A stretch of 64,000 nucleotides of DNA, taken from positions 1 to 64,000 of the forward strand of contig JAPOVQ010000009.1 of NCBI GenBank assembly GCA_026708035.1. The letters are read 5' to 3'. This stretch comes from Chloroflexota bacterium. Lineage in GTDB: Bacteria > Chloroflexota > UBA11872. The notes beneath the pieces are model-generated. The model did no database searches, was not told the origin of the DNA, and was given only the letters and a program-made list of their open reading frames with translations. The number at the start of each line of letters is the position of its first letter. Position 1 is the stretch's first letter. Shown here piece by piece: positions 1-64,000 of this stretch. The translations under genes and the position numbers were made by a program.

Positions 1-2
1 AA

Positions 3-383
3 CAGCGCCGGGTCGACCTGCCCACCACCGAGGACATCCGCGGATACGTCGCGGATTTCCGGACATGCCTGCGCGAAGGCACGATCCTGGAGCGCAAGGC
101 CCTCATCCGCAACTTCGTGGCGGGCATCGAGGTGGTGGACGACGAGGCCACGCTCACGTACACCATCCCCATGCCCAACGATGGGGTGACCCAGGATTCG
201 GCCGCGGTTCTCGATTTCGTCCAGTCCGGCCTGCCAGGCCGCATGCGCCTGCGCGGCCGGGTCGCCGCTGCCGCGGGCCGGCAATCCACCGATCAAGCCG
301 TGATGCCGCCTTGGATCAGGCGCGCGGCATGGCCGAATACACCTGCAGCAAGACAACGGCGAGCGCGGCCAGGCCGGCTGTGA
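3..383 (+). CDS. Serine site-specific recombinase, C-terminal end (5' partial)
   Basis: The gene enters the window already open and ends at a TGA at 381-383. About 75 residues look like the extreme C-terminus of a large serine recombinase: a helix rich in charged residues, then an ALIRNF / VAGIEVV / TYTIPMP pattern. That pattern is the usual end of the recombinase and zinc-ribbon region of resolvase/invertase-type enzymes. These proteins cut and rejoin DNA at attachment sites through an N-terminal serine, which lies outside the window. The last 40 or so residues are low complexity and overlap the 3' end of the convergent membrane-protein gene, so the functional protein may once have ended earlier. 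It could be the integrase of a mobile element left of the window. No attachment site was recognised. Confidence 0.6.
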   Translation, partial: QRRVDLPTTEDIRGYVADFRTCLREGTILERKALIRNFVAGIEVVDDEATLTYTIPMPNDGVTQDSAAVLDFVQSGLPGRMRLRGRVAAAAGRQSTDQAVMPPWIRRAAWPNTPAARQRRARPGRL

Positions 384-1839
384 TGATCACGCTCTGTTGC
401 ACTGCCGGCCACACGAAGCCGCGCCAAAATCGTGGTTTGGGCCCCGTCAATCCGCGCCACGTGGCCACCGTGGCGAACACCCACAGAAAAACCGTCGCGA
501 CTATGTCTCCGATCAGCGGCAACCGGCGACGGTCACGCGTGAGCAGGTCGGGGACCACGCCTTCGCCACGGGCGACGGCATGGGTGCTCCCGGCGAGATG
601 GCGCTTGTGCGGCACCCCGTTGACCAGGACGAGACCCTGGGGCAGCGCGACGTAGCCCGTGAGGCCGAGGTACACGTCTGGCCGCGTCTCACGCAGCGCA
701 CGAATGGTCAGGACATATCGCTGCCCACCGCTGTCGGGAATCGGCGTGAATTCAAGATCGACGGTGCCGGGGCGCGAGTGGTCGTGCCGGACCTCGGCCC
801 GGGCTTCGTAGACCGGGGTGTCCGCTCCCCATGGCGTCAGCCGAGCCAGGATCGGCACCCCTTCCTCATCGGCGCCGCGCTCAATCCCGTCGCCGTAGGC
901 CCACACTTTCACCCGCGTCAGCCGGTCGAGCTGCGCCTGAAACGGCTGCTCGAGTTGTGTGATCGGGCCGGCATAGAAGAGCGGGCGCGCGGTGCCGGCT
1001 TCCTCCCACTCGTACTCCGCGAGCAGCGCCGGCACGATTGCGGCGAGCAGGGCGAGCGCCGCCCCGAGCGCCGCCCACCGGCCGCCCCGCAGCCTGTTGT
1101 GTTCGCCGGCCTCGGCGGCCGCTCCTCGCCCCGTCGCGAGCCGCTCGACGAGGACCACGGCCAGGATCGCGCCGGCCATGAGCTCGGAGGCGTCCTCGAT
1201 GAACATTTCCCAGGCGACTTGCGTGCCGTAAAGGTCGCTCAAGCCGTCGCGAACGATCGCGCCCACCCCGAGCGCGAGCGCCAACACCGCGAGCATCGCG
1301 AGCGCCGGTTGACGCCGCAGCGAGACATAGGCGACCCACGCCGCTGCCGCCGCCAGGGGAGCGAATGGCGCCGCAAGCAAGGCCACCCAGCGGATCGTGA
1401 ACGGCAGATCCTCGAGGCCCAGCGCCTCGAGATACGGGTAGAGCGTCCCCCACCGTCCGAACGGGTCCTTGACGTTCGCGAGCTCCTCGACCGCGACGAG
1501 GGCGGCAAACAGCGCCGCGCTGAGCCAGCCGAGCACCCAGAGCCAGCGTGGGGTTTTCGAAGTAGCTTCTGGCCGAAATAGCTGCCCGGCGGCCAGCGCG
1601 GCGACGGCTCCCCAGAGGATTGCCGAGTAGAGATTCGCCGCCGTCCCCTCGCCGTCCAGGTTGAGATGGCCAAGCCAGCCGAACCAGTCCCAATCGGCCA
1701 CGAGAACGGCCAGCGGCACGGTGAGCGCCAGATGCACCACCAGAAACGCGGCGAGCAGCCGCGCCCGAGATTCCGGGGGCTGTAGCAAGGACCAGAATTT
1801 GGACACGAAGGTTCGCGCCGCCGCTTGCGAGAGGTCCAT
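316..1839 (-). CDS. Polytopic membrane protein of an uncharacterised family (paralogue of 33229-34652)
   Basis: A 507-residue integral membrane protein with about six N-terminal transmembrane segments, an extracytoplasmic beta-rich region at roughly 290-430, and two more hydrophobic segments at the C-terminus. No named family was recognised. Conserved acidic motifs in the membrane part are LDGEGTAAN (61-69), EELANVKD (118-125) and EDASEL (215-220). The same three motifs, in the same order and spacing, occur in the protein starting at 33229, so the two are paralogues. The soluble part resembles a jelly-roll sensor or binding domain, but that is inference. The ATG has no strong ribosome-binding site. 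The gene is convergent with the recombinase remnant and divergent from the thioredoxin-like gene. Confidence 0.75.
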   Translation of the reverse strand: MDLSQAAARTFVSKFWSLLQPPESRARLLAAFLVVHLALTVPLAVLVADWDWFGWLGHLNLDGEGTAANLYSAILWGAVAALAAGQLFRPEATSKTPRWLWVLGWLSAALFAALVAVEELANVKDPFGRWGTLYPYLEALGLEDLPFTIRWVALLAAPFAPLAAAAAWVAYVSLRRQPALAMLAVLALALGVGAIVRDGLSDLYGTQVAWEMFIEDASELMAGAILAVVLVERLATGRGAAAEAGEHNRLRGGRWAALGAALALLAAIVPALLAEYEWEEAGTARPLFYAGPITQLEQPFQAQLDRLTRVKVWAYGDGIERGADEEGVPILARLTPWGADTPVYEARAEVRHDHSRPGTVDLEFTPIPDSGGQRYVLTIRALRETRPDVYLGLTGYVALPQGLVLVNGVPHKRHLAGSTHAVARGEGVVPDLLTRDRRRLPLIGDIVATVFLWVFATVATWRGLTGPKPRFWRGFVWPAVQQSVIITAGLAALAVVLLQVYSAMPRA

Positions 1840-2115
1840 CAGCGCCGCCGAGCCGACCGGCGCAGCGCATCGTCCGCCCGGTTGGCTGCCATCATCGTGC
1901 TCAATTCGGCGATCTCAGACCTTCGGGCACGCCACCATCGGTCGCGGCGCGCCTTAGCCTACCGTCGTGGAACACGATGAAGCGTCCACGGGGCCGCGCA
2001 TCTTCGAGACGGGGCGTGCGGCCCTCACGGCGAGGGTGTCTGGATTTCACCACGGTCGCCGGCGCCCTTGGCCTACCATGGGGGCTGCTGGGCTTGGCGC
2101 TGGGAGGTCGCCCCC

Positions 2116-2718
2116 ATGAGCCGTTGGGTGGCTCGAACCGCAAGTTTGGCCGGCATCGTGCTCGCGGCTGGCCTTCTGGTCCTCACGACCGCCTGCGGGG
2201 AAGCCGGCGACGGCGGCGATGCAATGGTCGTGCGGGACCCGGAAATCACGGGCGACCCGTTGCCGGACTTTACGCCCACGGCGCCCGACAGCGCGCTCGG
2301 CCTCCCCGCTCCCGAGGTCCGGGGCACGGATTTCGACGGCCGCAGCGTCGCCATTGTCAACGACGGGCGGATGAAGGTGGTCCTGTTCTTGGCGCACTGG
2401 TGCTCGCACTGCCAGTCCGAGGTTCCCGAGGTCCAGGCCTGGATCGACGGCGGCGGCAAGCCGGAGAACGTCGACCTCTACGGCATCGCCACCGCGATCG
2501 AAGAGGAGGGATCGAACTACCCGCCGGACGCGTGGCTGGAGCGTGAGGGGTGGACGTCGCCGGTGCTGGTGGATACGAACGACACCGTGCTGCGCGCCTT
2601 TGGCCTGACCGCGTTTCCGACCTGGGTGTTCATCAACGCCGACGGCGCAGTCGCTCTCCGGATCGGCGGCGCGATCGGAGCGGAGCAACTGACGGCGTTG
2701 TTCAGAGGGCTGCGGTAG
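2116..2718 (+). CDS. Thioredoxin-like (TlpA/AhpC-TSA type) lipoprotein
   Basis: A 200-residue exported thiol-disulfide protein. The ATG at 2116 is preferred over an in-frame ATG at 2068: it follows GGGAGGT at 2102-2108, and the protein then begins with a proper lipoprotein signal (hydrophobic core at residues 11-23, lipobox LTTAC with lipidated Cys27). The mature part has a thioredoxin fold with the redox motif WCSHC (Cys96, Cys99) and a cis-proline segment (AFPTWVF) further on. TlpA/ResA-type proteins act outside the membrane in cytochrome maturation or general thiol reduction. No cytochrome or DsbD gene is nearby, so the partner is unknown. The gene appears monocistronic. Confidence 0.88.
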   Translation: MSRWVARTASLAGIVLAAGLLVLTTACGEAGDGGDAMVVRDPEITGDPLPDFTPTAPDSALGLPAPEVRGTDFDGRSVAIVNDGRMKVVLFLAHWCSHCQSEVPEVQAWIDGGGKPENVDLYGIATAIEEEGSNYPPDAWLEREGWTSPVLVDTNDTVLRAFGLTAFPTWVFINADGAVALRIGGAIGAEQLTALFRGLR

Positions 2719-2935
2719 GTCACGCGATCGGTTCGTTCTCCGGGTCGGTGGGGATAGTTCCCGCTTCCGGGCGAATGACTGACTCCGGAATCGGGGCCCA
2801 GGCGGCCCGCTTCCCACGGCGAGACAGGCCCCATGCCATCCACTACATTGGGCCGGGTTGCAGCAGGCTGCGGTATTGGCTCGTATCCGTTGACAGCGGG
2901 CGCCGCGGCAGTCGTTCATGGCGGGGAGGATGGCG

Positions 2936-3343
2936 ATGCCTAGGAATATCGCGTTGCGGATCGTGGCGGCCTACCAAATGCTCGTGGCCGTGGCCGTGGG
3001 TGTGCATTTCATCATCACGCCGCTGTATCACCCGGGCGGCGACGAGCCGTTCACCGCGTGGCTCGTCATGAACTGGTTCATGGCAGTGAGCGTGGTAATC
3101 GTCCTGCTCGGCAGCTTCGCGCGGAAGCGGCGCATGGACGCCGAAGAGGCGGACACGCGAACCTCGCTCGAAGTGAACATCGTCTTCTACGCTGCGCTGG
3201 GACTGTTTCTCTGGTTCTTCTGGAACTGGTTTGGCGCGCTTACCGACCAGGGCAACGGCACGCTGTGGGCGTTCATCGACCCGCTGTTCGTGCTGGTGGT
3301 TGGACCCGCCGGCCTGCGGATCTGGCGCGCGGCCGGGGGGTAG
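2936..3343 (+). CDS. Small integral membrane protein, function unknown
   Basis: About 135 residues with four predicted membrane segments (IALRIVAAYQMLVAVAV..., WLVMNWFMAVSVVIVLLG, VFYAALGLFLWFFW and IDPLFVLVVGPAGL). Start choice: in-frame ATGs lie at 2918, 2930 and 2936. The last sits about 7 nt behind GGGGAGGA (2922-2929) and is preferred. A basic and acidic loop (RKRRMDAEEAD) separates the second and third segments. No family is recognised. The gene stands alone between the lipoprotein and an oxidoreductase. Confidence 0.7.
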   Translation: MPRNIALRIVAAYQMLVAVAVGVHFIITPLYHPGGDEPFTAWLVMNWFMAVSVVIVLLGSFARKRRMDAEEADTRTSLEVNIVFYAALGLFLWFFWNWFGALTDQGNGTLWAFIDPLFVLVVGPAGLRIWRAAGG

Positions 3344-3380
3344 CCGGGCTGGGCGGAACCGCGCAGCCGAGATCGCACGT

Positions 3381-3410
3381 CTGAGATTCCTCGCTGCGCT
3401 CGGAATGACA
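3381..3410 (+). repeat. Dispersed GAGATTCCTCGCTGCGCTCGG-type repeat
   Basis: A 30-base intergenic element ending in GGAATGACA. A diverged copy lies at 52549-52578, identical at most positions of the CTGAGATTCCTCG half. Related fragments of the GGCATGACGC type follow in the same gap up to 3480. Elements of this type are common between genes in many bacterial genomes. Nothing suggests it is transcribed. Confidence 0.5.
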
Positions 3411-3516
3411 GATGTGGGGCGCTCGGATTGTCAGAAGTGGCGGCCCGGCATGACGCACGAGTGGCGCTCGGTGTGACGAGATCGGGAGTGCGACGCAACG
3501 TGGGTCGGAGCGTCTG

Positions 3517-4503
3517 ATGCTGCGCTGGGGGATCGTCGGCTTCGGCGACATCGCGGCCAAGGCGGTGGCCCCGGCCATTCGCGCGCACGCCGCCAGCGAG
3601 TTGGTGGCGATCTGCCGCCGCGACCCGGTTGCGCTGGAACGGCACCGGCAAGCATTCGACGTTCCGCGGGCATTCACCGACTACGACGAGATGCTGCGGC
3701 AGGCCCGGCTGGACGCGGTCTACGTGGCGACGCCGGTGCATCTGCACGCCGCGCAGACGCTGGCGGCGCTGGACCGCGGGCTGCACGTCCTGGTCGAGAA
3801 GCCCATGGCCGCCACCGCGGCCGAGGCGGAGGCCATGGTGGAACGCGCCGAGCACCGGGGCGTGCGGCTGGGCGTGGCCTACTACCACCAGTTCATCCCG
3901 ATCAACGCCTACGTACGCGAGCTGGTGGCTTCGGGCGAACTGGGCGAACTGACGGCGCTGCACGGCAACGCGTCGTCCTCGTACAACCCGCCATTGGACG
4001 ATCCCAAAGCCTGGCGGCTCATTCGCGCCGCGGGCGGGGGCGGTCCGCTGATGGACCTGGGCAGCCACCGTTTGCAGACGTTCGCCTCGCTGGCAGGGCC
4101 CGCGCGGCAGGTGGCCGCGTTCGGCGACCGGCGGCGCGTGGCCGGTGACGTGGAGGACGTGCTATCGCTGATCGTCAACTACGACTCCGGCGTGCAGGCC
4201 ACGCTGTCGTCGATCTGGGGCATCGATCCGGCGCGTGGGGACTACGAGGTGTGGTGCACCGAGGGCTACGTCAACGTGCCCTATGCGCGCGGCGACGAGT
4301 GCTTCGTGACGCAAAACGGGCAACGACGGCAGGAGACGCACCCGGCGCCGGAGTTGCACGACCTGCCGCTGATCGAGGACTTTGCCGCCGCCGTCACGCA
4401 CCCCGGTGGGCAGGTGCTCACCGGCGAGGTCGGGCTCGAGGTGCAGCGGGTGATCGACGCCGCCTATCGCTCGGCGGCGGACGGCATGGTGGTCAGGCTG
4501 TAG
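3517..4503 (+). CDS. Gfo/Idh/MocA-family oxidoreductase
   Basis: A 328-residue NAD(P)-dependent dehydrogenase, probably acting on a cyclitol or sugar. The N-terminal Rossmann fold carries GFGDIA (residues 8-13). The family-typical EKP motif contributes the catalytic lysine (VEKPMAAT, about 92-99). The C-terminal beta-sheet domain has GGGPLMDLGSHRL, with the conserved Asp and His of the active site. The length matches the family. The substrate cannot be read from the sequence; the sialidase-like and enolase-superfamily genes nearby suggest oxidation of an uncommon sugar. There is only a weak GGTCGGAG ahead of the ATG. A second, distant member lies at 19313. Confidence 0.9.
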   Translation: MLRWGIVGFGDIAAKAVAPAIRAHAASELVAICRRDPVALERHRQAFDVPRAFTDYDEMLRQARLDAVYVATPVHLHAAQTLAALDRGLHVLVEKPMAATAAEAEAMVERAEHRGVRLGVAYYHQFIPINAYVRELVASGELGELTALHGNASSSYNPPLDDPKAWRLIRAAGGGGPLMDLGSHRLQTFASLAGPARQVAAFGDRRRVAGDVEDVLSLIVNYDSGVQATLSSIWGIDPARGDYEVWCTEGYVNVPYARGDECFVTQNGQRRQETHPAPELHDLPLIEDFAAAVTHPGGQVLTGEVGLEVQRVIDAAYRSAADGMVVRL

Positions 4504-4596
4504 GTACGGTTGGAACCATCCCTCGCGGTGCGGCGCCCGCAGCCATCCACAAGGGGTGCGCCTGGCTCCGCCTGCGATGCCCGGATTGACCCCCAT

Positions 4597-4626
4597 CCTT
4601 GCCTTCCCCCTTCCAGGGGGAAGGGA
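4597..4626. repeat. GGGGGAAGG-type hairpin repeat
   Basis: CCTTCCCCCTT-CC-AGGGGGAAGG forms a near-perfect stem-loop in the gap between convergent genes. It belongs to the same loose class as the CCCTCTCCC/GGGAGAGGG palindromes at 10.3, 10.5, 11.1, 11.2 and 46.2 kb. Its place between two 3' ends would suit a bidirectional terminator, but no T-run follows. Confidence 0.45.
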
Positions 4627-4652
4627 TCGAAAGGGGCAATATCAGAGGTTGA

Positions 4653-6332
4653 CTAGGCGTCCGCGGGCTCCAGCCCGCCGGGGGTCACGCGCAGACGCTG
4701 GGCGCGAACTCGGGCGTCGGAGTACTTGCCGTCGTAGACGTAAAGCACGACGTCCGGCTCAACCTCGACCGTGGCGCCGTTGGCGTAGAACGGCGTGTCG
4801 ATGCGGGTGGCCTGCCAACTCATGCCGCCGTCCAGACTCAGTTGCGCGCCGATGCCCGGGTGCCGTCCGGCGATGACCATCGCGCCATTCGCGGTGGCGG
4901 TCATGGCGTCGGTGCAGGCATACATGGGGAAATGCCCGCGCGTCGCCGGGCTCCAGGAGCGGCCACCGTCGTGCGACCACATCTCCCACATCCAGGGGGA
5001 GGACTCCGGGCGAATCAGCGCCACGATGCGGTTGGGCGCCACCTCGCAGGCGGAGGTTTCCGAGGCCGTCTCGCGGGCGTTCATCAGCATGCCGGGGCGC
5101 GGGTTGGGGCCGTCCACGCGAATCGGTTGCGACCAGCTACGTCCCCCATCGGTGGATCGCACGCAGTAGCTAAAGGATCCCGGAGCGGGGGCGCCGACGT
5201 AGCGCCAGCCGTCGCGGTTTTCCCCGCCGTGCATGCTGGGTCCGACGGCCACGCTGTAGCCGAAGCGCAGCAGAGTGCCGTCGCGCAGCGGCACGACTTT
5301 CGATAGGTACGCATGCTCGATGTCGAGATCGTCGTCAAACGTCACGCACCCGATGCCCGTCGGCTCGCTCCAGGTGCGTCCGGCGTCAGCCGACTCCATG
5401 ATCGACAGGTCAAAGGGCGGGTCGTGCTGCATCAGGAACGCCACGATGTTGTCGCCCTCGACCGGGTGCAGCGCGGCGCTCTGCAGCGTGTCGGGAAGCA
5501 CCTCGGGTTCCGACCAGGACCGGCCGGCGTCGTGCGAGCGCAGCAGGAGAATGGTGCGCGTGCCGGTGGTGTGCGCGTCCAGGGCCGCCACCTTCAGGAG
5601 CACCTCGCCCGAGTCCAAGCGCACCAGGCCGCCCACGTACTGATAGGCGCCATGCGTGGTGTCGGGGAGCGGATGCCGCCATCCCGGACCGGGCGCGACG
5701 GACGAGTCCCACGGCGGCGCGGCCACCGCCTCGCCGCGAATGCGGACATTGCGGAAGCTGTTGCCCGAGCCCACCCGCGGGCGAGCGTCGCCAAAGTATT
5801 CCTTGACCTCGTCCGGGTCCCGACCGTTGTAAGTCTCGAGTCCGACGTAGCCCGCCCCGTCATAGGTGTCGTCCGTAACGACGGGAAAGGCGCGGCCGTC
5901 CACCCAGAGCCGGATCTCCGGGCCTTGCACCCTGAGCCTGGCGGTGTGCCACAGCCCGATCTCGCTGGGGATGCCGGGCACGACCTGGGTGTGCAGCACG
6001 CGCGCCCAGCCCGAGGCGTCCACCTTGGATATGGCGGCCCAAAAGTGGGCGCCGCGGAACTGCTGCCCCGTGCAGGGAAAGTGCACCAGGTAGTAGTGCC
6101 GCGCGTGGCGCCCGCGGAAGACGAAGCCGCTGTCCGATCCTTGGATTTCCCAGCGGAAGTCGAACTCGGCCTCGAAGTCGCGGTAGGCCGCGGCGGTGGA
6201 AACCGCCAGGCTGTCGTCCGCCGGCTGCGGCGGACTGGTCACCACGCCGGGCTCCTCTTCGATCCACGGCCCGGTGGTGAAGGCCCAAGGCTCGCCGGAG
6301 ACCGGCGACAGCGAATGCCAGGTGTCGTTCAT
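4653..6332 (-). CDS. Sialidase-like BNR-repeat protein with N-terminal LamG/DUF1080-like domain
   Basis: About 559 residues. The first ~200 (YRDFEAEFDFRWEIQ..., GFVFRGRHARHYYLVHF, IRLWVDGRAFPV) resemble the concanavalin-like DUF1080 / 3-keto-disaccharide hydrolase fold. The rest is a six-bladed propeller with five Asp-boxes (SHDAGRSW, SADAGRTW, STDGGRSW, SHDGGRSW, SLDGGMSW), as in exo-sialidases. No signal peptide is seen, so it may act in the cytoplasm or leave by another route. The ATG at 6332 is chosen because GGAGG lies 5 nt ahead of it, inside the 3' end of the upstream gene. That upstream gene's TGA is one base away, so translation is probably coupled. It is the last gene of an RDD / metallo-hydrolase / sialidase operon. 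Whether it cleaves sialic acid or another glycan is open. Confidence 0.8.
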   Translation of the reverse strand: MNDTWHSLSPVSGEPWAFTTGPWIEEEPGVVTSPPQPADDSLAVSTAAAYRDFEAEFDFRWEIQGSDSGFVFRGRHARHYYLVHFPCTGQQFRGAHFWAAISKVDASGWARVLHTQVVPGIPSEIGLWHTARLRVQGPEIRLWVDGRAFPVVTDDTYDGAGYVGLETYNGRDPDEVKEYFGDARPRVGSGNSFRNVRIRGEAVAAPPWDSSVAPGPGWRHPLPDTTHGAYQYVGGLVRLDSGEVLLKVAALDAHTTGTRTILLLRSHDAGRSWSEPEVLPDTLQSAALHPVEGDNIVAFLMQHDPPFDLSIMESADAGRTWSEPTGIGCVTFDDDLDIEHAYLSKVVPLRDGTLLRFGYSVAVGPSMHGGENRDGWRYVGAPAPGSFSYCVRSTDGGRSWSQPIRVDGPNPRPGMLMNARETASETSACEVAPNRIVALIRPESSPWMWEMWSHDGGRSWSPATRGHFPMYACTDAMTATANGAMVIAGRHPGIGAQLSLDGGMSWQATRIDTPFYANGATVEVEPDVVLYVYDGKYSDARVRAQRLRVTPGGLEPADA

Positions 6333-6333
6333 G

Positions 6334-7215
6334 TCAACCTCCGGGTCCGTCGGGTCCGATCTGGACCTCCAGCAGCTCTTCGCCCCAAAGCACCGGGCCA
6401 TCGTAGATCTGGCAGATCTCCTTGATCGCCTGGCTGCGGGCCTGCGGCTCGTCCAGCCAGGGCGGCTGGTGGTTCACGAGCAAGCGCTTGACCCCCGCGG
6501 CGGCGGCGACCGTGGCGCAGCCGGCGGTGTCGGACTCGGCCAAGAGCGACCCTTCCCACTGCCGTCCCGCCAGGGCCACGGCTTCCATGATCAGCAGGTC
6601 CGCGTCTCGGGCCAGCTCGATCACCTCGTCGCAGGGGCGCGTGTCGCCGCTGAACACCATCACCCCGTCGTCCGTCTCGAACCGGAATCCGAGGCAGGTG
6701 AGATAGGGCTGCGCGTGCCGCACCTCCGCGGCCGACACAGACCAGCCGTCCCCGCGGGCGACGGGGCCCGGCTCGATGTCGTGGGCCTGCATTTCCGGCG
6801 GCGGGCGTTCGCCGGCGCCTCCCCGGCTGTGGAAGGCCCCGATGCTCATGGGGTGATTGGTGCGCGCGACCACATCCAGCCAGAGCACGCCCTCATCCGG
6901 ACCCATGAGCCTGCGGGTGAACTCCGCCGTCGGCGGCGGGCCGTAGACCTGCAACGGCGCCTCACCCCCGATCGACATGTCGAACCGGGTCATGAGGAAG
7001 CAGGGAAAGTCGGCCATGTGGTCCGAGTGCAGGTGGGTGAAGAACACCCGGCTGACATCGGTGGCCCGCAGCCCGGCCTGATACAGCTTGAGCGTGGCCG
7101 CGGGGCCGCAATCGACAAGCAGTGTTTCCTGGCCGACCTGCAGGCCGAATGCCGTGCCCCACCGGCCCGGCGTGGGCGTGGGAACACCGCAGCTGAGGAC
7201 GATCAGTCTCGCCAT
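6334..7215 (-). CDS. Metallo-beta-lactamase-fold hydrolase (ribonuclease Z-like)
   Basis: A 293-residue MBL-fold enzyme. The zinc motif THLHSDH (His61, His63, Asp65, His66) is intact, and further ligands lie in VRHAQPY, FSGDTRP and LVNHQPP. The overall pattern is that of RNase Z / arylsulfatase-like lactonase MBL proteins. The substrate is not evident; in this operon a lactone or phosphoester of a sugar is possible. Start at 7215 follows GCGGGAG by 7 nt and gives the typical strand MARLIVLSCG; an upstream in-frame extension is rejected because it is low complexity and overlaps the RDD gene. It lies 40 nt downstream of the RDD gene and 1 nt upstream of the sialidase-like gene. Confidence 0.85.
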   Translation of the reverse strand: MARLIVLSCGVPTPTPGRWGTAFGLQVGQETLLVDCGPAATLKLYQAGLRATDVSRVFFTHLHSDHMADFPCFLMTRFDMSIGGEAPLQVYGPPPTAEFTRRLMGPDEGVLWLDVVARTNHPMSIGAFHSRGGAGERPPPEMQAHDIEPGPVARGDGWSVSAAEVRHAQPYLTCLGFRFETDDGVMVFSGDTRPCDEVIELARDADLLIMEAVALAGRQWEGSLLAESDTAGCATVAAAAGVKRLLVNHQPPWLDEPQARSQAIKEICQIYDGPVLWGEELLEVQIGPDGPGG

Positions 7216-7255
7216 GCGGGACTCCCGCCGCAGGTCAGGCGCAGCGGCGTGCGGC

Positions 7256-7912
7256 TCACGAGAAGCGCTGCGGTCCGTCGCGCGAGGCTTCGTAGGCATC
7301 GGCCCGCGCGACGCGGATGACCTGGGTCTTCGCCGGCAGATCGTGCAGGGCGCGGGTATCGCGGCGGCGGAACATGGAGTAGACATCGCCCAATGGACCG
7401 AGGATGAGCAGGGTGGTCAAGAACGGCACTTGCTCCGTCGCGGACTGGGGCACGACCTGCCAGGCAAACAGGAGCACCAGCTGCACCGCCTCGCGATTGA
7501 GCACCGCGATGGGCCCCGGCGGCAGGCCGTCGCGGTCCACCAGACGCAGACCCATGCCCAGCTTGCCCAGCGTGTAGCCAAGCGCGGACTGCATGGCCCA
7601 GCGATAGACGAACGGCACGGCCAACAGCCAGACCACCAGACCCGTGACATCGGATTCGATGTCGGCCTCCGGACTTGGCACCACGCCGGCGATGGACGCC
7701 ACCACATACACCACGAAGTAGGCGATGGTGAAATCGATCAACCAGGCGCCGACGCGGCGCAGGATGAGCCGCATGTCGCCCCCAAACAGCACCGGGCGTG
7801 GCGGTGGCTGGCGCGGCGGCTCGTCGTCGGGCGGACCGAGGTCGTGCGCATCCGGCTCCGGGGGCCTGGGGCTCGCCGGATCGCTGGCGTTGCCGTCGCC
7901 GGTCCGAGTCAT
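7256..7912 (-). CDS. RDD-family membrane protein
   Basis: 218 residues. A 45-residue proline/aspartate-rich cytoplasmic N-terminus is followed by the RDD domain. The signature arginine and aspartates are in RRVGAWLIDF (about 52-61), with later GKLGMGLRLVDRDG and TRALHDLPAKTQV. Two to three membrane segments are visible. RDD proteins are often linked to ion or compatible-solute transport, but the specific role is unknown. It is the first gene of the three-gene minus-strand operon ending at 4653. Confidence 0.85.
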   Translation of the reverse strand: MTRTGDGNASDPASPRPPEPDAHDLGPPDDEPPRQPPPRPVLFGGDMRLILRRVGAWLIDFTIAYFVVYVVASIAGVVPSPEADIESDVTGLVVWLLAVPFVYRWAMQSALGYTLGKLGMGLRLVDRDGLPPGPIAVLNREAVQLVLLFAWQVVPQSATEQVPFLTTLLILGPLGDVYSMFRRRDTRALHDLPAKTQVIRVARADAYEASRDGPQRFS

Positions 7913-8199
7913 CGCACGTCCGCGGTCAGAGGCGCCCGGCGAACACCGCCCGACGCAGAGCTAGGGCTCATGCGGGGCAGTATCGCACCGCGCCGAACGG
8001 TCGCGTGCCGGTGGCTCACGCTGCGGGCAGCGTGGGATCCGCTGGGTGAGGCTCCCGGGCTGCGCGCAGCCCGGGCCACCGGACCAAGCGACCTTCGCAC
8101 ACCCCCGGAATTGGCGACGCCAAATGTGCTTCACGCGACAAAGCGACTGCGCGCGCGCCATACAATGCGACTACGTCCCGTTGGCTCTCGGAGAACGCC

Positions 8200-8892
8200 A
8201 TGCAGTATCAGATCAAGGGCACGATCACACCACATCTCGAAGTTCAACTCGGGCCGGGGGAGACCGTCTTCACCGAGTCCGGCGTGATGGCCTGGATGGA
8301 CGAGAGCATCGAGATGAACACCGGCGGCTCCGGTGGCCTCGGCGGCATGTTTGGCCGCATGATCTCCGGCGAAGGCCTATTCGTGACGAAGTTCAGCAGC
8401 CCGTCGGGCGGTGGCATGGTGGCCTTCACGCCGGAAGCGCCGGGGAACATCATCCCGATCGAGTTAGGCGCCGGCGAGTCGATCATCGCGCAGAAAGACG
8501 CCTTCATGGTCGCGGAGGAGTCGGTGACCTTCGAGGTCACGTTCAACCGGAAGCTCGGTGCCGGCCTGTTCGGCGGCGAGGGCTTCATCATGCAGAAGTT
8601 CACCGGTCCGGGGACGATGTTCGCGGCCATCGGCGGCGAGGTGCAGGAATACGACCTGTCCGCGGGACAGACGCTCAAGGTCGACACCGGCCACCTCGCC
8701 ATGTTCGAGCCCAGCGTCGCCTACGACATCCAGCGGGTGAAGGGTGTGAGCAACATGCTCTTCGGCGGCGAGGGGCTGTTTCTCGCCACGGTCACCGGAC
8801 CCGGCAAGGTCTGGCTGCAGCGCATGCCGCTCTCCAACCTCGCGGGCGCCATCATGCGCTTCCTGCCCAAGCCGCGCGCCGGCGGGGACTAG
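8200..8892 (+). CDS. AIM24/TIGR00266-family protein
   Basis: A 230-residue soluble all-beta protein of the TIGR00266/AIM24 family, seen in repeated glycine-rich turns (FTESGVMAWMDESIEMNT, FGGEGLFL, SAGQTLKVDTGHLAMFEPSV). Bacterial members are poorly characterised; the mitochondrial relative is needed for inner-membrane organisation. Start at 8200 follows CGGAGAAC. A longer in-frame reading through this region belongs to another frame, which only later encodes the enolase-superfamily enzyme. The 23-nt gap to the next gene suggests co-transcription, though no functional link is obvious. Confidence 0.85.
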   Translation: MQYQIKGTITPHLEVQLGPGETVFTESGVMAWMDESIEMNTGGSGGLGGMFGRMISGEGLFVTKFSSPSGGGMVAFTPEAPGNIIPIELGAGESIIAQKDAFMVAEESVTFEVTFNRKLGAGLFGGEGFIMQKFTGPGTMFAAIGGEVQEYDLSAGQTLKVDTGHLAMFEPSVAYDIQRVKGVSNMLFGGEGLFLATVTGPGKVWLQRMPLSNLAGAIMRFLPKPRAGGD

Positions 8893-8915
8893 GCCGCAAG
8901 GGGGCCGTCTCGGCG

Positions 8916-10058
8916 ATGCGCATCCGCCGCGTCGAATCCATCCGGCTCGACCAGTATTTGCTGGTCGAGATCGAGACCGACAGCGGGCTCACAGGTCTGG
9001 GCGAGGCCGGCGCCTGGGGCTTTCTGGAAGCCTCCGAGGCCGCCATCGAGAAGTTCGCCCGCTACCTGGTCGGCCAGGACCCGCTGCGAATCGAGCACCA
9101 CTGGCAATACCTCTATCGCTGGAGCGCCTTTCGCGGCTCGGCGGTGATGGCGGCCATCAGCGCCATCGACATCGCCCTCTGGGACATCGCGGGCAAACAC
9201 TTCGACGCGCCGGTCTATCAGTTGCTCGGTGGCAAGGTCCGCGACCGCGCGCGGGTTTATGCGCACGTCTTCGGCGACACGCGCGAGAAGCTGCTGGGCG
9301 GCATCGCCGAGGCCCGCGACGCGGGCTTCACCGCCGTGGGGCACCTCACGCCCTTCCTCGACGAGCCGTACGAGCGGTCCTTTTTCCAAACCCACGCGCG
9401 CAAGATCGGCGACGCCATCGACGCCGTGCGGCAGTACCGCGAGCTGGTCGGCGACGAGGTGGACCTTTGCATCGAAATCCACCGCCGCATGACACCGGCG
9501 GAGGCCGTGCAGTTGGGACGCGGCATCGAGCCGTTCCACCCGTACTTCTTCGAAGACCCGGTGATGCCCGACAACCTCGACGAGATGGCCTACGTGGCGG
9601 CCAATACCTCGGTGCCCATCGCCACCGGCGAGCGGCTCACGTCGCTGTGGGAGTTCGACATGCTGCTGCGCCGCAACGCGGCCCGCTATGTGCGGCCGGA
9701 CGTGTGCGTGGTGGGCGGGATCACGGCCATGAAGAAGATCGCCGCGCTGGCGGAGGCGCAGCACGTGGGCGTGGTGCCGCACAACCCGCTGAGCCCGGTG
9801 TGCACGGCGGCGTCATTGCAGGTGGCGGCCTGCATTCCCAACCTGGCCCTGGTGGAATATCCGAGCGGCGAGGACGAGTTCCCCAAGCGGGACATGGTGA
9901 CCGGCATTGCCGAGCACGACGGCCAGGGCTATCTGCTGATCCCGGACCGCCCGGGCATCGGCGTGGAGCTGAAGCCTGACGCGCGCGCCAACGTGCCCTA
10001 CGTGCCCCGTGAGGTGAAGACGCGGCTGCACGTGGACGGCTCGGTGGTGGACCAGTAG
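8916..10058 (+). CDS. Enolase-superfamily dehydratase (galactonate/mannonate dehydratase-like)
   Basis: A 380-residue mandelate racemase/muconate lactonizing-type enzyme. The N-terminal capping domain runs to about 120, followed by a (beta/alpha)7beta barrel. Metal ligands are expected at the Glu of LCIEIHRR, the Glu of YFFEDPV and the Glu of IATGERL. The catalytic His is in VVPHNPLSP, as in acid-sugar dehydratases of the DgoD/ManD type. Such enzymes remove water from aldonic acids to give 2-keto-3-deoxy acids. The exact substrate is not assignable. ATG at 8916 begins MRIRRVESIRLDQ, the usual family start. It is followed by a repeat-rich gap. Confidence 0.85.
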   Translation: MRIRRVESIRLDQYLLVEIETDSGLTGLGEAGAWGFLEASEAAIEKFARYLVGQDPLRIEHHWQYLYRWSAFRGSAVMAAISAIDIALWDIAGKHFDAPVYQLLGGKVRDRARVYAHVFGDTREKLLGGIAEARDAGFTAVGHLTPFLDEPYERSFFQTHARKIGDAIDAVRQYRELVGDEVDLCIEIHRRMTPAEAVQLGRGIEPFHPYFFEDPVMPDNLDEMAYVAANTSVPIATGERLTSLWEFDMLLRRNAARYVRPDVCVVGGITAMKKIAALAEAQHVGVVPHNPLSPVCTAASLQVAACIPNLALVEYPSGEDEFPKRDMVTGIAEHDGQGYLLIPDRPGIGVELKPDARANVPYVPREVKTRLHVDGSVVDQ

Positions 10059-10544
10059 GTCTGTGCACGGCCTCATGCAGGTGCGCCCGTCCCATCCAGT
10101 CAACCTGTAGGGGCGTCCCTGGTGGGCGCCCTCGCTGCCCGGCGACTGTAGGGGCGGGTTTGAAACCCGCCCGACGCTAGGCATCCGGCGCGCTTCCAGG
10201 TTAGACCGGACTGGATTCCGGCCTCCGCCGGAATCACGGAGGAGGCGCATCATGCGCGGCTGTTAGTTCCGCGCCCCCAGCCGAAGCCCCTCAGGCCGGG
10301 TCCGGCCCCCTCTCCCCGCGGGAGAGGGTTGGGGTGAGGGGCAGGAGCACCGTCTAGCGGCGGCAGCCCCAGTTAGCGCGGTCCCCCCTCATCCTGTCCT
10401 TCTCCCACTAGGGGAGAAGGGACTCGTCATCCACGCTTTCTAGTCCCGTGCAAGCCGCGTGACGTTGAACGATGCCTCTAAGGCCGGGTCCGGCCCCCTC
10501 TCCCTCGACCGGAGAGGGCTGGGGTGAGGGTGCGGAGAACCCGC
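10059..10544. repeat. Intergenic gap packed with palindromic repeats
   Basis: No gene is seen in this 486-base gap. It holds several short palindromes in series: a GTAGGGGCG element (about 10108-10135), a perfect GGGCGGGTTT-GAAACCCGCC hairpin (about 10153-10173), an ATTCCGGC...GCCGGAAT hairpin (about 10212-10236), and CCCTCTCCC...GGGAGAGGG elements followed by TTGGGGTGAGGG or close variants at about 10294-10343 and 10484-10531. A related CCTTCTCCC/GGGGAGAAGG hairpin lies near 10400-10424. The same families recur at 4.6, 11.1, 11.2, 13.5, 29.3, 46.2 and 54.4 kb. Confidence 0.7.
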
Positions 10545-10985
10545 CTAGCGGCGTCCTCCGAGCGGCACGTCGCGGCCCTCGTCCAAGTCCAGCCGGTCGA
10601 ACTGCCGGCTGAGGTCGGTGCGGTGCCCCTGGCCGATGTCCTCCAGGAATGCGCGGTACCACGCCTCCCGCTCCGGGGTCGCCGGCGTCTGCGTCATCAT
10701 CATGGCGTTCCAGGCGGCGATCTCGTCGGGCGACCGCTCGGTCATGTTGGCCTGGACCCAGGCGAGAACGTCGGCGTCGGTGGCGTTGGCGGCCACCGCG
10801 GCGTGAAAGGCGTCGACGTCGAGGCCGAGGAATTCGAGCATCTCCGTCGAAAACCCGCGCCGCGAGACATATTCGCCCAGGGCACCGGTCGCTTCGGCGC
10901 GCGCCTTGTCGATGGCGCGCGGCAAGAACACGATGCCGCCAAGCGAGGCATAAGGGCTGCGCGGCACGTCACGCGTGAGGTCCAT
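10545..10985 (-). CDS. DUF5069-family protein
   Basis: 146 residues matching the DUF5069 pattern. It starts MDLTRDVPRSPYASLGGIVFLPRAIDKARA and continues with a conserved FLGLDVDAF segment, an AWVQANM segment and RSPDEIAAWNAMMM. The family is soluble, mostly helical and of unknown function. The ATG at 10985 is preferred because the family begins here and a GGGAG lies about 8 nt upstream. Reading further upstream runs into palindromic repeats. Neighbours give no clue. Confidence 0.8.
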   Translation of the reverse strand: MDLTRDVPRSPYASLGGIVFLPRAIDKARAEATGALGEYVSRRGFSTEMLEFLGLDVDAFHAAVAANATDADVLAWVQANMTERSPDEIAAWNAMMMTQTPATPEREAWYRAFLEDIGQGHRTDLSRQFDRLDLDEGRDVPLGGRR

Positions 10986-11090
10986 GGGGGTGGTCTCCCG
11001 GTCAGGTAGTGGCCGGGAGTGTAGGCGGCGGGCACCTGCCATCTCCGGGCATTTGCACGCATCGAGACTTCGCTTTGCCCCAGCAGCGTC

Positions 11091-11208
11091 ACCCTCGCCC
11101 TCTCCCATCAACGGAGAGGGGATCGAAGGGCTTTCCCGCCTGCCCACGACTGTCGCCAGCGGAGTCAGGCCCCCTCTCCCCTCGCGGGAGAGGGTTGGGG
11201 TGAGGGGT
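11091..11208. repeat. Two CCCTCTCCC/GGGAGAGGG palindromic elements
   Basis: Copies lie at about 11095-11120 (CCCTCTCCC-atcaac-GGAGAGGG) and 11170-11208 (CCCCCTCTCCC-ctcgc-GGGAGAGGG followed by TTGGGGTGAGGGG). They share the core and the asymmetric flank with the copies at 10.3 and 10.5 kb and with the copy inside the GH127 gene. The gap also has an ATTCCGGC-type hairpin at about 11229-11256. Confidence 0.65.
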
Positions 11209-11277
11209 TCCATAAGCCCTTGTCCGTCATGCCGGCGGAAGCCGGAATCCAGGATCCCTCGTCAACCGACGCTGGGC

Positions 11278-11511
11278 CTACCGATCCGTCGCACCGTCGA
11301 CGATGGCCCGCTGCATGTCGTCCAGGGTCACCGGCGGACCATCGTGGCTGAGCGCGCCGTACAGATGTTGGATTGGACGCACGGCGCGGATACGCACCTC
11401 GCCGTCCACGACGAAATAGCGCACGCGGCCACCGGGCCGCACGCCGAAGGCCTCACGCACCGCTTTGGGCAGGGTGGTCCGCCCATTGGCCGTGACTTGT
11501 GATTCAAGCAT
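11278..11511 (-). CDS. SpoVT/AbrB-type antitoxin-like DNA-binding protein, orphan
   Basis: About 77 residues. The start MLESQVTANGRTTLPKAVREAFGVRPGG is a swapped-hairpin AbrB domain of the MazE/VapB-antitoxin kind. The C-terminal tail (LDDMQRAIVDGATDR) resembles the toxin-neutralising tail of such antitoxins, yet no PIN or MazF toxin gene is adjacent. An alternative GTG start at 11544 would overlap the end of the upstream nuclease gene by 20 nt. Here the ATG is favoured because family members begin at this point. It probably forms an operon with the upstream HsdR_N-RAMA gene and may regulate it. Confidence 0.75.
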   Translation of the reverse strand: MLESQVTANGRTTLPKAVREAFGVRPGGRVRYFVVDGEVRIRAVRPIQHLYGALSHDGPPVTLDDMQRAIVDGATDR

Positions 11512-11524
11512 TGGGCAGTCCGCT

Positions 11525-12565
11525 TCAGGATCCTTCCGACTCACCCCTGGCCGGAAGTCTCTTTCGCAACACGTCGATCTTCTTTACCTGACCATCCGCG
11601 TCGATGAACCTCCAGAAATCCCAGCCGTTGGTGTTTGAATTCTCTCCACTAAACCCGGCCGCGATCCGCGCCGCCTTGCCAGCCATTGACACTGACCGGA
11701 ATCTCTTCTCCTGGAAAACTATGGAGCCATCGGATTCGATTCGAGCCGAGAGGGTCTGACCCAAATATGTCTTATGCAAACCGAATGGCGTCCGAATGAT
11801 CTTGGTCGCAATGAGGCGTTGCAGCGCATTTCCCATAGTCTTGGGCTTCGGCGGAGGAGGCGGCTTCACAGGCGGCGGAGAGACATCTGGAGAGCTGCCG
11901 TATACCGGGGGAAACTCGAACCGCGCCCGGACTCGGCGCAAGCTTGAAGCGACATCCCGGCGGGTGAGGTTGTTCGTCCGCCGCTGCAGCACGTTGACTA
12001 ACGACGTATCCGGTTCCGGGACGAACAGGGCCTTCAAGGCCTCTTGCACCTGGCGGTCCACAAACTTCACCCGCCAGTGGCCTTCTAGTCGTTTCTCGCG
12101 TAATCCGTCCCGCGCCAGCAGTTCAAGTCCTTCGATCACGCTGCTGTCATCCACGTCGGTCAGCCGAAATGTTCGAAAGAGCTTTTGGTCAATGTCGGCA
12201 CTCGCGTGCGTGCTGTAAATGCGGTACTCGTTGCCGTCGGTTAGCACAACCCACTCCACGCCCGCCACGCCGGCGTAGCCCATGACTTGGCCAGCCCATT
12301 TGTGGTCGCTGAGGTTCGTACCGAGCGCCTTGGCCTCGACGAATAGATACGGCTTGCCTTGATCCAGGAGCGCATAGTCCACAGGGTTGCCGCCGCGATA
12401 GCGATATTCAAAGTCGACTTGATTGAGGTCCCCAAGATCCCAACCCAGGGCCGTGAGGATGGGGTTTATCAGGTTTGTCCTGGTATGCGTTTCGGTAATA
12501 CCCCGGCCCTGGTAGCGCTCGATGAGCTCGCGAATGTCGGGGAGGACGTCTCGCACGGCGCTCAT
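11525..12565 (-). CDS. HsdR_N nuclease-domain protein fused to a C-terminal RAMA domain
   Basis: 346 residues. The N-terminal ~150 match the type I restriction HsdR_N domain: ETHTRTNLINPILTALGWDL, then the PD-(D/E)xK core NPVDYALL...YLFVEAK (catalytic Asp, Glu and Lys visible). A proline-rich linker (SPPPVKPPPPPKPK) leads to about 100 residues resembling RAMA, the restriction-enzyme adenine-methylase-associated domain (TYLGQTLSARI..DGSIVFQEKRFRSVSMAGKAA..NTNGWDFWRF). RAMA is predicted to bind modified DNA or partner nucleases. No helicase or methylase is adjacent, so this is not a full type I system. Start at ATG 12565 (MSAVRDVLPDI); an ATG at 12586 is possible. The downstream AbrB-like gene follows at once. 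Confidence 0.8.
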   Translation of the reverse strand: MSAVRDVLPDIRELIERYQGRGITETHTRTNLINPILTALGWDLGDLNQVDFEYRYRGGNPVDYALLDQGKPYLFVEAKALGTNLSDHKWAGQVMGYAGVAGVEWVVLTDGNEYRIYSTHASADIDQKLFRTFRLTDVDDSSVIEGLELLARDGLREKRLEGHWRVKFVDRQVQEALKALFVPEPDTSLVNVLQRRTNNLTRRDVASSLRRVRARFEFPPVYGSSPDVSPPPVKPPPPPKPKTMGNALQRLIATKIIRTPFGLHKTYLGQTLSARIESDGSIVFQEKRFRSVSMAGKAARIAAGFSGENSNTNGWDFWRFIDADGQVKKIDVLRKRLPARGESEGS

Positions 12566-12637
12566 GACGAGCAAAGCTCCATACATGAAGGAATCACGTG
12601 TAGTGCCATATCGTACTCGCCGACCGAATCCCTTTCC

Positions 12638-13390
12638 CTACCCAAACCGCCTCGCCAGCGCCCGGAAGAGCCCCGGCCAGGCGCCGTGCAGCCAGATGGG
12701 GAGCTGCAGCCAGCCGGGCACCACGACTTCGTCGCGATCGCGTTCGATGGCGCGCACGATGGCCCGCGCCACGCGCTCCGGGGGGATGGGCTGGGGCCGC
12801 TTGCGGCGGAACGGGCTACCGCGTCGCTCGAAGAATTCCGTGTCCACCACGCCGGGGGAAACCCTGGTCACCCGCACGCCGGATGGCTGGACCTCGTAGC
12901 GCAGGCCCTCGCTGAACGAGAGCAGGGCGGCCTTGGTGGCGGCGTAGAGCGCCTCGTCGCGGACGCCCACGTGACCCGCGATCGAGGCCACCATCACGAT
13001 GTGGCCGCGCCGGCGCTCCAGCATGGACGGCAGCACGGCCCGCGTGAGCCGCGCCGCGCCCACCAGGTTCACCGCCACCAGGTCGTCGATCTTCTCGGGC
13101 GGCATGGCGGCGAACGGCCCTCCCCAGCCGATGCCGGCGTTGTTGACCAGGATGTCCACTGGCTCGGGTCCGTGGAGCGCCGCCTCGGCCAGCCGCCCGA
13201 TGTCGGCTGGGCTCCCAAGGTCTGCGGAGACGGCGGTCCCGCCGGTGGCGTCGCGGATCGCGGTCAGCGCCTGGGGATCGCGGCCGGTGGCGATCACGCG
13301 GGCGCCGGCCCGCGCCAGGGCAATGGCCGTGGCGCGGCCGATGCCTGCCGTGGCTCCCGTCACCAAGGCCGTCGATCCGAGAATATTCAT
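12638..13390 (-). CDS. Short-chain dehydrogenase/reductase (SDR)
   Basis: A 250-residue classical SDR. Visible are the cofactor motif TGATAGIG (residues 10-17), NNAGIG, the catalytic Ser in VASIAG, and YAATK with catalytic Tyr and Lys. TGRDPQ after the second strand suggests NADP preference. The C-terminus has a hydrophobic amphipathic stretch (GWLQLPIWLHGAWPGLF) that may touch the membrane, as in some lipid-modifying SDRs. Substrate unknown. ATG at 13390. A much longer in-frame reading upstream is repeat-derived and not coding. Confidence 0.88.
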   Translation of the reverse strand: MNILGSTALVTGATAGIGRATAIALARAGARVIATGRDPQALTAIRDATGGTAVSADLGSPADIGRLAEAALHGPEPVDILVNNAGIGWGGPFAAMPPEKIDDLVAVNLVGAARLTRAVLPSMLERRRGHIVMVASIAGHVGVRDEALYAATKAALLSFSEGLRYEVQPSGVRVTRVSPGVVDTEFFERRGSPFRRKRPQPIPPERVARAIVRAIERDRDEVVVPGWLQLPIWLHGAWPGLFRALARRFG

Positions 13391-13753
13391 AGGAGCCGAA
13401 TCGGAGTCCGCCTGTAGTCGCCGCCGGTCGGAGGGTATCGCGAACCCGCCCATCCGTTCGCGGTGAGGCCGCCTGCCCGTTCGTGGTGAGCCAGTCGAAC
13501 CGCGCCCTTCGACAGGCTCAGGGCGAACGGGCGGGAATGCAATCGTGCCGAGCCCTTCGGCAGGCTCAGGACAGGCTCTGTCGAACCACGACGCAAAGAC
13601 GAAACCTGGATTCCGGCTTTCGCCGGAATGACGGAGGGGCAACGTCCGAGCTGGACCAGCGCAAATTGGCCAACGACGGCTCCGCGGGCGTTTGCCTCTC
13701 CCAGCCGCGCGCGGCACGATCGAGCACCCGCCTCCCCTGCACGTGGGCCTTCC
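13391..13753. repeat. Repeat-filled gap with TTCGACAGGCTCAGG-type elements
   Basis: Contains at least two copies of a TTCGACAGGCTCAGGGCGAACGG-type element (about 13507-13531, and a nested variant at 13551-13587 with CTTCGGCAGGCTCAGGACAGG), plus an ATTCCGGCTTTCGCCGGAAT hairpin at 13611-13630. These are known kinds of dispersed intergenic repeats that often produce spurious reading frames. The last ~100 bases ahead of the prenyl synthase gene hold nothing recognisable. Confidence 0.6.
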
Positions 13754-14788
13754 ATGACCACCAGCGCCGCGGCGCCGGCCGAGCTCTTCGAGCGCTACCG
13801 CGACGACGTCGACGCCGCCCTGCGCGCGGTATTCGACGGCTTGGACACGCCGTTGGCCACCATGGCCCGCTATCAGCTTGGCTGGGTCGATGCCGACGGC
13901 AACCCGGTGCAGGCCAATCGCGGCAAGGCGCTGCGGCCGACCCTGTGCCTGCTGACCTGCGAGGCCCTGGGCGGGGATGTTGAGGCGGCGCTGCCGGCGG
14001 CGGCGGGCGTGGAGCTGCTGCACAACTTTTCGCTGGTCCACGACGACGTGATGGACAACGACCGTCTGCGGCGCCACCGACCCACCGTGTGGGCGGTGTG
14101 GGGGCAGGCCAAGGCCATCGACGCGGGCGACTTCATGCATGTGCTCGCCACGCTCAGCGTGCTGCGGGCGGGCACGCCGCACGACGCTCGCGCCGCGCGC
14201 GACGCCGTGGAAGTGCTGACCCTGGGCTGCCGGCGCATGACCGAAGGGCAATACCTGGACATGGCCTACGAGGACGAGGACTCGGTGTCGGTGGACGACT
14301 ATCTCCGCATGATCGACCTCAAGACCGCGGCGCTGATCGGCACGGCCATGGAACTGGGCGCGGTGTTTGCCGGCAACGATCCGGCGGTGCGCGCGGCGGT
14401 GCGCGACGCCGGCACGGCGCTGGGGGCCGCCTTTCAGATTCGCGACGACTTCCTGGGCATTTGGGGCGACCCCGACGCGACCGGCAAGTCCGTCGAGAGC
14501 GACATTCAGAAGCGCAAGAAGACCCTGCCCATCGTCCACGCGATGACGGAGGGCGCCCCGGCGGATCGCGACCGCCTGCGAACCTCGCTCGCCGACCTGG
14601 AGGTCCCGCCGGACACCGCGGAGATCGTGGCGCTGCTCGAGCGGTCCGGCTCACGCGCCTACGCGGAGTCGCTGGCCGAGGAGTATCACGCCGTAACCCG
14701 CGATCTTCTCTCCGACGTGCCGCTCAACGCCTGGGGCGGCGAAGCCCTGGGCGCCCTCGCGGCGTTCACCGCGCGGCGAACGGTCTAG
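13754..14788 (+). CDS. Trans-isoprenyl diphosphate synthase (FPP/GGPP synthase type)
   Basis: A 344-residue all-helical prenyltransferase that condenses isopentenyl diphosphate onto allylic primers. The first aspartate-rich motif DDVMDND is at 97-103 and the second (IRDDFLGIWGD) near 230-240. The GKALRP segment, which binds IPP, is at about 57-62. Product length is set by residues before the first motif (NFSLVH), which cannot be read with confidence. Start ATG at 13754. Its last four bases (CTAG) are shared with the stop codon of the convergent YvcK-like gene. Quinone, carotenoid or archaeal-like lipid chains are possible products. Confidence 0.92.
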   Translation: MTTSAAAPAELFERYRDDVDAALRAVFDGLDTPLATMARYQLGWVDADGNPVQANRGKALRPTLCLLTCEALGGDVEAALPAAAGVELLHNFSLVHDDVMDNDRLRRHRPTVWAVWGQAKAIDAGDFMHVLATLSVLRAGTPHDARAARDAVEVLTLGCRRMTEGQYLDMAYEDEDSVSVDDYLRMIDLKTAALIGTAMELGAVFAGNDPAVRAAVRDAGTALGAAFQIRDDFLGIWGDPDATGKSVESDIQKRKKTLPIVHAMTEGAPADRDRLRTSLADLEVPPDTAEIVALLERSGSRAYAESLAEEYHAVTRDLLSDVPLNAWGGEALGALAAFTARRTV

Positions 14789-16104
14789 CGCGTCTCCGCC
14801 AGCGCGACCAGCGTGGCCTTGTTCTGCGAGGCCTGCTCGTAGAGGTCCATCAGCGCCGCCGCCAGCGCGTGCGGCTCGTGGTGATGCGGCGCCGCCGGGT
14901 CCACCACGTCGGCCAGCACCGCCTGCACGCCCGCGTCCAGCAGCTCGACCTGCGTGGCCGGATCGCAGGTGACCAGCCGGGTGCCGCTGCCTTCGGGCAG
15001 CTCAACCTGCGTGTTGCTGTTGCCCAGCATGTATTGGAAGAGATCGGGCCCGACGTGCCGCGTGCAGCAGTGGACGTGCTCCGCGGGACCAAAGTCGTCG
15101 GTTTCCCCAAGCTCGGTGGCGACGTTGCACACATAGACCTTGACGGCGCGCGAGGCGCGGATCGCGGTGGTCAGCCGACCCACCAGCAGGTTGGGAATCA
15201 CGCTGGTGAAGACGCTTCCCGGACCCAGCACCACCATGTCCGCCGCCAGGATTTCCTGAATGGCCGCCGAATTGGCCGCCACGTGTCGCGGCTCGATGAA
15301 GACGCGGGAAATAGGTTGGCCGGATGACCGCAGCTTCGACTCGCCGCGCACGATTCGCCCGTCGGCCAGCTCCCCCACCAGCCGGATGTCGGAGTGCGTG
15401 GATGGCAGGATGCGCCCGCGCACGCGCAGCACGTCGCTGAGCGCGCGCACGCCGTCCTCGAAGTTCCCATCCTTGAGTTCGGTGGTCGCGGCGATGAGCA
15501 GGTTGCCCAGGCTGTGCCCCTGAAGTCCGCCGCCGCGGCTGAAGCGATAGTTCATCACCTCGTTCATCAGCGACTCGGAATCGGCCAGCGCGGCCAGGCA
15601 CTGGCGCACGTCGCCCGGCGGCGCCAGGCCAAACTCCTCCCGCAGCCGTCCCGAACTCCCGCCGTCGTCGGCCACGGTCACCACGGCGGTGATGTTGTTG
15701 GTGTGCTCCTTGAGCCCCCGCAGCAGGATGCCCAGCCCCGTGCCGCCGCCGATGGCCACGATTCGCGGACCGCGTTGCAGCCGGCGGCTTTGGTAGAGCG
15801 TTTCGGCAATGTTGTCGTCGGGGCTCACGACCACCGACAGCACCGTGCGCCCCAGCAGGAACCCGCCGGCGACGACCCCCGCCAGCCCCAACCCGCCAAC
15901 CACCAGCGAGCGGAAGGGATGCTCGATGAACTGCAGGGTCATGTAGTAGACCACTGAGCCGGCCGGCCCCGGCACGTCGATGGTGCGGTAGACGTAGGCC
16001 AGGAACATGGCCAGCGCCAGCGCCAGGATGACCGTGCCCGCGAAGATGAGGAGGATGTAGCGCTTGACGCCGATGCCGAGGGTTAACCACCGTCGTGAGC
16101 GCAT
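14785..16104 (-). CDS. YvcK/CofD-like protein with N-terminal membrane anchor
   Basis: 439 residues. Two N-terminal membrane helices (YILLIFAGTVILALALAMFLAYV and a second near 85-105) precede a CofD/YvcK domain, with GGGTGLGILLRGLK, VADDGGSSGRLR, PPGDVRQCLAAL and LGPGSVFTSVIPNL. YvcK proteins bind UDP-sugars and link central carbon metabolism to cell-wall synthesis and cell shape. The membrane-anchored form is seen in several non-Firmicute phyla. The start at 16104 gives a basic cytoplasmic tail and has AGGAGG about 11 nt upstream; an in-frame extension to 16209 is possible. Confidence 0.87.
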   Translation of the reverse strand: MRSRRWLTLGIGVKRYILLIFAGTVILALALAMFLAYVYRTIDVPGPAGSVVYYMTLQFIEHPFRSLVVGGLGLAGVVAGGFLLGRTVLSVVVSPDDNIAETLYQSRRLQRGPRIVAIGGGTGLGILLRGLKEHTNNITAVVTVADDGGSSGRLREEFGLAPPGDVRQCLAALADSESLMNEVMNYRFSRGGGLQGHSLGNLLIAATTELKDGNFEDGVRALSDVLRVRGRILPSTHSDIRLVGELADGRIVRGESKLRSSGQPISRVFIEPRHVAANSAAIQEILAADMVVLGPGSVFTSVIPNLLVGRLTTAIRASRAVKVYVCNVATELGETDDFGPAEHVHCCTRHVGPDLFQYMLGNSNTQVELPEGSGTRLVTCDPATQVELLDAGVQAVLADVVDPAAPHHHEPHALAAALMDLYEQASQNKATLVALAETR

Positions 16105-16345
16105 GCGCGGTCGAGCCTCCTGCCAACGAACGAGCCCGCCGTCGTCGCGACGCTGGGACTCGGCGGCGCGGAGTACCCGGGTGGCCCGGGAGCCAATTAT
16201 ACGCCTCACGCGATGCTCACGGCCGTCTGGAGGACGTGATTTCGCGGCGAATCTCGTACGCCGGCGGCCCCTACCTAGTGCGACTCACCGCCCGACGCCC
16301 AGCCCTATGGAGTCTGGCGTCTGGCCCAAGGAGAACACGAGAGCG

Positions 16346-16718
16346 TCAGCCGTCCGCGCAGAACGGCAGATCGAGCCTGTGAAGGTCGTGGTCTTTGACA
16401 TCTCGCAACGCCTGCGGGATGCACCCCGTGAATGGGACCGCCTCCAGCCGTAGCAATTCGAGGTTGTTCAGGAGACCCAACTCCGGTGGGATTTCGCCGC
16501 TCAACGGGTTGTCTCGAAGGAGCAATGCCTCAAGGGCGGCGAGGCGACCGAAGTCAGCCGGGAGATGGGAAGAGGCAGCCGTCGTCGACGGCAACGCCCG
16601 CGCACTCCAGCGCCGCCGCCGATGGCCATACGGTCAGCGCGGCCACGGCGACGATGGCCAACACCGCGAGCGCCGTGCGCAGCCGTCGCCGCCGAAGACT
16701 CAGGCACGGATCAGGCAT
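16346..16718 (-). pseudogene. Secreted leucine-rich-repeat protein, frameshifted remnant
   Basis: On the minus strand an ATG at 16718 opens a signal-peptide-like start (basic RRRRLR, then LAVLAIVAVAALTVW) followed by LECAGVAVDDGCLFPS, and stops near 16554. A different frame then carries about 60 residues of plant-type LRR (LPADFGRLAALEALLL, NPLSGEIPPELGLL, LELLRL, FTGCIPQAL) and ends at 16346. Joining the frames near 16560-16570 gives a short secreted LRR protein of about 120 residues. Either a frameshift has broken the gene or the sequence has an indel there. Function unknown; LRRs bind proteins or glycans. Confidence 0.55.
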
Positions 16719-16842
16719 GAGGCCTTGCCCTACGTGGCGGCGGCCCGGCGCTCCCGCAAACCGCCCGACAGCCAGGCAGCGCAAATCTAGCGCACGGACG
16801 GATGCCGGTGGTTGCAGCCTATTCTCGCGCACGGCTCGATGT

Positions 16843-16884
16843 GTAAGCCATGTCCCCGAACCCGCGTAAACCATGTCTCCGGTC
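16843..16884 (+). repeat. Tandem pair of GTAARCCATGTCYCCG repeats
   Basis: Two 19-base units, at 16843-16861 and 16866-16884, match at 15 of 19 positions (GTAAGCCATGTCCCCG and GTAAACCATGTCTCCG). They look like a left-over end of an insertion sequence or another short mobile repeat, but no transposase is near. The second unit contains an ATG (16873) in frame with the HAD gene, which makes that start doubtful. Confidence 0.4.
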
Positions 16885-16938
16885 TTCGCAACGCGAGAGG
16901 GATGGGTTGGGGGTGATCCCGGCGCGGCGGCTGCCTCC

Positions 16939-17817
16939 ATGGGAAGCGTACTATCCCCTGAAATCAACCCTGTGGCATCGCCCCTCGTGAGCCAATCCGC
17001 GTCCCCCGCGATCCGGCTGCTGGCCCTGGACCTTGACGGCACCATCGTCAGCGGCGAGCAGGGCGTCACGCCGCGGGTGCGAACGGCCATTCGCCGCGCC
17101 CAGGCTCAGGGCGTGGCCGTGACCATCGCGACCGGACGCATGTTTCGCTCGGCGCGGCGATTCGCCCGCGACTTGCACGTCACCGCGCCGATCATCTGCT
17201 ACCAGGGCGCGCTGGTGCGCAATCCGATTGGTGGCGAGACCCTGCACTCGAGCGTGCTGCCGGTCGCACCCGGGCTCGACGTCGTGGCGTACGCCAAGAC
17301 GCGCTGCTGGCACATCAACGCCTACGTCGATGACGAGCTCTACATGGAGGCGGCCACGCCCGAGGGGCGCTTCTACGCCGAGACTTCCGACGTGCCGATT
17401 CAGCTAATTCCTGATCTCGCGTCTGCCGTGCATCGCGGCACCACCAAGCTCGTCGTCGTGGCCGACGAGGCCGACGTGCCGGCGATCGTGAGCGACCTCG
17501 ATGCGCGGTTCCGATCCGTGCTGGACATTACCCGCTCCCATCCGCGTTTCGCGGAAGCGATCGGACAGGACGTGAGCAAAGGCCAGGCGCTGCACTTGCT
17601 GGCGCGGTCGCTGGACATTGCGCCCGAGGCGACCATGGCGATTGGCGACAACCTCAACGACCTCGATCTCGTCACGGCGGCCGGCGTCGGCGTGGCCATG
17701 GGCGACGGCGACCCGCGCGTACGCGCCGCCGCCGATTGGGTCACCGGGACCTACGAGGACGACGGCGCGGCGCTGGCCATCGAACGGTTCGTGCTGGGCG
17801 AAGAGGCCGACCACTGA
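16939..17817 (+). CDS. Cof-type HAD-superfamily phosphatase
   Basis: About 292 residues. Motif I is LALDLDGTI, motif II ATGRMF, motif III the Lys of DVSKGQAL, and motif IV IGDNLNDLDLV. A type IIB cap lies between motifs II and III, as in Cof/YidA sugar-phosphate or nucleotide phosphatases. Start is uncertain: ATG at 16939 is used, while GTG at 16987 would give a tighter N-terminus and ATG at 16873 lies in a repeat. The 3' end overlaps the Sua5-like gene, so the two are probably co-transcribed. Confidence 0.87.
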   Translation: MGSVLSPEINPVASPLVSQSASPAIRLLALDLDGTIVSGEQGVTPRVRTAIRRAQAQGVAVTIATGRMFRSARRFARDLHVTAPIICYQGALVRNPIGGETLHSSVLPVAPGLDVVAYAKTRCWHINAYVDDELYMEAATPEGRFYAETSDVPIQLIPDLASAVHRGTTKLVVVADEADVPAIVSDLDARFRSVLDITRSHPRFAEAIGQDVSKGQALHLLARSLDIAPEATMAIGDNLNDLDLVTAAGVGVAMGDGDPRVRAAADWVTGTYEDDGAALAIERFVLGEEADH

Positions 17818-18455
17818 GTCGCTCCACGCCTCCCACCGAGGCGGCCATTGACCGCTGTGCCCAAGTCATCGCCGGCGGCGGGGTGGCGGTGGTTCCCACC
17901 GACACGCTCTACGGCCTGGCGGCCGGCATCATCAATCCTGAAGCCGTGGCGCGCGTGGCCGCCATCAAGGGTCGCGCGATGGGAACCGGCATGCCGGTGC
18001 TGCTGGCCTCGTCGGAGCAGGTCGCGAGCGTCGGCGCCTCCGCGCCCTATCTCGAAGAGCTTGGCGCGGCATTCTGGCCGGGCGGTCTGACCCTCGTGAT
18101 CCCGGCCCGACCCGAAATCGACCCCCGCATCACCGACGCGCGCCGCACGGTGGCCGTGCGTGTGCCGGGCATGGAAACCACGCGCGAGGTGTGCCGCCGC
18201 GCGGGCGCTCCGATCACCGGCACCAGCGCCAACCGCCACGGGGATCCACCGCCCACGACCGCCGCCGAGGCCCGCGCCGCGCTTGGCGAGTCCGTCGACG
18301 CCCTGCTGGACGGCGGACCGGTCGGCGGCGCCGCCTCCACCATCGTCGACCTCACCGGCGACCGCCCGCGCATCCTCCGCGACGGCGCGGTTTCGTGGGA
18401 CGATCTGCGCCGCATCGCGCCCACGATCATCGACGTCGAATCCCCTCTCCCATGA
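17736..18455 (+). CDS. L-threonylcarbamoyladenylate synthase (Sua5/YrdC family)
   Basis: The YrdC domain makes threonylcarbamoyl-AMP from threonine, bicarbonate and ATP, the first step of the tRNA t6A37 modification. Conserved elements: VVPTDTLYGLAAG, KGRAMGTGMPVLL (binding loop), FWPGGLTLV, VAVRVPG and ITGTSANRHG. Length is YrdC-like without the Sua5 C-terminal domain. The ATG at 17736 lies inside the HAD gene and gives a basic, unlikely N-terminus. A CTG at 17814, overlapping the HAD stop codon and preceded by GAAGAGG, would match the domain start exactly (about 213 residues). I report the ATG only because CTG starts are rare. Confidence 0.85.
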   Translation: MGHRDLRGRRRGAGHRTVRAGRRGRPLSRSTPPTEAAIDRCAQVIAGGGVAVVPTDTLYGLAAGIINPEAVARVAAIKGRAMGTGMPVLLASSEQVASVGASAPYLEELGAAFWPGGLTLVIPARPEIDPRITDARRTVAVRVPGMETTREVCRRAGAPITGTSANRHGDPPPTTAAEARAALGESVDALLDGGPVGGAASTIVDLTGDRPRILRDGAVSWDDLRRIAPTIIDVESPLP

Positions 18456-18646
18456 AAGGACCCCTGCGTCATCCCTCGTCATTCCTGCGGAACCGGTCCC
18501 CGCGCAAGCGAGGGCGGGAACCCTTCCTCACACGTCTCCCGACGATTCGAGAACGCCCGCGGTCCCGCCGGCGCGTCGCCCCAAGCATCGATCCGGGTGC
18601 ACGGGAGCGCCCTGGCGCTCAGGTGCGCCAGTCGTTCAGCGCTTCC

Positions 18647-19102
18647 TTAGAGCTGCTTCACGAAGAGCGGGGCGGGATTCTCCTCGTTCCACAGGGTCGA
18701 GAACTCCTCGATCGGCACAAATCCCATAGCCTCGTAGAACGCGCGTGTCTGACGGTACGCCGCGCTCGGGCGCGAAGGGCCAAGCGTCTTGACGTGAAGC
18801 ATAGTGACGCCCTCGTCGCGCAACCACGCTTCAGCGGATTCAAGTAGACGCCGCCCGATCCCTTGACGACGACGCTCGGGCGCCACGCCCATCACGTAGA
18901 TCTCCGCTGAGCGCGCGAAGTGCCGCGTGACGGACAGAAAACCCCCAACACCGTCGCTACCGTGCGCGACGAACGTCGGCAGGTCATCAATCGTGCACTC
19001 GTAGTTGAGCAGCGCCTTCTCGATGCCGAACCAGTCTGGGAGCGCACGGAGTACAGGCATGACCCTACAGGCCTGATTCGCCAGCGGGCCGTCAATCCGC
19101 AT
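18647..19102 (-). CDS. GNAT-family N-acetyltransferase
   Basis: 151 residues with a GNAT fold. The acetyl-CoA pyrophosphate loop is in VMGVAPERRRQGIGRRLL (R/Q-x-x-G-x-G/A pattern). The C-terminal YRQTRAFYEAMGF is the usual beta6-alpha4 region. An N-terminal LRALPDWFGIEKAL segment is shared by a subgroup of GNATs. Substrate unknown. Start could instead be the ATG about 14 codons in (MPVLRALPDWF). The gene is convergent with the Sua5-like gene and separated by a repeat-bearing gap. Confidence 0.82.
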   Translation of the reverse strand: MRIDGPLANQACRVMPVLRALPDWFGIEKALLNYECTIDDLPTFVAHGSDGVGGFLSVTRHFARSAEIYVMGVAPERRRQGIGRRLLESAEAWLRDEGVTMLHVKTLGPSRPSAAYRQTRAFYEAMGFVPIEEFSTLWNEENPAPLFVKQL

Positions 19103-19312
19103 ACATCGGCTGCCGTGAACGAGATCGCCCGCAATCCTGCCACCGTTCGCGGAACTTCAGCGCCAGGTCCGAATTGCTTTCACGAGTCATAGGACGAGCG
19201 CACCTCTCGCCGGCGAGCCGGGTCTTGCCATGCCGTCGACTCCCTGCGTACCGTCCACCCAATCAACCTGCGCGCCTCGCCTGGTCGCCTCGTTTGGAAC
19301 GGACTCGCTGAT

Positions 19313-20308
19313 ATGCGCGTGGGCGTAACCGGGGTCGGCCGCATTGGTCGACCGCACGCCGAACGGCTGGCAGCCAACCCCGACGTTTCTGCCGTTGTGC
19401 TGCACGACATCAATGCGACGCTCGCTTCCGCAGTGGCCGCCGATCTGGATATGCAGGCTGTCGCGGATCTTGACGCGCTCCTGTCGTCCGTCGATGCGCT
19501 GGTGATCGCCGCCATCACCACCGCCCATGCGGACTTGCTCAGCGCGGCCGTCGAGGCCCGTGTGCCGGTCATGTGCGAAAAGCCGATCTCGCACGACCTC
19601 GAGCGAGCCCGCAAAATTGTGTGCCGTGTGCATGCCCTCAACGTTCCCGTCCTCATGGGCTTCCAGCGCCGCTTCGACGCCGGCTACCAGGCCGCGCGCG
19701 ATCTGGTCGCATCCGGTGGACTTGGAACGCTTTACACCTTCCGCACCGTTGGCCACGATCCCGAACCCGCCAGCGAGTCCTACATCGCTGGCTCCGGCGG
19801 CCTGTTTCGCGACTTTGGCGTCCATGATTTTGACGCCCTTCGCTTTGTCACCAACCAGGAAATCGCGCGCGTCTACGCCGACGCCACCGTGCGCGCCTTC
19901 GCGGTTTACGAGCGCTACGACGACGCTGACACGGCCGTAGCCACGCTCACCCTCGCGGACGGTGCGCTCGGGTTGGCCAGCTACACCCGGCACGACCCCT
20001 TGGGCTATGACGTCCGCATGGAACTGTTTGGCTCGCGCGACAGCGTGGTGGTGGGCTGGGACGACCAAGCGCCCCTACGCACCCTCGAACCCAACGGCCC
20101 GCCGCTTCACCCCACGCCCCATGCAACGTTCCACGACCGCTTTGCTGACGCGTACGCCGCCGAAATTTCGACATTTCTCGACGTCGCCCGCGGCCGCCTG
20201 TCATCTCCCAGCACTGTTGACGACGCACTCGAGGCTCTGCGCGTCGCCGTCGCCTGCAACCTGTCCCTGCGCGAACGCCGCCCCGTCGACCTCTCCGAAA
20301 TCCCCTAG
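19313..20308 (+). CDS. Gfo/Idh/MocA oxidoreductase, inositol 2-dehydrogenase-like
   Basis: 331 residues. GVGRIGRPHAERL is the NAD-binding loop, CEKPISHD holds the catalytic Lys, GFQRRFDAGYQAAR follows, and SGGLFRDFGVHDFDALRF carries the catalytic Asp and His. The FQRRFD and FRDFGVHDFD patterns are those of myo-inositol 2-dehydrogenase (IolG) and close relatives. No other inositol-catabolism gene is in view. A standalone gene between an acetyltransferase and a phage-derived remnant. Confidence 0.88.
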   Translation: MRVGVTGVGRIGRPHAERLAANPDVSAVVLHDINATLASAVAADLDMQAVADLDALLSSVDALVIAAITTAHADLLSAAVEARVPVMCEKPISHDLERARKIVCRVHALNVPVLMGFQRRFDAGYQAARDLVASGGLGTLYTFRTVGHDPEPASESYIAGSGGLFRDFGVHDFDALRFVTNQEIARVYADATVRAFAVYERYDDADTAVATLTLADGALGLASYTRHDPLGYDVRMELFGSRDSVVVGWDDQAPLRTLEPNGPPLHPTPHATFHDRFADAYAAEISTFLDVARGRLSSPSTVDDALEALRVAVACNLSLRERRPVDLSEIP

Positions 20309-20438
20309 CACCAGCCGCTGAGGCCTGGCGGGCCAGTCCCGGGTCCGCGTGGTCCAGCGCTTGTGCACGTTCGTCACTCTCCCCCCGCTCCGGCCCCACG
20401 TTCCGCCGGGCCCAGAGGCCCACCGCGCCGAGGACGCC

Positions 20439-20567
20439 TCACCAGGGCTCCGGCGTGGGGAGCTGGGCCGCCATCATCCCCACCGTGCCGCCCACGAATA
20501 GTTGAAACCCTGCTGCCGCCGCGCTCGGCTTCATCACCTCGCGCACGGCTTGCATCACCTGATTCAT
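20439..20567 (-). CDS. Small membrane-type protein beside the lysin remnant (possible decayed holin)
   Basis: A 42-residue open frame with an AAGGAAG ahead of its ATG. It starts MNQVMQAVREVMK, then has one hydrophobic segment (AAAAGFQLFVGGTVGMMAAQ). It follows the lysin remnant on the same strand, just as the 86-residue membrane protein at 22579 follows the intact lysin. This supports a second, decayed lysis cassette. Coding status is uncertain because of the short length. Confidence 0.4.
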   Translation of the reverse strand: MNQVMQAVREVMKPSAAAAGFQLFVGGTVGMMAAQLPTPEPW

Positions 20568-20582
20568 CCGTGCTCTGCTTCC

Positions 20583-20738
20583 TTACCCCGCCTCGGGGTT
20601 GGGATAGCACCGCTTGGCGGTCATAACCAGCCGCCAGTCCTGCGGGCGGAACGCGGCTTCACCGGCCCGACGCGCCGCAGAGTTCAGCGCCGCCAAGGAG
20701 TCAATGGTGCGCCCGCACATCCTCCACGCCGGCGCCAT
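20583..20738 (-). pseudogene. Phage lysin remnant, internally deleted copy of the gene at 22949-23935
   Basis: The 51-codon frame reads MCGRTIDSLAALNSAAR, then RRAGEAAFRPQDWRLVMTAKR. The first part matches MRGRTFDPFAALDYAAR of the intact lysin (SLT domain), and the second matches its C-terminal end RRAGEAAFRPEDWRRVMAAER. The roughly 230 bases between these parts in the intact gene are missing, with the join at a shared AAR. DNA identity is about 80% by eye over the last 60 bases. So this is a diverged second phage cassette rather than a recent duplication. Confidence 0.75.
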
Positions 20739-20812
20739 CCCGCCAGCCGGATCCCCCGCCGTGGTTCGAGTCGCCGGCCACTAATGTGGCCCAGGTTGTT
20801 TGGGTCCGGCGC

Positions 20813-22288
20813 CTAGCTGGAAACGGCTGAAGCGCTGGGGGAGGAAAAGGCCGGACGGCGCCGTGGCACTCCCCGGCGGCGGGACGTCCGCTGTGGGTGC
20901 CGCGGCGGCTGATCCGGGCCTTGCGTGCTTGCTTGGCCCCCCTTCCACGGCTTACGGATAAAGCGGCGGCCGAGTCCGCGCACAATCTCCCGCCACTTCT
21001 TTTCCTCATCTGGCGTGACGAACGTCACGGCCTCGCCGGAGCGGCCCATCCGACCGGTTCGTCCGACCCTGTGGGTGAAGAGTTTCTCGGAGTCCGGCAG
21101 GTCATAGTTGATGACCTGCTCGATACCTTGGATGTCCAACCCTCGGGCAGCGACGTTTGTAGCCACAAGCACCGGCGTGGTCCCAGACCGGAAGTCCGCC
21201 ATCATGCGCTCGCGTGCGCGCTGGCTGAGATTGCCTTGCAGCGCACCGACCGGATAGCCCAACGCCGCGAGCTGTTTGGCCAGCTTCTTCACACCGTGCT
21301 TGGTCCGTCCAAAGATGATGACCGGCGCATCCTTTCGATCATCGAGCAGGGCCCGGAGCGCGCCGAGCTTGTCGTGTCGTTTTATGGAGTAGATCAGGTG
21401 CTCGACGGTGGGCGGCGCGTGCACGTTCGCGTCCACCTGCACCGTCACCGGGTGGCGCAGGTGCTTGGCGGCCGTCTTCGCCACCCACCCTGGCATCGTC
21501 GCCGAAAAGAGCACGGTCTGGCGGCTGGCAGGCGTCCGGCTGAGGATGGCCTCGACGTCACGAGCGAACCCCATATCCAACATTTCGTCCGCCTCGTCCA
21601 AGACCATGACGCGCACGCCGCGCAGATCGAGCGTGCCCTGCCGGAGGTGGTCGAGCGTGCGGCCCGGCGTGCCAATGATGATCTGGGCGCCGCGTTTCAA
21701 TGCCGTGGATTCCGGCCGGAACGACCGGCCGCCGTAGAGCAACGTGACGCGCAGCCCCTGGGGCGCGGCCAACGATTCAACGACGCCGGCCACCTGGATG
21801 GCCAGCTCGCGCGTGGGCACGAGCACGAGGGCCTGTACCCGGCGGACCGATGGGTCGCAGCGTTCGGCAAGGGGCACCGCGAAGGCCAGGGTCTTCCCGG
21901 ATCCGGTGCGCGCCTGTCCAATCAAGTCATGCCCCGCCAGGAACTGGGGGATCGTTTCGTCCTGAATGGGCGTGGGCGCCGAGATGCCCATGCGCGAGAG
22001 CGCGGATCGGCTGGCCGCACTCAGGGCAATTCCGGGAAACGCCGATGAGACATCGGGAGCGTCGGCAGCCGAAGGAGTGCGCGGTGAGCGCGGCTCCGAC
22101 TCACGCGCCCTTGGCGCGGCGGAAGAGCCGTTGCGCCGAGCACTGAAGCACGGTGGACAGTACACGGGCCGGTCCGGCCGTGGTCGGAATGGGACGGTGG
22201 TCGATGTGTCGCAGTCAGCGCAGACGGCCGGATGGCCGCCGGAACGGCGGGGACGACGTGACCGGGTCGGTCGAGGTTCAAAAGACAT
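20813..22288 (-). CDS. DEAD-box RNA helicase with N-terminal zinc ribbon
   Basis: 491 residues. An N-terminal CxxC-x19-CxxC ribbon (CADC...YCPPC) is followed by a Ser/Arg-rich linker and a full DEAD-box core: Q motif near GISAPTPIQ, motif I ARTGSGKT, Ia PTRELA, Ib GTPGR, II DEAD, III SAT, IV-VI including ATNVAARGLDIQ and HRVGRTGRMGR. The C-terminus is a basic tail (RRTSRRRGVPRRRP), probably for RNA binding. Such helicases act in ribosome assembly and cold-shock mRNA remodelling. ATG at 22288 is chosen because the zinc ribbon follows at once. A leader of about 100 bases contains a stem-loop. Confidence 0.9.
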   Translation of the reverse strand: MSFEPRPTRSRRPRRSGGHPAVCADCDTSTTVPFRPRPDRPVYCPPCFSARRNGSSAAPRARESEPRSPRTPSAADAPDVSSAFPGIALSAASRSALSRMGISAPTPIQDETIPQFLAGHDLIGQARTGSGKTLAFAVPLAERCDPSVRRVQALVLVPTRELAIQVAGVVESLAAPQGLRVTLLYGGRSFRPESTALKRGAQIIIGTPGRTLDHLRQGTLDLRGVRVMVLDEADEMLDMGFARDVEAILSRTPASRQTVLFSATMPGWVAKTAAKHLRHPVTVQVDANVHAPPTVEHLIYSIKRHDKLGALRALLDDRKDAPVIIFGRTKHGVKKLAKQLAALGYPVGALQGNLSQRARERMMADFRSGTTPVLVATNVAARGLDIQGIEQVINYDLPDSEKLFTHRVGRTGRMGRSGEAVTFVTPDEEKKWREIVRGLGRRFIRKPWKGGQASTQGPDQPPRHPQRTSRRRGVPRRRPAFSSPSASAVSS

Positions 22289-22388
22289 ACAGACATGAAC
22301 TCCATGGGCGATGCAGGGTGAACACGGCGATTCAGCGCGGGGCGAGGAGACAAACGGACAGGAGTTGTACGAGGGGTAATCCGCCGCC

Positions 22389-22431
22389 GGGTGAATCCCA
22401 GGTGCGCCGATTGTGGCGCCTGTATTCACCC
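22389..22431. terminator. Long imperfect stem-loop between helicase and phage block
   Basis: GGGTGAAT (22389-22396) pairs perfectly with ATTCACCC (22424-22431), with a further GGYGCGCC-type inner pairing. It lies just past the last phage-block gene and upstream of the helicase gene, both read leftward. It could end phage-block transcription or fold in the helicase leader. No T-run is seen, so a factor-independent terminator is not certain. Confidence 0.4.
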
Positions 22432-22578
22432 TAACAGACCGCCGAGGTGTCATGGGGAGGGTCCCGATTCACGAAACATCGGGCGATGCCGAGCGCGCCC
22501 GGCGGTGAACAGACGCGGTGCAGCACCACGTTGACCGCCGGCTCGCACCCGGCATCGTCGATTGCGCCGGCCGCTGCG

Positions 22579-22839
22579 CTAGCCGATCCGGAGAACCCCC
22601 AACCACGACCCGTGTCGGCTGCGCACGGCCTTGTCGAGCGCGGCCAGCGCGCCGGCGGCCGCGGCCACACCCGCCGCACCGAAGAGCTGCGACCCGAGCT
22701 CGTAGATCTCCGGGCTTTGCACGGCGGCCACCGCGCCGGGAACGCCGCCCGCAACGAACGCGGCGCTCGCAATGCGCACGAAGCGCCGCAGCACGCTCAA
22801 CTTCAGGCTGTAGGTCGTCGTCATCGGCTGTCCCTTCAT
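22579..22839 (-). CDS. Small two-helix membrane protein at the end of the phage block (holin-like)
   Basis: 86 residues with a strong AAGGAGG seven bases ahead of the ATG. It has two hydrophobic segments (VRIASAAFVAGGVPGAVAAV and LFGAAGVAAAAGALAAL) with a basic C-terminus. It is the last gene of the capsid-tail-lysis block, directly after the lysin, where holins or anti-holins commonly sit. No sequence family was recognised, so holin-like is a guess from position and topology. Confidence 0.6.
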   Translation of the reverse strand: MKGQPMTTTYSLKLSVLRRFVRIASAAFVAGGVPGAVAAVQSPEIYELGSQLFGAAGVAAAAGALAALDKAVRSRHGSWLGVLRIG

Positions 22840-22948
22840 CCAACTGCCTCCTTCACTTGCCCCGCGTTCGACGCGGGGTCCTGTCGAACCTCTGAACCGT
22901 CTAGGTCCGTCATTCCGGTCAAGCGTCTGCCGAGGCGCACCCCCTCCG

Positions 22949-23935
22949 TCACTCAGGCGCCATCGGGTCGTGGTAGAACCGTTCGGCGGCCATGACCCGC
23001 CGCCAGTCCTCCGGGCGAAACGCGGCTTCGCCGGCCCTTCGCACTGCCTGGATCACCTCGCCGAGGTGTCCCAGCGCCGCCAGCTTGCGGCTGTGGTTGG
23101 CGTCGCGGTCCCGCCGCAGCGCCTCGATCTCCGTCGTACGTGCCATGTCCAAGCCCTTCAGAATCGCGTCGGCGTATCGGTAGCCCTGCGCACGGAAGGC
23201 GCCGTCCGAGTTGCGGCCGGTGTTGTAGTCCGCCAGCGCCTCGCGGTAGTCGCCGCCCCGGTGGTCGAGGTGCGCCGCCATCAGCCGCGCCGCATAGTCC
23301 AGCGCCGCGAACGGGTCGAAGGTGCGCCCGCGCATCGCCGGGTGCCAGCGCGGGATAATCTGCGCCAGGCCCTCGGCCCCCGCCCGGCTCACCGCCAGCG
23401 GGTTCCAGTTGCTTTCTACCGTGATCTGCCGGCGAAATACCTCGGGGGCGTACCCAACGTCACGCGCGTACTCCACCGCGTAGAGGCGCAACGGGTCGAC
23501 CCGCGCCCCGTGCACGCGAAACGTCGCCGGATCGATCACGCCCGCCAGTGAGGCATCCAGGTGCACGTGGTTCCCTGTGCTGTTTCCGCTGGAGTCGCAC
23601 AGCCCGAGCGATTGGCCGGCCGCCACGCGCTCGCCCACGCGAACCGTCGGCGGCTCGTCGAAATGCAGCAAGCGCCACAGCACGCCCGCGTCGTCGCGCA
23701 GCGCCACGGCGTTGCCATAGGGAAACCCGTCCCGCACCAACGGCGCCCGCGTGCTCGGCCGGTCTGTTGTCCAAACCGCCGCAATCGTTCCCGCCGCCGG
23801 CGCTTTCACCGGGCGGCGGTACACCGACTCCCGATGCAACGCCACATCGAGTCCGCCGTGGCGATAGCTTCCACGGTCCAGACCGAACACCGAGGTCACG
23901 CGAATGACGCCGTCGAGCGGCGGCAGATAGGCCAT
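22949..23935 (-). CDS. Phage lysin: M23 peptidase plus lytic transglycosylase (SLT)
   Basis: 328 residues with two wall-cutting domains. An N-terminal LytM/M23 endopeptidase has zinc ligands His26 and Asp30 (RHGGLDVAL) and HVH at 123-125. An SLT-like domain follows from about 155, with catalytic Glu174 in ITVESNWNPLAV, then GAEGLAQIIP and ALADYNTG. There is no signal peptide, so export would need the holin. The conserved C-terminal RRAGEAAFRPEDWRR segment recurs in the remnant at 20.6 kb. ATG at 23935. It lies 16 nt after the holin-like gene. It could act as endolysin or as a virion-bound entry enzyme. Confidence 0.85.
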   Translation of the reverse strand: MAYLPPLDGVIRVTSVFGLDRGSYRHGGLDVALHRESVYRRPVKAPAAGTIAAVWTTDRPSTRAPLVRDGFPYGNAVALRDDAGVLWRLLHFDEPPTVRVGERVAAGQSLGLCDSSGNSTGNHVHLDASLAGVIDPATFRVHGARVDPLRLYAVEYARDVGYAPEVFRRQITVESNWNPLAVSRAGAEGLAQIIPRWHPAMRGRTFDPFAALDYAARLMAAHLDHRGGDYREALADYNTGRNSDGAFRAQGYRYADAILKGLDMARTTEIEALRRDRDANHSRKLAALGHLGEVIQAVRRAGEAAFRPEDWRRVMAAERFYHDPMAPE

Positions 23936-23951
23936 CAGCTCGCCTCGCCGG

Positions 23952-24200
23952 TCATCGCAGCACCAAGGCCAGCACGCCGCCGCCCACACTCGTCAGGGTC
24001 AGCCCGACCAGCCCGTAGATCACGCTGCGAATGGGTCGAAACTCCGCCCGCGTCACATAGGTCCCGCGCGCCTCGGCCTTGTGCGCCGCCAGATCCGCCC
24101 GCAGTTGCGCCACCTCGCGCAGGATCGACGCCGTGCGCTCATCGATGCGGGCCAGGAGACGGCCGTTGCCGTCGGACGTCGGGCGTGCGCCGCTCGTCAC
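23952..24200 (-). CDS. XhlA/holin-like protein (coiled coil plus one membrane helix)
   Basis: 82 residues. An amphipathic coiled-coil (RIDERTASILREVAQLRADLAAHK) is followed by TYVTRAEFRPIRSVIYGLVGL and a single C-terminal membrane helix (LTLTSVGGGVLALVL). This is the layout of XhlA/haemolysin-type phage holins. It starts with GTG at 24200, overlapping the stop of the upstream glycosidase gene by four bases (GTGA), so translation is coupled. It precedes the lysin gene, as expected for a lysis cassette. Confidence 0.75.
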   Translation of the reverse strand: MTSGARPTSDGNGRLLARIDERTASILREVAQLRADLAAHKAEARGTYVTRAEFRPIRSVIYGLVGLTLTSVGGGVLALVLR

Positions 24201-25198
24201 GCCCAGATCCGTCGAAAGTCGGTGTCGGCCTCCGCCATCCGCCCCACGCCGTCGGTCAAGGCCTCATCGCGCCAATGGCCGTCGCCGTTGGCATCCACGA
24301 ACCAGGCCAGGCCCTCGAGGCGTCGCCCGAACACGGCGCAGGTGTAGGCAAAGGCGTTCGGCAGCAGGCCCGCCGGATACGCGGCCGAGGAGGGCCCATC
24401 CGTGCGCGCGTTGTACTCCGCGACGATCACCGGCTTACGCGCCAGCCCGACGGCGCGCAGGGTTTCGTCCCACGTCTGCAAGACGTTAGAGCCCCATCGC
24501 CGCCCCAGGCGGTCGCGCGGGTCGCGCCACGGCTCGTGACGTCCGCCGTGCGCGCGGCCATCCGGGCCGGTGCGCGCGTAGGCGTGCAGCGCCACGCCCT
24601 GGAAGCGCCGCGACCAGACGGTTCGCGCGGCGTCCCGGCATCGCTCCCAAAACTCCGCCGTGTAGCGCGCCCAGGGCGACTGCTCGACCTCGGCGATCGG
24701 CCGTCCGCCGCGCGGTGCGAACGGCCCCGTCGGCGTGACGAAGAAGCGGCAGGGCGATCCGGCGTGCGTCCGCCACACCTGCAGGGCGTTCCAGGGGTTG
24801 CTCGACGTGGTGCCGGCGCCGTTGAACACCCGCGCCATCCAGGCAGGGCTCACGCTGGGATCCTCGGTCTCGGAGCGCCTCCAGTTGGGCTCGTTGCCGA
24901 ACGTGACGTCGATGCCGCCGAAACGTGGCGCCAGCGCCTCCAACCCGTGGAGATACGCGTCCAGCTCCGCCTCGGTCCTTGGCTGATCGACGCCGGCTCG
25001 GTACTTGACCTTGAGCAGGATCCGGTGCCCGGCGTCGCGCAGCACGCCGCAGCGACCCGCCATGTCCAGCCAGTGGCGCCGCCGGTCACCCCCGGGATGG
25101 GTATACACGTGCTCGACAAAGAGGGTCGGCACGGGATAGCCCGGCGTCCGCGCCGGATTCCAGAAGTGCACACCGAGGAGCGGCGCGGCCTCGGCCAT
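24197..25198 (-). CDS. Clan-A-like glycoside hydrolase within the phage block
   Basis: 333 residues with the features of a (beta/alpha)8 glycoside hydrolase. GNEPNW supplies a probable acid/base Glu103 at the end of strand 4, and KPVIVAEYNAR supplies a probable nucleophile Glu261 at strand 7, as in GH5/GH39-type enzymes. No signal peptide. Its ATG overlaps the stop of the tail-fibre gene by one base, and its own end overlaps the holin gene. It is therefore part of the phage block and not a chance host gene. It may degrade the host surface glycan (depolymerase) or help in lysis. Family assignment within clan A is not possible by eye. Confidence 0.7.
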   Translation of the reverse strand: MAEAAPLLGVHFWNPARTPGYPVPTLFVEHVYTHPGGDRRRHWLDMAGRCGVLRDAGHRILLKVKYRAGVDQPRTEAELDAYLHGLEALAPRFGGIDVTFGNEPNWRRSETEDPSVSPAWMARVFNGAGTTSSNPWNALQVWRTHAGSPCRFFVTPTGPFAPRGGRPIAEVEQSPWARYTAEFWERCRDAARTVWSRRFQGVALHAYARTGPDGRAHGGRHEPWRDPRDRLGRRWGSNVLQTWDETLRAVGLARKPVIVAEYNARTDGPSSAAYPAGLLPNAFAYTCAVFGRRLEGLAWFVDANGDGHWRDEALTDGVGRMAEADTDFRRIWA

Positions 25199-25878
25199 CA
25201 GGCCCGCGGCCCAATGGCGAGCCACGCGAAGCCGTTCCACAAGTTGTTCGCGGCGTGGGTGACGGAGGCTTCAGCCGTGAACCCGGTGGCGCTGATATCA
25301 ATCGCGAACCAGCGGGTTATCAGGATTTGGTCGCCGAAGACAGTGATGGCGTCGCCGTTTGGCTCGGCGCCGCTGCCGGTGACCGTCCCAAGCGCCGTCA
25401 CGAACACGATGGGCGCTGCCGAGAACGCCTGCGCGAAGGTCACGGTCTCGGTCCGGCGATTGCCGCCGCCACGGGCGGAGACATAGCCCCAGCCCACCTC
25501 GGCGCGAAGGCTCGAGACGTTGGCGTCGTTTCGCCCCGCGCCGTTCTGGATGTTGGTCAGCGCGATGCCGCCGACGTTGGGCGCCAGCTTCGCCGCTGTC
25601 ACGGCGGCGTCGGACAGCTTGTCGGCGGAAACCGCCGCGTCCGCCAGTGCGTCCGTGACCACCGCGCCGGGCGCGAGCTTCGGGCTCGTGACCGACCCAT
25701 CAGCGAGCGCGTCGCTGGCCAGGGACGGTCCTTGCCCCGCCGTGCCGTCGTGCCGATGCCCGGCGGCGGCATCGAAGGCCGCGTCAACCACGTCCGCATT
25801 GGCGTTGACGCCACCCACGTCATACCGCTCCGCGGGCAAGGGCTTGGTGAGATTGAGGTTCAGCGTCGTCGTTGGCAT
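25198..25878 (-). CDS. Phage tail fibre-like protein with C-terminal lectin-like domain
   Basis: 226 residues after a strong AAGGAGG. The N-terminal LNLTKPLPAERYDVGGVNANADVVDAAF is the usual anchor pattern of short tail fibres and minor structural proteins. The middle has degenerate repeats (LADGSVTSPKLAPGAVV, LADAAVSADKLSDAAVTAAKLAP) typical of fibre shafts. The end resembles an H-type lectin fold (FAQAFSAAPIVFVTALG...ITRWFAIDISATGF). It probably binds the host surface. It follows the 776-residue protein and is coupled to the glycosidase gene. Confidence 0.75.
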   Translation of the reverse strand: MPTTTLNLNLTKPLPAERYDVGGVNANADVVDAAFDAAAGHRHDGTAGQGPSLASDALADGSVTSPKLAPGAVVTDALADAAVSADKLSDAAVTAAKLAPNVGGIALTNIQNGAGRNDANVSSLRAEVGWGYVSARGGGNRRTETVTFAQAFSAAPIVFVTALGTVTGSGAEPNGDAITVFGDQILITRWFAIDISATGFTAEASVTHAANNLWNGFAWLAIGPRA

Positions 25879-25887
25879 CGGTCCTCC

Positions 25888-28218
25888 TTAGAGCTGGCTG
25901 ATCTGGCGGTGGGAATAGGCCGCCAGGTGGTCATGGCGATACGTCGCGAGGCGCCGATGCCGGCCATGGGCGGCTGTCGGCCGGTACTCCGTGGCGGAGA
26001 TGTGCATGGCCCACGCAAGTGGCCGGCCCGTTGCGCGGACCTCGGCTTCGCGCACCAGCACCTCCAGCGCCTCGCCGTCGGGGGTGGTGAGCACCACGGG
26101 CAACTCCGACGCCGCCGCGGCCATGAGCGCCTGCTTGAGGTCACGCGCCGACCGACGGTCCCGGCCTCCGTCGCGCAGCGAGAGCCGGTCCGCCAGCCGC
26201 GCGCGGAAGTCAAAGACACGCCGAAATCCGGTGCGCGCCGCGAAGGCCAACGTGACCGCCCGAATCACCGGCGTGGCGCGGTCGCTTTGTGACGTGAGCC
26301 GCAGGCGCAGGTCGATCGAGGTTCCGGCCACCGCCGAGCCAAAGTCCACCCGCTGGCCCGAGACGGTGGCGAATCGACCGAGTGGCGCATAGGCTCCTTG
26401 CCCGTCCAGCCGGTAGGCGGCGTCGACATAGGCCTGCGGACCCAGGCGCGCGCCGTCAATGACCAGACCGAGGAACGCGGTGCGCCGGGCGGCGGGGCTG
26501 CCGTGAAAGCGCGACAGCCGCAACTCGCCCGACGCCGCGAAGCGACACTGCGGGTCGTGCAAGGGATTGGCGGTGTGCCGCGGCAGGATGATCGCGCCGA
26601 TGTCGCCGTCCAGCCCGAGGTACAGCCGCGGGTTAGGCCCCGGAACATCCGAAACCCACATGTGGCGGCATTCGCGTTTGCCAAGGTCGGCCAGCGGATG
26701 CCAGGCGCCGCGCTCGGCGTCGTGGCACATCAGATAGGTGACGCCCTGGTCGCTGCGAAGGGCGGCGTACAAGAAAAAGGCGTCGCCCGCGCAGGCGGTA
26801 ATGCGACCGCGCACCGGCGAGTCGTTGTCCGGCAGCGTCTCGGGACCGACCAGCTCGAACACGCCCGGCGTGAAGCGATGGAGCCCCACCTTCGACGGCA
26901 GCCACAACGCCCCGCGCCACACGGCGGCGCCGCGGTCGGTCCTTTTGTCGGACGATCCGACCGGGTGCGGCCACGCCCGCTCCAGCTCCGCGCCGCCGGA
27001 TCGCGGCGCGCGGAACAGCCCGTCGGTCTTGACCACGTACGCCGTGTCGCCCAGCGACACAAGCTCTGTCAGGGCGTGACCCGGGTCCCCAACCGGCACG
27101 CCTGCGGTCCACGTCGCGGCGTTGCCGCCGTCCACCGAGCGCGAAATCTGCGGTGCGCCGGCTTCCGACGACGAGCGCAACAGCTCATGTCCGACCACGA
27201 GGAACCCGTCGGCCTTGCGGGGCTGATGCACGGCAATGGCGTGCAGCCGCGCCCCGCTGTCCAGCGGCACGGTCGCCGACAGGCGCAGCCAAAACGCTTG
27301 GATGCCGTCCACGCGCGAGGGACGCCACGTGACGGGCTCCGTGAACTCCGCCGCGCCGGCGCGCCGCAGCGTGGCGGACTCGGCGATCGTCCGGTCGACC
27401 CAGTCACTGACGGGCGCCCACCCAGCGCCCGTCCAGAACTCGGCCGTGAGCGTTGCGGCCCGCCGGTTGACCCGTTGGCGCGGGTCCAGCCGCACGCTGT
27501 CGAACGGTGCGTCCGCTCCCACGAGCAGCCACGCGCCGGTTGCGGCCGTGCCGCTCAGGCGAACCTCGTTCGACTCCGTCTGGTCGGCGTAGGTCACGCC
27601 GCCGTCGGTGGTCGCGAGCACGGCGGACGGCCTGGCCAGCACTCCCGGATGGGGCGTCCAGGCGTTGCCGTCGAATGTCCAGAATGGCCCGTCGCCGGGA
27701 CCACCGCCGACGGCGACGAACGCGTGCGGGGCCGCCGCCGCACCCTGGAATACAGCCGCCGAAACCGGCGTGACGCCGTCGGCAAACCGGTGCGCCACCG
27801 TCCAGCGGGCGCCGTCGGTCGATTGGTAGACCACCGAGCCGATCAGCGCGTACTGCACGCCGCCCAGCTCGAAGTTTCCGCGCACTACGCCGTCCGCGCT
27901 GGTAGGGCTCACGGTCAGAGCGGGCGGCAGCATGACCTGGTTGGGAAAGCGCGCGTCCACGAAGCCGTGGGCGTACTGCCGCCCGCCGTCAGCGGGCGCC
28001 GTGCTCGCGCCGTAGCCGCCCGTCAGGTCGCCGGTGGTCCAGGCGGCCTCATGCTCGGGAGGAAACGGCGCGTAGGCGCGGGCCGGCGCCGCGATCGGCG
28101 GCGGCAGGGCTTCCAAGCGGCGCTCACGCCAGGCCAGGCCGCCGTCGTCGTCCAGCATCAGGCCCGTCCCATGCAGCACGCAGTCATAGGGGAAGGGTGA
28201 TCGCCGCGATCCGGGCAT
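25888..28218 (-). CDS. Large beta-rich phage structural protein, possibly a tail nozzle
   Basis: 776 residues, almost entirely beta-strand, with repeated blade-like units (VVYQSTDGARWTV, GPFWTFDGNAWTP, ISRSVDGGNAATWT, LYLGLDGDIGAIILPRH). The length and order (after a neck-like protein, before a fibre) recall the T7 gp12 nozzle, which is a propeller of similar size. That parallel is inference from layout, as no direct sequence likeness could be tested. The C-terminal ~100 residues (LPVVLTTPDGEALEVLVREAEVRA) look like a separate small domain. Its ATG directly follows the stop codon of the upstream gene. Confidence 0.65.
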   Translation of the reverse strand: MPGSRRSPFPYDCVLHGTGLMLDDDGGLAWRERRLEALPPPIAAPARAYAPFPPEHEAAWTTGDLTGGYGASTAPADGGRQYAHGFVDARFPNQVMLPPALTVSPTSADGVVRGNFELGGVQYALIGSVVYQSTDGARWTVAHRFADGVTPVSAAVFQGAAAAPHAFVAVGGGPGDGPFWTFDGNAWTPHPGVLARPSAVLATTDGGVTYADQTESNEVRLSGTAATGAWLLVGADAPFDSVRLDPRQRVNRRAATLTAEFWTGAGWAPVSDWVDRTIAESATLRRAGAAEFTEPVTWRPSRVDGIQAFWLRLSATVPLDSGARLHAIAVHQPRKADGFLVVGHELLRSSSEAGAPQISRSVDGGNAATWTAGVPVGDPGHALTELVSLGDTAYVVKTDGLFRAPRSGGAELERAWPHPVGSSDKRTDRGAAVWRGALWLPSKVGLHRFTPGVFELVGPETLPDNDSPVRGRITACAGDAFFLYAALRSDQGVTYLMCHDAERGAWHPLADLGKRECRHMWVSDVPGPNPRLYLGLDGDIGAIILPRHTANPLHDPQCRFAASGELRLSRFHGSPAARRTAFLGLVIDGARLGPQAYVDAAYRLDGQGAYAPLGRFATVSGQRVDFGSAVAGTSIDLRLRLTSQSDRATPVIRAVTLAFAARTGFRRVFDFRARLADRLSLRDGGRDRRSARDLKQALMAAAASELPVVLTTPDGEALEVLVREAEVRATGRPLAWAMHISATEYRPTAAHGRHRRLATYRHDHLAAYSHRQISQL

Positions 28219-29046
28219 CTACAGCCGCTCCCCGAGTTGCACTCGCCGCACGGCCCGGGGCTGGTAGAGCCGCGAGAGCCGCTGAAACTCGTGCGCGGCC
28301 TCTCGCTGCAGCGCGGCGTACCGGTCCACGTCCGCCGCCGGCGCGTCGCGCCGCAGGCGTCGATAGGCGTGAGCCAGCGCCCCGGCCACCACCCAGTCGG
28401 CCGGGGCGTCGGTGTTGCTCTGGTCGGTGGGCAGAGCTTCGTAGGGACGCAGCGCCTCGACCACCAACCGGCCGCCCGGCGCGTGCCCAACCTCCAACCA
28501 GAACGGCGAAGGACTTGCGACCGGACGCCGCGTGAGCCGCCACCAGTCCACCGCGCGCAGGTGCTCGCCGCGCGGCGACGCGCCACGGCGCTCCCAGACC
28601 TCAACGACCTGCTGGCGTCGGTTCACCCACTCCGGCAGCGGGAACTGCCGCTGGTCGTCGGCAGCCGACGTCAGATCGGCCAGCGTTCGGTGCCAGCAGC
28701 GGGCCAGCGTGTCGTCGATGGCCTGATGCAACTCCGCCGGCGAGAGCAGGCGCAGAAGCTCGTACTCCGCCGTCCCGTCGACGGGCTGCGCGAAGGGCCG
28801 ATTGACCGTGACCGACCCCGACGCCGGGTCGTAGACCGTCACGCGCCGGACCTCGCCCGCATTGGCGCCCGCGGTGATGTGCAGCCAGGCGCCGGTCCAC
28901 AAGTCGTCGGACGCGCCGGCGTCTTGAAGCTGGTCGGGGTCGGCCAGCGCCACGGTGGACCCGCCGCCGGCCACGCCGACCACCGTGCGCATCATCCGCG
29001 CGGCAACCGCCTGCCGCAGCGCCGCTCGCGAGACGCTCACGACCAC
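28219..29046 (-). CDS. Phage protein, possible head-tail adaptor
   Basis: About 275 residues from the GTG at 29046 (a GTG at 29040 or an ATG at 29112 are alternatives; the last overlaps the small upstream gene). An N-terminal beta segment (TGAWLHITAGANAGEVRRVTVYDPASGSVTVNRPF) is followed by a helical part with RLLSPAELHQAIDDTLARCW and a C-terminal helix. Neck adaptors of short-tailed phages lie between capsid and nozzle genes, as here. No family was recognised, so the call rests on position. Confidence 0.55.
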   Translation of the reverse strand: MVVSVSRAALRQAVAARMMRTVVGVAGGGSTVALADPDQLQDAGASDDLWTGAWLHITAGANAGEVRRVTVYDPASGSVTVNRPFAQPVDGTAEYELLRLLSPAELHQAIDDTLARCWHRTLADLTSAADDQRQFPLPEWVNRRQQVVEVWERRGASPRGEHLRAVDWWRLTRRPVASPSPFWLEVGHAPGGRLVVEALRPYEALPTDQSNTDAPADWVVAGALAHAYRRLRRDAPAADVDRYAALQREAAHEFQRLSRLYQPRAVRRVQLGERL

Positions 29047-29053
29047 CCGCCCA

Positions 29054-29281
29054 TCAGGCGTCGCGCCATTGCGGCCGCTGCGCGTCGAGCCGCTCGCTGA
29101 AGGCGCTGCCACGGTCGGCCAAGCGCCGGCGCTGGCGTTCGAGCGCCGCCTCGGCCGCGTCGGCGGCCTCGCTCGCGTCGGGGGTCACCACCACCACCGG
29201 CGAATGCGGCGTCGCGCCCCGGAAGCGGTGCACTAGCCGCGCCCGCCGCTCCCGCGGAATCCAGATGATCGGACCAGACAT
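29054..29281 (-). CDS. Small phage protein, function unknown
   Basis: 75 residues, charged, with a short hydrophobic start (MSGPIIWIP) and an alanine-rich helix (DASEAADAAEAALERQRRRLADRGSAF). An AAGGGA lies about 8 nt ahead of the ATG. It is the first gene after the capsid gene and a palindromic repeat, and its end abuts the possible adaptor gene. No family recognised. Confidence 0.6.
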   Translation of the reverse strand: MSGPIIWIPRERRARLVHRFRGATPHSPVVVVTPDASEAADAAEAALERQRRRLADRGSAFSERLDAQRPQWRDA

Positions 29282-29330
29282 TCACACGTCCCTTCTTCAC
29301 CGGCGCCGTTCGCCGCCGGCCGTTGTTCCC

Positions 29331-29404
29331 GTAGGGGCGGCCCTGGTGGCCGCCCGCGATGTGCCGCGCGCTCCAGTCACGGGCGCCCACGAGGCGCGCC
29401 CCTA
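29331..29404. repeat. Palindromic GTAGGGGCG...CGCCCCTAC element
   Basis: GTAGGGGCGGCC at the left end and GCGCGCCCCTAC at the right end are inverted relative to each other, with an inner GGCGGCC/GGGCGCCC region. It sits between the capsid gene and the next phage gene. Part of the same element occurs in the gap at about 10108-10150. It looks like a small non-autonomous mobile palindrome that has entered the phage block. Confidence 0.55.
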
Positions 29405-29505
29405 CCCGGAGCCCCGCATGTCGAGAGGTTTCGGGGGGCGGCCGCAGGGGCCGCCCCCACCGCGCCGAATCCGTTGCACGCGATTTCGGCAGCGGCGCCC
29501 GTCGC

Positions 29506-30360
29506 CTAGCTGCTAGGCGCCGCGGCGTCGAAGTACATCTCCACGCCCCAGGCGTCCTGGTACTCGGCATAGCCGTAGTCGGCCACGACGTTGAGTTCCC
29601 AGGCGCGCAGCGAGGCGTCGCGCTCGCGCTCCACGGCCCAGTCCTTGAAGATCACCAGGACCAGCGCCTCGCGGGAGAACACCCCGCCCTTCGCGTCGTC
29701 CTCGGCATCCACGGACAAGTTGCCGGCCTGGAACAGATCGACGCCGAAGGCCCGCCCGACCCAGTGGTTTTCGAGCACCGACTGCGAAATGCCGCTGGGC
29801 ACCGGATAGGTGCCAACGGGCGCAAGGTCCGCCGCCAGGTCATGCGCCTGGTAGGGATGCAGCACCGCGTAATACGGCATGGGCGCCGGCTCGGCGGCCG
29901 CGTGCAGCCGCGACACCGCCGCGCGCAAGTGCCCCATGGTGATGGACTCGCCGGCGGCGCCCAGCGAGGCGCCGAAGCCGTCCAGCAGCCCCAGCAGGTC
30001 CGCGTCCAGCTTCTTCGCCACCGCGTCGCCGAGCACGCGGCCGGCGGCGCGCGCCATGTCCTCGCGCGCCGTGCGCAGCGCCCGGTCCGTGATCACGATC
30101 TGCGCGCCGACCTCGGCCGGCGTGATCGTGACCTTGGTGGTCGCCAGCGTCTGCGGGTTGGTCATGTCCACGCCCTCGGTGAGGGCGCCGGCCGTGACCG
30201 TGCCGAACTTGGGAATCTCCAGCGTGTCGCCGGAACCGCGGCTCACGCGGTAGGTGCGCACCAGCGGCTCCATAACCGTGCGATGCATCTGAGTCCGGCG
30301 CGCTTCGGCGATCACCGTGTCGACGACGTCCCCAATCGAGGCGCCCGTCGTAATCGCCAT
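29506..30360 (-). CDS. Phage major capsid protein (N4-gp56/P22-coat-like)
   Basis: 284 residues behind a strong AAAGGAGAG. The N-terminal part has the helix-rich start common to HK97-fold coats (MAITTGASIGDVVDTVIAEARRTQ). The middle reads IPKFGTVTAGALTEGVDMTNPQTLATTKVTITPAEVGAQIVITDRALR, the pattern of the N4-gp56/P22-like major capsid families. A peptide-rich loop (SGISQSVLENHWVGRAFGVDLFQAGNL) follows. There is no maturation protease gene next to it. It opens the left phage block; a putative promoter with an inverted repeat lies about 370 bases upstream. Confidence 0.8.
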   Translation of the reverse strand: MAITTGASIGDVVDTVIAEARRTQMHRTVMEPLVRTYRVSRGSGDTLEIPKFGTVTAGALTEGVDMTNPQTLATTKVTITPAEVGAQIVITDRALRTAREDMARAAGRVLGDAVAKKLDADLLGLLDGFGASLGAAGESITMGHLRAAVSRLHAAAEPAPMPYYAVLHPYQAHDLAADLAPVGTYPVPSGISQSVLENHWVGRAFGVDLFQAGNLSVDAEDDAKGGVFSREALVLVIFKDWAVERERDASLRAWELNVVADYGYAEYQDAWGVEMYFDAAAPSS

Positions 30361-30731
30361 GGACTCTCCTTTCACGCCCCAAACGGGCGTCGGGGGAGCG
30401 ATGAAAGCTCGCCGCGCGGCTGCGGGAGACAGCCCCGAAAGCGGGGGGCGTCCCGAAGGCGGCGACCGGGGCACCGGGCCGAACTCCTGCCGGTGATGCC
30501 GCCGGACCGCCGCCTTCCAGCCGCGCGGAAGCGTGCGGCGCCTGTTGATCGGAACGCCGGAGCGCCGGCGCCGGTCCGCACGGGCGTCCATCCGCCTTGC
30601 AAGGCGCGTCCGCCGCCTGCGGGCCGGCCCGGCGGCGCCGGGCGCCGACCGAGGCGCACACCCACGGGACCCACTCGGGCGGCTCCGGGTCCGGAGCGCC
30701 GGGCGCATCCGCGTGCGTGCTTACATAGAGC
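30361..30731. other. Long leader of the capsid block, no gene assigned
   Basis: A 370-base stretch between the promoter-like site and the capsid gene. A scaffold or protease gene would be usual here, but the minus-strand frames are arginine/proline-rich and lack ribosome-binding sites, so none is called. It contains a CCCCGAAAGCGGGG hairpin at about 30435-30448. It may be untranslated leader, or the decayed remains of a scaffold gene. Confidence 0.4.
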
Positions 30732-30760
30732 ACTCTACGTTACTTTAGTAACGTATGCAA
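30732..30760 (-). promoter_or_regulatory. Promoter with perfect inverted repeat (operator) upstream of the capsid block
   Basis: A perfect 9-base inverted repeat with a 2-base centre lies at 30736-30755 (arms TACGTTACT/AGTAACGTA). On the minus strand TTGCAT (30760-30755) and TAGAGT (30737-30732) are spaced by exactly 17 bases, so the palindrome fills the spacer of a sigma70-like promoter. This is the classic place for a repressor site. The core GTTAC-N4-GTAAC recurs at 41210-41223 ahead of the portal gene. Confidence 0.6.
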
Positions 30761-30914
30761 ATAGAGTACAGAGCGACAAGGCTTTGCGCGGCGGCATCAG
30801 ACGGAGTTCGGTGGCCCGGTCTGCGTGCAGCGTGGGGATTCTCATGGGAATCTTGGCAAGGACCTCGTGGATATTGGTGTGCTATCGTCTTGATATCACT
30901 ATTGGAGAGACACC

Positions 30915-31157
30915 ATGCGGCAGATTGCGCTGCGAGGAATTCCTGACGACCTGCACCGCGAACTGAAGGCGGCGGCAGCGCGCAACCATCGCAGCCTCAA
31001 CGGCGAGATCCTGGCTCGCCTCACGGCTTCCGTACGCCCCGGCACCGCGGACGTCACGGCACTGCTGGCGCGGATTCGACAGCGGCGCGAGACTCTGGGC
31101 CCGATCGACCTCAGCGAGGCGACACTGCGGGAGTTGCGAAACGCCGGTCGCCTGTGA
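30915..31157 (+). CDS. FitA/VapB-type ribbon-helix-helix antitoxin
   Basis: 80 residues. The N-terminal ribbon-helix-helix IALRGIPDDLHRELKAAAARNHRSLNGEILARL is the FitA/Arc pattern. The C-terminal tail (ETLGPIDLSEATLRELRNAGRL) is the likely toxin-binding part. GGAGAG lies 6 nt ahead of the ATG. The last codon overlaps the VapC start as GTGA. It should neutralise the PIN toxin and repress the operon. It lies divergently next to the phage promoter/operator. Confidence 0.88.
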   Translation: MRQIALRGIPDDLHRELKAAAARNHRSLNGEILARLTASVRPGTADVTALLARIRQRRETLGPIDLSEATLRELRNAGRL

Positions 31158-31552
31158 TCGTGGTCGACACGAACATCATGGTCTACCTGCTCATCGGCGG
31201 CCCGAGCGGGCCTGACGCAACGCAGCTCCTGGAGCGGGATCCCCTGTGGGCGGCACCCGGAATCCTGCTCAGCGAGCTGCGCAACGCGCTGGCGAGCTTC
31301 GTACGACGGGACGCGCTGTCGCCGGAGCATGCTGAGGTAATGTGCGCGGACGCGGTGGAGGTGCTGGGGGATCGTGTGTTCACGGTTCCGAGCACTGACG
31401 TCTTGGACACCGCGCTGGCCTGTGGACTGAGCGCCTATGACGCCGAGTTCGTGGTCTTGGCACGCCAACTAGATGTGCCTCTGGTGACCGCTGACCGAGA
31501 GATCCTGCGTTCCGCGACGGACGTTGCGGTCTCGCTGGTCGACCTGTCGTAG
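31154..31552 (+). CDS. VapC-type PIN-domain toxin
   Basis: 132 residues of a PIN ribonuclease. Acidic residues are in place: Asp in MIVVDTNIMVYLL, Glu in LLSELRNAL, Asp in GLSAYDAEFVVLA and Asp in LVTADREI. VapC enzymes cut tRNA or rRNA when the antitoxin is lost. It starts with GTG overlapping the antitoxin stop codon by four bases. Together with FitA it forms a complete type II module in the cargo region between the two phage blocks. Confidence 0.9.
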   Translation: MIVVDTNIMVYLLIGGPSGPDATQLLERDPLWAAPGILLSELRNALASFVRRDALSPEHAEVMCADAVEVLGDRVFTVPSTDVLDTALACGLSAYDAEFVVLARQLDVPLVTADREILRSATDVAVSLVDLS

Positions 31553-31575
31553 CAATGCCGCGCCGGAGATCACCA

Positions 31576-33030
31576 ATGCAGCCCCAGAACCTCCTCGTCA
31601 TCATGTCCGACGAGCACAACGCCCGCATGCTCGGCTGCGCCGGGCATCCGCAGGTCCAGACGCCGCATCTCGACGCGCTGGCGGCCCGCGGCACGCGCTT
31701 CACCAACGCCTCGTGCAACATCCCCATCTGCGTGCCGTCGCGGGCGAGCTTTCTCACCGGGCGCTACGGCCACGAGATCGGCGCCTGGGACAACGCCATG
31801 CCCTACACCGGCGACGCGGCACCAAGCTGGGGCCACCGCCTCGCAGCCCATGGCCGTCAGGTCACCACGATCGGCAAGCTGCACTACCGCAACACGCGCG
31901 ACGACATCGGACTGCCGGACCAGCGCCTGCCCATGCACGTGATGCACGAGCGCGGCGACGCGTTCGGCTCGATCCGCTGGGACATGCCACGCGCGCGACG
32001 CCAGCTCGAGAACGTTCACGCCGCCGGCCCGGGCGATTCGGAATACCTGCGTTACGACGCGGCCATCGCCGACGAGGCCTGCGCCTGGCTGCGCGAGGAG
32101 TCCGGACGGCACACGGATCCCTGGTGTCTCTTCGTCTCCTTCACGTTGCCGCACTTTCCCCTAGTCGCGCCGCCGTCCGACTTCGCGCGCTACCCATTGG
32201 ACGACGTGCCGCTGCCGATCCAATGGCAGCCCGACGAGTGGCCGGATCATCCGCACGTATCGGCATTCCGCGAGGCGCGGATATTCACGCCCGACGACTT
32301 CCCGGGCGAGGAGCCCACGCGCCGCGCCATCGCCGCCTACCTGGGCATGTGCACCTACCTCGACCGGCAGATCGGGCGGGTGCTGGGCGCGCTGGAGGCC
32401 TCCGGCCTGGCCGACCGCACGCGCGTGATCTACACCAGCGACCACGGCGAGACCCTGGGCGACTATGGACTCTGGGGCAAGAGCGTGATGTACGACAGCG
32501 CCGTGGCCGCGCCGCTAATCCTGGCCGGACCCGATGTGCCGGCAGGCGCGGTGCGCGACGTGAGCGTCTCGCTGGTGGACGCCTTTCCGACCATTTGCGA
32601 GGGGGTGGGCGTGCCGCTCGAAGCCGCCGACGCAGACCTGCCCGGCACGTCGCTGTGGCCGCTCGCGCGGGGCGAAGGGCCGGCGTCGCGCACGACCTTC
32701 GCCGAATACCACGCCAGCGGCTCGGTGTCGGGCGCCTTCATGCTCCGCGACGAACGCTGGAAATTCGTGCACTACCACGGCTTTCCGCCGCAGCTCTTCG
32801 ACCTGTCACAAGACCCGGAGGAGCGTCAGGACCTGGCAGGCGATCCGTCATACGCCGCCGAGTTGCAGCGCTTCGAGGCGCAGTTGCGGACGATCGTCGA
32901 TCCCGAGGCCATTGAGGCCGAGGCAAAGGCGGCCCAGCGCCGGCTGGTGGAGCGCCGCGGCGGCGAGGCCGCCGTCCGCGGCGCCGGCCCGCAGATCAAC
33001 TTCACCCGCGCGCCGGGGCACTTCCGGTAG
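31576..33030 (+). CDS. Sulfatase (choline-sulfatase-like)
   Basis: A 484-residue type I sulfatase. CVPSR in NIPICVPSRASFLTGR is the formylglycine site (CxPxR). Metal ligands are in MSDEHNARM and YTSDHGETLG; IGKLHYR supplies the Lys-x-His pair. The C-terminal half ends in a choline-sulfatase-like tail. No signal peptide, so it is probably cytoplasmic. It cleaves a sulfate ester; the substrate is not readable. ATG at 31576 with GGAG 6 nt upstream is preferred over 31555. The formylglycine-generating enzyme is not in view. It follows the toxin gene by 23 nt on the same strand. Confidence 0.92.
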   Translation: MQPQNLLVIMSDEHNARMLGCAGHPQVQTPHLDALAARGTRFTNASCNIPICVPSRASFLTGRYGHEIGAWDNAMPYTGDAAPSWGHRLAAHGRQVTTIGKLHYRNTRDDIGLPDQRLPMHVMHERGDAFGSIRWDMPRARRQLENVHAAGPGDSEYLRYDAAIADEACAWLREESGRHTDPWCLFVSFTLPHFPLVAPPSDFARYPLDDVPLPIQWQPDEWPDHPHVSAFREARIFTPDDFPGEEPTRRAIAAYLGMCTYLDRQIGRVLGALEASGLADRTRVIYTSDHGETLGDYGLWGKSVMYDSAVAAPLILAGPDVPAGAVRDVSVSLVDAFPTICEGVGVPLEAADADLPGTSLWPLARGEGPASRTTFAEYHASGSVSGAFMLRDERWKFVHYHGFPPQLFDLSQDPEERQDLAGDPSYAAELQRFEAQLRTIVDPEAIEAEAKAAQRRLVERRGGEAAVRGAGPQINFTRAPGHFR

Positions 33031-33228
33031 GCGGGAAACGTGCCGGACCGCGCGCCACGCTGGACCTTCGCCGGCGGCAAATCCGAGTTCAAGTGACGGA
33101 AAACGCTGGATTCGGCGGATTCGAGACTTCGTAAGGCCGGCCGCTGTAGCCTCAATGGTCCGCCGCGTTTGCTCGAGCATTCAGCCCTCGCCAATGCACC
33201 CTGACACGCTCCGCCCCATCACCTGACG

Positions 33229-34652
33229 ATGGGAATCGCCGTCTGGCAGATCGCAGGTTGGACGTCACGGCTGCTCCTGCTGGGCGCCGTGATCTTTTGG
33301 TGGGGCGGATATGCCGCCACGCACCTCTTCAGCCTGGCGTTCCCGGAGCTGCTTCCGCCCTGGGACCCCATCCTGGGCCAGCTGGATGCCGACAACGAAG
33401 GCACGATTGCAAACTCCGTGTCGGCCGCCGGCTTGGCGTGCGTCACGGCGCTGGCGCTCGCCGCGGCCGCTGTTAGCTTACGCCGGTCGGCCGGCTGGAT
33501 CGCGGTCGCCGGATGGGCCGCGCTGACCCTGACGGCCGCGGCTTTGACTTTCGAGGAGCTTGCCGAGTTCAAGGACCGTGGACCAATCTCCCTGTTCGAC
33601 CAGGCCGGACGCACAGGTCTGCCGTGGCCCGTCTTGGTGAGTCCGCTGGTCGCCGTTTTCGTGCTGGCGATGTGGCTCTTTGTCCGCAAGGGTCTGCGCG
33701 CGCGGGCGGCCCGCGATCCGCTGACGCTTGGAGTTGCCTGCTGGGTGTTTGCGCTCGTGCAGGAGGCGATCGGGCGTTGGATGCCTACTGGCGGAGCGGT
33801 GTCGCTGGGGTACGTGCTCGAAGAAACCGCGGAGTTCAGCGGGACCCTGCTGATCGGGCTCAGTGCGCTCGCCGTGCTGCGCGACGGCCGCCCGCCGCCG
33901 TATCCCCTCTTCGGCGGCCGCTGGCGTCGGTCGCTCGTTGGGTCGATCGCGGCGCTGGCCATTCTTGGAGGCCTTGCGCTCGCGTTCCTCTTTCGTGCGC
34001 CACTGATCGAGGCCCTGGCCCCCTACACGCGTGCCGGCGCCTTCGAGGTGACCCTCAGCCGCCAGGAAGCCCTGGTCCAGGAGTTCCGCATGCCCGCCAC
34101 GCCCGTGCAGAGCCTCGGGCTCCTGCTCTTCAACTGTGAGTGGGACGGTCACGGGGGAGCGGTGACGGTGCGCGTCACACCCCTCGACGCGCCCGACCGC
34201 ACCCTTGCCGAAGGCTCGATCGAGGTCCCGGTGGGCGACTGCCCGCGCTGGAAGACGATTGAGCTCCACCCGCCGCTCACCGCCGCCGAGGGCCAGCCGC
34301 TGGCCGCGCAAGTTGCGGCCGATGTCGGGCCTGGCGCGGAGCTTGGCGTTGGCCTGACAAATGGCAACCGCTACGAGGACGGCCGACTCTGGATCAACGG
34401 CGAGTTGGTCTGGCCGGATCAGAACCTGGAGTTCGTCGCCTACAGCGCGCCCGAGGCCACGCTCGGCAAGCTGGCCGCGATTTGGCGGCTCCTCACACCG
34501 ACGCACGCTGGTGGCTGCTGCTGGCGGACGCGGTCGTCGCGCTGACGGCGATCACGCTGATCCCACTCGTCCTCGTGGAGAGCGTCCGACCAGGGCCGCC
34601 TGGTCTCGGGCTGTTCCCAGCACGCCGACAAGGGCGCCAGCCGCGGGAGTAG
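33229..34652 (+). CDS. Polytopic membrane protein (paralogue of 316-1839) with a probable frameshift near 34494
   Basis: About seven membrane segments, then a beta-rich extracytoplasmic domain (residues about 270-400), as in its paralogue. Shared motifs are LDADNEGTIAN (52-62), EELAEFKD (109-116) and EETAEF (198-203). In the original frame it stops at 34545 after an unlikely HAGGCCWRTRSSR end. A -1 shift near 34494 opens a frame that encodes a hydrophobic helix (WWLLLADAVVALTAITLIPLVLV) and stops at 34652. The paralogue also ends in membrane helices, so this is probably the true C-terminus. The shift could be an error or real damage. Function unknown. Confidence 0.7.
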
Positions 34653-34687
34653 TCAACCCTGTGGCGCGGCCCGACTCTCCGCGTCCT

Positions 34688-36214
34688 TCAGTCGCTGCGA
34701 CGGCGCCACCCACCGCCGGCGCCGCGGGTCTCAATCGCCCAGGCGAGGCCCAGAACCACCAGCAATCCCGCCGCCAGCACCGCGATCGTCCATGGGCCCA
34801 GGCGGTGCACCACAAAGAGGTCCGGCCCTATCAGACCATCGACCCACTGGCGAGCCAGCCGCAGGTGGGCGCCGATGAGCGAGAAGTGGGGATTCCACTC
34901 GATCTGCTCCGGACGAGCCCCGTGGTCCCAGAGATTGCGCCAGCCCGACTGGTAGTCGAACAGCACGCCCAGTACCGAAAGGCCGGTCGACCACGCCGCG
35001 AGCCCCAGCGTCGCCAGGCGCATGCCCAGCGTCGCCGACACCGACTGAAGCGCCAGTCCCACGCCGAGCGCCAGGAACGGCGTGACGGTGGTGAGATATC
35101 GAGGCCCCCAGGAGACGCCGCCGTACCAATCGTCGAACGACCCATAGCCAATGACCGCCAGCACGGTCAGCGCCAGCATGGCCAGCCAAACTGGCCGCCG
35201 CGACGTCGCGCCGAGGATCCCCCACAGCCCCACCGCGGCGACGGGCATGAAGACCAGCAGCCCAAAGCTGGGACTGGCCAGCACACCGAAGATGCCGATA
35301 TACGCGCGGTCCGTCTGCCAGAGGATCGATGCCGTCCGATAGCCGACGTCAAAGAAGTCGCCGGTTCGGTAGAGGTTCCAGAGCCCGATGCCCGGAATGG
35401 CCACGACGGCCCACGCAGCGGCAAACGCCAGCCCGCGGGTCAGGCCGACCCGCGACAGCCGCCCTTCGCTCAACAGGCTCAAGACACCGACCGCCAGCGC
35501 GAGGACCACGAACTCCGGCCGCGTCAATGCGGCAAGTCCGGTGAGGACGCCGGCAACGGTCCAGGCGCCTACGCCCGAGCGCGAGCCGGTGACCGCGACA
35601 AACGCCAGCACGCTGAACAACCCGGCAAGCGGGATATTGGCGAGCCCCTGGGCATAGACCCAGAGGGGGCTGGCAAGTGCCAGCACCAGCGCCGCGGCCG
35701 CGGCGTTGGGGGGACGCAGGCCAAGATTGCGCCCCAACAGAAACGTTGCGCCCACCAGCAAGGCGGCGATCGCCGGCCCGTAGAGCAGCGCGGCCACCGG
35801 CCGCACCGCGCTCGGTTGGGGAAACGTCGACGACGGGGACGGTGGCATCGAGTTGGTCCAACTCGCAAGGAGATAGGCCGGCGACATCGCCGCCCACGAA
35901 AGCAGGCCATACCGGCCGGTGGTCCGGTCCATCGACGGGTGTTGCAGCGTCAGCAGCTGCTCGCGGGGGAACGGCTGCTCGCCCGCCAAGTCTGGGCTGC
36001 CCGTTTCAACCAGCGCCCGGGCCGAGGCGTAGTTGGTGATCTCGTCGACGCTGTAGGCATGTGCGCCCGAGGAAAGCGCATAGATCAGGCCCGCCAGCAG
36101 CGCCAGCACCGCCGCGCGAGCCACGTCGAGTCTCGACGAGCCGAGGTCCAAGGCGCCGCCGTCGGGGCTCGCGTCCACGGTCGACCGATTCAGGCTCCGC
36201 CATCGCGCCGCCAA
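34688..36214 (-). CDS. Polytopic glycosyltransferase-like membrane protein (ArnT/PMT, GT39-like)
   Basis: 508 residues with about eleven membrane helices and a long first periplasmic loop that begins SVDEITNYASARAL. The acidic Asp-Glu after the first helix is the expected catalytic site of GT-C enzymes that use polyprenyl-phosphate sugars. GVSWGPRYLTTVTPFLALG is typical of mannosyltransferase-like family members. It probably adds a sugar to a surface glycan or lipid. Start is TTG at 36214 (GTG at 36178 possible). Convergent with the membrane protein at 33229. Confidence 0.75.
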   Translation of the reverse strand: MAARWRSLNRSTVDASPDGGALDLGSSRLDVARAAVLALLAGLIYALSSGAHAYSVDEITNYASARALVETGSPDLAGEQPFPREQLLTLQHPSMDRTTGRYGLLSWAAMSPAYLLASWTNSMPPSPSSTFPQPSAVRPVAALLYGPAIAALLVGATFLLGRNLGLRPPNAAAAALVLALASPLWVYAQGLANIPLAGLFSVLAFVAVTGSRSGVGAWTVAGVLTGLAALTRPEFVVLALAVGVLSLLSEGRLSRVGLTRGLAFAAAWAVVAIPGIGLWNLYRTGDFFDVGYRTASILWQTDRAYIGIFGVLASPSFGLLVFMPVAAVGLWGILGATSRRPVWLAMLALTVLAVIGYGSFDDWYGGVSWGPRYLTTVTPFLALGVGLALQSVSATLGMRLATLGLAAWSTGLSVLGVLFDYQSGWRNLWDHGARPEQIEWNPHFSLIGAHLRLARQWVDGLIGPDLFVVHRLGPWTIAVLAAGLLVVLGLAWAIETRGAGGGWRRRSD

Positions 36215-36557
36215 CGTGACGCTGCGCCTGGAGACCTGCGTGCCGCGCGGAATCGCTCGCGCAAACGGGAGTCGAATCGAAGTGTCGCCGCAACCGACGG
36301 TGCGACCGAGTATGGCCGCGCCCGGTCCGGGCTCGCCAGCGCCACGCGGAGACGTCCACCAATCCCGTGCACACTGGCTCGCGGACCGCCTTCACTCGTG
36401 CGCCCAAGCGGTCTCAGTTGACGCCGCGCGTCCGACGGCCCGAGATCAGGCAGCTTGGTCTAGTGGAATATCGCGTTGGACCAAGAGATTATTCCCTTGA
36501 CAGACCGCGGCTATCGAATCATCCTCTACCGGAAGGGTGTGGTGGATTGGTGCATGC
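36215..36557. other. Gap between mannosyltransferase-like gene and fic, no gene seen
   Basis: A 343-base divergent gap. Frames through it are short, arginine-rich and lack start signals. A TTGACA at about 36497 could be a -35 box for the fic gene, but the -10 is poor. No repeat family of the window was seen here. Confidence 0.4.
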
Positions 36558-37718
36558 ATGAAACTTTCACTAGCCGCGGATGTCCGCGATATCGACACGG
36601 AATCTCTGTTCCGGCGTCTCTACGAGGTCCGCACGCTGATCCCGGTCGGCTACGAGCCCTATTTCCGCGACCGCGCGCGCTATCTGAGCACGATTGCCTC
36701 GGCGAAGGTGGAGGGCAACCCCCTCGGCTACGAAGAGGCCCGGGTCGTGTGGTCGGGCGAGGCCGATCCGGTCCGCCCCGAGGAGCGCGAGCTGACGAAC
36801 CTGTGGGGCGCGTATGAGCTGATGGAGCAACTGGCGGCGGACGCGACGGTGCGGATCGACCAGGGGCTCCTGCGCGCCATGAACTCGCTGATCCTCGAGG
36901 GCTTGCCGGAGGCGATGTCAGGGCGCCGTGGGCAGTACCGCACGGGACACAGCCTGATCGAGGACGCGGAGACGCGCGAGATCCGCTACCGTCCGCCCCC
37001 GCCGACTTGGGTCCCGGACCTGATGGACCAGCTCCTAGCCCACATCCAGCGATGGGTGGCCGAGGAAAGCTATCCCCCGCCGATCATCGCGGCGCTGGCG
37101 CACGCCGGCCTGGTCTCGATCCACCCGTTCGAGGAGGGGAACGGTCGGACGGCCCGTCTCCTGGCCGACATGATCCTGCACCAGGCGGGATGGTCGGCGG
37201 AGGGCATGCTGGTGCTCAATGTGGTGATCTGGCGCGACCGCGACAGCTACTACCAGGCACTCCGCGACACGCACGGTCTGGACTTCCAGACGGAGGTCGA
37301 TGGGACGCCGTTCGCCGCGTTCCACACCGACGCCCTGAGCACGGCCGCCACCAAGCTTGAAGAGTTCGTCGTGGCTTTCAAGGGGCGTCAGGACGCCTGG
37401 CGGGACGAGTTCGGCACACGTCTGAACGAACGGCAGACGCTGGGCCTGACGTACATCATCGACACGGGCTCCGTGTCCAGCTCCATGTATGCGCGCCTGA
37501 TCGGCGCATCCCCATCCACCGCCTATGCGGACCTGACGCACATGGTGTCCTGCGGCGCCGCCGTGCGATCGGGCAAGGGACGAAATACGCGCTATGCGGT
37601 GAATCCGGACCTGTTGGCCCAACTGGTCGCCGCAGCCGAGCGGTCGGGTTGGGCGGAGCGATATACGAGAAAAGGCCGCCGGCGCGACTCGGACGGCGGC
37701 AACGGCTCTGGTCCGTAG
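36558..37718 (+). CDS. Fic-domain protein with N-terminal inhibitory helix
   Basis: 386 residues. The Fic active site HPFEEGNGRTAR is complete (189-200; His189 catalytic), so the enzyme should transfer AMP or another nucleotide moiety to a target protein. An N-terminal (S/T)xxxE(G/N) motif, SAKVEGN at 48-54, marks a class II Fic that blocks itself until the helix is moved. The C-terminal ~90 residues form a winged-helix-like domain (SMYARLIGASPSTAYADLTHMV), suggesting DNA binding or a sensor. The ATG at 36558 is preferred over an upstream in-frame ATG. It sits next to the terminase gene, in the cargo region. Confidence 0.88.
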   Translation: MKLSLAADVRDIDTESLFRRLYEVRTLIPVGYEPYFRDRARYLSTIASAKVEGNPLGYEEARVVWSGEADPVRPEERELTNLWGAYELMEQLAADATVRIDQGLLRAMNSLILEGLPEAMSGRRGQYRTGHSLIEDAETREIRYRPPPPTWVPDLMDQLLAHIQRWVAEESYPPPIIAALAHAGLVSIHPFEEGNGRTARLLADMILHQAGWSAEGMLVLNVVIWRDRDSYYQALRDTHGLDFQTEVDGTPFAAFHTDALSTAATKLEEFVVAFKGRQDAWRDEFGTRLNERQTLGLTYIIDTGSVSSSMYARLIGASPSTAYADLTHMVSCGAAVRSGKGRNTRYAVNPDLLAQLVAAAERSGWAERYTRKGRRRDSDGGNGSGP

Positions 37719-37848
37719 CCCGACGCTGCTCACTCGGTAGCGTCCGCGTCGGCCTGGCGCCACGCCTTGCGCTCGCTGCGGCGCGTATTAGTCATATCGT
37801 TAGTCAACCTTGACTGCCAGGGAGCCGGGCATCGCGCCGGGTAAGTCC

Positions 37849-39147
37849 CTACCCCACCAGCGCGAAGGGCCGATACTCGCGCGGGGGACGCGCCACGGGG
37901 CCGAAGCGGTCGTAGAGCCAGTAGGCCAGCGCCTTGATGGCGTGGTTGTCGCGGTCGATGGGCAGCTCCGAAATCGGGCGGTCGTCGCGCGCCTCGTGGT
38001 AGCGGTAGCTGCCGAATTCCTGCATCAGCGCACGGCAGGCCGGCGCCACCGTGAGCCGCGGCTCGCCGCTGGCCGGGTCGCGCAGAAACGTCCGCAGCCG
38101 GTCGATGCCGTCCTGGATCCGCACCGGCCGTGACCGCAGCCGCAGCCCGGCCAGGGCCTGCCAGATCTCCACCTGGCTGGCGCTGGCGTGGTGCTGACGT
38201 CCGGCGACGTCGATCACGCCGCCGCTCACGCGCGGCCACCACCAGCGCCGCCGGCACTCGGCGATGACTTCGGCGGCGACCATGCGCCGGTGGTAGACCT
38301 CGTCGATCACCCACGCCACGCCCGCCGCCTCGGTTACCGCGAGCACGGCATAGGCGCCCGCGTAGCCCGGGTCGATGGCCAGCTCAACGGTTTCAACGGT
38401 GGCCGGGTCGAGCGATGCCACGTGCCGTGCCGGCTCGAACTCGGGGAATACGAGGGTCGCGGGCGGGCAGGGCACTCCGCCGAAGCGTTCCCGGAACACC
38501 GCCGCCGGATAGGTGGCTTCGAGCGCCTCGATCTCGGCGTCGGCGCGTCCGCCCGGATACAGCGTCCGGTTGGACCAGGTGGGGATGGAGAACGACGCCG
38601 CGCCGTCGGCATTCACCACCTGCCAGGCGCTGAAGTGGTCGGCGTACCAGCCGCGCGAGCCCTCGAAGGTGCCGCTCAGCCAAAGCCAGCCTCGGCGCTC
38701 CGCCACGCGGCCCCGCAGCCGCAGGTAGACCTCATAGGGCAGCTGGGCGGACTCGCAGCCCAGAATCCCGTCGGGCGCCTCGCCGGCCAGCCGGGCCGGA
38801 TCGCGGGCTGACTTGGTCACGATCCGCGCTCCGGTACGCAGCGTCAGCCGGCACTGCTCCGAGCTGGGGAAGCTCAGGCTGTCGACGGCGCCAATGGCGG
38901 CAAACGTCTCGGCCAGGTAGCGAAACTCGGGCCGGCAGAGCTCATAGTCCGGGCCCACCAGCCAGTAGAGCCGGCCTTCCAGGCAGCGGCCGAACAGCTC
39001 CATGGCGGCGCTGCGGCTCTTGCCGGCGCGCTCACCGCCCGCGATCAGGCGAATGCGCGCGGATGAGTCGTGCGCCTGCCGCTGCTCGGGACTCGGCTCG
39101 TAGCCGACGCGCCGCCACAGCGCCTCACGCGCTGTCCACATCTTCAC
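37849..39147 (-). CDS. Phage terminase large subunit
   Basis: 432 residues. The ATPase Walker A is AGGERAGKS (36-44). The Walker B position reads GILGCESA, where Asp is replaced by Cys before the catalytic Glu, which is unusual. The nuclease domain follows from about 240: Asp in LAIDPGYAGAYAV, Asp in GGVIDVAGRQ and Asp/His in IDRDNHAIKAL. It packages DNA through the portal. Start is GTG at 39147 or ATG at 39141. It is the last gene of the right phage block; the fic gene is convergent to it. Confidence 0.85.
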   Translation of the reverse strand: MKMWTAREALWRRVGYEPSPEQRQAHDSSARIRLIAGGERAGKSRSAAMELFGRCLEGRLYWLVGPDYELCRPEFRYLAETFAAIGAVDSLSFPSSEQCRLTLRTGARIVTKSARDPARLAGEAPDGILGCESAQLPYEVYLRLRGRVAERRGWLWLSGTFEGSRGWYADHFSAWQVVNADGAASFSIPTWSNRTLYPGGRADAEIEALEATYPAAVFRERFGGVPCPPATLVFPEFEPARHVASLDPATVETVELAIDPGYAGAYAVLAVTEAAGVAWVIDEVYHRRMVAAEVIAECRRRWWWPRVSGGVIDVAGRQHHASASQVEIWQALAGLRLRSRPVRIQDGIDRLRTFLRDPASGEPRLTVAPACRALMQEFGSYRYHEARDDRPISELPIDRDNHAIKALAYWLYDRFGPVARPPREYRPFALVG

Positions 39148-39224
39148 TCAGGCCGCTGCAGCATCCACGGCGCAACGCTCGAGGGCGGTTCGCGAACCGC
39201 CTCTAGCAGACTCCGGCACGGGCC

Positions 39225-39461
39225 TCACGCGCTGTGCGCCAGGCGGGCGCGAATCTCCTCCAGCAGGTTCACGAGCGCGTCCTCGGACGCCTCGGCCGAG
39301 CGGTCGAAGGCGTACTGCATCACCAGCTCGGCAGCCCAGCGTTCGCCCTTGCACGCGCGCCGGATCACCTCCGCGCAGATCTCGTCCGTGTGCTCCTCGG
39401 CCAGCGTGCGAAACCGGGCCGGAAAGTCGTGCGGCGAGGTCCGTCGTCTCGCCGCCGTCAC
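39225..39461 (-). CDS. Small terminase-like protein
   Basis: 78 residues, mostly helical: PARFRTLAEEHTDEICAEVIRRACKGERWAAELVMQYAFDR. The ACKGE.WAAELV.QYA pattern resembles DUF5681-like / small-terminase proteins. It starts with GTG at 39461, overlapping the portal stop as GTGA. Portal before terminase subunits is not the common order. Role inferred from size and position. Confidence 0.55.
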   Translation of the reverse strand: MTAARRRTSPHDFPARFRTLAEEHTDEICAEVIRRACKGERWAAELVMQYAFDRSAEASEDALVNLLEEIRARLAHSA

Positions 39462-41140
39462 GATGCCGCCCTTTCTGACGCAGGGTTTATTTCCGCCGCC
39501 GCGCCGCCATCGCGGCGCCACAGCTCGCGCCGGACCTCGGGGTCGTCCAGCATTTCCTCGCGCAGGATCTCCGCCTGCATCTCCGCCGCGTTGGCGATGC
39601 CCAGCTTCTCCTGCATGGCCCAGCGCCGGGACGCCAGCTTGGCCGCGACCAGGTTGGCCGCGTAGGTGCCCTGGGCAATCTCGTCCGCCGGGGCCAGGGC
39701 CTCCAGCTTGGCGCGCACGGCGTAGTAGCCGTTGACGTCGCGCGGCGAAAGGCCCAGCCACGCGGCGTCGTCATCGCCGTAGACGTAGACCGTCTCGCGC
39801 ACCCGGTGCTCGACCAGGCGCCAGGCCAGCTGCACGATGCGCTCCAGCGCCTGCTCGGCGTGCCGCGTGATCTGGTTGAACGACAGTCGCGCGGCGTTGA
39901 TCAGCTGGTTCAGGTAGTACCCGCTGGTGTTGCCGTCCGGGGCGATGCCAAAGAGCACCGTGGGCACCCCCGCCTGGTCGATCATCGAGCGCGTGAGGGC
40001 GATCAGCTCGTCGAGATCGGGCGGCGTGCCCGACCATTGCAGCAGGCTCAGGTCTTCACCCGGGAACAGCGGCAGAATCTCGCCCGGACGGAACTCGATC
40101 GGCGGCGGGCGGCCGTCCTCGCCCAGCGCGGCGTCGCTGCCGGCGAAGCCAGTGAGCTTGGGCGTCGGGTACGCGTAGAGGTGCACCGCGTTCTGTTTCA
40201 TGGTCAGCAGCCGGTCGAGCAGCGGCACCAGGTATTCCACCGACGCGAGCATCGACTCGCCGGCCTTGGCCGGGTCGCGGCTGGGCGACTGGTTGCCGTG
40301 CGCCATCACGTAGGGCACCGCGCCATAGGCGTGGCGGCCGCGCCGCACGAGGTGGCCGTCAACCAGGTAGGCGAAGTGCTCGCGATCCCAGTATTCGATC
40401 ACGCGCACGCAGCCGCCGGCGGCTGCGGGACCGTCGCTCGCCGACGCGCTCCCCGCCGGCGCGAGGCGGCCCGTCCGGCGGTCTTCCACCAGGCCGTAGC
40501 GCCGCATCATGAGCCACTTGGGGCGCTCGGAAATCTCCAGGCAGGCCTCGATGCCGTCGTCGCCGATCAGGGGATAGAAGGTCAGCACGTCCACGTCGCG
40601 CCAGGCCAGCGGAAAGGGCGCGGATCGTTTGAACCGGGTCGAGCGCTCGTTGAAGCCGGTGTCGGTCTCGGGACCGGCGTCGCCGCGGCGCGGATAGCCC
40701 GTCCAGCGCTCGGGCACGTAGACCAGCTTCATCACGCCGGTGCCGTCGGCCACCAGCGCGTCCACGAACATGCCGAAGATGTCGCGCCCGGCGTCGTTCT
40801 TCATGCGCCGTAGCGCGGCGGCCGTCCAGCGCTCGCGCCGCGAGGCGTTCGCCCGGCTCTCCGGCGTCTGGTCTGGCGGCGGCACGCTGACCGTCGGGTG
40901 GTTGGCCGTCAGGCTGCCCACGACTCGCTTGAGCTGCTCCCGCGCCAGCGGCGTCCGCACCTCGCGGGTCGTGGCCCGGTAGGCCGCCGGAATATCCACC
41001 GGCTCTTCCATGAACCGCAGCCGCCGCAAGCGCTCGATGCGAGCGTTGCGCCCGCCGAACTCGCTCAGCAGGTGCTGCTCCAACTCTTGCACATAGGACT
41101 CGGACGGTGGCGGCAACGCGTCGGGGCGTGGCTGGGACAA
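39458..41140 (-). CDS. Phage portal protein
   Basis: 560 residues with the layout of portal proteins from short-tailed phages: an N-terminal clip/wing region, RTPLAREQLKRVVGSLTANHP, a core with VDALVADGTGVMKLVYVP and LTFYPLIGDDGIEACLEI, then the long crown-side helix (MIDQAGVPTVLFGIAPDGNTSGYYLNQLINAARLSFNQI). TTG start at 41140 with GGGAGG 6 nt ahead. First gene of the right block; the inverted repeat GTTAC-N4-GTAAC lies 70 bases upstream. Confidence 0.85.
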   Translation of the reverse strand: MSQPRPDALPPPSESYVQELEQHLLSEFGGRNARIERLRRLRFMEEPVDIPAAYRATTREVRTPLAREQLKRVVGSLTANHPTVSVPPPDQTPESRANASRRERWTAAALRRMKNDAGRDIFGMFVDALVADGTGVMKLVYVPERWTGYPRRGDAGPETDTGFNERSTRFKRSAPFPLAWRDVDVLTFYPLIGDDGIEACLEISERPKWLMMRRYGLVEDRRTGRLAPAGSASASDGPAAAGGCVRVIEYWDREHFAYLVDGHLVRRGRHAYGAVPYVMAHGNQSPSRDPAKAGESMLASVEYLVPLLDRLLTMKQNAVHLYAYPTPKLTGFAGSDAALGEDGRPPPIEFRPGEILPLFPGEDLSLLQWSGTPPDLDELIALTRSMIDQAGVPTVLFGIAPDGNTSGYYLNQLINAARLSFNQITRHAEQALERIVQLAWRLVEHRVRETVYVYGDDDAAWLGLSPRDVNGYYAVRAKLEALAPADEIAQGTYAANLVAAKLASRRWAMQEKLGIANAAEMQAEILREEMLDDPEVRRELWRRDGGAAAEINPASERAAS

Positions 41141-41209
41141 GAAGGCCTCCCGGTGTCAACGGCGCGGCGACCGCGGCACGCGCCAACAGCTACAGGCCTA
41201 ATCCTAGAT

Positions 41210-41223
41210 CGTTACAATAGTAA
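41210..41223 (-). promoter_or_regulatory. Inverted repeat (operator candidate) upstream of the portal block
   Basis: GTTAC-aata-GTAAC, the same core and spacing as the palindrome at 30739-30752 ahead of the capsid block. On the minus strand TTACCA about 41242-41237 and TATTGT 41219-41214 could form a promoter with 17-18 base spacing that overlaps the repeat. Two equal sites ahead of the only two phage blocks argue for one shared regulator. Confidence 0.55.
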
Positions 41224-41304
41224 CTTCCAAGACTATTTGGTAATCCAGCGGCGTTCCGGCAATGCGCGGTCGTGACGCGGGGTGCTAGCTGCCAGGCGCG
41301 TCGC

Positions 41305-42060
41305 TCACGTCTGTCGTGGGCGGAAGACGTCTGCCAGCCGCAGCCGCCAGATGACAAGCAGGTATTCCGCGATGTCCCGCAGGCCCAGCTTGGTCTGTCC
41401 GCGGTCGCGCTCGCGAAAGAAGACCGGCTCCTCGACGACGCGTGCGCCGCCCCGGCTCAGGCGGTGCAGCAGCACGACGTTGAAGGCGTAGCCACGCGCG
41501 CTGAGGCCGCCGACATCCGCCGCGCGCAGCGCCGCGGCGCGGATGGCCCGATAGCCCGCCGTGCAGTCGTGCACGTGCCGCAAGCCGGCAATCCAGCGCG
41601 TCAGCTGGTTGCCCCATGCCGACAGCAGCCGCCGGCGCAGGCCCCAGCGTTCGTCTATGCCTCCTCCGGTCACGTAGCGACTGCCGATCACCACGTCGAC
41701 GCCGGCCGACAGACGATCGAGCAGGCGGTGTGCGTCGGCGGGATCGTGCGAGAGATCGGCATCCATGACCACGATCGCTTGTGCCCCAAATTCATCCAGC
41801 GCGTGGCGCATCCCCCGCACGTAGGCGTGGCCCAAGCCGCACCGCGGGCCTTCCAGGAGATGGACCCGGGGATCACCCGCGGCGAACGCCCGCACCAAGT
41901 CGCCGGTGCCGTCGGGGCTGCGGTCGTCCACGATCAGCACCGCGGTGTCGGCGTCGGGGTGCAGCGCGGTCAGCCGCTCGAGCAGCGGCGTGATATTGCC
42001 TGCCTCGTTAAAGGTGGGAATGACGAAGCAGACGCGCAGGGCGGCCGGAGAATTTGGCAT
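41305..42060 (-). CDS. Dolichol/polyprenyl-phosphate mannosyltransferase-like GT2
   Basis: 251-residue GT2 enzyme without C-terminal membrane domain. VCFVIPTFNEAGNI, IVDDRSPDGTGD, the DxD-type VVMDADLSHDP, and GIDERWGLRRRLLSAWGN are the DPM1 pattern. It should transfer mannose or glucose from a nucleotide sugar to polyprenyl phosphate, feeding GT-C enzymes such as the ones at 34688 and 43460. ATG at 42060. Divergent from the next glycosyltransferase gene. Confidence 0.9.
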   Translation of the reverse strand: MPNSPAALRVCFVIPTFNEAGNITPLLERLTALHPDADTAVLIVDDRSPDGTGDLVRAFAAGDPRVHLLEGPRCGLGHAYVRGMRHALDEFGAQAIVVMDADLSHDPADAHRLLDRLSAGVDVVIGSRYVTGGGIDERWGLRRRLLSAWGNQLTRWIAGLRHVHDCTAGYRAIRAAALRAADVGGLSARGYAFNVVLLHRLSRGGARVVEEPVFFRERDRGQTKLGLRDIAEYLLVIWRLRLADVFRPRQT

Positions 42061-42249
42061 CGCCGCAGCATGCCACCGCCGACTGCGAGCTGCCATAAGC
42101 CTGGCTTGCCGCGCGCCGCGGGCGTCTCGCGGCAGCGGCGGTGAGCCTTTACCATCCGGCTGTCCGAAAATGCGCGGGCGCGCACCCGCGGCCTCGGCGA
42201 GGGTCAGGCCCCGGCCGGGAGACCGGCAGCGCCGCGACGGCAGGAGAGC

Positions 42250-43374
42250 ATGGACGACGCCAGCAGCCCGGTGATCTCGGTCGTGCTGCCCTGCCTCAAT
42301 GAGGCGGACACGGTGACGGCCGCCGTGCAGGCCGCCCGACTGGGCGTGTCCCGCACCGGGCAACCCGGGGAAGTGGTCGTGGTTGACAACGGCTCCACCG
42401 ACGCCTCCCCGGACTTGGCGGCAGCCGCCGGCGCGCGGGTCGTGCACGAGCCGCACCGCGGCTACGGCGCGGCGCTGCGGCGTGGCTTCGCCGCGGCCCG
42501 CGGCCAATTCATCGTCATGGCCGACGCCGACGATACGTACGACCTGGCCGGCCTCGCGGCCCTGGTCGATCTCCTCCGAGATGGCGGCGACCTCGCCATT
42601 GGCAATCGCCTCGCGGACGTGCAGCCCGGGGCCATGCCCTGGCTGCACCGGCGCGTCGGCACCCCGGTCATCAGCTGGCTGCTGCGCCGCACCTACGGCG
42701 TCCGGGTCCGCGACAGCCAAAGCGGATTCAGGGCGTTCACCCGCGACGCCTTGGACCGGCTGCAGTTGCAGTCCAGCGGCATGGAGTTGGCCTCCGAGAT
42801 GATCGCCAAGGCCTCGATCCAGGGCCTCCGCATCGTGGAGGCGCCCTCGACCTACGGTCCGCGCGCCGGTGAGAGCAAGCTGCGCACCCTCCGCGATGGC
42901 TGGCGGCACCTGCGCCTGATCTTGATTCTGGCCCCGGCGCTGCTCTACGTGCTCCCAGGCGCCGCGCTGCTCATCCTGGGCCTGCTGACGTTCGGGATCG
43001 GCTTCGCCGCCTCCAACATGGCGGTCGGCGGGCTCCAATGGCAGCCAGTGTTCGCGGGGCCGATCTTCTGGGTCTTGGGCGTCAGCGGCCTCGCCTTTGG
43101 CCTGGTGGCACACCGGCGCCTGGTGCGCACCGGATTGGCGCGTCCATCGCGGCTGCTGGCGCGCGGCTATCCCCTCGTGAAGCTTGAGACCGCCCTGGCG
43201 CTGGCGGCCCTCGCGGTCCTCGGCGGCGTCGGCATCGACGCCTTCATCTTTGTCCAGTGGGTCGGCGGCAGCGCCCACACGGCCGGCACCCAACTCGCCG
43301 CGCTGGCTCAAGCCCTCATCATCAGCGGCGTGAACCTGGCGTTCATCGCCTTCCTGGGGGCCGCTCCCGACTGA
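42250..43374 (+). CDS. GT2 glycosyltransferase with C-terminal membrane domain
   Basis: 374 residues. The catalytic domain (ISVVLPCLNEADTV, VVDNGSTDASPD, VMADADDTYDL) is followed by about four helices from residue 220 on (LILILAPALLYVLPGAALLILG etc.). Related to polyprenyl-phosphate glycosyltransferases of the GtrB type. AGGAGAG ahead of the ATG. It lies 85 nt upstream of a large GT-C-like gene, with which it probably works: one makes the lipid-linked sugar, the other uses it. Confidence 0.88.
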   Translation: MDDASSPVISVVLPCLNEADTVTAAVQAARLGVSRTGQPGEVVVVDNGSTDASPDLAAAAGARVVHEPHRGYGAALRRGFAAARGQFIVMADADDTYDLAGLAALVDLLRDGGDLAIGNRLADVQPGAMPWLHRRVGTPVISWLLRRTYGVRVRDSQSGFRAFTRDALDRLQLQSSGMELASEMIAKASIQGLRIVEAPSTYGPRAGESKLRTLRDGWRHLRLILILAPALLYVLPGAALLILGLLTFGIGFAASNMAVGGLQWQPVFAGPIFWVLGVSGLAFGLVAHRRLVRTGLARPSRLLARGYPLVKLETALALAALAVLGGVGIDAFIFVQWVGGSAHTAGTQLAALAQALIISGVNLAFIAFLGAAPD

Positions 43375-43459
43375 CCTCCGCATGCGGTCGGTCGCCCACC
43401 GGCCCGCTGCCGCCGGTACCCTATCCTCCCGAGATGACCCCGCACAGGAAGCCGCGTCG

Positions 43460-45685
43460 ATGACTGGCCCGGCGGCGCGGACGGCGGGCGCGGCGGCGCT
43501 CGGCGCCGTGGTCAGCGGGGTCACCGGCGCGCTGCTCCTCCACGGCGCGCTGCAAGGCGGCCGGGGCCTCGCGCCGGAAGTCGTCCTCACCGGTGTGACG
43601 CTGGCGGCCATGGTCGCGCTGGCCGCGTGGCGCGTGCCGCCGCCGCGCCGTCGGCGGTTCGCGGCGGTGCACTTGGCCGCGCTGGCGCCGCTTGCCGCAG
43701 TGGCCGCGGCGCAGCAGCTGAGTTGGGAGCTCAATCATTCGCTGACCCAGGTGAGTGAGCTCAGCTGGGTGCTTGCTTCCGCCCTGCCGCTGGCCACCGC
43801 GGCGGCCGCCTGCCGCGCCGGTGGGCCCGCCGCCTTTGTAGACGCCGCCTTCGGTGGCGCCGCGGGCGTCGGCGCGGCCGCGTTGTTCCAAGTGGCTGTG
43901 GTGGATGCCGATGCCCTCGATCCCCTGACGCCCTGGCGCATCGATCCCTGGTGGGTGCTGGTCGGCTGGGCGCTGGGCGCGGCGGTCGCGAGCGGCGCGG
44001 CGCGGCTGCCGCCCCAACCGGCGGCACGCCTGTCGCTGGGACCGGCCTGGCGCACTCTGCCCTTGGTCGCCGCCTGGATCATGGCGGTCGTCGCGGCCCT
44101 GCCGGCGGCTCCGCGGCATGAACTGGCCACTTCCGCCGGCGCCCAGGCCCTGGCGGTCACGCTCGCGGCCGCGCTGGCGCTGGCGCCGGTGGTCGTCTGG
44201 TGGGGCGAGCGCGCCGCGCCCAACCGGCCCCGCGATGGACTACGCCCGATCCTGCGCCGCGTGGCGCCGCCCGTCACCACGCTGACGCTGCTGCTGATCG
44301 GCGGCTTGCAGGCCGCGTCCTACATCGCGGTGACCATGGACGACCTTGGCCCCTTCTGGTCCACGGCCGACGCCCTGGCGCGCGGGCACTACCCGGTGTG
44401 GGAGGACTGGCTCAGCCTGCCCGGCCTCCCGGTGCTGCTGCTGGCGTCCTTCGGCCTTCTGGGCTTCACCTATCCGGCGGCGCTGGCGCCGATGTTCCTG
44501 GCCAATGTGCTGCTGCCGTGGCTGATCTATCGCGCCGCGCTGGCCGTCGGCGCCGGGCGTGCCGCGGCGTTTGCCGCCGCCGTCGGGTTGGTGCTGCTGC
44601 CACCGGTCCAAATCGCCAGTCTGGGCTCCGCCGAGCCCGATCCCGTGTTCATCGCCTGGCTGGCGGGCGCGACGTGGGTTTTCGCGCACGTGCTGCGGAC
44701 GCCCCGCCCGCGGGCATCCCTGCTGGTCCTCGGAGTGCTCGCGGCCGTGCTCGCCGGCACCCGGCCCGAGGGCCTGCTCTATGGCGGACTGCTGGTGCTC
44801 GGCGCGCTCGTCGGCGTGCGCTCGCGCTGGGCCGCTGGCGGCGCGCTGACGGCCGCCGCGCTGGTGGCCCCGCTGGCGCTGTTCAGCCTGGTGCAGATCG
44901 GCCGCGCCTGGCCCACCCACGAACGCGAGCCCGCCCTGTCCAACATCGTCGAGCACGCCGGCATCGTGGGCGGGATTACCTGGCCCGAGATTTCCCGCGA
45001 CGTCCTCCTCGACGATGTCCGCTTCCCGCTGCTCATCGCCATCCTGCTCGCCCTCGCTGCCGTCGGGGCCGTGGCGGCTGCCCGCCGCCACTGGGCCTTC
45101 GCCGTGTTGCCGCTGGCGGTGGGCGTCAACGTCCTGGTGACCCTTGGCATCGACGCCTACGCCGTCCGCCCCCACGACCCCCAGGAGTTCGTGCGCCACA
45201 TCGCCTATCCCGCCCCGATCGTGGCGGTGCTGACCGCGGCGGGCGCGACGGCGCTGGGCGCGCTGGCGATGCAACGGGGTGCGCGAGTGCACGCCGCCGC
45301 CAGGGCGGCCGGGCTGGCCCTGGCCGTCTATGTGGCCGCCGGCAGCCTCTATGTGCTCGGCACGCCGGAGTCGTACCACCACGGCCGGGGCGGAAGCCTC
45401 CTGCCCGCCGACATCTACGTCACCGCGACCGACCTGTGGACGCACCCTCTCGATCTACCCCCCAGCGGAGGCTGGGACTTTCTGGGCTTCCGCCGCGAGC
45501 TGTTTGACTGGTACCGCCCCTTTGACCTCCACAGCGACTCTGCCGGGGCGGCCTACCAAACCCTCACCGGCGCCGTGGCGGCCATGGGCATGGTGCTGCT
45601 GCTGGCCGCAGGCGCTCAGCCAACGGTGGCACGTGATAGATCTGACCCAGCAAGTCGTTCGCGAGACGCCGCGGCCGACCCCTAG
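43460..45685 (+). CDS. Large polytopic GT-C glycosyltransferase-like membrane protein
   Basis: 741 residues with some 16 hydrophobic segments, alanine-rich. The middle part (AVTMDDLGPFWSTADALARGHYPVWEDWL) has the acidic loop after a helix expected of GT39/ArnT-like enzymes, here about 300 residues in. An extra N-terminal membrane domain of about 280 residues is unusual. ATG 43460 with AGGAAG is chosen over an upstream in-frame ATG. The last four bases CTAG are shared with the convergent GH127 stop codon. Probably acts on a surface glycan. Confidence 0.7.
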   Translation: MTGPAARTAGAAALGAVVSGVTGALLLHGALQGGRGLAPEVVLTGVTLAAMVALAAWRVPPPRRRRFAAVHLAALAPLAAVAAAQQLSWELNHSLTQVSELSWVLASALPLATAAAACRAGGPAAFVDAAFGGAAGVGAAALFQVAVVDADALDPLTPWRIDPWWVLVGWALGAAVASGAARLPPQPAARLSLGPAWRTLPLVAAWIMAVVAALPAAPRHELATSAGAQALAVTLAAALALAPVVVWWGERAAPNRPRDGLRPILRRVAPPVTTLTLLLIGGLQAASYIAVTMDDLGPFWSTADALARGHYPVWEDWLSLPGLPVLLLASFGLLGFTYPAALAPMFLANVLLPWLIYRAALAVGAGRAAAFAAAVGLVLLPPVQIASLGSAEPDPVFIAWLAGATWVFAHVLRTPRPRASLLVLGVLAAVLAGTRPEGLLYGGLLVLGALVGVRSRWAAGGALTAAALVAPLALFSLVQIGRAWPTHEREPALSNIVEHAGIVGGITWPEISRDVLLDDVRFPLLIAILLALAAVGAVAAARRHWAFAVLPLAVGVNVLVTLGIDAYAVRPHDPQEFVRHIAYPAPIVAVLTAAGATALGALAMQRGARVHAAARAAGLALAVYVAAGSLYVLGTPESYHHGRGGSLLPADIYVTATDLWTHPLDLPPSGGWDFLGFRRELFDWYRPFDLHSDSAGAAYQTLTGAVAAMGMVLLLAAGAQPTVARDRSDPASRSRDAAADP

Positions 45686-47640
45686 TCGACGAGCGTCTCC
45701 TGCCGGCGCAGCCACACATCCATTGTGCTCGGCCCCCGATTGGCCCAGGCAAAGTAAGGAATTGCGCGGATGGGCACCCGATCCTTGGGCGCGCCGTCCG
45801 CCTGCCTATCGCCCGACACTGACTGGTAGAGCGCACCGCGCCCGGGCGTCCCCGGCAGCGGCACGGCCGCCGTGTCCAGCAGCGTCATTCCCGGCAGTCG
45901 CTCGTTGGCGGGTCCTGGGGTGACGGAGGCGTCATCGGGCAGCGCGAAGGCGTCCTGCTCCAGTCCGGGGCGGTCGTGGGATTCGACGCAATAGATCAGG
46001 GGGCCGCGGGCCAGAGCCACTCGACCGATGTTGGCCGTCACGCGCGGGTCGCTCACCAGACGACGCGGCGGCATGGGCAGCCGCAGCATGACCCGATCGC
46101 CCGGTGACCAGACGCGGCGCAGCGCGGCGTAGTCTCCGGCGGGGCGGTCGGGGTCGTGCCGGGGAGCCCCCTCACCCCAGCCCTCTCCCTCGAGGGGAGA
46201 GGGAGCCGGACCCGAGTCGGCGAGGACTGTCTCGACGCTCGCGTCGTCACACCACCCGGGCACGCGCAGCCGCAGCTCCACCGGACCGTCCGGCGCCTGG
46301 CGCACGGTGAGCTGAATCTCGCCCGACCATGGATAGTCCGTGTCCACCTCCAGCGACAGACGGCCCGCGCCCGGCACGTCGGCGTCCACCCGGCCCGCCA
46401 CGAACTGGTGCACCCACAGCGCGCGCTCGGACGCGCCGTAGAGAAAGCCCGGCAGGCTCGCGAGCAGGCGCGCCAGGTTCGGCGGGCAGCAGGCGCAGTC
46501 GAACCACGCCACTCGGGCGTGCCCCGCCGACGCGCTGAGCGGGTTGGGATAGAAATAGTGCTCCCCGTCCAGCGACAGCCCGGCCAACATGCCGTTGTAA
46601 AGCGTGGTCTCCATCCAGTCGGCGTAGCGCGCCTCGCCCGAGCCGGCGAGCAGACGCCAGTTCCACATCACGCCCGCCACCGCCGCGCACGACTCCGCAT
46701 AGGAGTTGCGGTTGGGCAGGTCAAAGGCGTCGCCGAATGACTCGCCGGCCCAATGCGCCCCCAGCCCGCCGGTGACGTAGACCTTGGTTTCGTAGGCGCT
46801 GCGCCAGAGACGCTCCGCCGCCTCCCACAGCGCGGGGTCATCGAGCTCCAGGCCGGCGTCGGCCAAGCCGCACGCCAGGTAGACCGCCCGCACTGCGTGC
46901 CCCGCGATCTCCTGCTGCTCGGCCGCCGGCTCGTGGTCCTGCAAATAGCGGTAGCCGCCGAGCCGCGGCGGCTTACGACCCCGCTGCTCCAGAAAGAACC
47001 TTGCCTGCTCGGCGTAGACGCGCCGGCCGGTCTCTCGCGCCAGCTCGACCAGCGCCAGCTCGATCTCGGGATGCCCGTCCGCCGTTTCACGGGCGTCAGG
47101 ACCAAACTCGGCGCAAATGTGATCGGCCAGCCTCACCGCCACGTCCAGCAGCGTCGTTGCGCCGGTCGCGCGGTGGTGGGCAATTCCCGCCTGGATCAGG
47201 TGCCCGGCGCAGTACAGCTCATGCTTGTTGATGAGATCGGTGTAGCGCTGGTCGGCCCGCTCCAGCGCAAAGTACGTATGGAGGTAGCCGTCCGGCTGCT
47301 GGGCGGCGGCGACGTCGTCCACCAGAGCGTCCACCAGCGCCCGCAGCCGCCGATCCTCGCGCCCCGCCAGCGCCCAGCTGGCGGCTTCGAGCCACTTGTA
47401 GACATCGGACTCGTCGTAGTAGCGCCCGCGAAACGGCGCATCCACGCGGCCCGCGACGCGCCGGATATTGTCGAGGCGGCCGGTGGCCTCGCACTGCGCA
47501 TGTTGCGAGGGCAGCGTGACGTCATACAGCCGGTCGAGCCAACCGCGCCAGAATCCGCCCCCAATCCGCACCGCCTCGATCGGCACCGGCTGGACCGTGA
47601 CTCCGGGCGTGCGGCGGGTGTCGGTGACGACGGCGCTCAT
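45682..47640 (-). CDS. GH127 beta-L-arabinofuranosidase (DUF1680 family)
   Basis: 652 residues. An (alpha/alpha)6 barrel is followed by beta-sandwich domains. The Glu-Cys3 zinc site of HypBA1 is seen as Glu316 and Cys318 (YAESCA), Cys384 and Cys385 (FDCACCPPN); one of the latter is the cysteine nucleophile. It frees L-arabinofuranose from beta-linked arabino-glycans. There is no signal peptide, so it acts on imported oligosaccharides. Residues about 475-498 (DSGPAPSPLEGEGWGEGAPR...) are encoded by an inserted palindromic repeat and are not part of the family fold. ATG at 47640. Confidence 0.92.
   Translation of the reverse strand: MSAVVTDTRRTPGVTVQPVPIEAVRIGGGFWRGWLDRLYDVTLPSQHAQCEATGRLDNIRRVAGRVDAPFRGRYYDESDVYKWLEAASWALAGREDRRLRALVDALVDDVAAAQQPDGYLHTYFALERADQRYTDLINKHELYCAGHLIQAGIAHHRATGATTLLDVAVRLADHICAEFGPDARETADGHPEIELALVELARETGRRVYAEQARFFLEQRGRKPPRLGGYRYLQDHEPAAEQQEIAGHAVRAVYLACGLADAGLELDDPALWEAAERLWRSAYETKVYVTGGLGAHWAGESFGDAFDLPNRNSYAESCAAVAGVMWNWRLLAGSGEARYADWMETTLYNGMLAGLSLDGEHYFYPNPLSASAGHARVAWFDCACCPPNLARLLASLPGFLYGASERALWVHQFVAGRVDADVPGAGRLSLEVDTDYPWSGEIQLTVRQAPDGPVELRLRVPGWCDDASVETVLADSGPAPSPLEGEGWGEGAPRHDPDRPAGDYAALRRVWSPGDRVMLRLPMPPRRLVSDPRVTANIGRVALARGPLIYCVESHDRPGLEQDAFALPDDASVTPGPANERLPGMTLLDTAAVPLPGTPGRGALYQSVSGDRQADGAPKDRVPIRAIPYFAWANRGPSTMDVWLRRQETLVD
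46168..46213 (-). repeat. CCCTCTCCC/GGGAGAGGG palindromic element inside the GH127 gene
   Basis: On the minus strand it reads GGGTCCGGCTCCCTCTCCC, a short loop, then GAGAGGGCTGGGGTGAGGG. This agrees almost base for base with the intergenic copies at 10484-10531 and 10290-10343. It is in frame and adds roughly 15-24 residues between two beta strands. It shows that the element has moved and that the host protein tolerates it. Confidence 0.8.
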
Positions 47641-47707
47641 GGTGCGTCCTTGGAATCGGTTTGGTTTCTCACTACAAGCATGTATTCCTGCGTGCGAACG
47701 CCGAATG

Positions 47708-48337
47708 TCACCACCCCGCCGGCTTGGTGATGATTCCTACCTCATCCTGCAGCATGTCGGGAAGCTGGCTCCGTCGCAGGTGGCTCTTCCAGATGCGCTT
47801 GACGTAGGTGGCGGCGTCGGCCAGTTCCCGCGGACTTGCGTTCTTGGAGTCGGGATTGACGAGCGTGACTCGAAGGCCCAGGTCGTCACGCACGTACCGC
47901 ATGGCCCCGGAGAAGTCCGCGTCGTTCGACATGACCACCGCCTGCTCGTACTCCCGGTTGAACCCGTCGACCAGGAGACGGGTGGCGAGGTTCACGTCTG
48001 ATCCCTTCTCTTCCGAGTCCCTGACCAGGACGTGAGACGGCAGCCCCACCACCGGCTCCGCCAGTGGGCGCCGTTTGACGCCGGACCGGAATACGCCGTA
48101 GTAGGCGTCGAAGCCCGGCAGCGTCGCCAGGGCTCTCAGGTAGATGAGCTGGCGACGAGGCTGATTTGGATTGCCGGGACGGACATCAAGTCGGGCCGTG
48201 AAATAGCAGACGCGGTTGATCGAATCCCCTGGGAAGAGCGTCTCGGCCAGCCTCCGCAGGTCCAGCCACCTGAAGGGCGTGTCCTTCAGGGCGCGGTAGT
48301 AGAGATTGAAGCCGTCGATGTAGACGTTGGTGATCAA
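47708..48337 (-). CDS. NYN-domain (LabA/DUF88-type) nuclease-like protein
   Basis: 209 residues with a PIN-like NYN fold. Acidic residues are in VYIDGFNLYYRAL, EKGSDVNLATRLLVDGF and VVMSNDADFSGAM. NYN proteins are probable metal-dependent ribonucleases. The start codon is TTG at 48337, 7 nt behind GGGAG. It stands alone; no antitoxin-like partner is adjacent. Confidence 0.85.
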   Translation of the reverse strand: MITNVYIDGFNLYYRALKDTPFRWLDLRRLAETLFPGDSINRVCYFTARLDVRPGNPNQPRRQLIYLRALATLPGFDAYYGVFRSGVKRRPLAEPVVGLPSHVLVRDSEEKGSDVNLATRLLVDGFNREYEQAVVMSNDADFSGAMRYVRDDLGLRVTLVNPDSKNASPRELADAATYVKRIWKSHLRRSQLPDMLQDEVGIITKPAGW

Positions 48338-48359
48338 TCTCTACTCCCATACAAAGACA

Positions 48360-48383
48360 GAGACCGCCCTTCCGGGCGGTCTC
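48360..48383. terminator. Perfect 10-bp hairpin GAGACCGCCC-TTCC-GGGCGGTCTC
   Basis: A strong stem-loop 23 bases upstream of the NYN start, in the divergent gap. It is too close to that gene's 5' end to end its own transcript, so it may be an attenuator or a small mobile hairpin. No T-run follows on either strand. Confidence 0.4.
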
Positions 48384-48449
48384 GACCCTACCGGCGAAGC
48401 GATAGGGGTGGTGACAAAGCATACTATGGGCGGAGGCTGGGCTTCACAT

Positions 48450-48604
48450 CACCGAACCCCTGGGCGGCGTTGCACGGACGCCGGCCGCCCCGCGCCCGAA
48501 GTCTTGTGGTCAAGTGGGCCGCGCTGCGCCAGGAAGAATTGCGGGAAGCCTGGGAGCGCGCCCGGCGTCTTGAGGCGCCGGGGATCATCGACCCGCTGGA
48601 GTAA
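48450..48604 (+). pseudogene. DUF4160 gene remnant (3' end only)
   Basis: The last ~50 codons read AALHGRRPPRARSLVVKWAALRQEELREAWERARRLEAPGIIDPLE and closely match the end of the intact DUF4160 gene at 52977-53237 (VLHGRLPPRAHGLVVEWAALRQEELREAWKRAKRLETPG). The metal-site half (DDHGPPHFHA) and the start are gone, and no DUF2442 partner precedes it. So a second toxin-antitoxin-like module once stood here. Confidence 0.8.
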
Positions 48605-48653
48605 GCCCTGCGCGCGGCAGAGTTAGCGAAATCCAAATCACCGGAGGAGCCTG

Positions 48654-49112
48654 ATGGCCTGGAAACACCCCAGCGAGCTACCCACCACCGCCGAGCTTGA
48701 GGAAGGCACCGACATTGCCCTCGACTTCGAGCGGTTCTTCTCCACCAGCGGCCAGGGGGTGCTGCCGGTCGTGGCGCAGGATGTCGACTCCCACGACGTG
48801 CTGGTGCTGGCGCACGTGAACAAGGCCGCCCTCGACTACACCTTGCGCGAGGGCGTGGCGGCGTTCTGGAGCCTTTCGCGAGACCGCCTGTGGATCAAGG
48901 GCGAAACGTCCGGCAACCAGCTGGACGTGGTCGACGTGCGCGTGAACTGCGAGCAGAATTCGCTGCTGTATCTCGTCCGCCTGCGCAAGGGCGGCGTGTG
49001 TCACACCATGGAGGACGGGGCAGCGCGCCACAGCTGCTACTACCGCCGGATCGAGGGTGATCGGTTGGAGCCCGTGGCGCGTGAGGAAGACCCGCCCAGC
49101 GTTTGCAGGTAA
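48654..49112 (+). CDS. hisI: Phosphoribosyl-AMP cyclohydrolase-like protein (HisI-type, altered metal motif)
   Basis: 152 residues. HisI opens the adenine ring of PR-AMP in histidine synthesis. The zinc cysteines are kept: Cys99 (NCEQ), Cys116 (GVCHT) and Cys128 (HSCYYR), as are SRDRLWIKGETSGN and AHVNKAAL. The usual aspartate triad DCDxD, which binds the second metal, reads NCEQN (98-102), so all three acids are changed. It may be a known variant subgroup or have another activity. GGAGGAG lies ahead of the ATG. No other his gene is near; an alpha/beta-hydrolase gene follows after 7 bases. Confidence 0.8.
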   Translation: MAWKHPSELPTTAELEEGTDIALDFERFFSTSGQGVLPVVAQDVDSHDVLVLAHVNKAALDYTLREGVAAFWSLSRDRLWIKGETSGNQLDVVDVRVNCEQNSLLYLVRLRKGGVCHTMEDGAARHSCYYRRIEGDRLEPVAREEDPPSVCR

Positions 49113-49119
49113 ACGCCGC

Positions 49120-49995
49120 GTGAGGCGGGAGACGCGACCGCGCGCTTCCGAAGAGCACGTCGCGGCCAATGGCGTTTCCCTCTGGACCGCAACCCAGGGG
49201 CTCGGACCGCCAGTTGTGCTCTGTCACGGCGGTCCTGGCATCTACGACTACCTCGAGCCCATCGCCGCCATGATCGACGATCTCGCCACCGTCCATCGCT
49301 ACGACCAGCGCGGGTGCGGGAGGTCGGAGGACACACCGCCCTACGAAATTGCCAGCTTCGTGGCCGACCTCGACGCCCTCCGCGCGCACTGGGGCTACGA
49401 CTCGTGGACGGTCATGGGCCACTCGTGGGGCGCAGACCTTGCGCTCATGTACGCCCTCGGTCACCCGGAACGCGTCAGCCGTCTCGTGTATCTCTCGGGA
49501 ACCGGCATCAATCCCGCCTGGCATGCCGCATACCGGAGGAACCGCGAAGCCAAGCTGTCAGCCAACGACCGCGAGCGTCTCAAGCGCCTCAATGCGCGAC
49601 GCAAAATCGCTGCAGCAACCGAACTCGTGCGCATCAACGCCGAGCGCTCCGCCTTGCTGGCGCGGACCGAGTACTTCGACGCGATGCACATCAGGGATTT
49701 GCCCCGGCATGACCGTTTCCCGATCAACTTCGCCCTCAACGCAGCCCTCGGCGCCGAGGCGAACCGCCTCGAAGAATCCGGGGAGCTGCGGGCGCAGGTC
49801 CGACGTCTTGCAGTCCCCACGCTGGTCCTGGATGGCGAAGGCGACCCACGCCCTCAATGGGCGCGGGCCCAGCTTGCCGCGCTGTTGCCGGCGGCTTGTC
49901 ACGTCACCATTGCCCGCGCCGGACACGAGCCGTGGATCGAGCGGCCGGGGGACACTCGCCAGGCGCTCCGGGAGTTCCTGGCTGCGAGCGGCTAG
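49120..49995 (+). CDS. Alpha/beta-hydrolase, proline iminopeptidase-like
   Basis: 291 residues. HGGPGIYDY is the oxyanion HGGPG motif, GHSWGADLAL the nucleophile elbow (Ser), LVLDGEGDPRPQW the acid region, and AGHEPWIERP the His. This set is typical of proline iminopeptidases and related S33 hydrolases. A GTG start at 49120 behind GCAGGT, seven bases after the upstream stop, is preferred over an ATG at 49057 inside the hisI-like gene. Probably co-transcribed with it. Confidence 0.87.
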   Translation: MRRETRPRASEEHVAANGVSLWTATQGLGPPVVLCHGGPGIYDYLEPIAAMIDDLATVHRYDQRGCGRSEDTPPYEIASFVADLDALRAHWGYDSWTVMGHSWGADLALMYALGHPERVSRLVYLSGTGINPAWHAAYRRNREAKLSANDRERLKRLNARRKIAAATELVRINAERSALLARTEYFDAMHIRDLPRHDRFPINFALNAALGAEANRLEESGELRAQVRRLAVPTLVLDGEGDPRPQWARAQLAALLPAACHVTIARAGHEPWIERPGDTRQALREFLAASG

Positions 49996-50110
49996 CTCGT
50001 TCGCTGGCCCCACTGCGCGCAGCGTGGGGCTTCGCCGGCTTGGAGCCCCTAACGCCGATTGATGGCGCAATAGAATTGCTCGCCAAGCCGCGGTCACGAC
50101 ATCTGGACTG

Positions 50111-50980
50111 ATGCCCACGTCCGACATGCCACCAGGAATCGCCGAATACGTCGGCGAAGACCAGTTCGGTCCGGCTTACCGGGTCATGCTGGCCGGCGAC
50201 GCCCATGCCCCGGGATCGGTCGACCGTGTGCTCTCGGAACGCATGATCCGGCTTCACGCGGCGACCGCCGACTACCTCTATGGGTCCTACACGCCCACGA
50301 CGCTGTGCTATCGCCCCGGATCACGGCCTGAACTGGAGCGGTTCCTGCGCGCGGCGACCGCCGGCGCCACGGACCCCGAGGAGATTGTCGACGGCATCGC
50401 CCGCTGGTGCGCCGACATCGCGCAGGCCGCCGACGATCTGAGTCTCGACGATCTCCGGCTGGGCGGCGCCGAGGAGACCATCGTCAACCGCGGCACCGAC
50501 TGGTGCACCGATCTGTCCCGCGTTGGCTGCGTCCTATGCCAGGTCGCCGGATTGCCAGCCAGGTTGGTGTGCCTGTTCAACACCACGCAGGCCTACAGCG
50601 GTCATGTGATTGTCGAAGTGCTACGCCAAGGGAACTGGGGCTGCGTCGATGTGGTGAACGGAGTCGTCTACCGCCACCAGGACGGCGCTCCGGCGTCGAC
50701 GTGGGAGCTCCAGCGCGCTCCGGACCTCATCGGCACCCACCGGCGGCTTCACGGCGGATACGGCTCGTCGGCGCAGTTCCTGGGCGCCGCCATCGTCAAC
50801 TACTTCGCGTGGGAGGCCGACCGCTACGATTTCACGGTCAGCGCGCTCAACCCCTACACCCGCTCGATCCTGGAGCAGTCCGAACGCGGTTGGCCGGGCG
50901 GCCTGCGGTGGCTACACGGCGAGGATGAGTTGCCGCCGACGAAGCCGACGCCGTCATCGCACGTTTCGGGATCCCGCTGA
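50111..50980 (+). CDS. Transglutaminase-like (papain-fold) protein
   Basis: 289 residues. The Cys-His-Asp triad is visible: Cys in GTDWCTDLSRVGCVLCQVAGLPAR, His in YSGHVIVEV and Asp in WGCVDVVNG. The pattern is that of bacterial transglutaminase-like cysteine proteases. No signal peptide. Substrate unknown. The C-terminal 90 residues (SSAQFLGAAIVNYFAWEADRYDF..NPYTRSIL) are an extra domain that I do not recognise. Confidence 0.8.
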   Translation: MPTSDMPPGIAEYVGEDQFGPAYRVMLAGDAHAPGSVDRVLSERMIRLHAATADYLYGSYTPTTLCYRPGSRPELERFLRAATAGATDPEEIVDGIARWCADIAQAADDLSLDDLRLGGAEETIVNRGTDWCTDLSRVGCVLCQVAGLPARLVCLFNTTQAYSGHVIVEVLRQGNWGCVDVVNGVVYRHQDGAPASTWELQRAPDLIGTHRRLHGGYGSSAQFLGAAIVNYFAWEADRYDFTVSALNPYTRSILEQSERGWPGGLRWLHGEDELPPTKPTPSSHVSGSR

Positions 50981-51057
50981 GCCGGCGGGCCTTGACTCCC
51001 CAGCCGCATTCATAGATAGGCCGCCGGGAGGCTGCTTCACGAGTAATGTGACAAGGG

Positions 51058-51429
51058 GTGGAGTCTCCGACTTTGGAGAAGCAGTTGCGAAAACGCCGGA
51101 GCTTGGCATCGCTCGCCGCCGTGCTGGACCTGGCCACGACAACAGAGGAGAAGGCTCAAGCTCACTACGACCTTGCTCTCTTCCACGACAACAACGGGCG
51201 GGAAGCGCAGGCGATCCCCCACTACCGGAAAGCGCTGGCGCTGGGCATTGATCCGAGCTTGGAGGCGGAGGCGTTCGCCTGGCTGGCTAGCAGCCTGTTC
51301 AAGACCGGCTCGCACACGGAGGCCGCTTGCAGCGCGCGTCACGCCCTTTGCCTCACGCGGGACCCGGAGCTCAAAGGGTTCCTGGTCCGCCTCCAGCGAC
51401 GTATCGACCGAGCTGCGAGCAAGCCGTAA
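51058..51429 (+). CDS. Small TPR-repeat protein
   Basis: 123 residues beginning with GTG after ACAAGGG. Two to three tetratricopeptide helices are seen (AQAHYDLALFHDNNGREAQAIPHYRKALALG, AEAFAWLASSLFKTGSHTEAACSARHAL). It is similar to short TPR proteins often found near hydrolases. Likely a protein-binding adaptor. Standing alone. Confidence 0.75.
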   Translation: MESPTLEKQLRKRRSLASLAAVLDLATTTEEKAQAHYDLALFHDNNGREAQAIPHYRKALALGIDPSLEAEAFAWLASSLFKTGSHTEAACSARHALCLTRDPELKGFLVRLQRRIDRAASKP

Positions 51430-51478
51430 TTCGGCGAGGCACACGCCTGCCGTTGCACTTGGCCGCAGTTCGGTGCGA

Positions 51479-52435
51479 CTAGCTCGCGCGGCTCTCAAGC
51501 GCCGCGACGCGAATGTCGTCCAGCTCCTCGGCTGAAAACACGCCAGCCCGGAACAGGTTCAGGTATTCGTCCGAGACGCTTTGCCTGAACACCGTCAGAT
51601 CGTCCGAGTTCACCGTCACCGCGACGCCGTGGTCGTGGAGCCGGCGGATCGGATGGTCCTTGATGTCGTCCACCACGCCCAGCATCACGTTGCTGGTCGG
51701 ACAGATATTGAGCCGTACGCCCTTGTCGGCGAGCCACCGCATGACGTCGGTGCTGTCGGCGGCGGCAATGCCGTGCTGCACCTCGTCGAGGTCCAACACC
51801 TCGACGGTGCGGCGGACGTCTTCGGCGCTGCCGAACTCACCCACGTGCGCCTTGAGCAGCATTCCCTGGGCGCGCGCCTGCGCGTACAGCGGCTGCACAT
51901 CCTCGGGGGCGCAGGCGTCCTCGGTGCTGTAGAGATCAATTGAGGTGAAGGCCCCAGACGCGACGGCCTCGGCTATTTGGTCCATGAGTGCTGGATTGGA
52001 GGCGTAGCGTCGCGAGATTCCAAGTTCCGGCCGCAGCCGAATGCGGTCCTTGCATTGCTCGACCAGTGATTGAAGGAAGCGGAGATACCCGTCGAGGCCG
52101 TCGGGGTAGTGGGGCACGGGCCAGATATCGAAGCTCATCTCGAACACCGACACGCCGTCGTCGATGGCGTCGTCGACGGCCACCGCCGCCGCAAGCTCCG
52201 CGCCTTCGATGTTGCCGACATGGGGATCGACGGCCAACCGCAGGTATTCCTGAAATTCCCCCAGGCCGTTCATGCGGCGCGGGGGTCTCAGCAGCGCGTG
52301 GCCAAGCCGTCGCTCGAGGCTCTCGATGCGGGCGCTGATGTACGCGTGCGCGTGGAGGTCGGTCTTCGGGAAACTCCTCACAGCCGCGGCATCGCCGGCG
52401 CGCAGCGCTGCAGCGAAGCTGCCCCCGGTTCCCAT
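51479..52435 (-). CDS. Adenosine deaminase-like metal-dependent hydrolase
   Basis: 318 residues of the ADA family. Metal and active-site motifs are present with small changes: KTDLHAHA (HxH), LKAHVGEF (usually HAGE; catalytic Glu), EVQHGI (usually IGHG), NICPTSN (CPxSN) and VTVNSDDL (NSDDP). It should deaminate adenosine or a related purine or side-chain base. The changed IGHG and HAGE sites suggest a substrate other than adenosine itself. ATG at 52435. Convergent with the TPR gene. Confidence 0.83.
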   Translation of the reverse strand: MGTGGSFAAALRAGDAAAVRSFPKTDLHAHAYISARIESLERRLGHALLRPPRRMNGLGEFQEYLRLAVDPHVGNIEGAELAAAVAVDDAIDDGVSVFEMSFDIWPVPHYPDGLDGYLRFLQSLVEQCKDRIRLRPELGISRRYASNPALMDQIAEAVASGAFTSIDLYSTEDACAPEDVQPLYAQARAQGMLLKAHVGEFGSAEDVRRTVEVLDLDEVQHGIAAADSTDVMRWLADKGVRLNICPTSNVMLGVVDDIKDHPIRRLHDHGVAVTVNSDDLTVFRQSVSDEYLNLFRAGVFSAEELDDIRVAALESRAS

Positions 52436-52548
52436 TCGCTCACCGCTCCATCAATTGGCTGGTATGGACCACCATAGACCTCAGGATCCTCCTGGGGCGG
52501 GGCCTCCAGGAGCACCTCGCTGCCGGTCCGGCGCCCGAAGGCGAGCAT

Positions 52549-52578
52549 CTGAGATTCCTCGTTGCACTCAGAATGGCG
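52549..52578 (+). repeat. Second copy of the GAGATTCCTCG repeat
   Basis: CTGAGATTCCTCGTTGCACT-type element, a diverged copy of the one at 3381-3410. It sits in the gap ahead of the DUF2442 gene and does not overlap a gene. Confidence 0.5.
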
Positions 52579-52687
52579 CGTGAGGCTGTCCTCATGCCCG
52601 AATGGTTACCATCGGACCGACCAGAGCCGCGGCGCTGGCGGCGGTCATACATGCGATCCAGAAGCGAATGCGCCTCGAAGGACACCA

Positions 52688-52984
52688 ATGCCGAACACGC
52701 TGAACCGGCCAACTGCCGTCGAAGCCCGAGCGGGGCATCGCCTATGGCTGCGGTACAGCGACGGCACCGACGGGGAGGTTGACCTGTCGCACCTGGCGGG
52801 GCGGGGCGTCTTCAAGTTGTGGGACTCCCCGGGATGCTTCGCATCGGTGCGCATCGCACCAACCGGAGGCATCGCCTGGGGAGACGACGTCGAGCTCTGC
52901 CCGGATGCGCTCTTTCTTCGGCTCACCGGCAAATCCCTCGCCGACGTGCTGCCGGCCGCCCAGCACTCAGCCGAGATTGCCTGA
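52688..52984 (+). CDS. DUF2442-family protein (antitoxin-like partner of DUF4160)
   Basis: 98 residues. RAGHRLWLRYSDGTDGEVDLSHLAGRGVFKLWDSPGCFASVRI and GGIAWGDDVELCPDALFLRLTGK are the DUF2442 pattern. DUF2442 genes lie with DUF4160 genes in many genomes and are treated as possible toxin-antitoxin pairs; this is not proven. AAGGA is 6 nt ahead of ATG 52688. Its end overlaps the start of the DUF4160 gene. Confidence 0.85.
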   Translation: MPNTLNRPTAVEARAGHRLWLRYSDGTDGEVDLSHLAGRGVFKLWDSPGCFASVRIAPTGGIAWGDDVELCPDALFLRLTGKSLADVLPAAQHSAEIA

Positions 52985-53237
52985 GCTCTGCCGGTTTTAC
53001 GGGATCGTCATCCGAATGTACTTCGACGATCATGGACCGCCTCACTTTCACGCCCTGTACGGCGGAGATGAGGCGCTTGTGGGGATCGAGGCCCTGGCGG
53101 TATTGCACGGACGTTTGCCTCCCCGCGCTCACGGGCTTGTCGTCGAGTGGGCTGCGCTTCGCCAGGAGGAGTTGCGGGAAGCCTGGAAGCGCGCCAAGCG
53201 TCTCGAGACGCCGGGCTCGATCGCCCCGCTGGACTGA
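52977..53237 (+). CDS. DUF4160-family protein
   Basis: 86 residues: PELCRFYGIVIRMYFDDHGPPHFHALYGGDEA is the family hallmark, with a possible metal site DDHGPPHFH. WAALRQEELREAWKRAKRLETPG closes it. The best start is a TTG at 52977 that overlaps the upstream DUF2442 stop by eight bases and matches the usual MPELxRFYG. A truncated copy lies at 48450-48604. Confidence 0.85.
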   Translation: MPELCRFYGIVIRMYFDDHGPPHFHALYGGDEALVGIEALAVLHGRLPPRAHGLVVEWAALRQEELREAWKRAKRLETPGSIAPLD

Positions 53238-53362
53238 GCCCGACTCGCGACAACGATCATCGTCCGGATGTGCCCGGCTGAGCGCTCCAACCGGCGACGC
53301 ACGCCTGCTGCCGGGCAAGAATGCGGCTTCGCTACCAGATACTCCCGTCACCGCGCCTGACG

Positions 53363-54268
53363 TTAGCCAATCCGCGTTTCCGGCGTCTCCCCGATGGCGT
53401 CCAGTCGGCGCTTGGCCTCGGCGTAGACATCCGGGGCCAACGGGCCGCGCCGCTCCGTCTCCAGGTTCTCCCGCAAGTGAGCCGGGTTCTTCGTGCCCAC
53501 GATGATCGTGTGCACGTCCGGATGGCTCAGCGTGTAGCGCAGCATGAAGGCCGTGCGGCTCTCGCCCTCGGCGCGCAGCTCATCCAGATTGGCCTGCTCG
53601 AACTTGTTCCAGGCGTCGGCCCGGCCGCCGCCTTCGCCGGGCTCGCCCTTCTGCACGCCCCCGCGAATCACGGTTCCGATCCCGGCCTGAGCCGACTTGC
53701 TGATCCACGCCTCGTGCTCGCGGTTGAGCGCCGAATAGGGGATCTGAAAGAGATCGAACGACCCCCACTCGATGAACGTCGGCAGATTCGGCACCGAGGT
53801 CGAGGTCGCGATGTGCCGCACCTTGCCCTGCTCGCGCATTGAGTTCAGCGTGTCTACCACGCCCTCGCGCTCGGATTCCTCGACCGATGCGCCGTGCAGC
53901 TGGATCACGTCGACGTAGTCGGTGCGCAGCAGCTCCAGGCTCTGCTCCAGCCCGCGCATCAGGTTCTTGCGCGTCCAGACGTGCTGACCGCCGGCGGGTC
54001 CCACGCAGCCGCACTTCGTGGCCAGGAAATACTCGTCCCGCCGGTCGGAGATGTACCGCCCGATCAACTCTTCGCTCCGCCCGTAGTCGTTGGACGTGTC
54101 GATATAGGTGATCCCGGCGTCGAGCACCGCCGTGAGAATGGCCTCCGCCTCGGCATCGGTGGTGGCGCGCCCGCGAGGCCCGCCGCGAATCTCCATGGCG
54201 CCGTAGCCCAGACGCGTCACGTCCAGACCCGTTCGCCCCAACGTCGCGGTCGACAATTGCTCGGCCAT
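53363..54268 (-). CDS. Aldo/keto reductase
   Basis: 301 residues, TIM-barrel NADPH oxidoreductase. The catalytic tetrad is visible: Asp in YIDTSNDYG, Tyr in the same motif, Lys in FLATKCG and His in VIQLHGAS. VGTKNPAHLRENL is the NADPH loop. Substrate unknown. ATG at 54268. The following gap holds ATTCCGGC- and CCCCGGCGAAAGCCGGGG-type hairpins. Confidence 0.9.
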   Translation of the reverse strand: MAEQLSTATLGRTGLDVTRLGYGAMEIRGGPRGRATTDAEAEAILTAVLDAGITYIDTSNDYGRSEELIGRYISDRRDEYFLATKCGCVGPAGGQHVWTRKNLMRGLEQSLELLRTDYVDVIQLHGASVEESEREGVVDTLNSMREQGKVRHIATSTSVPNLPTFIEWGSFDLFQIPYSALNREHEAWISKSAQAGIGTVIRGGVQKGEPGEGGGRADAWNKFEQANLDELRAEGESRTAFMLRYTLSHPDVHTIIVGTKNPAHLRENLETERRGPLAPDVYAEAKRRLDAIGETPETRIG

Positions 54269-54360
54269 GACTTCTCCAGTGCGTGGTGCGTCGCTCGCCG
54301 GACTTGCCTCACGGTACCCCGCGCAGATTCACGCCCGCCGCACCGCTCGCGGCCATACCT

Positions 54361-54487
54361 CGTCACCCCGGCGAAAGCCGGGGTCCAGGGTCGTGGCAAC
54401 GAGCATGGCGCGGTACGGCCGTGCTCGGGGGCACTGGATTCCGGCCCCGTATCGAGTACGGGGCAGGCTCTCCGCCGGAACGACGGA
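54361..54487. repeat. Palindromic repeats between aldo/keto reductase and relA genes
   Basis: CACCCCGGC-gaaa-GCCGGGGTC at about 54364-54387, and a composite ATTCCGGCCCCGTA...TACGGGGCAGG...GCCGGAACGACGG at 54438-54487. They belong to the ATTCCGGC/GCCGGAAT family seen at 10.2, 11.2 and 13.6 kb. They lie at the 3' end of relA and may stabilise or end its transcript. Confidence 0.6.
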
Positions 54488-54500
54488 CGGGGCGTGGCGA

Positions 54501-56885
54501 CTACCGCGCCCGCGCGCCTTCGCGCGAGACCGCGATCACGCCGCGGACGGTCTCGATGCGCCGCAGCAGACGGGCCAGCTGCGCCACGCTGCGCAGCGCC
54601 ACGGTGAGCCGGAACGTGGCCTCGTGCCGCCGGTTGGTCCGCACCGACATGGTGGCGATGTTGAGCCCTTCTTCGCGGATGATGCCGGTGATGTCGTGCG
54701 TCAGCCCTTCGCGGTCGTGCGCCACCACGCGGATGCTGACCGGCAAGCCTTGCGTGTCGTCCTCGATCCAGCGCACTGGTACGCGTTCGCCAACTAGCTC
54801 GCGGCAGCTGCGCCGGTGCACCTCCACCACGCCGTTCGTGGCCACGCCCTCGATGCGTCGGCCAAGCCTTGGCGTGCAGCAGCTCGCCAGCCGGACCGGC
54901 AGGTCGGAATCGGTCTCGACCAGCCGGTCGGCCCAGGAAACGGGGACGAGCCGCTCGGGCTCCGACACGTTGCGCACGTTGGCGCAATTGCGGCGGTGAA
55001 TGCTGACCCCGTGGCCGCGGGTGATGAAGCCCACGATGTCGTCCCCCGGCAGCGGATGGCAGCAGGCGGCGACGCGTGTGAGCAGGTTGCCGGCGCCCAG
55101 CACGTTGACCAGCGGCTGCACCTCGCGCCGCTCCTCCGGCTCCAGCGTTTCCGGCAGCTCCGGCTCCGCCACCTCCGGGGTGAGCCGCAGCCGCGTCACG
55201 ACCTGGTGCACCGTGGTGGCGCCGTAGCCCACGCCGGCCAGCAAGCTCTCGACGTCCAAGTAGCCCAGCGCGGTGGCAATCGCTTTCAGGTCGGCGTCCG
55301 GTACATTCGCGACCCCGCCCTGACCCACGCGCCGCAACTCCCGGTCGAGTAGCGCGCGGCCCGAGGCGACGTTTTCGGCCTTCTCGTGCTGCTTGAACCA
55401 GCGGCGAATCTTGTCCCGGGCATGCGCCGTGCGCACCTGCGACAGCCACGCTCGGCTCGGCCCCTTGCTGCTGGTGCTCGTCAGGATCTCCACCACGTCG
55501 CCGTTCTCCAGCTCGTGGTCCAGCGGCACCAGGCGGCGGTTGACTTTGGCCCCGATGCAGGAGTGGCCCACGTCGCTGTGGATGCGGTACGCAAAGTCCA
55601 GCGGCGTGCTGCCGATGGGAAAGTCCTTCACCTCCCCCTTGGGCGTGAAGACGAACACGGTGTCGCTGAAGAAGTCCGTCTTGACGGCATCCACAAAGGA
55701 CCCCGCCGAGTCTCCGTCCTCCTGCCAGCTGAGGATTTGCCGAATCCACGCCAGCTTGTCCAAGAAGGCCTCGGGGCCCAGCGGTCCGCCCTCCTTATAG
55801 CGCCAGTGCGCCGCCACGCCGTACTCCGCGTTTTGGTGCATCTCGCTGGTGCGGATCTGCACTTCGACTGGCTTGCCGTCGGGCCCCAGCACGGCGGTAT
55901 GCAGGGACTGGTAGCCGTTTTCCTTGGGCGCCGAGATGTAGTCGTCGAACTCGACCGGGATATGGCGCCAGGCGCCGTGCACCACGCCCAGCGCGCCGTA
56001 GCAGTCCTGCTGGGAATTCACGATCACGCGGATCGCCAGAATGTCGTAGATCGACTCGCGGTCGGCGTCCTTGCGCCGGATCTTCCGCTCGATGCTGTAG
56101 ATGTGCTTGACCCGGCTCTGGATGTGCGCGTCGATGCCGGCTTCGTCCAGGCCGTGGCGCAACTGCTCCTGCACTTCGGCGATGGCGGCTTCGCGCGCGC
56201 GCCGCTCGGCCAGCAGCCAGCGGGCCAGGTCGCGATAGCGATCGGGGTCCAGCAGCTTGAGCGCGTAGTCCTCGAGCTGCCAGCGCCATTCCTCGATCCC
56301 GAGCCGCCCGGCCAGCGGCGCGAAGATTTCGAGCGTCTCCTGCCCATATCTCGCGCGCTTCTCGGCCGAATAGACCCAGGCGGTGCGCACGTTGTGCAGC
56401 CGGTCGGCGAGCTTGATCAGCACCACGCGCACATCGCGCGCCATGGCCAGCAGCACCTTGCGCAGGTTTTGCGCCTGCTGCTCGTCCAGGCTGGCGACGG
56501 TGACGCGCTCCAGCTTGGTCACCCCATCGACAAGCTCGGCCACCCCGCTGCCGAACTGCCGCCGGATCACGTCCAGGCTCAGGCTGGTGTCTTCGACTGC
56601 GTCGTGCAGCAGACCGGCGGCGACCGTGTCGGCGTCGAGGTGCAGATCGGCCACCAGCATGGCCACCGCCAGCACGTGCTGAATGTAGGGCTCGCCGGAC
56701 AGCCGCTTCTGCGGCGCGTGCGCACGCTCGGCGGCGTCATAGGCGCGACGGATGAGTTCGCCGGCCTCGGGCTGATCGTCGGCGGGCGTGTAGGCGGCGA
56801 CCCGCTTCAGCAGCTCGTCGATGGCCAGCGCGGGCGTCTCCGCGCTCACCATCGGCGCCAGCGTGGCCGTCACGGATACCGGCAT
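54501..56885 (-). CDS. relA: RelA/SpoT-family (p)ppGpp synthetase/hydrolase with duplicated Cys domain
   Basis: 794 residues, longer than the usual ~730. The hydrolase HD domain is intact (HDAVEDT at 94-100, DRLHNVRT), and the synthetase domain has PKENGYQSLH (320-329). A TGS domain follows (FVFTPKGEVKDFPIGSTPLDFAY). Two Cys-rich (CC/RIS) units then occur in series: AACCHPLPGDDIVG...HRRNC (607-634) and ASCCTPRLGRRIEG...HRRSC (667-694), and last an ACT domain. Usually there is one. It should make and break (p)ppGpp. The start ATG is 12 nt after recJ; the two form an operon. Confidence 0.93.
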   Translation of the reverse strand: MPVSVTATLAPMVSAETPALAIDELLKRVAAYTPADDQPEAGELIRRAYDAAERAHAPQKRLSGEPYIQHVLAVAMLVADLHLDADTVAAGLLHDAVEDTSLSLDVIRRQFGSGVAELVDGVTKLERVTVASLDEQQAQNLRKVLLAMARDVRVVLIKLADRLHNVRTAWVYSAEKRARYGQETLEIFAPLAGRLGIEEWRWQLEDYALKLLDPDRYRDLARWLLAERRAREAAIAEVQEQLRHGLDEAGIDAHIQSRVKHIYSIERKIRRKDADRESIYDILAIRVIVNSQQDCYGALGVVHGAWRHIPVEFDDYISAPKENGYQSLHTAVLGPDGKPVEVQIRTSEMHQNAEYGVAAHWRYKEGGPLGPEAFLDKLAWIRQILSWQEDGDSAGSFVDAVKTDFFSDTVFVFTPKGEVKDFPIGSTPLDFAYRIHSDVGHSCIGAKVNRRLVPLDHELENGDVVEILTSTSSKGPSRAWLSQVRTAHARDKIRRWFKQHEKAENVASGRALLDRELRRVGQGGVANVPDADLKAIATALGYLDVESLLAGVGYGATTVHQVVTRLRLTPEVAEPELPETLEPEERREVQPLVNVLGAGNLLTRVAACCHPLPGDDIVGFITRGHGVSIHRRNCANVRNVSEPERLVPVSWADRLVETDSDLPVRLASCCTPRLGRRIEGVATNGVVEVHRRSCRELVGERVPVRWIEDDTQGLPVSIRVVAHDREGLTHDITGIIREEGLNIATMSVRTNRRHEATFRLTVALRSVAQLARLLRRIETVRGVIAVSREGARAR

Positions 56886-56897
56886 GCGGCGCCCTCT

Positions 56898-58586
56898 CTA
56901 GGCCGCCGTGTGGCGGATGTCGTCGATAAGCATTTGCAACCGCGTCTCGTCGTTGAACGTGCGCAGGTTCAGACGAAACGCCACGTCGCAGCGCCGGCCC
57001 GGCGGCAGCGCGTGGCGCAAATCCGCCTGTCCGAACCAGATGCCCTCCACATCCGCGCCAAGCTCCGCAAAGCGCAGGACGAGATGCGTCGAGCCCACGA
57101 CCCGGGTTTCGTCGATAGCCACATTTTCCACCACGAACCGCGGTTCGGCATGCGCCTCGCCAAACGGCCCCAGCTGCTGGGTCAGCTCATAGGTCTCCCA
57201 GGTCACGGTGCGCGGATAGACGCGGCAGTCGGCATCCAATCGCGGCTCAGCCGGCGCCTGCACGCCCGCTCGTTCCAGCTCCCGAGCCAGGCCGTCGCGC
57301 AGCGCATCCACGCGCTCGGGCCGCACGGTGAACCCCGCGGCCTGGGCGTGCCCGCCCCAGGCGTCGAGCAGATTCGCCTGCGTTCCCAGGACATCGGCCA
57401 GCACCACGCCGTCCGGCGCCCGCGCCGATCCGCGCACGACCCCGTTCACATGCGCCCCCACGAACGCGGGCAGCCCCGTCTGCTCCGCCAGGCGGCCGGC
57501 GGCCAGCCCGACGACGCCCAGCGGAAACTCGTCGCCGATGGCAAAGACCAGGGGCTCCGCCGGGTCGATCTGCGCCGCGGCCGCGTCGATCACCAGTTGC
57601 GTCAGCCGGCGCCGCTCGATGTTCAGATTGTCAAGCTCATGCGCCAGCGATTCGGCCTCGACGGACTGGCCGGCTCGAAGCAGCTGCAGCGCCAGATCGG
57701 CACGCGCCAAGCGGCCGGCGGCATTGAGCCGCGGCGCATAGCCGAAGGCAATATCCGCGGCGCCAACGCGTGAGACGGGACGTCGGGCAATCTCGCCCAG
57801 CGCGTGCAGTCCGCGGCGCCGGGTTTGGCGCAGCGCTTCGAGACCCTCGGCCACGAACGTACGGTTCTCGTCCCGCAGCGGCGCCATGTCCGCCACGGTT
57901 CCCAGGGCCACGAGATCGAGGAACTCTTCGGGATACGGCAGGCGCTCCGGCATCTCCTCCGCCAGCGCCTGCACCAGCTTGTAGGCCACGCCCACGCCGG
58001 AAAGTCCCGGAAACGGATAGGCGCCGCCGGGCTGATTGGGGTTCAGCACCGCCGCCGCGCCGCTGTCGGCGCCGTCGCCCGGGTGGTGGTCCGTGACGAT
58101 GGTGTCGATCCCGTGCGACCGCGCGCGCGCAATCTCATCGGCGCTGCCGATCCCGCAGTCCACCGTCACCATGAGTCCGGGGCCCTGCGCGCCGATCGCG
58201 GCAACTGCGTTGTGGTTGAGGCCGTAGCCCTCGGTCAGCCGCTCCGGGATGTAGGGCGTGGCCGCGGCGCCGAGCATTTCGAAAGTTTCCAGCAGCAGCG
58301 CGGTGCCGGTGACGCCGTCCACGTCGTAGTCGCCATACACGTACACCCGCTCGCCCTGCGCCAGCGCCTGCGCCACGCGCGCCACCGCCGCGTCCATGCC
58401 GTCGAGCAGGTAGGGATCGTGCGGCGGCAGCGGACCGTCAAGGAACTCGCGAATCGCCGCCTCGTCGCCGTAGCCCCGGTTGTGAAGCAGCTGCACCGCC
58501 AGCGGCGGCACGTCCTCCAGCCGCGCAAACAGCTCCTTGGGCGCGCGGCGGCGGATGTCCCACACCGCGCCGGTGAGGCTGCTCAT
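56898..58586 (-). CDS. recJ: Single-stranded-DNA exonuclease RecJ
   Basis: 562 residues with DHH-family motifs: VYGDYDVDGVTGT (I), VTVDCGIGS (II), IVTDHHPG (III) and DLVALGTVADMAPL (IV), then DHHA1 (GVVGLAAGRLAEQTGLP, GGHAQAAGF) and a C-terminal OB fold. It degrades single-stranded DNA 5'-3' in recombinational and mismatch repair. ATG at 58586. It is followed at 12 nt by relA; recJ and relA are neighbours in many bacteria. Confidence 0.95.
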   Translation of the reverse strand: MSSLTGAVWDIRRRAPKELFARLEDVPPLAVQLLHNRGYGDEAAIREFLDGPLPPHDPYLLDGMDAAVARVAQALAQGERVYVYGDYDVDGVTGTALLLETFEMLGAAATPYIPERLTEGYGLNHNAVAAIGAQGPGLMVTVDCGIGSADEIARARSHGIDTIVTDHHPGDGADSGAAAVLNPNQPGGAYPFPGLSGVGVAYKLVQALAEEMPERLPYPEEFLDLVALGTVADMAPLRDENRTFVAEGLEALRQTRRRGLHALGEIARRPVSRVGAADIAFGYAPRLNAAGRLARADLALQLLRAGQSVEAESLAHELDNLNIERRRLTQLVIDAAAAQIDPAEPLVFAIGDEFPLGVVGLAAGRLAEQTGLPAFVGAHVNGVVRGSARAPDGVVLADVLGTQANLLDAWGGHAQAAGFTVRPERVDALRDGLARELERAGVQAPAEPRLDADCRVYPRTVTWETYELTQQLGPFGEAHAEPRFVVENVAIDETRVVGSTHLVLRFAELGADVEGIWFGQADLRHALPPGRRCDVAFRLNLRTFNDETRLQMLIDDIRHTAA

Positions 58587-58632
58587 GCCGGGGATCGGGA
58601 ATGCGGCATGGGGCCTAGGGTACTCCCGAACT

Positions 58633-60135
58633 CTACGCCGCGGCCTCGCGCTCGCCGATCACCCGATCGAACGTCCGCACTGTCGCCGCGGCGGGCGGCG
58701 GCGTGAGGAGCGACACCGCAACGGCCGCGACCAGCCCGAGCACGAATCCCGGCGTCGCGGGGTGGATGTCCATCACCCCGCCCGGACCTCCGGACGATGC
58801 CCACCAGATCGAGGACACGAGCGTGCCGGTCACAATCGCCGCGCCCGCGCCCCAGAGGTTGAAGCGGCGCCAGTACAGCGCCAGGATCGTGACCGGCCCG
58901 AAGGCCGCGCCCATGCCGCCCCAGGCATATGTGACCAGCTGCAACACCGACTCCTGGGCCACCAGCGCCAGCACCGCGGCCACGATGCCGATCGCCACCA
59001 GCAATCCGCGGCCAATCCACACGCGCGCGTATGCCGCGCGGGAGTAGGTCAGCCGCCGAAGCACCGGCACGTCGTCCGCGGCGACGGCCGACGCCAGGAG
59101 CAACTGCGAGTCCGCCGTGCTCATCACCGCCGCGATCAACGTGGTCATCAGCAGGCCCGTGATGACCGGATGGAAGTACGCCACCGCCACCACGAGGTAG
59201 ATCCGCTCCGGGTCCGCCACGGCTTCGAGCAGGTCAAGCTCGGTAAGCGCGGGGAGCGCAATGACGCCCAACACCACCGCCGTCGTGTACATCAAGGCGA
59301 TCCAAATCGTGCCTATCCGCCGCCCCGCGGGAATGCTCGACTCGCCTTCTATCGCCATGAACCGTTGCAAGATTCGCTGGGAGCCAAAGAAGCCCAGTCC
59401 CCAGCCCACGGCCGACAGCAGCATGACCGGCGTGATGGGATTGTTGTCGGGATCGGTCAGCGGATTCCAGAACCCCGGCGTGTCGGAACCCGCGCGCAGC
59501 AACGACTCTCCCGCGACGACGATCAGCGTCAGCGGCACGATCATGAAGCCCACCAGCATCAACACTGATTGAAAGACATCGGTTCGAGAGACGGCCAGGA
59601 ATCCGCCGATGAACGTGTAGGACGCCACGGCGATCAACGTGATCAGAATGCCGGGGGTGTATGCGACGCCGAATTCCGATTCCAGCAGCTTGGCGCCCGC
59701 GACCAATCCTGAGCTCACGTAGAAGATGACAAAGAGAATCGTGAGCAGCGCGGCCAGCGTGCGCAGCACTTGCGTCGAGTCGCCGAACCGCTTCTCAAGG
59801 AATTCGGGCAGGGTCAGCGCGTCGTCGGTCGCGATGGTATAGCGGCGCAGCCGCTTCGCCACGACGGTCCAGCAGATCCAGCTGCCGGCCACAAGGGCGA
59901 CGACGGTCCACAGGTGAGTCACTCCCCCGGCAAAGGCCAGCGCCGGCAACGCCAGGATCGTCCAGGCGCTTGTTGTCGATGAACTGGCGCTCAGGGCCGT
60001 GGTGAAGCTGCTGAGCTTGCGTCCCCCGAGCACGTAGTCCGACATCGCTCGCATGCGCCGGGCGCGAAACACGGCGATGCCGATGAGCACCGCAAAATAG
60101 GCAATGAAGACCGCAAGTTCCCAGGCATCCAACAT
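58633..60135 (-). CDS. Sodium/solute symporter, PutP-like
   Basis: 500 residues with 13 helices of the SSS family. SASSSTTSAWTILALPALAFAGG, GWGLGFFGSQRILQRFMAI, AAVMSTADSQLLLASAVAADD and AWGGMGAAFGPV are the signature segments of PutP-type sodium/proline symporters. Sodium ligands are expected in helices 1 and 8. The solute is proline or a similar amino acid. ATG at 60135. Downstream of it is recJ, with a 46-base gap. Confidence 0.88.
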   Translation of the reverse strand: MLDAWELAVFIAYFAVLIGIAVFRARRMRAMSDYVLGGRKLSSFTTALSASSSTTSAWTILALPALAFAGGVTHLWTVVALVAGSWICWTVVAKRLRRYTIATDDALTLPEFLEKRFGDSTQVLRTLAALLTILFVIFYVSSGLVAGAKLLESEFGVAYTPGILITLIAVASYTFIGGFLAVSRTDVFQSVLMLVGFMIVPLTLIVVAGESLLRAGSDTPGFWNPLTDPDNNPITPVMLLSAVGWGLGFFGSQRILQRFMAIEGESSIPAGRRIGTIWIALMYTTAVVLGVIALPALTELDLLEAVADPERIYLVVAVAYFHPVITGLLMTTLIAAVMSTADSQLLLASAVAADDVPVLRRLTYSRAAYARVWIGRGLLVAIGIVAAVLALVAQESVLQLVTYAWGGMGAAFGPVTILALYWRRFNLWGAGAAIVTGTLVSSIWWASSGGPGGVMDIHPATPGFVLGLVAAVAVSLLTPPPAAATVRTFDRVIGEREAAA

Positions 60136-60381
60136 ATGTGCCGACTAATCCCCGGCTTTGCAGACGGTCCCGCGCGGGCCGACCAGACTAGCCAACGCCA
60201 ATGCGCGCGGCAACGGTTTGGAGACCCGCTCGGGAGCCGCCGCTGCAAGTCCTCCATCCGCTTGATCCGGCCGCCGGCTGAACCCTGACGGAGACCCGCC
60301 CGCCGCGGTCGCCGTCCCGAGATGGTCCGCCGAGTCGGCGGCGGGCTATTCTCGCGCTCCCCCGGCATCGCCAACGCGAGA

Positions 60382-61233
60382 ATGATCGACTTCAATCGAT
60401 CCTTCGTCACCTGGACCGTTGAGTGGACCGAGCCCGATCCGGTCTATGCCTTTCCGGGCGGCTTCGTCGGGGAGCCGGGCGAGGCGACCACCAGCCGGAT
60501 CCAGATCGACGCCGGTTGCGAGATCGTCGATGAGGCGCGGGGGACGGCGTGCACGACTTATCTAAGCGCGCCCTGCCGCTCCGAGTTCATCATCGCCGAC
60601 GACAACCTGTTCCAGGTGCCCAACGGCGAGTTCCGCGCCGCGGTCAGCGACGCGTTCACGGTCCCCATTGCCACCGAGCCCAGCTGGCACGAGGAAGGCA
60701 CGCGGCGGCAGCCCGTCGGCGCGCGCTTCGCGGAGTTCGCCATCGACGTGCGCACTCAGGAAGCGGTCGCTCTGACGTCGGACGACGCCGTCGTGGCGCA
60801 CTCGCTGGCGGGCGCGCGCCTCAACGCCCGGTCCACCTACCGCGACGACACGCGCGGCCTGACGGTAACCGTCGAATACCCGATCAAGCTCATCAACCTG
60901 CACGCCGGCGGCGGACGCTATCAGGTGTGCACCGGCGCGGTGGCGCTGCCCGACCTGACGACCTGGGACGGCGTTGGCGTCGACCGGGTCTTCGTGGCCC
61001 ACGCGGCCTTCACCGCCGACGACCACGTGGAGTTCATCCTGCGGCGCAGCATCGATGTGGCTGAGCGGGAGCTGGCCTGGGCGGCGCTCGTGCGCGGGCG
61101 CGACCGCTACCAGCGGCGCGTCCCGGGAGAGCCGGTCGATCGGCCGCCACCCCGAGCCGCCGGCTACTTTGAAACCTGGGAGTTGGCGGCGGTGAACACC
61201 ATCTGGCGGACCTCCGGCGAGGCGCGCCCGTGA
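60382..61233 (+). CDS. Unrecognised 283-residue protein, first of a tandem pair
   Basis: 283 residues, no membrane helix, mostly beta. Motifs shared with the next gene: MIDF, EPDPVYAFPGGFVGEPGEA, the IIADDNLFQVP segment, EFRAAVS, ARLNARSTY, VEYPIKLINLH, GAVALPDLTTWDGVGVDRVFVAHAAF and EFILRR. I know no family with this set. The start at 60382 is chosen because the paralogue begins at the same motif. The GTG of the next gene overlaps its stop codon, so both are made together. Confidence 0.72.
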   Translation: MIDFNRSFVTWTVEWTEPDPVYAFPGGFVGEPGEATTSRIQIDAGCEIVDEARGTACTTYLSAPCRSEFIIADDNLFQVPNGEFRAAVSDAFTVPIATEPSWHEEGTRRQPVGARFAEFAIDVRTQEAVALTSDDAVVAHSLAGARLNARSTYRDDTRGLTVTVEYPIKLINLHAGGGRYQVCTGAVALPDLTTWDGVGVDRVFVAHAAFTADDHVEFILRRSIDVAERELAWAALVRGRDRYQRRVPGEPVDRPPPRAAGYFETWELAAVNTIWRTSGEARP

Positions 61234-62081
61234 TCGACTTCGCGGGTTCGCACTTCACCTGGGACCACCGGCCGCACGAGCCGGACCCCGACTACAAATA
61301 TCCGGGCGGCTTCGTGGGCGAGCCGGGCGACGCCTATCACGTGCGCATCGGCTACGACGCCGTGTGCACGATCACCGGGGACCAGGGCGCGCCCCCGCTG
61401 GAAATCTTCCTGCTCCAGCCCTGCCTCGCCGAATACACCATCGCCGACCGCAACTTGTTCCAGGTTCCCAGCCAGGAGTTCCGCGTGGCGCTGAGCCGCA
61501 CGCACGGCATCCCGATTGCCGGGCGCCCGTCAACCGAGCGCGAGCCCACCGACGCCACGCCGCACGCCGGCCGCTACGCCGGCACGGATTTCACGACCCA
61601 CGAGGTTCCGGGCGCGCAGGTCACGCGTGACACCGACGAGGTGATGCGCGCGGTCTTGGCCGGCCGGCGCCTGAACGCCCGCACCACACACTATGAACAC
61701 GCCCTCGGGCTCACGATCACGCTGGAATACCCCATTCGCACGATCAACATCGAGCGCGCGAAGGGCGCCTTTCAGGTCGACACCGGGCCGATGGCGCTGC
61801 CCGATCTCGCGACGTGGGACGGGGCCGCCGTGTCGCGGGTGTTCCTGGCCCACGCGGCGTTCAGCGCCTGGGACCGCGCCGAGTTCATCCTGCGGCGCGA
61901 GGTCGAGCCGTTGGCATCCGAGCACTGGTGGTGGGAGGTGCGAGGCCGCGACCGCCGCGCCCTGCGCGACCCGTCCAAAGCGCCCACCGAGCCGCCGCTG
62001 CCGCGCCGACCGCCGACGCTCTACAACGAGACGCTGGTCGTGACCGTCCGCAACGAGATCCTCATCGCGCCGGACAGTTAG
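61230..62081 (+). CDS. Unrecognised 283-residue protein, second of a tandem pair
   Basis: Also exactly 283 residues. It shares MIDF, EPDPDYKYPGGFVGEPGDAY, LLQPCLAEYTIADRNLFQVPSQEFRVALS, RRLNARTTHY, LEYPIRTIN, GPMALPDLATWDGAAVSRVFLAHAAFSAWD and EFILRREV with the first gene. By eye about 45% identical. GTG start overlaps the upstream TGA. Function unknown; the equal lengths and coupling suggest a heterodimer. Confidence 0.72.
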   Translation: MIDFAGSHFTWDHRPHEPDPDYKYPGGFVGEPGDAYHVRIGYDAVCTITGDQGAPPLEIFLLQPCLAEYTIADRNLFQVPSQEFRVALSRTHGIPIAGRPSTEREPTDATPHAGRYAGTDFTTHEVPGAQVTRDTDEVMRAVLAGRRLNARTTHYEHALGLTITLEYPIRTINIERAKGAFQVDTGPMALPDLATWDGAAVSRVFLAHAAFSAWDRAEFILRREVEPLASEHWWWEVRGRDRRALRDPSKAPTEPPLPRRPPTLYNETLVVTVRNEILIAPDS

Positions 62082-62102
62082 CGAATCCCGTCCCGTCCGC
62101 CG

Positions 62103-62906
62103 TCAGGCGTGGCGGATCCGCACCCGACCCAGGTGCGACGAGCCCTGGATAAGCAGGTTCACGAAACCCGCGTCCGGCTCCGGCTCGTCGCCTCCGCTGA
62201 CGCCGCGACTGCGGCTGCCGACCGGCCGCATGCGTCCAACCCATGACTCGGGCCTGGGCCCGCCGTGCTCCCCGGCCAGGCGCGCCTCGAGCACCAGGCG
62301 CGAAAGCGTGGTGTTCACGTTTTGGCCGATACGCCACCAGACCGGAACGACTAGGTCCAGCCGGCCCGCGATGCACGTCACGTCGAGGATCGCCGGCGGA
62401 CGCGTGATGTCGACGTAGCGCAGATCGACAGTCACGTCGCACAGCCGGCAGGTGATCTCTCCTCGCCGGACATCGCCCCGCGCGCGCAGCGTGCCCCCGG
62501 TGTAGGTGAGGTCGATGTGGCTGTCCTTCCACCCCCGCAGGCGCACCGTGCGGCGCGTGCGGATGGTCCCGTTTTGCCACAAGGCGCCGAAGGCAACGAT
62601 CGCGAAGGCCAACCAGAGGCCAAACTGTACGCCGCCGGTGAAATTGCCGAGATGACTCACCTGCACCAGGACTCCGCCGCCAGCCACAAGCCATGGGACC
62701 GGACTGCGCAAGCCGAGATCATTCATCCAGGAGAGACCAAAGAGGACCAACATCATCGTCAGCAGGTCCCAGACATCGAGGACTCCGACCATGCGCAGGA
62801 TGATCCAAAGGAACACCACCATGCCGAAGGCCGCTCGCATGAAACGCGGCGAGTCCAGCAGTTGGCGCCAGAACGGCCTGGCCATCATGTAGCGCCGGTC
62901 AGCCAT
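62103..62906 (-). CDS. LiaF-like four-helix membrane protein, copy 1
   Basis: About 267 residues. Four N-terminal helices (FMRAAFGMVVFLWIILRMVGVL ... FGLWLAFAIVAFGALW) are followed by a beta-helical domain (TIRTRRTVRLRGWKDSHIDLTYTGGTLRA, AGRLDLVVPVWWRIGQNVN) as in LiaF/DUF2154 cell-wall-stress proteins. Such proteins often restrain a sensor kinase; no kinase is in view. ATG at 62906 with GAGGG ahead. A close paralogue lies at 63226. Confidence 0.75.
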   Translation of the reverse strand: MADRRYMMARPFWRQLLDSPRFMRAAFGMVVFLWIILRMVGVLDVWDLLTMMLVLFGLSWMNDLGLRSPVPWLVAGGGVLVQVSHLGNFTGGVQFGLWLAFAIVAFGALWQNGTIRTRRTVRLRGWKDSHIDLTYTGGTLRARGDVRRGEITCRLCDVTVDLRYVDITRPPAILDVTCIAGRLDLVVPVWWRIGQNVNTTLSRLVLEARLAGEHGGPRPESWVGRMRPVGSRSRGVSGGDEPEPDAGFVNLLIQGSSHLGRVRIRHA

Positions 62907-62909
62907 CAC

Positions 62910-63225
62910 GATGACCCTCGTGAGCGTGCTGCGTCCGGCGACCAGCCCTCGAGGGATTGCGCACCGAGACGGTCCGCAACCTGCGCTCGTCCCGTGACCA
63001 GTGCCCAGTGTGGTGCATGCAGCACTCCTCTATTTCTGAGCCTAGCAAGGCATCGGCTCCGTCAGACCGCGCGACGGAACTCGAATTAGGGGACTAGGAC
63101 GTCAGCCCGCTAGACCGCAGCAGGCCATCATCAGCCTTGGAGGTCACCGGGATCGCCGCAGACTCCTCGGCGACGCTCGAATCACGGGGAGATTGACGAG
63201 TGGCCGTCGCAGCGAACGCCCATCA
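62910..63225. other. Gap between the two LiaF-like genes
   Basis: 316 bases without a convincing gene. Frames are short. No palindromic repeat of the window's families was seen, nor a clear promoter. Confidence 0.4.
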
Positions 63226-64000
63226 TCAGGCGTGGCGAATCCGCACCCGACCCAGATGTGACGATCCTTGCACCAACAGGTTCACGAAGCCGGCGTCCGG
63301 CTCCGGATCGCCGCTCTTGCGGAAGCCGCGCCTGCGGCTGCCGACTGGCCGCATGCGCGCGTACCACGTTTGCGGTCTGGGGCTGCCGTGCTCCCCGGCA
63401 ATACGCGCCTCAAGCACCATGCGCGAGAGCGTGGTGTTCACATTCTGGCCGATGCGCCACCAGATAGGGACGACCAGGTCCAGCCGGCCCGCGACGCAGG
63501 TCACATTGAGGATCGCCGGCGGACGCGTGATGTCGACGTAACGCAGATCCACCACAACGTCGCAAAGCCGGCACGTGATTTCGCCACGCCGCACATCGCC
63601 CCTGGCGCGCAGGGTGCCCCCGGTGTAGGTGAGGTCCACGTGGCTGTCCTTCCACCCCCGCAGGCGCACCGTCCGACGCGTGCGGATGGTTCCGCTTTGC
63701 CACAGGGCGCCCACGGTAATGATGGCGAAGGCCAGCCAAATGCCCAACTGCACGCTGCCGCTGAACTCGCCAAGATGGCCCGCCTGCACCAGGATTCCGG
63801 CGCCGACCGCAAGCCACCCGGACGGGTGGCGCGAGCCGAGTTCCATCATCCAGCCGATACCGGCGATAACCAAGACGATTGTCAGCAGGTCCCATGCGTC
63901 GAGAATCCCCAACAAGTAGAGAATGATCCACAGGGAGAACGCCGCCCCGATTAGACCCCGCACGAAGCGCGGCGAGTCCAGCAGCTGGCGCCACTGCGGC
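63226..64000 (-). CDS. LiaF-like four-helix membrane protein, copy 2 (5' partial at window edge)
   Basis: The gene runs off the right edge. The frame continues past the GTG at 63963 into QWRQLLDSPRFVRG, which matches WRQLLDSPRFMRA of copy 1, so the true start lies beyond 64000. About 70% identical to copy 1 over the C-terminal beta-domain (WKDSHVDLTYTGGTLRARGDVRRGEITCRLCDV). The two are tandem duplicates and may form a complex. Confidence 0.75.
   Translation of the reverse strand, partial: PQWRQLLDSPRFVRGLIGAAFSLWIILYLLGILDAWDLLTIVLVIAGIGWMMELGSRHPSGWLAVGAGILVQAGHLGEFSGSVQLGIWLAFAIITVGALWQSGTIRTRRTVRLRGWKDSHVDLTYTGGTLRARGDVRRGEITCRLCDVVVDLRYVDITRPPAILNVTCVAGRLDLVVPIWWRIGQNVNTTLSRMVLEARIAGEHGSPRPQTWYARMRPVGSRRRGFRKSGDPEPDAGFVNLLVQGSSHLGRVRIRHA

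Follow-up and report, generated by a model that had tools for sequence, protein, structure and literature searches.

Two adjacent genes in the window (the whole 64,000-nucleotide stretch of Chloroflexota DNA that was analyzed, part of contig 9 in an assembly totaling 3.46 Mb) are paralogues, and they belong to a previously unnamed protein family that is patchily distributed over several Chloroflexota classes. We tentatively favor the reading that they are anciently duplicated members of this undescribed family of cytoplasmic catabolic proteins, serving in this genus as isoforms or as subunits of a mixed oligomer. We infer a cytoplasmic location, a catabolic role, an enzymatic nature, co-expression and functional divergence. 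The protein is most likely an enzyme, and with lower probability a binder of small molecules; it would act inside the cell, after uptake, on an intermediate in the breakdown of carbohydrates or amino-acid derivatives. Both copies would be co-expressed and reciprocally diverged in the window's genus, and the outcome would be either a pair of isoforms that differ in specificity or a mixed oligomer with two kinds of subunit. The host is probably a sponge symbiont, because its named close relatives are Chloroflexota MAGs with the bin prefixes COS and RHO, which suggest the sponges Coscinoderma and Rhopaloeides; this is in line with a sponge MAG study (PMC8163846).

The gene pair in the window's genus

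Gene 1 (P1; 60382..61233, + strand) runs from an ATG start to a TGA stop, and gene 2 (P2; 61230..62081, + strand) runs from a GTG start to a TGA stop. Each encodes 283 amino acids, and the gene 1 stop and gene 2 start share four nucleotides, GTGA, at 61230..61233 on the + strand. A preliminary description of this DNA had reported two adjacent genes of equal length with this overlap, and both frames were present as described, as were all of the motifs that it quoted from the two proteins (EPDPxYxxPGGFVGEPG, ADxNLFQVP, EFRxAxS, ALPDLxTWDGxxVxRVFxAHAAF and EFILRR). By BLASTP the products are identical at 119 of 251 positions (47%, 209 bits, E = 2e-71), far beyond chance. Homologues beginning at the same place back the start codons at MIDF in P1 and VIDF in P2. 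The pair is flanked by a divergent sodium:solute symporter gene (PF00474; 58633..60135, − strand), and a consensus scan of the 246-nt region between that gene and gene 1 (60136..60381, no strand assigned) returned no sigma-70-type promoter match. The window neighbors, namely the symporter, RecJ, RelA/SpoT and membrane proteins, form no obvious pathway. Among them are tandem copies of a membrane protein of ~267 residues (62103-62909 and 63226-63999, − strand); the protein has helices at its N terminus and a conserved domain at its C terminus, is present in one to three copies in the other genomes of the genus, and its first copy in the window has no Pfam match.

P1 orthologues occur in all six genomes of the genus, with 82-88% identity in the five others, and in each of the six P1 and P2 lie side by side with the symporter adjoining the pair. 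The four-nucleotide overlap is kept in five of them, and the GTGA junction would allow translational coupling from gene 1 to gene 2. The sixth genome (G005) has a 193-nt gap between the two genes. Inside this gap, on contig 4, lies a palindromic repeat unit, TTCGACAAGCTCAGGGCGAACG, which is also found in the window at 13508-13529 with one mismatch. Across the six genomes gene 1 has dN/dS values of 0.26-0.43 and gene 2 has values of 0.13-0.27; selection on both is purifying, and they are therefore maintained coding genes.

A conserved core is kept in both copies, consisting (in gene-1 numbering) of R39, C65, E68, P80, E83, E165, P167, N172, Q181, D191 and E217. Two residues shared by all other long forms of the family are changed in P2 and its orthologues, R66 (to L) and C183 (to D), and P1 orthologues carry A in place of P186, a residue that no other member lacks. 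Losses on both sides suggest that the roles of P1 and P2 have diverged. Taken together, the purifying selection, the retained invariant residues and the different losses make the two proteins look like anciently duplicated, diverged isoforms. A hint of an internal repeat was also seen between residues 41-82 and 147-186 (hhalign probability 9%, P 0.0035).

Distribution and duplication history

Family members were found in 21 of 61 related genomes. In each of the 13 sister-genus genomes the family genes occupy separate loci, with at most two copies of the long form and one of the short form; in G006, which is a single contig and 94% complete, one long-form gene and one distant short-form paralogue lie 820 kb apart. 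Long-form genes are likewise single in the families f5 and f167, and in another family of the same class and in other Chloroflexota classes the homologues are single and unlinked; G361, G252, G695 and G701 are examples from other classes with one copy. A phylum-wide sample of 400 genomes gave 24 with a match, in 6 of 224 genera, and searches centered on three other classes added G503, G542, G492, G662, G678, G695, G701, G705, G717 and G793, together with one marginal match in G642. In G662 the family gene (L111:8690-9459) is split over two reading frames: it is a pseudogene with a frameshift, or else the assembly is wrong there. No relatives were found in plasmids, phage records, IMG/VR viral contigs or PHROGs, and within the collections scanned the family is restricted to Chloroflexota.

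The preliminary description had proposed that the pair forms an obligate heterodimer and had asked whether the two genes are conserved together. Adjacency holds in six of six genomes of the window's own genus and breaks down in the sister genus and the other classes, where the genes are single or unlinked. Because of these single, unlinked homologues the heterodimer fails as a rule for the family, and genes occurring singly elsewhere, the very observation that the preliminary description had named as counting against its proposal, are what we found. Within the window's genus, P1 and P2 may form a heteromer.

A tree built from 59 members places the long forms in one supported clade: it includes P1 and P2, groups A and B of the sister genus, and a group made up of f5, f167 and f181 members. 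By this tree, the duplication behind the pair is older than the genus. A simple tandem duplication inside the genus was considered and set aside, as P1 and P2 both sit on long branches; their grouping as sisters is neither established nor rejected (AU p 0.114). Another genome, G678, carries a recent in-place tandem triplication of a long-form gene whose copies group together in the tree, and so tandem placement also arises by duplication alone. The triplication lies at contig 181:32154-34119 and contig 201:4-705, and the ends of these two contigs appear to interrupt it.

Fold and genomic neighborhood

The preliminary description had assigned neither protein to a family, and a profile search of both against Pfam, NCBIfam and PHROGs agreed, giving no match at E<=1. 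Nothing above threshold was returned for 40 family members against Pfam-A or for the two window proteins against NCBIfam and PHROGs, and the gene 1 protein had no match among PDB sequences; the family is uncatalogued in these four resources. Two PDB profile matches were dismissed as no better than chance, one to leucyl-tRNA synthetase (E 0.9) and one to 4rho (E 0.02 across 66 residues, in part via its tag). AlphaFold gave a model of the gene 1 protein with pLDDT 85.6 and pTM 0.85, and one of the G701 homologue (L109:8718-9524) with pLDDT 95.6 and pTM 0.91 that is almost all beta, and the models predict a compact all-beta domain of ~250-284 residues. With Foldseek, the sole fold search used and one that permuted or distant folds can escape, neither model had a full-length match in the PDB or any match at E<=0.001 (best E 5.4e-3, TM 0.13), and a library of viral folds gave no match to the gene 1 model. 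Judged by these models, the fold is possibly new to the PDB. The VirK-family protein lpg1832 (PDB 5xta) is likewise a small beta protein and reaches TM 0.51 on its own 120 residues; however, the query TM is 0.27, the rmsd is 5.7, the cover is partial and there is no sequence relation. VirK family membership was rejected on this partial overlap and on the lack of a Pfam match. No signal peptide was seen by eye, and the protein is apparently cytoplasmic.

Neighboring genes were named by eye from the sequence where no family search had been run, and the neighbor tests were chosen after inspection of the data. The sets of neighbors vary by lineage, with no one fixed pathway. In G701 the family gene is preceded by an ABC substrate-binding protein and two permeases, a sugar-type ABC transporter, and is followed by an FAD oxidoreductase, an aldo-keto reductase, an alanine-racemase/BhcC-type aldolase and an ADP-ribosylglycohydrolase. 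The genes behind it in G252 encode an AstE/AspA deacylase (nearest DoeB), a transaminase, MlrC, an aldo-keto reductase and a BhcC-like aldolase. AstE/AspA genes are rare, with one copy in G252 and two each in G705 and G717, and they lie next to the family gene in G252 and two genes away in G705 and G717. The association was seen in two taxonomic families and, since the G252 member is a short form and the G705 and G717 members are long forms, it spans the protein family.

A second recurrent neighbor comes from an expanded family of 480-500-residue proteins that has no Pfam match and that profile comparison links to GH130 mannoside phosphorylases (E 8e-7); members weakly related to these phosphorylases lie at L104:1725-3227, L102:6614-8116, L111:7228-8679 and L029:9632-11059. 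The GH130-like gene is adjacent to the family gene and co-directional with it in f167 and f178 (G705/G717 and G662), and in the sister genus and f5 it is no more than two genes away, which makes four lineages. Most genomes searched hold 7-23 copies (the window's genome has seven matches, several relatives have 12-23), with one in G701 and none in G252. The commonest neighbors are Gfo/Idh/MocA dehydrogenases, which are weakly enriched at 8 of 22 loci compared to 4.3 expected (p ~0.04). Their adjacency was rejected as a key clue, as it mostly reflects a base rate of 12-120 copies per genome. The window's 3.46-Mb assembly holds 47 Gfo/Idh/MocA genes, and relatives hold up to 120, an expansion resembling the catabolic paralogue expansions described in two reports on SAR202 (PMC6946804, PMC10444878).

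Competing readings and known systems

On the strength of the catabolic contexts of the members and the confident all-beta model, we propose a cytoplasmic protein of catabolism that is probably an enzyme. No catalytic motif was recognized in the family, and no fold match pointed to a chemistry. The all-beta model, the different enzyme sets beside the gene in different lineages and the weak partial likeness to the small VirK-family beta protein are also consistent with a non-enzymatic protein of the cytoplasm, rich in beta structure, whose role is to bind a pathway metabolite or to stabilize a partner enzyme, such as the adjacent glycosidase-like or deacylase protein. We consider this reading doubtful, as no partner enzyme is constant and the polar residues R39, C65, E68, N172, Q181 and E217 are invariant across very diverged members, a pattern more typical of an active site.

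An obligate heterodimer confined to the window's genus, with one active partner and one whose active site is partly lost, is unlikely in our judgment. It would fit the adjacency of the genes in all six genomes, the overlap in five of them, the loss of R66 in all P2 orthologues while every other long form keeps it, and the absence of P186 from P1 orthologues. However, long-form genes are single in the sister genus, f5 and f167, family genes are single in other classes, the G005 pair tolerates a separation of 193 nt, and the tandem duplicates of G678 arose without any such need. A structural protein of the envelope or of phage origin, without any metabolic role, is very improbable, despite the beta-rich model and the flanking tandem membrane proteins that lack a Pfam match in the window, given the absence of a signal peptide by eye, of relatives in phage records, IMG/VR contigs, plasmids and PHROGs and of any viral fold match, and given the metabolic neighbors in other lineages.

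Compared to these alternatives, anciently duplicated catabolic isoforms or mixed-oligomer subunits remain our preferred reading. A bolder version would have a fold absent from the PDB carry out an uncharacterized step in the catabolism of carbohydrates or N-acyl compounds in Chloroflexota, with the duplication in this genus yielding a two-isoform or two-subunit enzyme whose active site is asymmetric (one copy lacking R66, the other P186); we would be surprised if all of this held. The P1/P2 pair itself is mostly a story of duplication. The wider interest lies in an uncatalogued family that occurs in several Chloroflexota classes and that has a structural model of high confidence and no relative of solved structure, and in concrete candidate partners for tests of function: the AstE/AspA-type deacylase, the GH130-like family and the ABC sugar importer.

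Tandem paralogue pairs that form heteromers offer the closest comparison. The window pair differs from them in that homologues of its family occur singly. The likeness lies in two homologous genes of which one is changed at conserved positions, and an example of a paralogue heteromer is trypanosome AdoMetDC with its prozyme (PMC5201418).
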